Program-made: the position numbers and the translations under genes | NCBI GenBank assembly: GCA_003331365.1 | Contig: QOQC01000009.1 | Span: 1 to 37,913, forward strand | Reading direction: 5' to 3' | DNA length: 37,913 nucleotides | Origin: Flavobacteriales bacterium | GTDB taxonomy: Bacteria > Bacteroidota > Bacteroidia > Flavobacteriales_D > Crocinitomicaceae | In this document: positions 1-37,913 of the stretch, piece after piece | Layout: each line of letters starts with the position of its first letter | Position numbering within the stretch: the stretch's first letter is position 1 | The notes under the pieces: model-generated | Databases searched by the model: none | Seen by the model: only the letters and a program-made list of their open reading frames with translations | Told to the model about the DNA's origin: nothing

Positions 1-125
1 AGCTCTACCATGAAGAGTGTAAATAAAGCCTTTGGGTGTATTTTTCGATTTGAAAAGATTACAAAAGCCACCCAAGCTGCGACTCCAGCCCAAGCGAATA
101 ACATTAATTGATAATCCGGATTCAT
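1..125 (-). CDS. Partial membrane protein, 3' part outside the window; possible POT-family (peptide:H+ symporter) transporter N-terminus
   Basis: Reverse-strand translation from ATG at 125: MNPDYQLMLFAWAGVAAWVAFVIFSNRKIHPKALFTLFMVEL, open to the window edge. The 'LF..MVEL' ending resembles the POT-family 'FFVELWERF' start, but only about 41 aa are visible. Confidence 0.45.
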   Translation of the reverse strand, partial: MNPDYQLMLFAWAGVAAWVAFVIFSNRKIHPKALFTLFMVE

Positions 126-297
126 TCTTTAATTTTTAAGATTAAGGCTCGAATTTACTAAAAAAAAATGCGAGCAAACACATTATTCAGCTATTTGTTC
201 ATGTAAAAATGGATTCTAAAATAAAATCGTCATATTTGTGCTACTCTAATTTCCGATGCTGGATATTTTAGAATAAAAAACTCAAAAGCTGATTCTT

Positions 298-2343
298 ATG
301 AAAAAACCGATTTTATTTTTTATGTCTTTGGTGGTATCAGGCGCCATTTTTTCTCAAACTTTTTCTGATGATTTTGAATCCTATACTGTGGGCTCTTATT
401 TAGGGAGCAGCTCACCAGATTGGACGACTTGGAGTGGAGTAGAGGGAGGTGCAGAAGATGTAATGATTACAAACAATAATGCAAGTAGTGGAACCCAATC
501 GATTTATTTCTCCTCAACCTCTGGTAATGGAGGACCTGAGGATGTTGTTCTTCCTTTTGATCAGGTATATAATTCAGGTAATTTCTCCATTGAAGCCAAT
601 TTCTTCATTGAGGCTGGAAAAGGGGCCTATTTTAATCTTCAGGGCACCTTAATTGTTGCTCAAGTTTGGGCTATGGATTGTTATATGCTGCAAGACGGAA
701 CATTAAAGTTATCTAATCAGGGGACACCCTATTTAACAGCCAATTATCCAAGTGCTCAGTGGTTTAATATGCGAATCGAAATGGATTTAACCTCTAATGT
801 TTGGGAGTTATTTATTGATAATGTTTCTCAAGGGACTTTTTCAAACCCAACGGGTCAAATTGGAATTCTAGATTTATATCCGGTAAATCCAACCAGTCAA
901 GGTGGAAACGGTATTTCTGGTTTTTACGTTGATGATATAAGCTACACGCACATACCTGCGAACCTTCCGAATTTAAATGGTGGAGTTACATTTATCTCTC
1001 AAATTAATGGAATTTCCGGTTTAAGCTATGATGTTACGGCAACAGTAAGAAACTTAGGGTCAACTACCATTAATTCTTTTGATTTAACCTACAATTACGA
1101 TGGAAGCAATGTGACAGAAAACATTACCGGTTTAAACCTTCTTTCCTTAGATACATATGAGCATACTTTTGCCACACAGCTCACGCCTATTCTCGGTAAC
1201 AATGATTTAATGGTTACCATTTCAAATGTGAATGGCTCTGGAACTGATGATGATTCTTCAGACGATTCTAAAGTAATCAGTATAGATCCAATAGTGCCAG
1301 CTACTGGTAAGGTAGTTGTGGGAGAAGAAGCAACAGGAACGTGGTGTCAGTGGTGCCCGAGAGGTGCAGTATATATGGATTTGTTCGAGGAAACATATGG
1401 TGATTACTGGATTGGAATAGCTGTTCACAACGGAGATCCTATGGCGGACCCTGTTTATGATACAGGTATGGGTGCTTTAATTGGTGGGTATCCGAGTGCG
1501 GTTGTTGATAGAGGAACCGATGTTGATCCGTCAGCTATGAATGCAGATTTTCTAGATCGCTTGCAAACAGAACCTGCAGCGGTGATTCTCAATGGAGCAA
1601 ATTGGGATCCAGTAACAAGAGTGTTAGATGTGTCAGTGAAAACTACATTTTCTCAAAATGCATCAAATAATTATAAGATTGCCTGTGCTTTAACTGAAGA
1701 TAATGTATCGGGAACATCTTCAGGCTATAATCAATCTAATGCATATGCTGGTGGTGGTAATGGAGTAATGGGAGGGTATGAATCATTACCTAATCCTGTT
1801 CCTGCAGCTCAGATGATTTATGATCACGTTGCCCGAGCTATTTCGCCAAGCTTTGAAGGTTCCTCAGCAAGTTTGCCAGGAACAATTAATGCCGGTGAAA
1901 GTCATATCTCAAATTTTTCTTTTACCCTACCTGCGGATTGGGACGAGAATAACATGCATATCATTGGATTACTGCTTGATCCTTCAGGTCGCATAGATAA
2001 TGCAGCATCAACATCCATTTCTGAAGCTGAGGCTAATGGATTTGAAGTAGGACCTAATTTGGGTATAACGGAGTTTTTCGACAATAATATTGATGATGTA
2101 CTTAAGGTGTATCCAAATCCGGTATCTGATATTTTAAATGTATCTATATTATCTCCTGATGCTGCAGAAAATACAATTTCTATATATAATCATACTGGAA
2201 AACTCATAAGAACATTTGATATGAATGTAACAAGCGGATCTTGGAATTTCAATATTGATGTTTCGAAATATGCAAAAGGTCTGTACTCGATTGAATACAG
2301 AAATAACAGAGCAATAAACATAAAAAAGTTTGTTGTGCAATAG
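298..2343 (+). CDS. Secreted Omp28-related protein with T9SS type A sorting domain
   Basis: 681 aa ORF with signal peptide, N-terminal concanavalin/LamG-like region, Omp28-like segment with thioredoxin-like CxxC (GTWCQWCPRG), and C-terminal 'VYPNPVSDILNV...GLYSIEYRN...KKFVVQ' sorting domain. Confidence 0.85.
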   Translation: MKKPILFFMSLVVSGAIFSQTFSDDFESYTVGSYLGSSSPDWTTWSGVEGGAEDVMITNNNASSGTQSIYFSSTSGNGGPEDVVLPFDQVYNSGNFSIEANFFIEAGKGAYFNLQGTLIVAQVWAMDCYMLQDGTLKLSNQGTPYLTANYPSAQWFNMRIEMDLTSNVWELFIDNVSQGTFSNPTGQIGILDLYPVNPTSQGGNGISGFYVDDISYTHIPANLPNLNGGVTFISQINGISGLSYDVTATVRNLGSTTINSFDLTYNYDGSNVTENITGLNLLSLDTYEHTFATQLTPILGNNDLMVTISNVNGSGTDDDSSDDSKVISIDPIVPATGKVVVGEEATGTWCQWCPRGAVYMDLFEETYGDYWIGIAVHNGDPMADPVYDTGMGALIGGYPSAVVDRGTDVDPSAMNADFLDRLQTEPAAVILNGANWDPVTRVLDVSVKTTFSQNASNNYKIACALTEDNVSGTSSGYNQSNAYAGGGNGVMGGYESLPNPVPAAQMIYDHVARAISPSFEGSSASLPGTINAGESHISNFSFTLPADWDENNMHIIGLLLDPSGRIDNAASTSISEAEANGFEVGPNLGITEFFDNNIDDVLKVYPNPVSDILNVSILSPDAAENTISIYNHTGKLIRTFDMNVTSGSWNFNIDVSKYAKGLYSIEYRNNRAINIKKFVVQ

Positions 2344-2360
2344 ATATGAGAATTTTTTAG

Positions 2361-2384
2361 AAAGCCACTTCGGTGGCTTTTTTT
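2361..2384 (+). terminator. Rho-independent terminator of the Omp28-related gene
   Basis: Hairpin AAAGCCAC-TTCG-GTGGCTTT followed by a T run; UUCG tetraloop. Confidence 0.85.
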
Positions 2385-3519
2385 ATGCTATAATTTTAAC
2401 GACTCCCTTGATAGCTTCCGCCGTCCTTTTAACCTCATTTAAGGTTTTCCCTGTAATTGTAATGTGTCCCATCTTTCTCATTGGCTTGGTGATTTCCTTC
2501 CCATACAAATGTGGATAAACGCCGCTAAATTTTAGCAGTTCGTCGAGGCCTTCGTATTTTGCAGTACCTGTATAGCCTTTTTCTCCGAGCAGGTTAACCA
2601 TTGCGCCTACTTGTACCAATGAGGTATCCCCTAAGGGTAGTCCGATGATCGATCTTAAATGTTGGGCAAATTGTGATGTTTTACAACATTCTATTGTGTG
2701 ATGGCCACTGTTGTGTGGTCTTGGTGCAATTTCATTGACAAGAATTTCACCTGACTTTGTCAAAAACATTTCTACCGCAAGTATGCCAACCATATCCAGT
2801 TTTTTGATCACATCGGAGGCAATGTCTTTTGCTTTTCTTTCAATGTCAGCAGATATTTCAGCAGGAGAAAACAAAAACTCAACAAGATGTGCTTCAGGAT
2901 TAAATTCGCATTCGACTGAAGGAAAAGTGCTTATTTGACCGTCCTTGTTTCTTGCAACAATAATTGAAATTTCTTTTTCAAAATCAACCAGGTCCTCTAT
3001 CAGATGTGCATCTTCAAAAGAGCTACTCGCATCGTTTAATATTTGAACCCCTTTCCCGTCGTAGCCACCTGTTCTCAACTTTTGGACTACAGGATAATTA
3101 ATACTTGCATTGATTAATGCATCTTTATTTTCGTATAAAGTAAATGATGAGGTTGGAATATGGTGTTCCTTGTAAAACTCTTTTTGGGTCCCTTTATCTT
3201 TTATTATTCGTAAAACTCGTGGCTGAGGATATACTGGGATTCCTGTATTCTCAAGAGCCTCAAGCGCCTCAATATTTACATTCTCAATTTCTACGGTAAT
3301 TAGGCTTTTGTCTTTTCCAAATTCAATAACTGCATCGTAATCTGTTAATGATGCACAAGTAAAAGATTGAGCAATAGATGAACACGGTGCATTTTTATCT
3401 GGATCCAAAATGTGGATGTGAAGATTAAGATTTGTGGCTTCTTGAATTAACATTCTACCCAACTGACCACCACCAAGAACTCCTATTTTGAATTCTTTAC
3501 TGTTCCAATTTCTATTCAT
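2383..3519 (-). CDS. purK: 5-(carboxyamino)imidazole ribonucleotide synthase
   Basis: 378 aa ATP-grasp protein; 'IGVLGGGQLGRMLIQEA', 'KLRTGGYDGKGVQ', 'NEIAPRPHNSGHHTIE'. Confidence 0.95.
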   Translation of the reverse strand: MNRNWNSKEFKIGVLGGGQLGRMLIQEATNLNLHIHILDPDKNAPCSSIAQSFTCASLTDYDAVIEFGKDKSLITVEIENVNIEALEALENTGIPVYPQPRVLRIIKDKGTQKEFYKEHHIPTSSFTLYENKDALINASINYPVVQKLRTGGYDGKGVQILNDASSSFEDAHLIEDLVDFEKEISIIVARNKDGQISTFPSVECEFNPEAHLVEFLFSPAEISADIERKAKDIASDVIKKLDMVGILAVEMFLTKSGEILVNEIAPRPHNSGHHTIECCKTSQFAQHLRSIIGLPLGDTSLVQVGAMVNLLGEKGYTGTAKYEGLDELLKFSGVYPHLYGKEITKPMRKMGHITITGKTLNEVKRTAEAIKGVVKIIA

Positions 3520-3523
3520 GAAA

Positions 3524-3531
3524 CAAAGATA
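3524..3531 (-). promoter_or_regulatory. Bacteroidota -7 promoter element (TATCTTTG) for purK
   Basis: Minus strand reads TATCTTTG-TTTC-ATG; matches TAnnTTTG 4 nt before the purK ATG. Confidence 0.65.
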
Positions 3532-3572
3532 CAGCTATACCTCTTATATTTTCATCTTAGGCCTTAAAATCG

Positions 3573-3580
3573 TACATTTG
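3573..3580 (+). promoter_or_regulatory. Bacteroidota -7 promoter element (TACATTTG) for hpt
   Basis: TACATTTG-CATCCCTA-ATG; matches TAnnTTTG 8 nt before the ATG at 3589. Confidence 0.65.
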
Positions 3581-3588
3581 CATCCCTA

Positions 3589-4128
3589 ATGACAAAAGAA
3601 ATCCATCTTATAGACAAAACCTTTGTTCCATATATTAGTGAGGATCAAATCCTTTCACGAATCAAAGAGTTGGGTCAACAATTACGCTCGGATTATGGCA
3701 CTGAAAACATTTTGTTTTTATCCGTACTCAATGGTTCTTTTATGTTTACCTCAGATTTAATGAAAGAACTGATTGGTGAAGTTGAGCTTTCTTTTATTAA
3801 GCTATCTTCTTACGAAGGAACCTCAACCACCGGAGAGGTGCACGAATTGATAGGATTGAACCAGGATATTGAGGGAAGGAAGATTGTCATTTTGGAAGAT
3901 ATTGTGGATACTGGATTGACCGTTGATCGTGTAATGACGATGCTTAAAATGCAAAATCCAAGTTCAGTTGAGGTATGTACATTATTATATAAGCCAAATG
4001 CTTTTAAAGGAGATTCAGCTCCAAAGTATTTTGGATTCGAAATTCCTAATAAATTTGTAGTTGGTTATGGATTGGACTATAATCAACTTGGAAGAAATTT
4101 AAAGGAGATATATCAATTAAAGGAATAA
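3589..4128 (+). CDS. hpt: Hypoxanthine phosphoribosyltransferase
   Basis: 179 aa; PRPP motif 'VILEDIVDTGLTVDRVM' and length typical of Hpt. Confidence 0.92.
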   Translation: MTKEIHLIDKTFVPYISEDQILSRIKELGQQLRSDYGTENILFLSVLNGSFMFTSDLMKELIGEVELSFIKLSSYEGTSTTGEVHELIGLNQDIEGRKIVILEDIVDTGLTVDRVMTMLKMQNPSSVEVCTLLYKPNAFKGDSAPKYFGFEIPNKFVVGYGLDYNQLGRNLKEIYQLKE

Positions 4129-4132
4129 TTTT

Positions 4133-4705
4133 ATGTTAAATATTGTATTGTTTGGCCCTCCGGGAGCCGGAAAGGGCACTCAATCGGAAAGACTTATCGA
4201 AAAGTACAATCTGGTACATCTTTCTACAGGTGATATTTTCAGGGCAAATATTAAAGGAGAAACAGAGCTTGGAAAGCTTGCCAAAAGCTATATGGACAAA
4301 GGACAGCTTGTTCCTGATTCGGTTACGATTGACCTTTTGCGTTCAGAAGTTGAAAAGTACAAAGAACCTAATGGCTTTATTTTTGACGGTTTTCCCAGAA
4401 CAAACACCCAAGCAAATGCCCTTGATTCTTTCTTATCGTCGATAAATACTTCGATTACGATGATGCTTTCTTTGGATGTGGATGAAGATGAGCTAAAAAG
4501 TAGATTATTGAAAAGAGCAGAAACCAGTGGAAGAGCGGATGATGCTGATCCTGAGATTATTAAAAATAGAATTGCTGTTTATAAAAAGGAAACGGCTCCC
4601 GTGAAGACATTTTATGCTGAGCAAAATAAATTTCATGGAATTGATGGAATGGGTTCAGTAGATGATATAACGCAAAGGCTCTTTGATTCCATTGATGCAA
4701 ATTAA
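4133..4705 (+). CDS. adk: Adenylate kinase
   Basis: 190 aa; 'LFGPPGAGKGTQSERL', 'HLSTGDIFR', 'GFIFDGFPRT'. Confidence 0.97.
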   Translation: MLNIVLFGPPGAGKGTQSERLIEKYNLVHLSTGDIFRANIKGETELGKLAKSYMDKGQLVPDSVTIDLLRSEVEKYKEPNGFIFDGFPRTNTQANALDSFLSSINTSITMMLSLDVDEDELKSRLLKRAETSGRADDADPEIIKNRIAVYKKETAPVKTFYAEQNKFHGIDGMGSVDDITQRLFDSIDAN

Positions 4706-4712
4706 ATTTTAA

Positions 4713-5717
4713 ATGGCTTCCGATAATTTTGTTGATTATGTGAAAATCCATGTCAAATCTGGCAATGGAGGAGGCGGTTCAACGCATTTCAGAAGAGAAA
4801 AGTATATACCCAAAGGAGGACCTGATGGTGGTGATGGTGGTCGTGGTGGGCATGTGATATTAAGAGGGAATAAGCAGCTTTGGACCTTACTGCACCTTAA
4901 GTTTAAAAAGCACATCAAAGCGGAGCATGGGGCACATGGTTCTAGTAATTTAAAAACGGGCTCTCAAGGGAAGGATGTATATATCGACGTTCCATTGGGT
5001 ACCATTGTACGAGATGATGAGTCTGAAGAGGTACTCTTCGAAATAACGGATGATGGTGAAGAAAAAATTCTTCAGAAAGGGGGTAGAGGTGGACTTGGAA
5101 ATAATCATTTTAAATCTTCAACAAATCAAACTCCAAGACATGCTCAGCCAGGCGAAGAGGGTAGTGAAGGATGGAAAATATTAGAGCTTAAAATTCTTGC
5201 AGATGTTGGTTTGGTAGGCTTTCCGAATGCAGGAAAGAGCACCTTGCTTTCCGTGGTCTCTGCTGCTAAACCTGAGATTGCTGATTATCCATTTACGACA
5301 ATAAGGCCCAATTTAGGAATCGTGTCCTATCGAGATTATAGATCTTTTGTAATGGCAGATATTCCTGGAATCATTAAAGGAGCATCTGAAGGTAAGGGCT
5401 TGGGATATCGATTTTTGAGACACATTGAAAGAAATTCTGTACTTCTCTTCATGATTCCTGCGGACTGCGATCATATTGCAAGTGAATACGAAATTCTTAA
5501 AAATGAACTAGAGGCTTATAATCCTGAGCTCATGCATAAGGACAGTGTATTGGTTATCAGTAAGTCAGATATGCTGGACGACGAATTGAAGCAGGAATTA
5601 GATCTCGAATTAAAGCAAGAGCTTGAAGGAGTACCTTATTTATATATTTCCTCAGTAGCACAAACCGGACTATTGGAGCTAAAAGATGAAATCTGGAAAT
5701 TGATTGAACATGATTGA
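4713..5717 (+). CDS. obg: GTPase Obg
   Basis: 334 aa; glycine-rich Obg domain ([30 protein letters not shown]) and G domain ([16 protein letters not shown]). Confidence 0.97.
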
Positions 5718-6285
5718 CTTTCTTGATTCCTTAGATCGCTCACTCATCCTTGTTATAAATGGGTGTAATTCTGAGTTGATGGATCAATTTATGTGGTTTT
5801 TTTCAGGTCCATTTATTGTTATTCCAATCGTATTGATCATTTTATGGACCTTGTATCAATCCTATTCGCTCAAACAATCTGGATGGATCCTTTTAGGAAT
5901 AATAATCACAATTGCCATTGCAGATTTGAGCTCGGTTTATCTTTTTAAGGAAGTTTTTATGCGTTATCGGCCTTCGCATCATATTGAATTATCCCAACAT
6001 CTTCATTTTTACCAATTCGAAAACGGTGATTTTTACAAAGGAGGAAAGTATGGATTTGTCTCCTCTCATGCAGCGAATTATTTTGCTTTACTGGTACTAG
6101 TTTACGGATTGATTGAACAGCATTGGATTAAGATTTTACTTGTATTAATTACACTTATTATATTGTACAGTCGTGTTTATTTGGGAGTTCACTATGTATC
6201 TGACGTGATTTGCGGTGCGATTTTGGGGTATTTAATTGCAAAAGTTGTTTTGCATTTTTTAATTTTAAAACAAATCAAGCGGTGA
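5710..6285 (+). CDS. PAP2-family phosphatase (lipid phosphatase-like)
   Basis: 'RYRPSHH', '[11 protein letters not shown]', '[17 protein letters not shown]' PAP2 motifs; multi-TM. ATG at 5710 preferred over the TTG used in the ORF track; overlaps the obg stop (ATGATTGA). Confidence 0.9.
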
Positions 6286-6641
6286 TGAATTATCTCATGG
6301 TATTTGTAGGTGGAGGAATAGGAAGTGTAATGCGCTTCGGAGTTGGAAAAGTATTTTCAAAATATTTCACGCAGTTTCCTTTGTCTACCTTAATATCAAA
6401 CCTTGCAGCCTGTTTGATTTTTGCCATAGCTATTTATTATGGATCGAAAGAATTAAAAAATGAGTGGATCACACCTTTTTTGATTGTAGGTTTGTGTGGA
6501 GGATTTAGCACTTTTAGTACTTTTTCTTTTGAAAACTTTCAGCTCTTTCACCAAGGAAATTATACCTTATTATTGCTAAATATTTTGATTTCAATCATCC
6601 CTGGTATATTGTGTTTTTATTTAGTGTCAGATAAACTGTAA
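6285..6641 (+). CDS. crcB: Fluoride channel CrcB/Fluc
   Basis: ATG at 6285 overlaps the PAP2 stop (TGATG). 'GGGIGSVMRFGVGKVF', 'VGLCGGFSTFSTFSFENF' are CrcB hallmarks. The ORF-track start at 6210 is too early. Confidence 0.93.
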   Translation: MNYLMVFVGGGIGSVMRFGVGKVFSKYFTQFPLSTLISNLAACLIFAIAIYYGSKELKNEWITPFLIVGLCGGFSTFSTFSFENFQLFHQGNYTLLLLNILISIIPGILCFYLVSDKL

Positions 6642-6693
6642 CCAACGGCATGATATGTGTTAGGTGGTTGGTAAATTAATTTAAATAATTATT

Positions 6694-7434
6694 ATGGATT
6701 TTGTTAAAAAACTATTGCCAACGGTGTTAATTGGATTAGCTGTTGTTGTTACGGGATATATTTTAGGCACCTCGTATTTGTCTAAAGGTAAAGATGACCC
6801 TAAAATATCAGTTACGGGATTGGGACAAGAATCATTTGATTCTGATTTGATTGTATGGAGGGCCAGCTTTTCTAGAAATGCAATGGATTTGAAACAGGCT
6901 TATGCAGATTTAAATGCAGATGTTGTTAAGGTTAAAAAATTTCTATCTAGTCAAGGAATCCAAGAAAATGAAATCGTTTTTGATGCAGCTGACATCAGTA
7001 AAAATTACGACAATCAATACGACGAGAATGGAAATTTTAAGGAACGTGTTTTTCGTGGCTATGAGCTTAGACAGTCATTCGAAATACAATCGAAATCAGT
7101 GGATTTGGTTGAAAAGACTTCAAGAGAGGTTTCTAAGCTTATTGATGCAGGCATTGAATTGAATTCATATTCTCCTCAATATTATTACACCAAACTAGCT
7201 GAGCTGAAAATTAAAATGATTGAACAGGCCACAAAAGATGCTAAAAATCGTGCGGAAACCATTGCGAAAAATGGTGGTGGATCACTAGGTGATTTAGTAA
7301 AGGCAAATATGGGTGTGTTTCAAATTACCGCTGAAAATTCGAGTGATGAATATTCTTGGGGAGGAAGTTTTAATACGAGTTCCAAAAGAAAAACCGCAAG
7401 CATTACCATGCGTCTCAATTATGAGATAGATTAG
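6694..7434 (+). CDS. SIMPL (DUF541) domain-containing protein
   Basis: 246 aa, N-terminal TM; 'ISVTGLGQESFDSDLIVWRASFSR' and 'AKNRAETIAKNGGGSLGDLVKA' fit the SIMPL family. Confidence 0.85.
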   Translation: MDFVKKLLPTVLIGLAVVVTGYILGTSYLSKGKDDPKISVTGLGQESFDSDLIVWRASFSRNAMDLKQAYADLNADVVKVKKFLSSQGIQENEIVFDAADISKNYDNQYDENGNFKERVFRGYELRQSFEIQSKSVDLVEKTSREVSKLIDAGIELNSYSPQYYYTKLAELKIKMIEQATKDAKNRAETIAKNGGGSLGDLVKANMGVFQITAENSSDEYSWGGSFNTSSKRKTASITMRLNYEID

Positions 7435-7442
7435 GTGCTCAT

Positions 7443-8462
7443 TTAGCCAAGCCATCTTAAAACATTGTCTCTCCAGATTTCATCTGCTTCCCGTTGGGTT
7501 AAAATATTTACTTCAACGGCGAAATCGATAACTCTTCCGGGAAATGAATTTCCAACGCCTTCCATTTCACCTAAAGGATAGGGGTCGTCGAGACCGGCTA
7601 CGATTTGTGACACACCAACTCTTCTTTTGAGCAGCTCTAAGGTGTAGGAATCATGAACCAATGAATCAAAAAACAAATTTTTATGTCCAAGTGAGGCTCT
7701 TGGGTTTTCTACATCTTCAAATAGATCTGGTCTACCATCAAAGCCTTGAAGTCTCCGTCCATAATTTGCGATTCCAAGCATACATCCATGCGCAAAACAA
7801 GTTCTGATATTGGGAAATTTATTTGGAATATCATTCAAGGTGTATAAGTGAAGTGTATCCGCACATTGGGCCATCATCCATACCAGATGAAACCTCCAGT
7901 ATTGGTCCTTGAGATTCACAATTTTTTCTCCGTCATAAGGGTGTATTTCAATCGCTATATTGTACTTATTCGCAAGCTCATATATTGGAAAAACAGATTT
8001 ATCTGCAATAGATGTCCATTCATTCTTGTTATTAAGAAAGTGGGTAGGGAGGCATAGTAATTTTAAATTTAATTGACTTACACAACGCTCTATTTCCATA
8101 AGAGCCTCATCCATATACAAGGGTTGAACAACAAAACCAGAGGTGAATTTATCGGGGAATTCATGTTGAACAGAGGCATTAAAGTCATTTTGCCAAGTTA
8201 TCGCATCTTTGGCATCCTCTTTTTGCCAACCATTACAATAGATTTGCGATAGATTGAGCATCACCCCGTGATCAATATTATACTTCTCCATCCATTCAAG
8301 TTTTTCCTTAAGAAAGAAACTAGGGTCTGTAATTGGTCTCGACCAATTTCCTTGTCGCATGAATTTTTTATCATCATCTATCCAAAACAGTTTTTTATCC
8401 TTCATAAATTGAGGAATTTGATTTGGTTCAGGAAGAATATGTCCGTGTCCGTTTATTCTCAT
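7443..8462 (-). CDS. Amidohydrolase-family protein (ACMSD-like TIM barrel)
   Basis: 339 aa; 'NGHGHILPEP' HxH metal motif, 'IEIHPYDGE', 'CFAHGCMLG', 'AGLDDPYPLGEMEGVGN'. Confidence 0.8.
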   Translation of the reverse strand: MRINGHGHILPEPNQIPQFMKDKKLFWIDDDKKFMRQGNWSRPITDPSFFLKEKLEWMEKYNIDHGVMLNLSQIYCNGWQKEDAKDAITWQNDFNASVQHEFPDKFTSGFVVQPLYMDEALMEIERCVSQLNLKLLCLPTHFLNNKNEWTSIADKSVFPIYELANKYNIAIEIHPYDGEKIVNLKDQYWRFHLVWMMAQCADTLHLYTLNDIPNKFPNIRTCFAHGCMLGIANYGRRLQGFDGRPDLFEDVENPRASLGHKNLFFDSLVHDSYTLELLKRRVGVSQIVAGLDDPYPLGEMEGVGNSFPGRVIDFAVEVNILTQREADEIWRDNVLRWLG

Positions 8463-8501
8463 TAGATAAGCTCAAAGAAAAATGTTGAAACGAATATACA
8501 C

Positions 8502-8528
8502 AAAAAAAGAGCCTCAGCTGAGGCTCTT
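8502..8528 (-). terminator. Rho-independent terminator downstream of the acyl-CoA dehydrogenase gene
   Basis: Perfect 22-nt palindrome AAGAGCCTCAGCTGAGGCTCTT (8507-8528); T run on the minus strand (A run at 8502-8508 on plus). Confidence 0.85.
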
Positions 8529-8549
8529 GATCAATGTGTTATTATAAAC

Positions 8550-10334
8550 TTAAAATTTATACCTGCCGTCTTCAATCAATTTTTGTGCTATGATTTGTCG
8601 TGCCGCTTTAGGATTAAAGGGTTGGGTTTTTGTAAAACGTTTAAGACCCATAAGCATCATTCTTGCTTCATCACCTTCTGCATATGAATTAATGGCATCT
8701 TTGGCGGCTTTTGCAATTTTGTCCGCTACGTCATAAAAATAGGTTTTGGCAATGGCAATATCATGTTCACAGGCAGCCTCTCCTTGACTATCGATTTTTT
8801 TCTGGACTCGTAGGTATACCGATTCTGCCAAATAGGTCCAAATCGCCATGTCTGCAATATTCATTAATACTTCCTGCTCTTTAGCGAGTGATTGCATAAG
8901 CTTTTGGACTGCTGAACCTGCTACCATAAGTATGGCTTTTTTGAATCCATCAATCATATGCTCTTCGTTCCCTAAAGGAGTATCGCTTGGCTCAACAATG
9001 TCTGGAATACTCATTAGGTCACCTGCTACCTTCATCGCTGGTCCCATTAAATCAAGCTCTCCTTTCATGGCTCTTCTTAAGACCATGTCAACGGTCAACA
9101 TTCTGTTGATTTCGTTTGTGCCTTCAAATATCCTATTAATGCGAGAATCCCTGTAAGCTCTTTCCACAGATGACTCAGCGGAGAATCCCATCCCGCCATA
9201 TATTTGTACGGCTTCATCAACAACATAATCAAGACATTCCGAACCAGCTACTTTTAGAACAGCGCATTCGGGCGCAAATAGCTCAATACCTTTAAGTGTT
9301 GCTTGTCCTTTATCCATACCTGAATCAACAAGTCCTTGAATGGCGTCATCGATATTTTGTCCTGCTCTGTATGTGGCAGATTCAATGACATAAGTGTATA
9401 TTACCTGCTCAGCAAGTTTATATCGAATAGCGCCGTATTTTGAAATAGGTCTTCCAAATTGTTCTCTTTCATTTGCATATTTTACCGATTCAGTAATAGC
9501 GCCTTTGGCTCCGCCCATAACTCCAGCAGCAAGCTTGATTCTACCAATATTTAAAATATTTAGTGCAATCTTAAATCCATTTTGACGATCTGAAAGCATA
9601 TTCTCAACAGGAACTTTTACATTATTGAAAAATACTTGTCGGGTAGATGAACCCTTAATACCCATTTTCTTTTCTTCAGGATTTAGACTTATTCCTTCAC
9701 TATCAGCTTCAACTAAAAATGCGGTAAGATTTTTATCGTCTTCAATTTTTGCAAAAACAGTAAATAAGTTAGCAAAACCTCCATTCGTGATCCACATTTT
9801 TTGACCATTTATGGTATAGTGGGTTCCGTCTTCTGATAAATCAGCTTTGGTTTTTCCAGAATTGGCATCCGAACCAGAGCTAGGTTCTGTAAGGCAATAC
9901 GCGGCTTTCCATTCGCCAGAAGCCAGTTTAGGAATGTAATTTTTCTTTTGCTCTTCATTACCGTAATAGAGTAGTGGTAGTGTTCCAATACCTGTGTGTG
10001 CACCAAAGGCCACTGAAAACGAAAATCCTAAGCCTAAATATTCTGTCGCTAATAGTGAAGTTTTGAAATCAACACCCATTCCACCTAAATCTTCGGGCAC
10101 TGATAATCCAAGCAAGCCTAGTTCTCCTGCTTTCTCCATGAGTGAAGGCATTAATCCTTCTTCCATGGCATCTATTCGATCAAGATGTGGTATTACTTCT
10201 TTTAAAATAAATTCCTCGCAGGTTTGAGCAATCATTCTGTGCTCTTCGCTCCATTCTTCGGGCGTAAATATATCTTCAGGTTTGGTATTTCGGATGATGA
10301 ATTCACCACCTTTTATGGGGTTTTCTTTACTCAT
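8550..10334 (-). CDS. Acyl-CoA dehydrogenase family protein (about 594 aa, with C-terminal extension)
   Basis: 'AYCLTEPSSGSDANSGKT', 'WITNGGFA', 'YGGMGFSAESSVERAYRDSRINRIFEGTNEINR'. Confidence 0.93.
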   Translation of the reverse strand: MSKENPIKGGEFIIRNTKPEDIFTPEEWSEEHRMIAQTCEEFILKEVIPHLDRIDAMEEGLMPSLMEKAGELGLLGLSVPEDLGGMGVDFKTSLLATEYLGLGFSFSVAFGAHTGIGTLPLLYYGNEEQKKNYIPKLASGEWKAAYCLTEPSSGSDANSGKTKADLSEDGTHYTINGQKMWITNGGFANLFTVFAKIEDDKNLTAFLVEADSEGISLNPEEKKMGIKGSSTRQVFFNNVKVPVENMLSDRQNGFKIALNILNIGRIKLAAGVMGGAKGAITESVKYANEREQFGRPISKYGAIRYKLAEQVIYTYVIESATYRAGQNIDDAIQGLVDSGMDKGQATLKGIELFAPECAVLKVAGSECLDYVVDEAVQIYGGMGFSAESSVERAYRDSRINRIFEGTNEINRMLTVDMVLRRAMKGELDLMGPAMKVAGDLMSIPDIVEPSDTPLGNEEHMIDGFKKAILMVAGSAVQKLMQSLAKEQEVLMNIADMAIWTYLAESVYLRVQKKIDSQGEAACEHDIAIAKTYFYDVADKIAKAAKDAINSYAEGDEARMMLMGLKRFTKTQPFNPKAARQIIAQKLIEDGRYKF

Positions 10335-10361
10335 TTTTCGGTAATCAATTAATTAGTGAAA

Positions 10362-10369
10362 CAAATATA
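10362..10369 (-). promoter_or_regulatory. -7 promoter element (TATATTTG) for the acyl-CoA dehydrogenase gene
   Basis: Minus-strand TATATTTG 27 nt upstream of the ATG. Confidence 0.55.
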
Positions 10370-10403
10370 TGAAATTCAAAAGTATTATGCACGCATAATT
10401 AAA

Positions 10404-10889
10404 TTAAATTTTCAATTTCATTCGATAATCATTCATAAAATATCCGTTTCCTATGTCTAGATCGATTTCCTCAACGATAGAAAAACCTATTTTTTTATAA
10501 AAATGTACCGCTGGGTTTGTTCTGTTTACAAACAAGTCAAGTTGAGTCATTCTATTTTCACGCCCTAAGTCAATTGCATAGTTGAGAAGGGATATCCCAA
10601 TACCCTTTTTTTGTTGCTCATGATGCACATACAGCTTGTGAATGCGGATGTTTGATTTATTCTTTTTTATTTCATAGGATATAAATCCAAGAAAGGTATC
10701 TTTTTCTTTGTAAACCGCATACTTGTGACCATTTTGATGGTTTTCTCGAAGTTTTTTTTGGTTATACATCCATTCAAGCATGTATTCGATTTGCTTTTGG
10801 CTGATCATTGACTTAAAACTAACGGGCCATATGATTTTAGCCAAATCCTCTATAATATGAAGTTCTGATGAGTTTAATTCTTCGATCAA
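10404..10889 (-). CDS. GNAT-family N-acetyltransferase
   Basis: 161 aa; 'IHKLYVHHEQQKKGIGISLLNYAIDLGRE', 'NPAVHFYKKIGFSIVEE'. Confidence 0.9.
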   Translation of the reverse strand: MIEELNSSELHIIEDLAKIIWPVSFKSMISQKQIEYMLEWMYNQKKLRENHQNGHKYAVYKEKDTFLGFISYEIKKNKSNIRIHKLYVHHEQQKKGIGISLLNYAIDLGRENRMTQLDLFVNRTNPAVHFYKKIGFSIVEEIDLDIGNGYFMNDYRMKLKI

Positions 10890-10891
10890 GA

Positions 10892-13063
10892 TTATTTCTT
10901 TATAAATGGAATGACATGATTCCTATGATTCGATTGAAAGGAAATAAAATAAATTCCAGGTTGAAGCTGATTGCAGTCTACATGATTTCCATTTCGTTCT
11001 ATTTGATGTGTTTTTCCAGATAGGTCTCTCAACGTAATTGAGCTTACTTCCATGGGAATATCTATAAATAATTCATCTTGGACAGGATTGGGATAAATCA
11101 GAATCTCGTTGCTTTCTTGAAGATTTTGGACTTGATTCAATAATACTGCCTGCTCTACAGCAGCAAGTGCGTTTACTTTCCCATGTCCCCATGTTGGATC
11201 TCCATTCACAGGTAATATTCCCGTTTTATTATCCTCACGAGCAGTCTGCAGAAGAACATCTTTAACCGTACTTGCTGAAATATTTGGATGGGCGTCTAAA
11301 ATAAGTGCGGCTACCCCAGTCACCATAGGCGCCGCCATGGAGGTTCCTGAAAGTCGTGCAAATCTGTATATTTTGTTGTTAAACTCTACACTTCCTATAG
11401 ATGTGTATTGTCCATCGGTGAAAGAGGAGAGCGCGGCAGCAATAGCCACTCCAGGAGCGGCAATATCCGGTTTCATTTCACCATCAAATCTTGGGCCTCT
11501 ACTTGAAAATGAGGCGATTCCTCCGCCAATCGGGTTTCCTCCCGGACTTGTCCATCCCGTTGCATATGCGGCGACACTAACCACGTCATCGGCACAAGAA
11601 GGTTCACTTATTCCATTTTCATTATCGCCTCCGATGGATCCGGTTTGAAATGTCGTAAAAGGCATGCCCCAATTCCCTACATCATTACTGAGCTCCGTGA
11701 CATTCCAGTAGTGAACTAAGCCTTCTGTCGCTGTAGATTTTAGCATGACCCGAAGAGATGGGTTGGTACATTTCACCCTGAACCTCATTTGTGGTCTTCC
11801 GTTCAGCGGGTGAGCCCCATCAGCTGATATATTGTACCAAATGGTATCGGCAATTGCTACAATAAAGGTGTCAATATACTGATTTGTTGTAAGCGTGTTG
11901 TAGTATGGTGATTCAGTAAGAATATCACCTGCTACATTTTTGATTTGAATTTGATTTGAGAAAGACTTTCCGACCTCACCCCAGGCATGAATACTCTGTC
12001 CCCACATATATTGATGTGAGCTGTAAGAATAAAAGTTAATTCTAGACTCTATAGTATCAGAATTGTATTGATGTTTGATGTGAAAATTAACGTCGCCGTT
12101 GTTGCCTCCAGAATTTACAAATACAACGCCTAGGTCTGTATAAGCTGAAATGGCAGTACTCAAAACAGAGTTTCCGTCCAGCGTTCCAGCATGATATAGG
12201 CCCCAGCTCATATTTACGACAAGTCTTTTCCCTTCTTCCAACGACTTCTGATACATCCATTCCCATGCATCTAGTACTGCGCCTTCATCTACCAAAAAGG
12301 TGACGAATAAAAAATTAACACCTGGAGCAATACCGCTAAACTCAGTACCGGCTCCTGTTCCACCAGCAATGGAGGCCACGTGGGTTCCGTGAGTGGAATA
12401 GCTATAAATATTAGAGGTATCACTTCCGGCTTGTAATAGACTGTTTACATCAGAATATTCTGTCCCATATGGAAAGTTTTGAGGTGAAGGGCCAGATAAT
12501 TTATATTGGTCCCAGGCCGCAATGATTCTTGTTTGTTGTAAAGCCGTATCGTAAAATACGGGGGAGGTATAATCAAACCCCCAATCTGTAACACCTACTA
12601 TTACGTTATCACCGTAATAACCCTGGGGAAGATCTCCAAGTCCCATGTGAACAGAATCGGCTCTCACATCCGATACTGCCTTGTCTAATGCACAATTCAT
12701 TTTTTTTGAAATGCTCAAAAAATTCAAGTCTTCAAGCTCTTTTGCTATTTGTAGTTTTTCTAAGGGAACTTTTAGGGTAAACAACTTATTTACGGTAGAA
12801 TGAACAATACATCCTTGTTTTTCTAATTTATTGATATCAAAATCAGGATTGGTTTTCCCAATAAATGAAAGATAGTTTCTTCCATTGATGATTTGTATCG
12901 GAAACTTTTTTCTCATTGAAATCATTTCTTCCTCAGAATCAAGAGAAATAATTTGCTCGAGATCAGATAGGTCGTTTGCACTCATATAATTCTGTGAAAA
13001 CGTATGAATTGGAACAATAAAAATGAGAATAGAACTTAGGATTGCATGGTGTAGATAATTCAT
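10892..13063 (-). CDS. Subtilisin-like S8 serine peptidase with T9SS type A sorting domain
   Basis: 723 aa; 'GVTDWGFDY', 'STHGTHVASIAGG', 'SGTSMAAPMVTGVAALIL' catalytic motifs; 'IYPNPVQDELFID' C-terminus. Confidence 0.93.
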   Translation of the reverse strand: MNYLHHAILSSILIFIVPIHTFSQNYMSANDLSDLEQIISLDSEEEMISMRKKFPIQIINGRNYLSFIGKTNPDFDINKLEKQGCIVHSTVNKLFTLKVPLEKLQIAKELEDLNFLSISKKMNCALDKAVSDVRADSVHMGLGDLPQGYYGDNVIVGVTDWGFDYTSPVFYDTALQQTRIIAAWDQYKLSGPSPQNFPYGTEYSDVNSLLQAGSDTSNIYSYSTHGTHVASIAGGTGAGTEFSGIAPGVNFLFVTFLVDEGAVLDAWEWMYQKSLEEGKRLVVNMSWGLYHAGTLDGNSVLSTAISAYTDLGVVFVNSGGNNGDVNFHIKHQYNSDTIESRINFYSYSSHQYMWGQSIHAWGEVGKSFSNQIQIKNVAGDILTESPYYNTLTTNQYIDTFIVAIADTIWYNISADGAHPLNGRPQMRFRVKCTNPSLRVMLKSTATEGLVHYWNVTELSNDVGNWGMPFTTFQTGSIGGDNENGISEPSCADDVVSVAAYATGWTSPGGNPIGGGIASFSSRGPRFDGEMKPDIAAPGVAIAAALSSFTDGQYTSIGSVEFNNKIYRFARLSGTSMAAPMVTGVAALILDAHPNISASTVKDVLLQTAREDNKTGILPVNGDPTWGHGKVNALAAVEQAVLLNQVQNLQESNEILIYPNPVQDELFIDIPMEVSSITLRDLSGKTHQIERNGNHVDCNQLQPGIYFISFQSNHRNHVIPFIKK

Positions 13064-13067
13064 ACTT

Positions 13068-13075
13068 CAAATTTA
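13068..13075 (-). promoter_or_regulatory. -7 promoter element (TAAATTTG) for the S8 peptidase gene
   Basis: Minus strand TAAATTTG-AAGT-ATG; 4-nt gap to the start codon. Confidence 0.6.
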
Positions 13076-13181
13076 ATCAAATTGCTTTGTTATTCATTTT
13101 GTGTAATCAATTCAATATGAAATGTTAATAGAAATATGCTCGACATGTTTCATATTCACGAATTAATTCGAAATTAGTGTT

Positions 13182-14408
13182 ATGGTATTAAATCGCATTT
13201 GGTTTGGAATGTTTCTGATTGCCATCTCTCTTGGTTTTTATAAAACATTCGTTTTGGGAGACTATACGGTTATGAAAAATATGATTGATAGTCTTTCTTC
13301 ATCTGCTAAAGTTGGATTTGAGCTATCGCTCTATCTTACAGGAGCTATGTGTTTGTGGCTCGGGATTATGCGAATAGGTGAAAATGGTGGTGCCATTGGA
13401 TTGCTTACAAGAGCGGTTTCGCCATTGTTTTCAAAATTGTTTCCTGATATTCCTAAGGATCATCCTTCAATTGGTTCGATGATGATGAATTTTAGTGCAA
13501 ATATGTTAGGCCTAGATAATGCAGCAACTCCTTTAGGATTGAAAGCAATGAAAGAGCTTCAAGAGATCAATCCCGATAAAGAGAAAGCCTCTAATGCTCA
13601 AATTATGTTTTTGGTATTGAATACTTCTGGACTTACTATTATTCCTATTTCTATTTTTGCCTTAAGGTCAGGGGCTGATTCCCCAACTGAGGTCTTTTTG
13701 CCCATTCTTATTTCTACATTTATTGCTTCATTAGCAGGATTGCTCTTTGTAGCTTTTAGACAACGAATCAACTTACTAAATGGGGTAGTGCTCTCTTATA
13801 TCGGAGGATTAACTTTACTTATTGGTCTCATGCTTTTTTATGTTGTAAGGCATCCCAGTCAGGGTGAAGCTGTATCTGTAATTGTGGGTGGAGGAATTAT
13901 GTTCGGTATTATTTCTGCTTTTATTTTGTTAGCGATTAGAAAAAAAGTAAACGTTTATGAGTCATTTATAGATGGTGCAAAAGGAGGATTTAATGTGGCT
14001 ATTGGTATTATACCTTATTTAATTGCCATTCTTTGCGCCATTGCTTTATTCAGAGCTTCTGGAGCATTAGATGGTATTTTGGATGGTGTTCGTTGGCTTG
14101 TATTGAGTATTGGCTTGACCGTTACAGAATGGGTAGATGCGCTACCAGTGGCATTTATGAAGCCATTAAGTGGTGGAGGAGCTAGGGGTGCTTACGTAGA
14201 GGTCATGACAAATTTCGGTATAGGTTCTCTTCAAGAGCGAATTGCAGCGACCATGCAGGGGAGTACCGAAACTACTTTTTATGTTCTTGCCGTTTATTTT
14301 GGTTCGGTCGGAATAAAGAAAACGAGATATGCTGTTACAGCAGGACTTTTTGCTGATTTAATTGGAATCATTGCTGCTATAATAGTTTCCTATATATTTT
14401 TTGGGTAA
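13182..14408 (+). CDS. Nucleoside-recognition (Gate) domain membrane protein, fused SpmA/SpmB-like
   Basis: 408 aa multi-TM; 'NMLGLDNAATPLGLKAMKELQ' (SpmA-like) and 'MKPLSGGGARG...GSTETTFYVLAVYFGSVGIKKTRYA' (SpmB-like) in one ORF. Confidence 0.88.
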   Translation: MVLNRIWFGMFLIAISLGFYKTFVLGDYTVMKNMIDSLSSSAKVGFELSLYLTGAMCLWLGIMRIGENGGAIGLLTRAVSPLFSKLFPDIPKDHPSIGSMMMNFSANMLGLDNAATPLGLKAMKELQEINPDKEKASNAQIMFLVLNTSGLTIIPISIFALRSGADSPTEVFLPILISTFIASLAGLLFVAFRQRINLLNGVVLSYIGGLTLLIGLMLFYVVRHPSQGEAVSVIVGGGIMFGIISAFILLAIRKKVNVYESFIDGAKGGFNVAIGIIPYLIAILCAIALFRASGALDGILDGVRWLVLSIGLTVTEWVDALPVAFMKPLSGGGARGAYVEVMTNFGIGSLQERIAATMQGSTETTFYVLAVYFGSVGIKKTRYAVTAGLFADLIGIIAAIIVSYIFFG

Positions 14409-14890
14409 TGGCAGGTTTATTTAATCGAAATAAAAAGAAAAAGGAGTCGGAGCCGAAGAAGGCCAAAGTCAAATTGATGCCTATTAATTACTCCAATATG
14501 GTAATTTTAGCTTGGGCTAAAGCAATAGAGGGTGACCTTGGGTTGCAAAAGTGGCTGAAAGAAAATGATTACGAAGAGCTGGTACATTCTGTATATGCTA
14601 TTCGATTGAAAGAGGATTCACGAGACTGGTTGATGGAAAATGGATATGCGCATCTCATGGCAATGATTAATGCTTGTGAAGGCAATCCTAATGCGCAAAA
14701 TTGGTTATTAGGCAATAAGTTTCATAACCTATATCATGTGGCTAGGGCTGTTGATCATGAACATACAAGCTGGAAATGGTTAGCAAAGAATAAAAGAACG
14801 CAGTTGGCTATTTTAGCCAAGAGTATTCAAAAAGTAAAAGACGATATTGAGGAACGTCACAACGACATTCATTCCATAAACAAGGACTGA
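14408..14890 (+). CDS. Uncharacterised protein with four 25-aa tandem repeats
   Basis: 160 aa, start overlaps the upstream stop (TAATG). Lys-rich N-terminus followed by helical repeats with conserved A-x9-WL-x2-N-x4-L. Confidence 0.75.
   Translation: MAGLFNRNKKKKESEPKKAKVKLMPINYSNMVILAWAKAIEGDLGLQKWLKENDYEELVHSVYAIRLKEDSRDWLMENGYAHLMAMINACEGNPNAQNWLLGNKFHNLYHVARAVDHEHTSWKWLAKNKRTQLAILAKSIQKVKDDIEERHNDIHSINKD
14507..14806 (+). repeat. Four degenerate 25-aa (75-nt) protein repeats
   Basis: LAWAKAIEGDLGLQKWLKENDYEEL / VHSVYAIRLKEDSRDWLMENGYAHL / MAMINACEGNPNAQNWLLGNKFHNL / YHVARAVDHEHTSWKWLAKNKRTQL; A6, W16, L17, N20 and L25 invariant. Confidence 0.85.
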
Positions 14891-15029
14891 TTTAATAATT
14901 TCATCGAAAGATGAGTAAAATTTACTGCATTTTAATTTTTGAAATCATTGATTGTTATGACCGAGGCGAAGCTAAAAGGTTTTACCCATTAAGACCACTT
15001 TAATTTGTTATTGATTGGTTTATGATAGA

Positions 15030-16055
15030 TTATTTATAAAGAATCAGAACTTTATTTTTTTCATCGATTTCCCATTTCTTAAATTTATCAAGAAAACTTT
15101 TACCACAAAGCAAAGAACCTCCATCAATTATTCCTATAATCACATTATTTAATGTATAGTCACCAATGGTAATATTATCAACTTTAACCATTTGACCTTC
15201 TACTATTTCATTGTTTGCCAATTCATATTCGGTTTTATTCAAATAGTTTTCTTTCTTTAAGCTTCCATTTAATAGTAACTCTTTTTCAATTGTTTTATCA
15301 ATTATTAAATCACTGGCACCCGTATCAAAAAGAAAGTATTTTATTGAACCAGAAACGTTGATTTTAAGCTTATATCCAACACCTAAATAATCAATTAAAG
15401 GAATAAAGCTCTTAACACTTCCTCCTTGTATATCGTTAATATTATACGAGTTCGAAGATTTGAATTCTTCCATAAATAATTCAGGCATACAAGGGAGAAC
15501 AATTTCATTAAAGCTCGGGCTATTTATATCTTCAATTTCGAGCAAATCTTTATATGTATATCCTGCTGAAATCAATTTATTTACGCAACAGGTACAATAT
15601 TCTTCAGCTAATTTCTCCGACCAAATGTCTTTATTTTCCTCATCATTTAATATTTCATAAACGCAGCTTTTTATTCCAATTTCAATTTCTAATTCTGAAT
15701 TATTGGAATATTCATAATCGTCCTCTATTTTAAGGTTACCTTCGTCTAGGCATTCCAAGATTATCTCCCAATTTTTTTCTTTTAGAAATAAATCGACTAA
15801 TTTATTTTCTTCCATTGCAGATTTCATTTCCCAGCTATTCAGATTCGGAATTAAATTGTCACATATACAAGCACAATATTTATATGCCTCGATTTGAAGA
15901 CCATTAATATTCATAAGTTCTTTATCAGCACCCTGGGTACAAGAGGATATAAACTCCCCTCTTTCTCCTAGGACCTTACCATCTTTGGACCTTACCTCTT
16001 GTGCATTGATCTTAATGCATAATATTACGAAACATATAATTGCTAAAAATTTCAT
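15030..16055 (-). CDS. Secreted retropepsin-like aspartic protease with duplicated Cys-rich N-terminal domain
   Basis: 341 aa, signal peptide; 'FLFDTGASDLIID' retropepsin active-site motif; two 'SC...YC.C' units upstream of it. Confidence 0.75.
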   Translation of the reverse strand: MKFLAIICFVILCIKINAQEVRSKDGKVLGERGEFISSCTQGADKELMNINGLQIEAYKYCACICDNLIPNLNSWEMKSAMEENKLVDLFLKEKNWEIILECLDEGNLKIEDDYEYSNNSELEIEIGIKSCVYEILNDEENKDIWSEKLAEEYCTCCVNKLISAGYTYKDLLEIEDINSPSFNEIVLPCMPELFMEEFKSSNSYNINDIQGGSVKSFIPLIDYLGVGYKLKINVSGSIKYFLFDTGASDLIIDKTIEKELLLNGSLKKENYLNKTEYELANNEIVEGQMVKVDNITIGDYTLNNVIIGIIDGGSLLCGKSFLDKFKKWEIDEKNKVLILYK

Positions 16056-16167
16056 TTATCTCGTAGATTTATAAAACCTTATTATCAATTAATAAGCCAA
16101 TCATTGCTAACATTTTTTATTTCCCAATTATGAAGCTTTTCACCTATTTACTTGTAGCAATTCAACC

Positions 16168-17607
16168 CTAATTCTCGACAAAGCGAACCTCTACACGACG
16201 GTTTTTCTTTCGGCCCTCTTCAGAGTTATTTTCAGCAACTGGTACTTTTTCTCCCAGTGCTTCAATCAAAATTCGGTCATCTTCAATGCCATTCGAAAGT
16301 AAAAACTCACGCACAGCAGCAACTCTATTTTTAGAAAGCTTGATATTGTAAGCATCAGGTCCAAGGGCATCCGTGTGACCTTTTAAAGATATTTTCATAT
16401 TAGGTCGTGAGTTCATTATATTGATAATGGACTCAAGCTCAGCAAAAGACTCTCGTTTTACAATGGACTTATCAAACTCAAATAAGATGTCTTTATCGAT
16501 GGGTTTAAAGGTAGGCTTCACCTGCTTAACTTCCTCAACTCTCTCCTCTTTTACCTCAACGACAGGGGCTTCAATGTAAACGGTATCTATTTTAGTAATC
16601 ACAATGGTATCCATAGCGGCTGGTTCTGCTGCTATAGGTTCTTTTCGAGTTTCATTTTGAGTGGTATCAGGTTCTTCTTTTTTGACTTCTGCAATTGGTG
16701 GTATTTCTTCCTTCTTTTGCTTTTTGCAGAATTTGATTCCCAAAATGACCTCGTGTGAACCAGAACTGTAGGAAGCGATGTTGCTCATCGGTGCCTCGTA
16801 TGCATAACCTAAAAAGAGAAGGTCCTGGATTTGAATTCCCAATCGACCTACTAATCCTACAGAGGTACGATAGCCTAGACCACCGTATATAAAATCTTTA
16901 TAGCATACATCTGCGTTCATATCAAATTGGTAACCGTTATTAGTTCCTTTGGTAAATACAGAAGGTGTAAAACGCCATTTGTCACCAAAATTCATATTGT
17001 ATGAAATCAGTGAATTAAGATGTCTCCTTAATCCATAACCATCTATACCAGCAACAACACCTGCAATGGGCATATTTGAGGTGGATTGTATAAATTGTTT
17101 CGAACCAAGACTTAGCTCCAATCCTTTCCAGGCATACATCAAGCCTAACTCTAAATTAATCGTACCTCCGGCTTGAATACCTCCATTGATGATGGGATCA
17201 TCCGGATCAAATGCAATAGCAGTTGACGGATCTACTCTATACTGATTATAACCAACAGAAGTACCAATTCTGATGTGGTGTTGTTCTGCGAAACTAAATC
17301 CATAGGACAAAGAAGCCAATCCCGATACTTGTTGAATCATTCCAATCTGATCGACCATAACTTGTCCACCAAGACCAAATGATTTCCCTACACGACCATT
17401 CGCACTAAATAAGCTCGTTAATGGAGCACCTTCTACCTTTACCCATTGGTTTAGGTGAGAGAAATTAATTTCCGTACAAGCCGTGGCACCAGCATAGGCT
17501 GGATTTATGGAGTATTTGTTATATCCATAGACATTACGTTGTGGCGTTTGCTGGCCATATGAAACCAGTGAAACAAAACAAATACAAATAGCAATGATTC
17601 TTTTCAT
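16168..17607 (-). CDS. PorP/SprF-family type IX secretion membrane protein fused to OmpA peptidoglycan-binding domain
   Basis: 479 aa; 'NKYSINPAYAGA' PorP/SprF start, Pro/Glu-rich linker, C-terminal 'ILFEFDKS...LKGHTDALGPDAYNIKLSKNRVAAV...GRKKNRRVEVRF' OmpA domain. Confidence 0.9.
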   Translation of the reverse strand: MKRIIAICICFVSLVSYGQQTPQRNVYGYNKYSINPAYAGATACTEINFSHLNQWVKVEGAPLTSLFSANGRVGKSFGLGGQVMVDQIGMIQQVSGLASLSYGFSFAEQHHIRIGTSVGYNQYRVDPSTAIAFDPDDPIINGGIQAGGTINLELGLMYAWKGLELSLGSKQFIQSTSNMPIAGVVAGIDGYGLRRHLNSLISYNMNFGDKWRFTPSVFTKGTNNGYQFDMNADVCYKDFIYGGLGYRTSVGLVGRLGIQIQDLLFLGYAYEAPMSNIASYSSGSHEVILGIKFCKKQKKEEIPPIAEVKKEEPDTTQNETRKEPIAAEPAAMDTIVITKIDTVYIEAPVVEVKEERVEEVKQVKPTFKPIDKDILFEFDKSIVKRESFAELESIINIMNSRPNMKISLKGHTDALGPDAYNIKLSKNRVAAVREFLLSNGIEDDRILIEALGEKVPVAENNSEEGRKKNRRVEVRFVEN

Positions 17608-17613
17608 GATTTC

Positions 17614-20600
17614 CTATTTTTTAAATCTTAATAAATTAATGGATCCTGTGTATTCGATATCTGAACAAGTAATCGAATAGAAATACACACCATCAGGTAA
17701 TACATCTCCATTTCTGGTACCTCCCCAATCGTTGTTATAATCAGTTGTTTCGAAGACCACCTCTCCCCATCGATTAAATATCTTCACATTACAACCCATA
17801 ATCTGAGGAGGGTCATTGACTTTCCAAGTGTCATTTTTTCCATCATCATTGGGTGTTAAAATATTACTAATCTGCAGGTCAACTGAACAATCAATAACAG
17901 ACAGTTCTAATCTAATAATTGAATCACATCCATCTGCAGACTGTATGGTATCAAAGTAGATTCCAGATTCTGTAAGCTGATTCGAACCAAACACAAATAT
18001 GGAATCATCGCAAATGGTTGCGGCTTCATATCCATAAGGTGGTTCCGTAACAAAAAGCGAAAGATAAACTGTGGAGTCACATCCAGATGGGGTAGTAAAG
18101 GTTTCTGTATACACGCCTTCCTCAGTTAATATTGTTCCGTTGTAGTCAAATGATCCTCCCATACAAATGGTGGCTTCATCACTTGCTGTGATTTCGGGAA
18201 GGACAAATATTACAGAGTTCACAATACTGTCGCAGCCATTTATATTTTGAAGGGTATCTGAATAAACGCCTTCTGAATCATAGCTAGAAGTTCCAACCTG
18301 AATACTACTGCCTTCGCATATCGTATACTCATTGTTTGTTTCTTCATGTGGTAAGATAGTAAGGGTTGTAATTACAGTACTGTCACATCCAGCAGACGTA
18401 ATAAATAAATCTGTATAGGTGCCTGCTTCTGATTGATCTGCTCCTTCTAAGAATATCGTTTCACCATCACATATTTCTACATTGATACTATTTGTGACTG
18501 GGACGCAAGGATTGTTGCAATTTGATGCATCGTAGGTAAAGCTTGTTGAACATGCGCCATCAGTTATATCTACTGTGTAAAATCCAGCTATGGGAGCAAG
18601 ATATGTGTAGGCTGCTCCTGGATTAATTTGTCCAGTTTCAACAACATCACCGGTAGGTCCAGTAATGGTAAAATCATATGATGTGCCGTAGAAACCGTTT
18701 AGTCCGCCATTGGCTATAAACGTAACGGTACATGTTGCGTTATCGTAGCTATATGCTGGATCAAGCTGCTCCAAATATACCACTGGCATTCCTGGACCTG
18801 CGTCTGAGGTATTACATACAAATTGTCCCCAACCTAATGGTAAGTCAGCAGCGGCAGATAAATAATATACCGCATTGAATAGTGGATTTCCATTCGTTCC
18901 CGTACCATCAGAATCATTTGTAAATGATCCTGAACCTTGAATAAAATCTATGATTGCCGTTTCAAAACCGTTATTCGGAACTGGAGATGGTAGAGTCTCT
19001 AAATTATGAATGACAAATCCACTATCCAAACAATCAGGGAAACTTGCAGTTGACTCACCGATACCATCGAGCATCACATTTGGTGTGAAAGCATCTCCAA
19101 AACAGATAAAGGCTGTATCTAAATCTGTAATTTGAATGTTATTTCCATTGGCTAGCGTTACCTCAGGCTCTCCAGCATCGCTCTCAACCTCTAAAATATA
19201 CTCAATGATATATTGCCCTTCATCTCCTGGAGATCCACCATCAATTTGAATCGCATAAAGTGTCCCAGGTTCCATACAACATGAGGATTCTTGATTTCCG
19301 TCATAACCTGCGGATCCAGTAATTACAGGTGTAATAACTGGGGTATTTTGAGTTCCATCCTCAGTATATGTAGCAGGTTGAAGACCTCCATAACAATCTG
19401 TGCCATTAAGAAGCTCATAAATATTATAGCGTACGGTATCCATTCCGACATAGGCACGGATACTTATTTCTACGGCTCCTGAAGGCGGAGCAGTAAAATA
19501 ATGCCATACTGTTTGATCTGCTCTTTCAGACTGATTAAATGCTGCATTAGGTTCTCCAGCTAAATATTCCTTACATGCCAACACGTTACTTCCTGAAACA
19601 GCTTGAAAGGTCGGATTTGTGCCTGCAAGGATTACTGGAACTTCATATAAGGTATCTTGTAAAGTTAGACACAGAATATCATTGCCAGGAGAATTAAATG
19701 ATGGATCTGAAACACTCGGATCATAAAGCCATCCATATATTTCTTGAGTTGATAAAGGGGTGAGGTTATTAGATGGGTCAATCATGCCATAGTAATCATA
19801 ACCAGGTTCCAAACATAAAGTAGAAATTACTGCACTTTCGTCACCACCAAAAAATCCATTTACACCTCCTTCATCTTCATTCATAAATTCAAGATTGGCA
19901 CATGAATAATCTGATGGTATACCAGGAGCAAATCGTTTGTCATAACCAAATAAGGCATTGTTTTCTCCGTATAACACACTTTGATAATCTGCTTCAAAAA
20001 CGATTCGACCACTGTTAGGTGCATTGAATTTTAACCAAACACTTTCATTCATTACAGGATTGTTGAAGCTTGGATGGTCGTAATCATAAGCGTGATAATT
20101 CGTTGGGTCGTTATTGCCATGAGGCGTGCCTGTTTCTGCCGCGTCGTTTCCACCATCAAAGGCACATCCAAAATCAATTGTGGTAGAAGGTGTATCCCCT
20201 GATAAAGAGGAAATTGCGTTATTTCCAACAATGACGTTTGAGCTTAAACAAGGAATATCATCTCCGGATGCAGGACTTCCGCCAAGGTCATTGACTCTGA
20301 CCTGAACCATTCCCGATTCATTCCCATCTGTGGTTAGTTGAACATAATAAGTTTCATTTGCAATCAATTTTGTATAGCTGAAAAAGGGGATAGGGTCGCA
20401 TGCATCAAAACTAAGCTGAGCCTCTGGGTCAAGACCTAAAGCATCAATTCCATCAGAAAATTCAATGTGCGATAGATATTCAAATTTGTCTTTGAGAAGC
20501 GTTCCAGTAATGGGTTGAATTCCGGTGACACAATCACCACCATCTGCGGCGTGATACAATTGAAAATAGGTGCCTACCTCAGTTCCGCCTAGATCGGTTG

Positions 20601-21351
20601 TAATCTCAACCTCACCACTTGCAGGAGCAACAAATTTAAACCATGAAGAAGATGAATTATTTGAAACATCACCACCTCTTGGTTCGTTATTTTCAAGTGA
20701 ATTACTAGAACATACAGCGATGTCATAAGTGGTATTTGTATTGAATTCTAAGGCATCACAAATATTGTCAGGGAGTAAGGTTACAGCACCAGCACCAATC
20801 GTAAATACTTCGAATTGAATAGTGTAAGTTTGCGTCCCGCAACCGCTGCTCCCAGATGCAGAATAGGTGAGCACTCCGCTACTCCCTCCGACTGGAGGAA
20901 CAGGAATACTTGCACTTTGTACACCAGTTCTTAACTCCGAGAATAAACCGGTTAAGTCCCAATTGAAAAATGGGTCGTCATTCTCATATCCTTGCCAAGT
21001 TATATCAATTTGTGTTGGCACGTCAGCAGGACAGGCATATAAATGGTTGAAAAAAACAGAATTAACCGTATTATTCCATGGACCGTTATTGCCATTTTGA
21101 TATTGAAAGTTAAAATCACCTGTTAATCCAAAGGCCGCTGGATTATTGTTAGTATAACCCAGTGTGTTGTCTGTAGCACCATACTCAAATGAAAAATCAG
21201 AGTCATTGAACCATCCATCACAATCAATATTGTTACTGATTTGAACGCTCACCAACTGAACTTGAACGACGGCTTGAGAAAAAGCATGAAGACCTAAAAA
21301 AGAAAAAATGGCGAAAAATGCCAATTTTGGATACTTGGAGTTTATTGTCAT
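17614..21351 (-). CDS. Large secreted protein with gliding-motility-associated C-terminal (T9SS type B sorting) domain
   Basis: 1245 aa; C-terminus 'ISNILTPNDDGKNDTWKV...VKIFNRWGEVVFET.DYNNDWGGTRNGDVLPDGVYFYSI'; lies 6 nt upstream of the PorP/SprF gene. Confidence 0.92.
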   Translation of the reverse strand: MTINSKYPKLAFFAIFSFLGLHAFSQAVVQVQLVSVQISNNIDCDGWFNDSDFSFEYGATDNTLGYTNNNPAAFGLTGDFNFQYQNGNNGPWNNTVNSVFFNHLYACPADVPTQIDITWQGYENDDPFFNWDLTGLFSELRTGVQSASIPVPPVGGSSGVLTYSASGSSGCGTQTYTIQFEVFTIGAGAVTLLPDNICDALEFNTNTTYDIAVCSSNSLENNEPRGGDVSNNSSSSWFKFVAPASGEVEITTDLGGTEVGTYFQLYHAADGGDCVTGIQPITGTLLKDKFEYLSHIEFSDGIDALGLDPEAQLSFDACDPIPFFSYTKLIANETYYVQLTTDGNESGMVQVRVNDLGGSPASGDDIPCLSSNVIVGNNAISSLSGDTPSTTIDFGCAFDGGNDAAETGTPHGNNDPTNYHAYDYDHPSFNNPVMNESVWLKFNAPNSGRIVFEADYQSVLYGENNALFGYDKRFAPGIPSDYSCANLEFMNEDEGGVNGFFGGDESAVISTLCLEPGYDYYGMIDPSNNLTPLSTQEIYGWLYDPSVSDPSFNSPGNDILCLTLQDTLYEVPVILAGTNPTFQAVSGSNVLACKEYLAGEPNAAFNQSERADQTVWHYFTAPPSGAVEISIRAYVGMDTVRYNIYELLNGTDCYGGLQPATYTEDGTQNTPVITPVITGSAGYDGNQESSCCMEPGTLYAIQIDGGSPGDEGQYIIEYILEVESDAGEPEVTLANGNNIQITDLDTAFICFGDAFTPNVMLDGIGESTASFPDCLDSGFVIHNLETLPSPVPNNGFETAIIDFIQGSGSFTNDSDGTGTNGNPLFNAVYYLSAAADLPLGWGQFVCNTSDAGPGMPVVYLEQLDPAYSYDNATCTVTFIANGGLNGFYGTSYDFTITGPTGDVVETGQINPGAAYTYLAPIAGFYTVDITDGACSTSFTYDASNCNNPCVPVTNSINVEICDGETIFLEGADQSEAGTYTDLFITSAGCDSTVITTLTILPHEETNNEYTICEGSSIQVGTSSYDSEGVYSDTLQNINGCDSIVNSVIFVLPEITASDEATICMGGSFDYNGTILTEEGVYTETFTTPSGCDSTVYLSLFVTEPPYGYEAATICDDSIFVFGSNQLTESGIYFDTIQSADGCDSIIRLELSVIDCSVDLQISNILTPNDDGKNDTWKVNDPPQIMGCNVKIFNRWGEVVFETTDYNNDWGGTRNGDVLPDGVYFYSITCSDIEYTGSINLLRFKK
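17880..18480 (-). repeat. Tandem roughly 50-aa 'ICxG...GxYxDT...GCDS' repeats in the type B cargo protein
   Basis: Four successive units: ICDGETIFLEG...GCDSTV, ICEGSSIQVG...GCDSIV, ICMGGSFDYNG...GCDSTV, ICDDSIFVFG...GCDSII. Boundaries approximate. Confidence 0.8.
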
Positions 21352-21439
21352 AAATATAGTTTAGCGGTTAGTGAAACTAACAGTGCTAATATACTATAAT
21401 TTTCAAATATTCAAGAAAAAAACAAGCCTATATGAGCAA

Positions 21440-22708
21440 TTAAAGAAGCATTGAAAAGGGATTCTCTAAGGCACTTTTAAATGTTTGTAAAAAAGCTGCT
21501 CCAGTTGCACCATCTACGACTCTGTGGTCGCATGAAAGTGTAACCTTCATAACATGTCCTGGTTGTAGGTTTCCGTTTTTAACCACTGCTTTTTCTTTAA
21601 TTCCTCCCACAGCTAAAATGCAACTATCTGGAGGGTTTACAATGGCCGTAAATGTATCGATGCCAAACATTCCTAAATTGGAAATTGTAAATGTATTTCC
21701 TTCCCAATCACTGGGTTGAAGTTTTTTATCTTTCGCTTTCTGGGCAAAGCTTTTGACCTCTGCAGATATTTCCATAAGGCCCTTGGTATCCGCAAATTTG
21801 ATTACTGGTACAAGAAGTCCATCCTCTACGGCTACAGCCACACCGATATGCACATGCTCGTTTCTTCTGATGAAGTCACCCATCCATGCACTATTTACAT
21901 TTGGATGCTGTCTTAAAGCAAAAGCTACTGCCTTAATCACCATATCATTAAAGGACACTTTAACACCTTCTTGAGCGTTCATTACTTTTCGGGATGATAC
22001 GGCATTATCCATATCAATGTCAAGGGTTAAATAGAAATGTGGTGCCGTAAACTTGCTATCGGATAGTCTTTTCGCAATGGTTTTGCGCATCTGGCTTACA
22101 GTTTCATCTCTAAACGATTCTTGACCTACTGGAGCTCTTTGTATTTGACTATTTGCCGGAGTAAAAGGTCTGTAATGATCGATATCTCTTTTAATTACTC
22201 TGCCATTTTCACCAGAACCTTGAATGGCACTTAGATCGATTCCTTTTTCTTTGGCAAGTTTTTTTGCCAAAGGTGAAGCAAAAACTCGCTCATTTGAATC
22301 AATGACTGTAGTGCTTACTGGAGCTTTGTGTTGTTCAACTTGTGCCACTGGAGTTGGAGCAGGAATGGGCTGAGTTTCAACTAATGGAGTAGGTGTGGCA
22401 TCTTCATTGCTCTTATCAGCTTTTTCATCTGGAGCCACAGCTGAACTCAAAATTTCCTCAATATCATCTCCTTTTTCTCCGATTACCGCTAGTACAGAAT
22501 TTACAGGTGCTGCTTTACCTACCTCAACACCGATATGTAACAAAACCCCATCATAGAAAGATTCAAATTCCATAGTGGCTTTATCTGTTTCAATTTCAGC
22601 CAGGATATCTCCTTCTTTTACTTCATCACCTATTTTTTTATTCCAGGCAGCCACCACTCCTTCAGTCATGGTGTCACTTAATTTAGGCATGTAAACAATT
22701 TCGGCCAT
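21440..22708 (-). CDS. pdhC: Pyruvate dehydrogenase complex dihydrolipoamide acetyltransferase (E2)
   Basis: 422 aa; lipoyl domain 'IETDKATMEFES', E3-binding 'ASPLAKKLAKEKGIDL..IQGSGENGRVIKRDI', catalytic 'LSCDHRVVDGA'. Confidence 0.95.
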   Translation of the reverse strand: MAEIVYMPKLSDTMTEGVVAAWNKKIGDEVKEGDILAEIETDKATMEFESFYDGVLLHIGVEVGKAAPVNSVLAVIGEKGDDIEEILSSAVAPDEKADKSNEDATPTPLVETQPIPAPTPVAQVEQHKAPVSTTVIDSNERVFASPLAKKLAKEKGIDLSAIQGSGENGRVIKRDIDHYRPFTPANSQIQRAPVGQESFRDETVSQMRKTIAKRLSDSKFTAPHFYLTLDIDMDNAVSSRKVMNAQEGVKVSFNDMVIKAVAFALRQHPNVNSAWMGDFIRRNEHVHIGVAVAVEDGLLVPVIKFADTKGLMEISAEVKSFAQKAKDKKLQPSDWEGNTFTISNLGMFGIDTFTAIVNPPDSCILAVGGIKEKAVVKNGNLQPGHVMKVTLSCDHRVVDGATGAAFLQTFKSALENPFSMLL

Positions 22709-22726
22709 TCTAATTTTTCTTAATGA

Positions 22727-23770
22727 TTAATATTCTTTGATATATGGATAATCCTTTTGGATATAAACATCTTCATATAATTCTTCAGCATCAGGGTAGG
22801 GCGATTCCTCTGCAAACTTTACAGATTCTACAACCTCTTTTTTTACCCAATCATTTATTTCTTCAATTTCCTTTTCCTTCAACCACTTGTTTTCTTTAAT
22901 GGTATCCAATACATGGAGAATGGGATCTTGTTCAATCCATTCAGTCACCTCGTCTTTTGTTCGGTATTTTTGAGGATCAGACATTGAATGTCCCTTATAT
23001 CTGTATGTTCTGATATCCAATAGGGTAGGACCACCATCATTTCTTGCTCTTTTCGCTGCTTCTTCAATAGCATTGTGAACGTCTTCTGGTCTCATACCAT
23101 TCACCACTTTTGAAGGCATGTCATAGGAAAGACCAATTTTTGATAAATCTGTAACATTTGTTGTACGTTGCACAGACGTTCCCATGGCATAGTTGTTATT
23201 TTCAATGATGAAAACAACAGGTAATTTCCACATCATGGCCATATTAAAAGTTTCATGTAATGCACCTTGTCGTACTGCTCCGTCACCCATGGATACAAAG
23301 GCAACATTTTTAGTCCCCTTATATTTTTCAGCAAAGCCGACTCCCGCACCCATAGCAATTTGTGCTCCTACAATACCATGTCCTCCCATAAAGTTTTTAG
23401 ACTTATCGAAAAAGTGCATAGATCCACCTTTACCCTTAGAACATCCTGTTTTGCGTCCATAAAGCTCTGCCATTAATACTCTTGGATCAGTTCCAAGTGC
23501 TATAGGATGACCGTGATCGCGATATGCGGTCATGTGTTTGTCTCCTGGCTCACAAGCACTTGCTGTACCAACGACTATGGCTTCTTGCCCAATATATAAA
23601 TGACAAAATCCTCCAAATTTTTGTTGAATGTAGAGCTGACCTGTCTTTTCTTCAAATTTTCTAATCAAAAGCATATCCTTATACCATTTGATGTAGGTTT
23701 CTTTTGAAAACTTGCCTTTGCTGTTCTTTTGAACGGAAGGGGATTTTTTCTGTTTTGTTTTGGTCGCCAT
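22727..23770 (-). CDS. pdhA: Pyruvate dehydrogenase E1 component subunit alpha
   Basis: 'GDKHMTAYRDHGHPIALG', 'GDGAVRQGALHETFNMAMMWKLPVVFIIENNNYAMGT'. ATG at 23770 preferred over the TTG at 23779. Confidence 0.95.
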   Translation of the reverse strand: MATKTKQKKSPSVQKNSKGKFSKETYIKWYKDMLLIRKFEEKTGQLYIQQKFGGFCHLYIGQEAIVVGTASACEPGDKHMTAYRDHGHPIALGTDPRVLMAELYGRKTGCSKGKGGSMHFFDKSKNFMGGHGIVGAQIAMGAGVGFAEKYKGTKNVAFVSMGDGAVRQGALHETFNMAMMWKLPVVFIIENNNYAMGTSVQRTTNVTDLSKIGLSYDMPSKVVNGMRPEDVHNAIEEAAKRARNDGGPTLLDIRTYRYKGHSMSDPQKYRTKDEVTEWIEQDPILHVLDTIKENKWLKEKEIEEINDWVKKEVVESVKFAEESPYPDAEELYEDVYIQKDYPYIKEY

Positions 23771-23791
23771 TTGAATCAAATTTTTACATCA

Positions 23792-23799
23792 CAAATATA
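23792..23799 (-). promoter_or_regulatory. -7 promoter element (TATATTTG) for pdhA-pdhC
   Basis: Minus-strand TATATTTG 21 nt upstream of the ATG. Confidence 0.55.
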
Positions 23800-23834
23800 G
23801 AAATGAATTTCTATATTTTAACTAATTGTCATAT

Positions 23835-24707
23835 TTACACTAAGGGTTCCTTTTCAAGTGTCTTTTTTGAATCACTTTTCCGTAGTGCAGAATAGATCAA
23901 ATATATTCCGAATAATACAAAGGGTATACTGAGCATTTGCCCGGTATTAATAAGTAAAACCTCATCTCTAGCCGTTTGACCCACTTTAAAAAATTCTACA
24001 ATAAATCGCGCGCCGAAAATCAGGATTAAAAAACTTCCAAATATGAGTCCTGGTTTTTTCCAAGCATCCTTTTTCCAAAAAAGAAACATCAATATACCGA
24101 AGGCCAAAAGATAACATATGGATTCATAAAGCTGTGCTGGATGCCGTGGAGTTGCATCATACATTTTGGTTGTTGAGTTCCAGTACTGATGAAATTTAAA
24201 GGCCCACGGAACATCAGTTGGGTGTCCAACGATTTCGTGATTTACTAAATTTCCTAATCTAATAAATGTGCCTCCAATGGCAATAGGAGCGGAGATGCGG
24301 TCTAAAATCCAAAGAAAAGGTTTTTGAACAGTCTTTTTTGAGAAAATATAAAGGCCTATCAAAATCATTATGGCCGCGCCATGACTCGCTAAACCTCCTT
24401 CCCAAACCTTTAGAATATTGATCGGGTGTGAAAAATAGCCTTCAATAAGCCTTCCGTCGACTACCTCATCAAAATATGGTCCATAAAAAAATACATGACC
24501 TAGTCTTGCACCCACTATAGTGCCAATAATCATGTACATCACCAATTTGTCAAGGGTTTCCTCGCCAATACCCTCTTTTTTAAACATGCGTTTAACTACA
24601 AAATATCCGATGATCAGACCGGTAACGAATAATAATCCATACCAGTTAGGTGTTTTCCACCCTTCAATGAGTTCAGGAGTTACAGTCCAGTCAATAGCTA
24701 AAATCAC
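23835..24707 (-). CDS. lgt: Prolipoprotein diacylglyceryl transferase
   Basis: 290 aa multi-TM; 'GARLGHVFFYGPYF', 'GGLASHGAAI', 'RLGNLVNHEIVGHPTD', 'RHPAQLYES'. GTG start abuts the trhO stop (TAAGTG). Confidence 0.95.
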   Translation of the reverse strand: MILAIDWTVTPELIEGWKTPNWYGLLFVTGLIIGYFVVKRMFKKEGIGEETLDKLVMYMIIGTIVGARLGHVFFYGPYFDEVVDGRLIEGYFSHPINILKVWEGGLASHGAAIMILIGLYIFSKKTVQKPFLWILDRISAPIAIGGTFIRLGNLVNHEIVGHPTDVPWAFKFHQYWNSTTKMYDATPRHPAQLYESICYLLAFGILMFLFWKKDAWKKPGLIFGSFLILIFGARFIVEFFKVGQTARDEVLLINTGQMLSIPFVLFGIYLIYSALRKSDSKKTLEKEPLV

Positions 24708-25790
24708 TTATTTGTTTTTTTTATTTGTGTCCAAAGATATGTGTTTTTCTTTGTTGGACTTAAACTTCAAATGTTTCGAACGACCTTTTTTAAATATTTG
24801 ATTGCTATTGTCTAAGCCTTTCCTAAGTTCTTTTTGCTTTTCTTCAGGTAAATTATGTATTTCTTGGCATTCCTTTGAGCAGCAATTTTCAAATGAATCC
24901 TTACAGCCGTCACATTGTATGAATAGCAAATGACATGCGTTATTGAGACAATTTGTATGTGTGTCTGCTGGCTCTCCACATTGATGACAAACCGAGATAA
25001 TGTCATCTGAAATGCGCTCGCCCCGCCTTTCATCAAAAACAAAATTTTTGCCAATGAATTTATTTTCAAGACCTTGCTTTTTGGCGTCATGGGCATACTT
25101 AATAATGCCTCCTTCTAACTGATGCACATTTTTGAAACCCTTATACTTAAAGTAGGCCGAAGCTTTTTCACAACGAATCCCACCTGTGCAATACATTACA
25201 ATGTTTTTATTTTCATTTCCCTTAAGTATGGTTTCTTCAATATGCGGGAGTGAATCTCTAAATGTGTCTACATCTGGTAGAATAGCTCCCTTGAAATGAC
25301 CCACCTCAGACTCATAGTGATTTCTGAAATCTATAAGCATTGTTCCTGGATCATCCGTTAATTTATTGAATTCCTCAGCGTTAAGATGTATGCCCTTTTT
25401 TGTGACATCAAAAGTTTCATCATTCAATCCATCAGCGAGAATTTTATTTCTCACCTTTATTTTTAGTTTAAGAAAAGGAAACTCCGCTTCTGCCTCGTCA
25501 AAAGCATAATTTAGTCGAACACCATTTAGGAAATCTATACTGTATAATTGTTCCCGAAATTCCGGTAATACTTTGGTGGGAACAGCAATTTGAGAATTAA
25601 TACCTTCATGAGCGATATATGTTCTACCAACAACATCTAATTTTGACCACATGACAAAAAGATGGTCTCTGAATAAGCTAGGATTCGCTATTTTGGCATA
25701 TGTATAGAAGGAAATCGTAACATATTCGTGTCCAATATCACGAAGCTGAAGTTCCAATTCCTCCTTATTTAATTTATTCCACAGTTGCAT
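24708..25790 (-). CDS. trhO: Rhodanese-related tRNA uridine 5-oxyacetic/hydroxylation protein TrhO (YceA family)
   Basis: 360 aa; 'YIAHEGINSQIAVP', 'MYCTGGIRCEKASAYFKYKGFKNVHQLEGGII', Cys-rich C-terminus. Confidence 0.92.
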   Translation of the reverse strand: MQLWNKLNKEELELQLRDIGHEYVTISFYTYAKIANPSLFRDHLFVMWSKLDVVGRTYIAHEGINSQIAVPTKVLPEFREQLYSIDFLNGVRLNYAFDEAEAEFPFLKLKIKVRNKILADGLNDETFDVTKKGIHLNAEEFNKLTDDPGTMLIDFRNHYESEVGHFKGAILPDVDTFRDSLPHIEETILKGNENKNIVMYCTGGIRCEKASAYFKYKGFKNVHQLEGGIIKYAHDAKKQGLENKFIGKNFVFDERRGERISDDIISVCHQCGEPADTHTNCLNNACHLLFIQCDGCKDSFENCCSKECQEIHNLPEEKQKELRKGLDNSNQIFKKGRSKHLKFKSNKEKHISLDTNKKNK

Positions 25791-25816
25791 GCTATGTTGA
25801 TTAAATAATTAGGACA

Positions 25817-25824
25817 CAAATTTA
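25817..25824 (-). promoter_or_regulatory. -7 promoter element (TAAATTTG) for trhO-lgt
   Basis: Minus-strand TAAATTTG about 26 nt upstream of the ATG. Confidence 0.5.
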
Positions 25825-25865
25825 TAGACTAATATGCAGATTAAAAAATCAATTGGTTCAGCTTT

Positions 25866-27020
25866 TTAATACTTGGTGAATTGTTGAACTTCCGTATCAA
25901 TTTGAAGAAAATACAATGATGGTTCTAAATCTGAAATATCGATTTGTTGAGATTTATTGTCTATGATTCCTGATCTGATAATTTTCCCTTGCATTGTGAG
26001 AATAAGAAATTTTTGAATGCCATTTCCATTATACTCAATCGTTATTTTTTCTTTCGAAGGGTTTGGGTAAAGTTTCATTTTTAATTGGTCCATTTCCAAA
26101 TTACTTAGATTTAAATCAATTATTGGATATCTGAAAACACCTTTAGTATTTGTTGCCGCCAAAATGTAATTTGAGTTGATTTCTATATCGAAAATAGTTT
26201 CATCCAATAAGCCATTATTGAGTGCAGTCCAGTTGTCTCCATTATCTATGGAATAATAAACTCCGGAACCAAAAGAACCTGCAAAAATCAATTGATTATT
26301 ACTTGCAAACCCTCTGTAAGTTCCAGTTGACAGACCTCCACTGAGAAGCTCCCAGCTATTGCCAAAGTCAGTTGATCTGAAGACACCAGTACCAATCTGA
26401 CCACCAGCAAACAGCGTGTTTCCTTTACTTTCAATTGCTCTAAAATTGCTTGAACTCAGTCCATTATTTACACTTATCCAGGTATCACCAAAATCTACAC
26501 TTTTAAAGATTCCGTTTCCATTGGTGCCAACGAAAAGGGTGTCAGCAATATTTGTAACACACCTACTGTCTTCTCCATCCATTCCAGCCGATTCCCAATT
26601 TTCGCCCTGGTCATTGCTTTTAAAGACCCCATTTGGAGTGCCTACAAATAAATAGCTATTTACCGAAATCATGCCGTGGCATAGTAGTGAAGGAAGTCCA
26701 TCGCTTTTTGAAATCCAGCTTGTTCCAAAATTATCACTTCTGAAAACTCCTTGACTTGTGCAGGTATATACATAGTCATTGTCATGCGTATATCCTCTAG
26801 TTGGTCCAAAATCATCATTTCCTGCATTTGCAAAGGAATAAGTAGCTGATTCATCCGTTGATAAATAGGATCCAGTTGCTCCACCCGCAAAATCATGGTT
26901 ATTTACACTTCGAAGAGCCTGTATATTAAGGTTTTCTGTCCCTATTGATTGTTCCCATTGGGAAAAAACGAAATTTGATGAACAAAGAATCGTCAATGAT
27001 ATAAGTGTTTTTATTTTCAT
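25866..27020 (-). CDS. Secreted BNR/sortilin-like beta-propeller protein with T9SS type A sorting domain
   Basis: 384 aa; repeated 'GVFRSDNFGTSW', 'GVFKSNDQGENW', 'GIFKSVDFGDTW', 'GVFRSTDFGNSW', 'GVYYSIDNGDNW'; 'LYPNPSKEKITIEY' C-terminus. Confidence 0.85.
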   Translation of the reverse strand: MKIKTLISLTILCSSNFVFSQWEQSIGTENLNIQALRSVNNHDFAGGATGSYLSTDESATYSFANAGNDDFGPTRGYTHDNDYVYTCTSQGVFRSDNFGTSWISKSDGLPSLLCHGMISVNSYLFVGTPNGVFKSNDQGENWESAGMDGEDSRCVTNIADTLFVGTNGNGIFKSVDFGDTWISVNNGLSSSNFRAIESKGNTLFAGGQIGTGVFRSTDFGNSWELLSGGLSTGTYRGFASNNQLIFAGSFGSGVYYSIDNGDNWTALNNGLLDETIFDIEINSNYILAATNTKGVFRYPIIDLNLSNLEMDQLKMKLYPNPSKEKITIEYNGNGIQKFLILTMQGKIIRSGIIDNKSQQIDISDLEPSLYFLQIDTEVQQFTKY

Positions 27021-27087
27021 ATAATAATTTACCTTATTTGATTGTTCTCATCATAAAAGGTTTAATAGAAAGCCAGAATAATTAATA

Positions 27088-27894
27088 TTATACAGCAACG
27101 TTATGCGTTCGTAAGGCATCATTCAATGAAGTCTTAAGATCCGTTGAGGCTTTTCGTAGACCAATAATGAGTGCGCAAGGGACCTGATAATCTCCCGCTG
27201 GGAATTTTTTAGTGTATGAACCTGGAATAACGACACTTCTTTCCGGTACATAGCCTCTGATTTCTTTTGGTTCATTTCCTGTAACGTCAATGATTTTTGT
27301 TGATTTTGTTAAAACCACATTTGCACCAAGAACAGCTTCTTTTCCAACTCGAACTCCTTCCACGACTATACAACGTGAACCAATAAATGCCCCGTCTTCA
27401 ACGATCACAGGGGCCGCTTGAAGTGGCTCAAGCACACCTCCAATTCCAACTCCACCACTTAAATGAACATCTCTACCAATTTGAGCACAGCTTCCAACAG
27501 TAGCCCATGTATCAACCATCGTCCCTGAATCTACATAAGCTCCAATATTTACGTATGAGGGCATCATAATAACTCCGGCTGCGACATACGCGCCGTATCT
27601 TGCAATTGCGTGGGGCACCACACGAACTCCAAGCTCTTTATAGTTGGTTTTCAGTGCCATTTTATCATGAAATTCAAATGGACCTACTTCGATAGTTTCC
27701 ATTTGCCGAATCGGAAAATACATTACAACGGCTTTCTTTACCCATTCATTGACTATCCAATCGTCACCTTTCGATTCAGCAACACGAATTCTTCCTTTGT
27801 CAATACCTTCAATTACTTCTTCAATTACTTTGATGGTCGATTGATCTTTCAGAAGTTCACGATTCAACCATGCTTTTTCAATAATTTCTTTCAT
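27088..27894 (-). CDS. dapD: 2,3,4,5-tetrahydropyridine-2,6-dicarboxylate N-succinyltransferase
   Basis: 268 aa; left-handed beta-helix hexapeptides 'VNIGAYVDSGTMVDTWATVGSCAQIGRDVHLSGGVGIGGVLEP'. Confidence 0.96.
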   Translation of the reverse strand: MKEIIEKAWLNRELLKDQSTIKVIEEVIEGIDKGRIRVAESKGDDWIVNEWVKKAVVMYFPIRQMETIEVGPFEFHDKMALKTNYKELGVRVVPHAIARYGAYVAAGVIMMPSYVNIGAYVDSGTMVDTWATVGSCAQIGRDVHLSGGVGIGGVLEPLQAAPVIVEDGAFIGSRCIVVEGVRVGKEAVLGANVVLTKSTKIIDVTGNEPKEIRGYVPERSVVIPGSYTKKFPAGDYQVPCALIIGLRKASTDLKTSLNDALRTHNVAV

Positions 27895-27909
27895 TTGATA
27901 CTAAGATAA

Positions 27910-29235
27910 TTAACTGGTAATGATTTTTTCTTCTTTTGGCACTCTAAACAAATAGAAAAGTCCGATAATAAAAAACAATCCAATGGATATCACTGAATAC
28001 CTAATGTCGTCAAATCTCCATTCCGTAAAGGCAAAAAATGCGGTTCCAAGTACTATTCCCAATTTTTCAGAAACATCATAGAATGAAAAATAGCTGGCAT
28101 GATCCGTAGTTTCAGGTAAGTATTTTGAATAGGTTGATCGTGCAATAGATTGAATCCCACCCATGACAAGCCCTACAAAAGACGCTAGAATGTAAAACTC
28201 TGTTGGTGTAGTAATAAAATAGGCACCAAAACATAACAATATCCAAATAAATACGGAGATTTTTAAAGTTGATATATTCCCGATCTTGATGGAAATATTA
28301 GACATTAATTTTGCACCTATTGCAGCAAGAATTTGAATCAAAAGTATGGCAATAATCAGGCCCGTGGTTCCCTCATCTTCTGGCCATTCTATGGCTTTGC
28401 TAGCAAAAATAGTGGCTAAGAGCATTACCGTTTGAACGCCAGAATTAAAAAAGAAAAATGCGTATAAATACTTTTTGAGACGGGTAGTCTGCATAAATTC
28501 TTTGTAAACGATTTTGAGTTCTCTAAAACCCTTCCAGATATAATCAGCTTCAGGTTTCTTTCTGAAGGGATTATTGGGTATTACACGATACGTAATTTGG
28601 GCAAATCCAATCCACCATAAACCGACTAGAATAAAACAATATTTTGTTAAGTGGGGCCCATACCCCATAATCAATCCCAAACATATCAAAAGTAGAATGA
28701 TACTTCCGATGTAACCCATTATAAATCCTCGGGCTGAAATATCATCTTGTTCTTCTAAGGGAGCAATTTCCGGAAGGAAAGCGTTATAAAAAACGAGACT
28801 ACACCAAAAACCAATTGAAGCACACAAGACGGAAATCATGCTGAACTCCATGTAATTTGCATCGAAGAAAAATAAGCTCATGCATGATAGTGAACCGAAA
28901 TAACAGAAAAATTGAAGAAAACGTTTCTTGTTACCCGTATAGTCGGCGATTCCCGAAAGAATTGGTGAAATAAAGCTAACCAGTAAAAAAGAAACGGAGA
29001 TCACTAATGAATATAGTACACTTGGAGAAACATTGTAACCAAAAAAGTCAATGGTGACATCATTGGACTCAATTTCTTTTGCTGTAAGTCCAGTTTCATT
29101 TAGGTAAGTTGCAGTAGTTTGTGCTTCATAAAAAATGGGAAAGATTGCTGTCGAAATAACTAAGCTATATACAGAATTGGCCCAATCGTACATGACCCAA
29201 CCTTTGATGATTTTCTTATCCCCTTTTTGTATCAC
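27910..29235 (-). CDS. MFS transporter, UMF1/Atg22-like
   Basis: 441 aa, 12-TM-like; 'KGWVMYDWANSVYSLVISTAIFPIFYE' is typical of UMF1-family MFS. GTG start. Confidence 0.85.
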   Translation of the reverse strand: MIQKGDKKIIKGWVMYDWANSVYSLVISTAIFPIFYEAQTTATYLNETGLTAKEIESNDVTIDFFGYNVSPSVLYSLVISVSFLLVSFISPILSGIADYTGNKKRFLQFFCYFGSLSCMSLFFFDANYMEFSMISVLCASIGFWCSLVFYNAFLPEIAPLEEQDDISARGFIMGYIGSIILLLICLGLIMGYGPHLTKYCFILVGLWWIGFAQITYRVIPNNPFRKKPEADYIWKGFRELKIVYKEFMQTTRLKKYLYAFFFFNSGVQTVMLLATIFASKAIEWPEDEGTTGLIIAILLIQILAAIGAKLMSNISIKIGNISTLKISVFIWILLCFGAYFITTPTEFYILASFVGLVMGGIQSIARSTYSKYLPETTDHASYFSFYDVSEKLGIVLGTAFFAFTEWRFDDIRYSVISIGLFFIIGLFYLFRVPKEEKIITS

Positions 29236-29274
29236 GTGCTAAAAGTAAAAAAATAAATGATTGCATTTATTCAT

Positions 29275-30489
29275 TCATTCATTGCCAGCGACATAATCAT
29301 TGAGGTATTCAAATGCCGGCATCAAATTTCCTTCCTTGTTGGTTTGACTTGCACGTTCGATTATTTGGTCAGGATCATCACCAATAATGGCGGGTATCAC
29401 ATGTTTGATTAATTCATTACCAAAGTCTTCAGAAGCATCTTTCGGCAATTCACAAGGTAGATTGTCAACAGCCATTACCGCAATAACACCCTCTTCTGTA
29501 TAATCTTCTACTTCTTGTCCATTTTTTGGATTATAGCCATATATCGGACTCGAAATTTTCGAAGGACGTAGGGTAGAGGCAATAGGATCAGCAATATCAC
29601 AAGAAATATCCGCTACTACCGATATTCTATTGTCGGCAGACGCTAAATCTTCTTGCTTTAATATTTTTGGAGAATTACTATTCCAATAATGACAAGGAAT
29701 ATACATATCGGAAATAGGTGTATATTTTTGAAAACCTTGTTTGAACAGTTCTGGCTTTGTGTAAAATTCTTTACGGATAAATGCTCCACCATCTATTTTA
29801 ACGAAATAGTCCTCAACCTCAAGGTGAGCGAAAATGGGTTCATTAATTGAAGATTTCAAATATTCTTGAGGTGTAACTTCTTTAATAGGGAGGAGATTCA
29901 TAATTTCTCTCGCACCATGCCCCACACGACCAAAACCTGTAAGCACCATTCTAAAATTGGAGGGTAAAGACACCTTTTTTAATTCATGCTCAACTTCCTT
30001 TCGGTCATTACACTGATTGGCAGGTTTGAGTTCGTATAAATTGTGTTTCAATCCAAAAGTTCTAAAACCGTTGTAGCAACCAACAATTCCGGCATATCTT
30101 CCAAACCCTATGAGTCGAACATTTCTCTTATCTTTAATTATCTCATAATCGATAAGTCGAATTTTTCGCTTTAATATTTCTTGAAGAAGAACCCGATTGT
30201 ACGATTGCTTTTTAAAAGTGTGTGAGAAAAACATGTATGATTTGTTTGGAATCAAATCCTCAAGATTCACCTCCTTAACTCCAATAATAAGGTCGCAATG
30301 ATCAAGATGATCAACCAATTCTATGCCCTCATTAGCATATTCTTCATCCTTGTAAGTTCGAATAGGACTTTTTTGAACACTAATGTGAACTCCGGTAAAT
30401 TTTTCTTGAATTTGGCGACATTGTTTTGGCGTGAGGGCTACTCTAAAATCGGGTGGCACTTTACCTTCTTTGATAATTCCAATCTTCAT
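29275..30489 (-). CDS. NAD(P)-dependent saccharopine dehydrogenase / alanine dehydrogenase-like oxidoreductase
   Basis: 404 aa; 'IGIIKEGKVPPDFRVALTPKQC', 'RLIGFGRYAGIVGCYNGFRTFG', 'VLTGFGRVGHGAREI', 'VADISCDIADPIASTLR'. Confidence 0.8.
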   Translation of the reverse strand: MKIGIIKEGKVPPDFRVALTPKQCRQIQEKFTGVHISVQKSPIRTYKDEEYANEGIELVDHLDHCDLIIGVKEVNLEDLIPNKSYMFFSHTFKKQSYNRVLLQEILKRKIRLIDYEIIKDKRNVRLIGFGRYAGIVGCYNGFRTFGLKHNLYELKPANQCNDRKEVEHELKKVSLPSNFRMVLTGFGRVGHGAREIMNLLPIKEVTPQEYLKSSINEPIFAHLEVEDYFVKIDGGAFIRKEFYTKPELFKQGFQKYTPISDMYIPCHYWNSNSPKILKQEDLASADNRISVVADISCDIADPIASTLRPSKISSPIYGYNPKNGQEVEDYTEEGVIAVMAVDNLPCELPKDASEDFGNELIKHVIPAIIGDDPDQIIERASQTNKEGNLMPAFEYLNDYVAGNE

Positions 30490-30498
30490 AATATAATT

Positions 30499-31182
30499 TT
30501 AATCGTCTTTTTGCCCAGAATATAGGTCTAAGAATTCGCGAATACATCCATTGCCACCTTTTTTCTGTAATATTAGATGGGATATTGTTTTGATTTCAAT
30601 AACAGCATCAGATGGGCAGGCCGAAACACCAACCTTTTTCATGATCTCCAAATCATTTATATCATCTCCAATCATGGCAATTTCTTCTAACGAAATTTTT
30701 TCCTCTTTCATCCATTGATTTAGAATATCGATTTTTGATTCACGGCCTACATGGCATTTTTGTATACCTAGCATATCTGCTCTGCGTTTCACAATTTCAT
30801 TAGAAAAACCAGATGAAATAATACCAATTTGTAGTCCATTATTAATGGCTTTGATAATCCCCATTCCATCCTTGGTATTGAACTTTTTTTGCTCGTCTCC
30901 ATTTGCTGTAAACAACATTCCTCCGTCCGTCATCACGCCGTCAACATCAAGAATCAAAAGCTTTATATAATCAAGTTTTTTTCTTAACTCACTTTCAATA
31001 ATAAGTGATTTAAATAGGAGTGATTCCATGGAAATTTGATATTCATCACATATAGCCTCCAAATCGAAGATGCTTAATTCTTTTACGGATTCAACGTTGA
31101 AATCACTGAGAAAATCCTGAAAATGAATGCCGTTTTTCGAGCATAAACCCTTTATGTTTTGTTCTAAATTCATTTTAAACAA
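30499..31182 (-). CDS. KdsC-type HAD phosphatase with about 70-aa N-terminal Xre-like helical extension
   Basis: 227 aa; 'LILDVDGVMTDGGM', 'FNTKDGMGI', 'MIGDDINDLEIM', 'GGNGCIREFLDL'. N-terminus 'IKGLCSKNGIHFQDFLSDFNVESVKELSIFDLEAICDEYQISMESLLF'. Confidence 0.85.
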   Translation of the reverse strand: MFKMNLEQNIKGLCSKNGIHFQDFLSDFNVESVKELSIFDLEAICDEYQISMESLLFKSLIIESELRKKLDYIKLLILDVDGVMTDGGMLFTANGDEQKKFNTKDGMGIIKAINNGLQIGIISSGFSNEIVKRRADMLGIQKCHVGRESKIDILNQWMKEEKISLEEIAMIGDDINDLEIMKKVGVSACPSDAVIEIKTISHLILQKKGGNGCIREFLDLYSGQKDD

Positions 31183-32173
31183 GATTTAACCCAAGGCTCT
31201 TCGCTAATGGCACAAGCTCTTGATGAAGTTTTTTAAATTCCTGGTGATTCAACTGCTGAGAGGCATCAGATTTTGCCTCTTTTGGCTCGGGATGAGCTTC
31301 GATAATCAATCCATCAACACCCATGGCCAAACATGCCTTAGTCAGAGAAGGTACACCATAAGCATATCCCATGGCGTGTGAAGGATCAAGTATAATTGGC
31401 AAATTGGAAAATTCTTTAAGCCAAGCCACTCCACATAAATCTAAAGTGAATCTTGTCTTTGTCTCAAAGGTTCTTATTCCTCTCTCACACAGAATTACAT
31501 TTGGATTTCCGCCAGACAAAACAAATTCTGCAGCTTGAGTGAATTCTTGAAGACTGGTTCCAAAGCCTCGTTTAATCATTACTGGTTTTTGAGTTTGAGC
31601 ACACGCTCTAAGAATTCCCTGATCATACATGGCTTTCGCTCCAATTTGTATGATGTCGGTGTACTCTATTACATCATTAACATGTGTAGCATCACGCACC
31701 TCGGAAATGATTTTTAATCCGTGTTCCTCTCTCATTTTGGACAATAATATTAGTCCCTCTTTTCCAAGTCCTTGAAATGAATATGGACTCGTTCTCGGCT
31801 TGTAGCACCCACCTCTCAGTATTGATAAGTTAAGCTCTTTGAGAAGTTTAGCAGAAGAATCAATTTGTCCTTCTGATTCTACTGAACATGGTCCGCCAAT
31901 TAAAACCGTGTTTTTCGTGTTTCCACCAATTTTAATATTACCTAGATTAATTTCTGTCTTTGTATTGTGGTAGGATATGGATGACAATTGCATGTCTGAG
32001 TCAAATACCCATTTCTCATCAATATTTTTTTCAAATATTAATGGGAGTTCTTTTAAGCCAGAACTTGTAATTAATAGGTCTTGTGTATCCTTTTTGATAT
32101 GAAAAGCATTTAGCTGTAATTTCATTTCTTCAAGAACCCGCGATTCAATATTTTTTTTGAGCTTGATTATCAT
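31175..32173 (-). CDS. Type I-beta 3-deoxy-7-phosphoheptulonate (DAHP) synthase with ferredoxin-like N-terminal domain
   Basis: 332 aa; 'LIGGPCSVES', 'LRGGCYKPRTSPYSFQG', 'ILCERGIRTFETKTRFTLDL', 'ILDPSHAMG', 'IIEAHPEP'. Confidence 0.9.
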   Translation of the reverse strand: MIIKLKKNIESRVLEEMKLQLNAFHIKKDTQDLLITSSGLKELPLIFEKNIDEKWVFDSDMQLSSISYHNTKTEINLGNIKIGGNTKNTVLIGGPCSVESEGQIDSSAKLLKELNLSILRGGCYKPRTSPYSFQGLGKEGLILLSKMREEHGLKIISEVRDATHVNDVIEYTDIIQIGAKAMYDQGILRACAQTQKPVMIKRGFGTSLQEFTQAAEFVLSGGNPNVILCERGIRTFETKTRFTLDLCGVAWLKEFSNLPIILDPSHAMGYAYGVPSLTKACLAMGVDGLIIEAHPEPKEAKSDASQQLNHQEFKKLHQELVPLAKSLGLNLV

Positions 32174-33180
32174 ATTTCGCCTTTAATCAGGTGTACAAAA
32201 TTAACAATTCCAACCGCATTCATCGATTTGTCAATTACTGGCAAATACATGATTGGAAACGAACAAGATTTAATTTGCCGAAGTAGTTCAATCACCGTTG
32301 CATTGTCATATATGCTGATTGGATTTGCATTGATGAGATCTACTGGCTGAATGACTGAGGGATTATCGATTTTTTTGAGGAGTGCTTTTCTGATATCAGC
32401 ACTCGAAACAAGACCATATAAATTTTGGTCTTTACTACATATTAAGGCAAATCCCATTTTTCCATTTTCGACACTTTCCAATATGGACTTCGTCGTTGCA
32501 TTTTCAATGAAAACATGAGGAACTTCCTCTAATGGAGTCATAAAGTCTCTGATACAATAAGTAGATTCGATTTCTCTCTGGGTTAGATTCATTAAGGAAT
32601 TTCCAATACTGGCACCGCTAAATAAATAGGAGCCAGAAACGGATAAACTAACACCCATATTTCTCAAGATGAAGGAAACCTCGTCATTAACTCCACCGTC
32701 TACGTGAATTGATTTTCTCGGGTATCTTGATCTAAATTTTCTAATTTTCGAGAAGTTATATTGATCAAAAGATCCACCACTCTGTCCTGGAGTTGTTGCC
32801 ATAATTAAAATGAAATCCATGTATTCAAAATCATGGAAAACCTCAATATCAGTTGGAGTAGTAATGGCTAAGCCTTTTTTACCTTTGATATCTTTTGGAA
32901 GTTTTAAGGGCTTCGTTAAATTCTCATATTGGAAAGTAATATATTCGACAGGATTTTCGAGTAATAGGTCGTAGTATTTATGAGGTTGATCAGTGATGAT
33001 GTGTAGGTCAATTGGGGTATTGCACCAACTTCTTATTTTTTTTATATCACTAAATACATCCAAATTATCGTTGCAGTCAATATGCAACACCTCGATTTGG
33101 TGTCCTACAAGGTCATCTATAACCTCTCTAAGCGCTCTTGTTTTGTCACTATATATGGAAGCAGAGATTTTCATGTTCAA
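32170..33180 (-). CDS. Ribulose-phosphate 3-epimerase-like TIM barrel fused to a C-terminal CBS-domain pair
   Basis: 336 aa; N-terminal 'ISASIYSDKTRALREVIDDL...VLHIDCND', 'IDLHIITDQPHKYYDLL', 'ILIMATTPGQSGGSF', 'IHVDGGVNDE', 'VSGSYLF'; C-terminal 'IRDFMTPLEEVPHVF...GLVSSADIRKALL...PVDLINANPISI...AVGIVNFVHLI' CBS pair. Confidence 0.85.
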   Translation of the reverse strand: MNMKISASIYSDKTRALREVIDDLVGHQIEVLHIDCNDNLDVFSDIKKIRSWCNTPIDLHIITDQPHKYYDLLLENPVEYITFQYENLTKPLKLPKDIKGKKGLAITTPTDIEVFHDFEYMDFILIMATTPGQSGGSFDQYNFSKIRKFRSRYPRKSIHVDGGVNDEVSFILRNMGVSLSVSGSYLFSGASIGNSLMNLTQREIESTYCIRDFMTPLEEVPHVFIENATTKSILESVENGKMGFALICSKDQNLYGLVSSADIRKALLKKIDNPSVIQPVDLINANPISIYDNATVIELLRQIKSCSFPIMYLPVIDKSMNAVGIVNFVHLIKGEI

Positions 33181-33587
33181 GGATTAATTTTATTCGGAAT
33201 GGTTAGAATATTGAAATATTTATCGCAAATGGCAATTTGACAAGGTATATTGACAAAAACTTCCTGATTAAGCTGCGATTGAATTTCATTAAAAAGTTTA
33301 ATATCCTCAAATGGCATTTGTTGTGATCGGAAGTTCTCTGAAACAATAACTTTTAGAATAAAAGATTTATTGTCTTTTTCTCGAGATAATTTTAAGCTTT
33401 GTTTTCTTTTTCCATCAAAATTATTCCTGATCCAAAAATCGAGTAATTTCTCTGCGTATACCTGATCTTCTTTGATGTCATAATATACCGTTGTATTGTT
33501 CTTTTCGACAGCCATTTTTCCATCGTTTAAACATGATTGGAATGTTAAAAAAGAAAGTATTAAGAAAAAAACTGCTTGATTTTTCAT
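33177..33587 (-). CDS. Small putative lipoprotein, uncharacterised
   Basis: 136 aa; hydrophobic signal followed by Cys ('LSFLTFQSCLND'); 4-nt overlap with the downstream gene. Confidence 0.65.
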   Translation of the reverse strand: MKNQAVFFLILSFLTFQSCLNDGKMAVEKNNTTVYYDIKEDQVYAEKLLDFWIRNNFDGKRKQSLKLSREKDNKSFILKVIVSENFRSQQMPFEDIKLFNEIQSQLNQEVFVNIPCQIAICDKYFNILTIPNKINP

Positions 33588-33615
33588 TTTGTCGAAATTT
33601 CATCCCCTACCTCAC

Positions 33616-33720
33616 AAAAAAAAGGGTAAGCTACTTTTATCGCACCGCTACAACCTCATACCTTTGCTACGTTCCCGTCCTGGAGGATTCAGAGGGAGCT
33701 GGTCGTAAAAGACTTACCCC
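33616..33720 (-). ncRNA. ffs: Signal recognition particle RNA (4.5S, small bacterial type)
   Basis: Minus strand GGGGUAAGUCUUUUACGACC...CCUCCAGGACGGGAACGUAGCAAAGGUAUGAGG...GCGAUAAAAGUAGCUUACCC-UUUUUUUU. It has the SRP helix-8 core (CAGGA-CG-GGAA-CG-UAGCA), complementary ends (GGGUAAG/CUUACCC and CUUUUA/UAAAAG) and a terminal U run. Confidence 0.88.
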
Positions 33721-33723
33721 GCG

Positions 33724-33731
33724 CAAATATA
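33724..33731 (-). promoter_or_regulatory. -7 promoter element (TATATTTG) for SRP RNA
   Basis: TATATTTG-CGC-GGGGTAAG immediately before the predicted 5' end of the RNA. Confidence 0.75.
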
Positions 33732-33764
33732 TTAAGAAGTTTCGAAAGTGTATGCTTTTTATTC

Positions 33765-34241
33765 TTAGGAAACTGCATTATTTAACAATACAACCATAGA
33801 TAATGTGACAATAAATAATTGGGATGCGGTTTCATCATCAAGGCTACTGCCATCATCATCCTCTGTAGAAACCTCAATTGCCAAAAACTTAGATAAGTTT
33901 GGTTGGTCTACGAATGATTCAATTACCTCTTCATCTTCATTTTCGAAATAGGAGTCAAGCATATCAAAATAAGGTTCTTGATGCGCTTCAATTTGATTTT
34001 CAGATATTTCTTTTGCATGAAGCCCCTCTTGATGAAAGCATTCGTTAATTAAACAAAAATAATAAACTAGAAGTCCCTCAAGTTTTTCGTTTTGGTATTC
34101 ACTTGGCGCAGTCATCAAGTAGGCGAGTAGGGTTTGTTGGCTAAGTGCGTATTTTTCAAACACTTTTTCTAATTGATTGTCATCTAGATTATCAATTACG
34201 CCTATGGCTTTATCTATAGATTCTTGTGAAATATGTTTCAT
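33765..34241 (-). CDS. Uncharacterised acidic protein
   Basis: 158 aa clean ORF with a promoter element directly upstream; no recognised family. Confidence 0.6.
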   Translation of the reverse strand: MKHISQESIDKAIGVIDNLDDNQLEKVFEKYALSQQTLLAYLMTAPSEYQNEKLEGLLVYYFCLINECFHQEGLHAKEISENQIEAHQEPYFDMLDSYFENEDEEVIESFVDQPNLSKFLAIEVSTEDDDGSSLDDETASQLFIVTLSMVVLLNNAVS

Positions 34242-34245
34242 ATTG

Positions 34246-34253
34246 CAAAAATA
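34246..34253 (-). promoter_or_regulatory. -7 promoter element (TATTTTTG) for the 158-aa acidic protein gene
   Basis: Minus strand TATTTTTG-CAAT-ATG. Confidence 0.6.
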
Positions 34254-34295
34254 ATCAAGATTTGGGTTTGGCTTTCTCTATTTGTATTTTGTTGA

Positions 34296-34303
34296 TATTT
34301 TTG
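34296..34303 (+). promoter_or_regulatory. -7 promoter element (TATTTTTG) for the rhodanese gene
   Basis: TATTTTTG-TTCTCT-ATG; 6-nt gap to the start codon. Confidence 0.55.
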
Positions 34304-34309
34304 TTCTCT

Positions 34310-34555
34310 ATGAAAATGATAATTGACGTTAGAACGAGAGAAGAATTCGCCTCTGGACATATTGATGGGTCTAAAAATATTCCGATTCAAGAAATTCTTG
34401 ATCATGTGGATGAAATTAAAGCGATACAAGAGCCTATAATTTTTTGCTGTGCATCAGGACAAAGGAGTGGTATGGCCACACAATATTTTAAGGAACAAGG
34501 AGTTGACTGTTCAAATGGAGGAGGTTGGAGAGAACTTCAATCTACCAATTTATAA
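34310..34555 (+). CDS. Rhodanese-like domain protein (single domain)
   Basis: MKMIIDVRTREEFASGHIDGSKNIPIQEI...IIFCCASGQRSGMATQYFKEQGVDCSNGGGWREL; active-site loop CASGQRS. ATG at 34310 preferred over the track start at 34226. Confidence 0.85.
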   Translation: MKMIIDVRTREEFASGHIDGSKNIPIQEILDHVDEIKAIQEPIIFCCASGQRSGMATQYFKEQGVDCSNGGGWRELQSTNL

Positions 34556-35943
34556 ATTCGATAATTCTTATTGTTGCAGATTTCCTGATAATTAAGGGAA
34601 TAATGGTATGTATGCTTATTAATTATTAAATATCTGCATCCCTTTTCTTTTATGGAGTTTATTTTTGTCTTATTTGTTAGTTCATGATTTTGAAGGACAA
34701 ATCCTTTACGATGACTCAAATATAATTCCTGTGGATTACCATTACCATTCACAGCTACAAGTTCATCGTTTCCTATATGTTTTGATACCAGCTGTTCAAG
34801 AGTGAGCTTATATTCTTCCGATTTCTTTACGAATAAATCGTGTTGCTGATTTGCCAATGATTCTATAAGGAAAAGAGATATTAGTGATAAGGCGATGTAT
34901 TTGTTTTTTATGCTTGCTACATAATGTCCAATGCTTATGGCAAAAACTGGGACAATAGGAATGATGTAATAACTATGAATGTAAAATATCGACCCTGACT
35001 TGGCCATATAAAAACCAAATAATACCAGTGACAACATAAGAAAGAATAAAATCTTGTATTGCTTTCGAATAACGAAAATTACTAATGAATAAATCAGTAA
35101 AATGAAAGCAAAGTAGCTCTGAAAACTACTAAAGTAAAAACGCTTAAATGTTTCACCAATATCTCCTGTGAGAGCTTTTGCACCCGAAATTATATCAGAG
35201 CCAGAATTGTACCAGCTTCCATAAACATCAGCAAGATAATAGTTCCATGAAAAATACCATAAATAACAAACAAATAGGGCTATAACTGTTGCCGCATAGA
35301 CAATAATTTTATTTTTTTTTGATTGTATGTTATGCGTCAGAAAAGGAATTGCCACGATGCATATGACAGCCGATATTTTTGTCAAAAAAGCAAGTAAGAT
35401 AAAAATGAGGAATAGAGCAAAATTCTTAACCGAAATATTTTTCAAATATTGCGAGCAATAATAAAGGCCTATAAAACCAATAGACATGCTAAAGGTATCT
35501 GGCATTATTTTTCTAGAATAAATGAACCAAATTGACCCCAAAAGAAATATGGTAGAAAAATAGGCGGTTTTACTATTTAATTTTTCGTTGACTAGCCTGT
35601 AGAAATAGTATATTCCAATACTTGAAATAATAAGATTTATGATTCTACCATACCAATGCTGGTAGTCAAACACCAAGGATACTAGGTAATGCAGATAGTT
35701 TAAAACAGGAAATTCCATCCCGATAATTCCCGTTAATCCATTTGTTTCATCTACTCTTGGAAACCAAAATGTTGGATCAATTTCTAGATAGTTTCGAGCA
35801 ACCATAAGGCCCGTAACCTGTCTCCAATTATGTGCAATTTCCAGAGGTGGATTTGTGATTCCAATTAAACGAACCAAAAAGAATAGGCCAATGACATATT
35901 CAATTTTCAGATAGTCATTTTTGTTTTTGAAATTTATCTTCAC
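34537..35943 (-). CDS. GT39/ArnT-like polytopic glycosyltransferase
   Basis: 468 aa multi-TM; 'RLIGITNPPLEIAHNWRQVTGLMVARNYLE' and repeated TM segments; GTG start. Confidence 0.7.
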   Translation of the reverse strand: MKINFKNKNDYLKIEYVIGLFFLVRLIGITNPPLEIAHNWRQVTGLMVARNYLEIDPTFWFPRVDETNGLTGIIGMEFPVLNYLHYLVSLVFDYQHWYGRIINLIISSIGIYYFYRLVNEKLNSKTAYFSTIFLLGSIWFIYSRKIMPDTFSMSIGFIGLYYCSQYLKNISVKNFALFLIFILLAFLTKISAVICIVAIPFLTHNIQSKKNKIIVYAATVIALFVCYLWYFSWNYYLADVYGSWYNSGSDIISGAKALTGDIGETFKRFYFSSFQSYFAFILLIYSLVIFVIRKQYKILFFLMLSLVLFGFYMAKSGSIFYIHSYYIIPIVPVFAISIGHYVASIKNKYIALSLISLFLIESLANQQHDLFVKKSEEYKLTLEQLVSKHIGNDELVAVNGNGNPQELYLSHRKGFVLQNHELTNKTKINSIKEKGCRYLIINKHTYHYSLNYQEICNNKNYRIYKLVD

Positions 35944-35957
35944 TCTGAATGGTGGAA

Positions 35958-37913
35958 TTATTGATTGTGTTCAATAATATAGTTCAAGATTTTTGTCATC
36001 AAATGCACCCGATCTTTTCCATAAACATTGTGTTTATGCATAGGGTAGGGGAAGAAATCCATTTGAATTCCAAGCTCAATGAATTTTTGTACCAATGCAA
36101 GGTTATGCTGCATCACCACCACGTCATCTACAGTGCCGTGTATTAGTAATAGGTCTCCTTTAAGATTTTCTGCATGCGTAAACAATGATGCTTGTTTGTA
36201 ACCTCTTGGGTTTTCCTCAGGTTGATCCATATACCGTTCTCCATACATGACCTCATAGTATTTCCAGTCCGTTACAGGACCTCCAGCTACACCTACATTA
36301 AATTCATTCGGTTTTCTAAGCATCAGGGAAGTGGTCATAAATCCTCCGTACGACCACCCATGTACGGCAAGTCGGTTCGGATCCACATATTTTTGATTTT
36401 TAAGGAAACTCACACCTTTCATTTGATCCTCAATTTCGAGTGTGCCAAGATTGCGATGAATCTGAGATTCAAAAGAAAAACCTCTATTTGCTGAACCTCT
36501 ATTATCCAAAGTAAAAACAATGTATCCTTGGTTAGCCATCCAATGCATCCATAAACTTGCCCCGTACATCCATGTATTGGTAACCAATTGAGCATGAGGT
36601 CCACCATATACATAGATCATAACCGGATATTGCTTTGTGCTATCAAAATCGTATGGTTTAATTAATCGGTAATATAAATCACTACTGTCAGAGGCCAATA
36701 ATTTTCCTATTTCGGTTTTACCAATTTTATAATCTTTTAGTTTATCAATTGAATTGTTTATGGTTTTGATAGGGGTTCTTTTTGAATTGTAAATAACAGA
36801 TTTGTTGGGTGTATTACCGTTGCTGTAGGTATCACAATAATATTTCCCGTTTTCGGATATTTTGACTCGATGGGTTCCATCAATAGTAGTTAAAAGTGTT
36901 GATTTTTTCTTTTTTACGTTAAAAACATAAACCATCGTATTCATTGGGTTTTCACCTGTTGCCGAATAGTATAAATGCTTTTTATCACTACTCATTCCAA
37001 GAATTTCTTTAACAACAAACTCATGATTAGTCACTTGATATTTAAGCTTTCCATTAAAATCATAATAGTAGAGGTTCATATAACCATCTTTTTCCGACAT
37101 CCATACAAAATCGTTTTCTTTTTCGCATGGGAAATAGGCCGGAGTTTCTGGTTCAACCCACCGCTCATTTGTTTCCTCTAGGAGCGTTTTGATAAAGTTT
37201 CCATCTTCCGTGCTGTATACATTTAACCACATGTGGTTTTGAGCTCGATTAACCTCGGCAATTAAAACATATTGTTCATCTGGCGTAAATGCAAGGTTGG
37301 TAAGGTAGTCGTCTTCGTTGCCTTTGGGTTTGATGAAAACTGTCTTTCCAGTATTGGTATTAAAAATGCCTATTAGCGGATTTTCAGAAAGTTGTCCCGC
37401 CATGGGATACTTTATATTAATTAAAGAACCGGGTGTTTCCGAATTGTTTAATAAAGGATAATTATGAACATTTGTTTCGTCTTTTTGATAAAAAGCTAGG
37501 TAGCTTCCGTTTTTTGACCAAAATAATCCATTGGTAATACCAAATTCACTTCGGGCTATAGACTGTCCTGAGACAATATTGGGGTCTGAATTATTGGTAA
37601 CAGCTCTTGGATTTGAGTTATCCCGTATCCATATATTGTTGTCAACACAGAATGCCAGTTTTCCACTTTTCGCCTCAAATAAAGGATTGCTTTCTCCTTC
37701 ATCAGTCCAAAAGCTTTCTCCTTTTTTTGTTTCTAGATTGATTTTGATAAATGAATAACCATCTTCGAGAAGTATTTCATTTTTATTTATCCAGCTCACT
37801 GAGTAGAAAATGTCGTATGAGGTGTTCATGATTTCATTAACTTCCTCAATATCTAATATAGTTGTTACTTTGTCAGTTGTAGGATTAGATTTAACCAGCT
37901 TAGTTCTTCCTTC
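35958..37913 (-). CDS. Dipeptidyl-peptidase IV-like S9 prolyl peptidase, 5' end outside the window
   Basis: 'VYGGPHAQLVTNTW', 'VHGWSYGGFMTTSLML', 'LLIHGTVDDVVVMQHN' S9 motifs. The frame is open upstream of the listed ATG to the window edge (EGRTKLVKSNPTTDKVTTILDIEEVNEI-MNTSYD). Confidence 0.93.
   Translation of the reverse strand, partial: EGRTKLVKSNPTTDKVTTILDIEEVNEIMNTSYDIFYSVSWINKNEILLEDGYSFIKINLETKKGESFWTDEGESNPLFEAKSGKLAFCVDNNIWIRDNSNPRAVTNNSDPNIVSGQSIARSEFGITNGLFWSKNGSYLAFYQKDETNVHNYPLLNNSETPGSLINIKYPMAGQLSENPLIGIFNTNTGKTVFIKPKGNEDDYLTNLAFTPDEQYVLIAEVNRAQNHMWLNVYSTEDGNFIKTLLEETNERWVEPETPAYFPCEKENDFVWMSEKDGYMNLYYYDFNGKLKYQVTNHEFVVKEILGMSSDKKHLYYSATGENPMNTMVYVFNVKKKKSTLLTTIDGTHRVKISENGKYYCDTYSNGNTPNKSVIYNSKRTPIKTINNSIDKLKDYKIGKTEIGKLLASDSSDLYYRLIKPYDFDSTKQYPVMIYVYGGPHAQLVTNTWMYGASLWMHWMANQGYIVFTLDNRGSANRGFSFESQIHRNLGTLEIEDQMKGVSFLKNQKYVDPNRLAVHGWSYGGFMTTSLMLRKPNEFNVGVAGGPVTDWKYYEVMYGERYMDQPEENPRGYKQASLFTHAENLKGDLLLIHGTVDDVVVMQHNLALVQKFIELGIQMDFFPYPMHKHNVYGKDRVHLMTKILNYIIEHNQ

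Follow-up and report, generated by a model that had tools for sequence, protein, structure and literature searches.

A probable replacement of KdsD and KdsA by an epimerase-CBS fusion and a DAHP synthase-like enzyme in Crocinitomicaceae

Gene content of the locus and make-up of its proteins

The window analysed here, a 37,913-nucleotide stretch of contig QOQC01000009.1 from a genome of the Crocinitomicaceae, carries on its minus strand a gene that joins a ribulose-phosphate-3-epimerase (RPE) barrel to a pair of CBS domains of the type found in the arabinose-5-phosphate (A5P) isomerase KdsD (Table 1). As judged from the overlapping reading frames, this RPE-CBS gene is translationally coupled to a gene for a synthase resembling type I-beta DAHP synthases (DAHPSl) and then to one for a KdsC-type phosphatase, so that the gene order (CBS-tailed precursor enzyme, synthase of the DAHPS/KdsA superfamily, KdsC phosphatase) parallels kdsD-kdsA-kdsC. 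Most genera of the family, and also two other families, have the three genes side by side; exceptions are G012, with about 11 kb between the fusion and the DAHPSl and KdsC genes, and G002, where the fusion is found on a different contig. In several genera the KdsC gene is followed by the AlaDH-like and MFS genes, and this holds too for genomes with KdsA and without the fusion. A record titled Sphingomonadales (L005) carries the Crocinitomicaceae operon as well and is apparently a mislabelled MAG.

Table 1. Features of the RPE-CBS locus (positions in the window)
Feature	Position	Strand	Remarks
RPE-CBS fusion gene	32170..33180	minus	336 aa from TTG; likely start ATG 33174, 334 aa
Ribulose-phosphate-3-epimerase barrel of RPE-CBS	32620..33171	minus	Predicted by Pfam and alignment
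CBS pair of KdsD type in RPE-CBS	32179..32553	minus	Predicted by Pfam, NCBIfam and tail HMM
DAHPS type I-beta-like synthase (DAHPSl)	31175..32173	minus	332 aa; overlaps RPE-CBS stop by 4 bp
KdsC-type HAD phosphatase	30499..31182	minus	~70-aa N-terminal extension; overlaps DAHPSl by 8 bp
Small putative lipoprotein	33177..33587	minus	Upstream of RPE-CBS; homologue abuts KdsC gene in G038 and G052
AlaDH/PNT-N (saccharopine-dehydrogenase-like) gene	29275..30489	minus	Downstream; Pfam
Atg22-like MFS transporter gene	27910..29235	minus	Downstream; Pfam

Relatives of the fusion start at the internal ATG with the peptide MKISASIYS. Pfam places Ribul_P_3_epim at aa 4-187 (E 2.8e-23; 82.8 bits against a cut-off of 21.1) and CBS domains on two stretches (E 2.5e-7). 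The RPE models of NCBIfam match the N-terminus without reaching their equivalog cut-offs (TIGR01163 scores 78 against 212.6), and matches to the kpsF, KdsD and GutQ models are confined to the C-terminal ~125 aa; TIGR00393 covers positions 157-268 only, which are the CBS part, and no SIS isomerase domain is recognised in the protein. The structure predicted by AlphaFold2 (pLDDT 86.7) comprises a barrel of eight strands and a CBS pair; human and bacterial RPEs are the best Foldseek matches of the barrel (E 5e-12), and the tail matches CBS proteins, among them the CBS pair of KdsD (4o9k). The reading of both halves in the initial annotation, an RPE barrel followed by a KdsD-like CBS tail, is thus borne out, the former by Pfam, NCBIfam, Foldseek and AlphaFold2 and the latter by the NCBIfam matches and by the scores of the tail HMM given below. 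The same holds for its remarks on the active site, namely that the H, D, H and D of the metal and catalytic positions are kept, that the GHFVPN segment is lost and that the cap loop is altered: H31, D33, H58 and D159 (numbering of the 334-aa form) are invariant among 11 relatives, the FVPN loop (DGHFVPN segment) is deleted in all aligned fusions, and the FGGQ loop is changed in every fusion examined, mostly to QSGG or ESGG.

RPE-CBS shares with canonical RPE the fold and the His/Asp set of metal and acid/base residues, but differs from it in lacking the FVPN loop, in the changed FGGQ, in the replacement of two active-site methionines (M to N/K and M to I), in its fusion to CBS domains and in having a canonical RPE alongside. 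Nearly all genomes of the family sample encode one canonical RPE and one fusion, which rules out that RPE-CBS generally serves as the sole RPE of its genome; in the incomplete genome of the window, only the fusion and no second RPE was detected. An annotation or assembly artefact was likewise rejected, since full-length homologous fusions in 152 of the 246 genomes sampled from the order are not compatible with a chance reading frame or an assembly chimera.

An HMM built from the CBS tails of the fusions scores the closest Bacteroidota KdsD tails with 68-75 bits and more distant KdsD tails with 31-43 bits, compared to 26-35 bits for the CBS pairs of IMPDH, nucleotidyltransferases and aminotransferases, and the CBS-only matches examined from a phylum-wide search are SIS-CBS KdsD proteins. 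RPE-CBS resembles KdsD, KpsF and GutQ in the type and position of this tail, but has an RPE TIM barrel in place of the SIS catalytic domain, and within the tail it reads S-S/N-A-D-I-R-K where KdsD has T-D-G-D-x-R-R.

The neighbouring DAHPSl belongs by sequence to the type I-beta DAHP synthases, in whose superfamily KdsA is also found. It meets the DAHPS cut-off of TIGR01361 (316 against 267.75 bits) but not the KdsA cut-off of TIGR01362 (123 against 314 bits), and it lacks the KdsA motif KANRSS, instead of which it has KPRTSP; a KPRT(S/T)P motif is present in all 21 aligned homologues. DAHPSl differs from known DAHPS in two family-wide loops, GAR being changed to GAK and GRR to G(Y/H/F)A throughout the 21 homologues save for one that reads GYS. 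The resulting GAK-x-MYD and G-aromatic-A patterns are absent from two DAHPS structures, from DAHPS/chorismate mutases and from KdsA, and they are consistent with a new substrate. A separate DAHPS/chorismate mutase coexists in DAHPSl genomes, making it unlikely that DAHPSl is the DAHPS of the aromatic pathway. The phosphatase gene that follows encodes a protein above the cut-off of TIGR01670 (129 against 106.95 bits); its top-scoring model is KDN-9-phosphatase, for which it remains under the cut-off (152 against 180).

Distribution of the fusion relative to the enzymes of KDO synthesis

KDO is the sugar that joins lipopolysaccharide to its lipid anchor. Nearly all Gram-negative bacteria synthesise it, and KdsD and KdsA are usually regarded as markers of the pathway and as drug targets. 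Among 246 genomes of the order, all of them at least 90% complete except for the window's own, 152 carry the fusion and 83 carry canonical KdsA, yet none carries both, where 51 co-occurrences would be expected if the two were independent; a Fisher P value is not meaningful for this exclusion because the genomes are related. SIS-type KdsD is present in 82 of the 246 genomes and in all but one case in those without the fusion, and five genomes have KdsD without KdsA. RPE-CBS and the SIS-CBS enzymes exclude each other and occupy the same genomic slot, ahead of the genes for a synthase of the DAHPS/KdsA superfamily and a KdsC phosphatase, and this lends support to the proposal of the initial annotation that the catalytic domain of KdsD has been swapped for an epimerase, the fusion being found where KdsD and KdsA are missing. 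The single fusion genome with a SIS/KdsD-like match, G017, has a weak one (3e-26) in an apparent polysaccharide cluster (L155, G017:C1 25000-35000), beside glycosyltransferase and nucleotidyltransferase genes. Fusion, KdsA and KdsD are all absent from 6 of the 246 genomes, probably due to assembly gaps.

KdsB is encoded by 236 of the 246 genomes and in both classes. Similarly, in a set of 20 genomes of the family, KdsB is present in 19 and WaaA scores over its cut-off in 18, again in both pathway classes, and KdsA together with the SIS half of KdsD is confined to the two near-complete members of this set without the fusion, G038 and G052. The near-universal KdsB and the presence of WaaA in most genomes checked indicate that a KDO-like sugar is needed irrespective of the front end. 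At least three separate swaps at the level of taxa can be distinguished, in genus g19 (G038, G052 and G404), in family f58 (g174 against g175-g179) and in family f60 (g197 against g198), and at each of them the fusion and KdsA change together and in most cases KdsD does too.

A search for other RPE-CBS proteins and their neighbourhoods, as the initial annotation had suggested, revealed them with KDO-type neighbours in other genera of the window's family and in two further families of the order. No full-length fusion was detected outside the window's genus in 296 genomes drawn evenly from the phylum, and this sample does not support a wide distribution in the phylum.

Three genomes within the fusion family carry KdsA and KdsD instead, and in the two whose operon was examined (G038 and G052) the genes for the lipoprotein, KdsC, the AlaDH-like protein and the MFS transporter are retained in order with exactly RPE-CBS and DAHPSl missing. 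The site that they leave empty is marked by the junction of the lipoprotein and KdsC genes, and a SIS-only KdsD as well as KdsA are encoded elsewhere in these genomes. Their KdsC, KdsB and WaaA nest inside the fusion family (KdsB with G412, 98/97; WaaA with G018, 96/95) and are, on this placement, vertically inherited, and no column of the KdsB alignment separates the fusion and KdsA classes over all rows. Vertical inheritance and sharing of these three proteins suggest that the same downstream enzymes serve both front ends, from which we argue that the fusion route yields KDO or a very similar compound. KdsB of the window's family (f1; L106-L119) has an ETPN(I/V)D motif near its C-terminus in fusion and KdsA genomes alike, at a position that differs in other KdsBs (e.g., GVDTPD or AVDTRE).

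A proposed route to KDO and its alternatives

On the grounds of comparative genomics, RPE-CBS and DAHPSl very probably stand in for KdsD and KdsA as non-orthologous replacements. This goes beyond the initial annotation, as our data support a swap of two adjacent genes, inclusive of the DAHPS-like one, inside the KDO pathway, and the route appears to span the whole family of these aquatic Bacteroidota. Its reaction, substrates, product and regulation are inferred. Canonical RPEs abstract the proton alpha to the carbonyl and return it on the other face, which on an aldose would amount to a 2-epimerisation, and the RPE barrel of the fusion with its metal site and two acid/base aspartates could in this way convert R5P to A5P by epimerisation at C2. 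Alternatively, RPE-CBS may isomerise Ru5P to A5P as KdsD does. DAHPSl would use A5P and PEP to form KDO-8-phosphate, the KdsC-type phosphatase would remove the phosphate, and ordinary KdsB and WaaA would activate and transfer KDO. Five-carbon sugars are substrates of some type I-beta DAHPS, but for DAHPSl, given its DAHPS motif KPRTSP and DAHPS-type scores, the use of a five-carbon substrate is only an inference. The CBS pair would regulate the first committed step, plausibly via a nucleotide of the pathway such as CMP-KDO, by which the CBS pairs of KdsD are regulated.

Independent support for the tail as a mark of a regulated, A5P-supplying first step comes from G474, a genome without KdsD or the fusion, where a TAL_FSA domain (1e-34) is attached to a KdsD-type CBS tail (5e-15; L152 5715-6728, minus strand) and the gene is located between those for KdsA and a KdsC-like phosphatase. 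Like RPE-CBS, this protein combines a non-SIS catalytic domain with the tail in a KDO operon; unlike it, the catalytic domain is an aldolase and works beside canonical KdsA. A5P is a product of FSA, formed from glycolaldehyde and glyceraldehyde 3-phosphate (PMC9947464), and KdsD is the first committed enzyme and known source of A5P (PMC10448790).

We favour the view that RPE-CBS makes A5P, albeit with clear reservations given that the reaction and substrates are inferred and no biochemical test is available. An RPE-fold enzyme that acts as an aldose-phosphate 2-epimerase or A5P isomerase is not known, and no description of RPE-CBS, of the missing KdsD or of an alternative KDO route was found in the open-access literature that was searched (most subscription journals lie outside it), in line with the initial annotation, which could name no characterised enzyme of this architecture. 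The specific assignment of the barrel as an aldose-phosphate 2-epimerase, supplying, in a family without KdsD and KdsA, either A5P from R5P to a DAHPS-derived KDO-8-P synthase or the threose 4-phosphate from which a KDO substitute of seven carbons would be built, remains tentative, with slightly more doubt than conviction on our side. If the proposed route is true, this family has replaced KdsD and KdsA with enzymes recruited from the pentose-phosphate and shikimate pathways, its genome annotations are wrong at these steps, and a new enzyme activity awaits assay; the CBS tail of KdsD would then be a module found on SIS, RPE and aldolase domains that supply the same precursor.

The four intact metal ligands, together with the RPE fold, suit an ordinary 3-epimerase equally well. 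RPE-CBS could accordingly be a regulated ribulose-5-phosphate 3-epimerase, or a regulator, that serves the supply of pentoses and E4P, with A5P coming from an unrecognised enzyme and DAHPSl alone replacing a KDO enzyme. A5P production with neither the fusion nor a recognised KdsD is illustrated by g177 and g178 of family f58 (G483, G484, G485, G487, G488 and G489), which encode KdsA and neither of the two, so that the supply of A5P in the order is not fully understood; about 2.0 of the 4.0 Mb of G484 were scanned without finding a CBS-tailed sugar-phosphate enzyme, and one transaldolase-like domain was seen. We nevertheless consider an ordinary epimerase unlikely, as a separate canonical RPE accompanies the fusion almost throughout the family sample, the FVPN loop is lost and methionines of the active site are replaced, and genomes with KdsD and KdsA lack RPE-CBS and DAHPSl together.

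The chief competitor of the A5P route, and one that cannot be ruled out, is a seven-carbon variant of the pathway, which would retain the 2-epimerase chemistry and begin from another sugar. RPE-CBS would epimerise erythrose 4-phosphate at C2 to threose 4-phosphate, from which DAHPSl would form 3-deoxy-D-lyxo-heptulosonate 7-phosphate with PEP, and KdsC, KdsB and WaaA would use this analogue, one carbon shorter than KDO and stereochemically KDO-like at C4/C5, in place of KDO. The E4P-type KPRTSP motif that DAHPSl retains would fit such a reaction, as would the spacing between the alpha carbon and the phosphate, which by stereochemical inference is the same in E4P as in Ru5P, the substrate of RPE, and the deletion of the loop, which would suit the loss of the C1 hydroxymethyl; the family-wide alteration of the DAHPSl loops also makes it probable that this enzyme is not a plain DAHPS. 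Both the reactions and the product of this variant nonetheless seem improbable to us, because KdsB, WaaA and KdsC are shared and vertical across the classes without a class-specific KdsB column, and the same enzymes would have to take true KDO in KdsA genomes.

A role of RPE-CBS and DAHPSl in aromatic amino-acid or secondary metabolism, with the KDO correlation reflecting nothing but shared ancestry, could draw on the NCBIfam DAHPS score and on a presence that strongly tracks taxonomy (family f1), but is hardly credible in view of the separate DAHPS/chorismate mutase, the swaps of g19, f58 and f60 in step with KdsA and KdsD, the coupling of a KdsC gene to the pair, and the presence of KdsB where KdsA and KdsD are absent. 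KdsC-type phosphatases are themselves present in two forms in most genomes checked and in both pathway classes, one of about 180 aa and one of about 225 aa with the N-terminal extension; the pair of G000 is located at C27 11109-11552 and C78 30514-30966.
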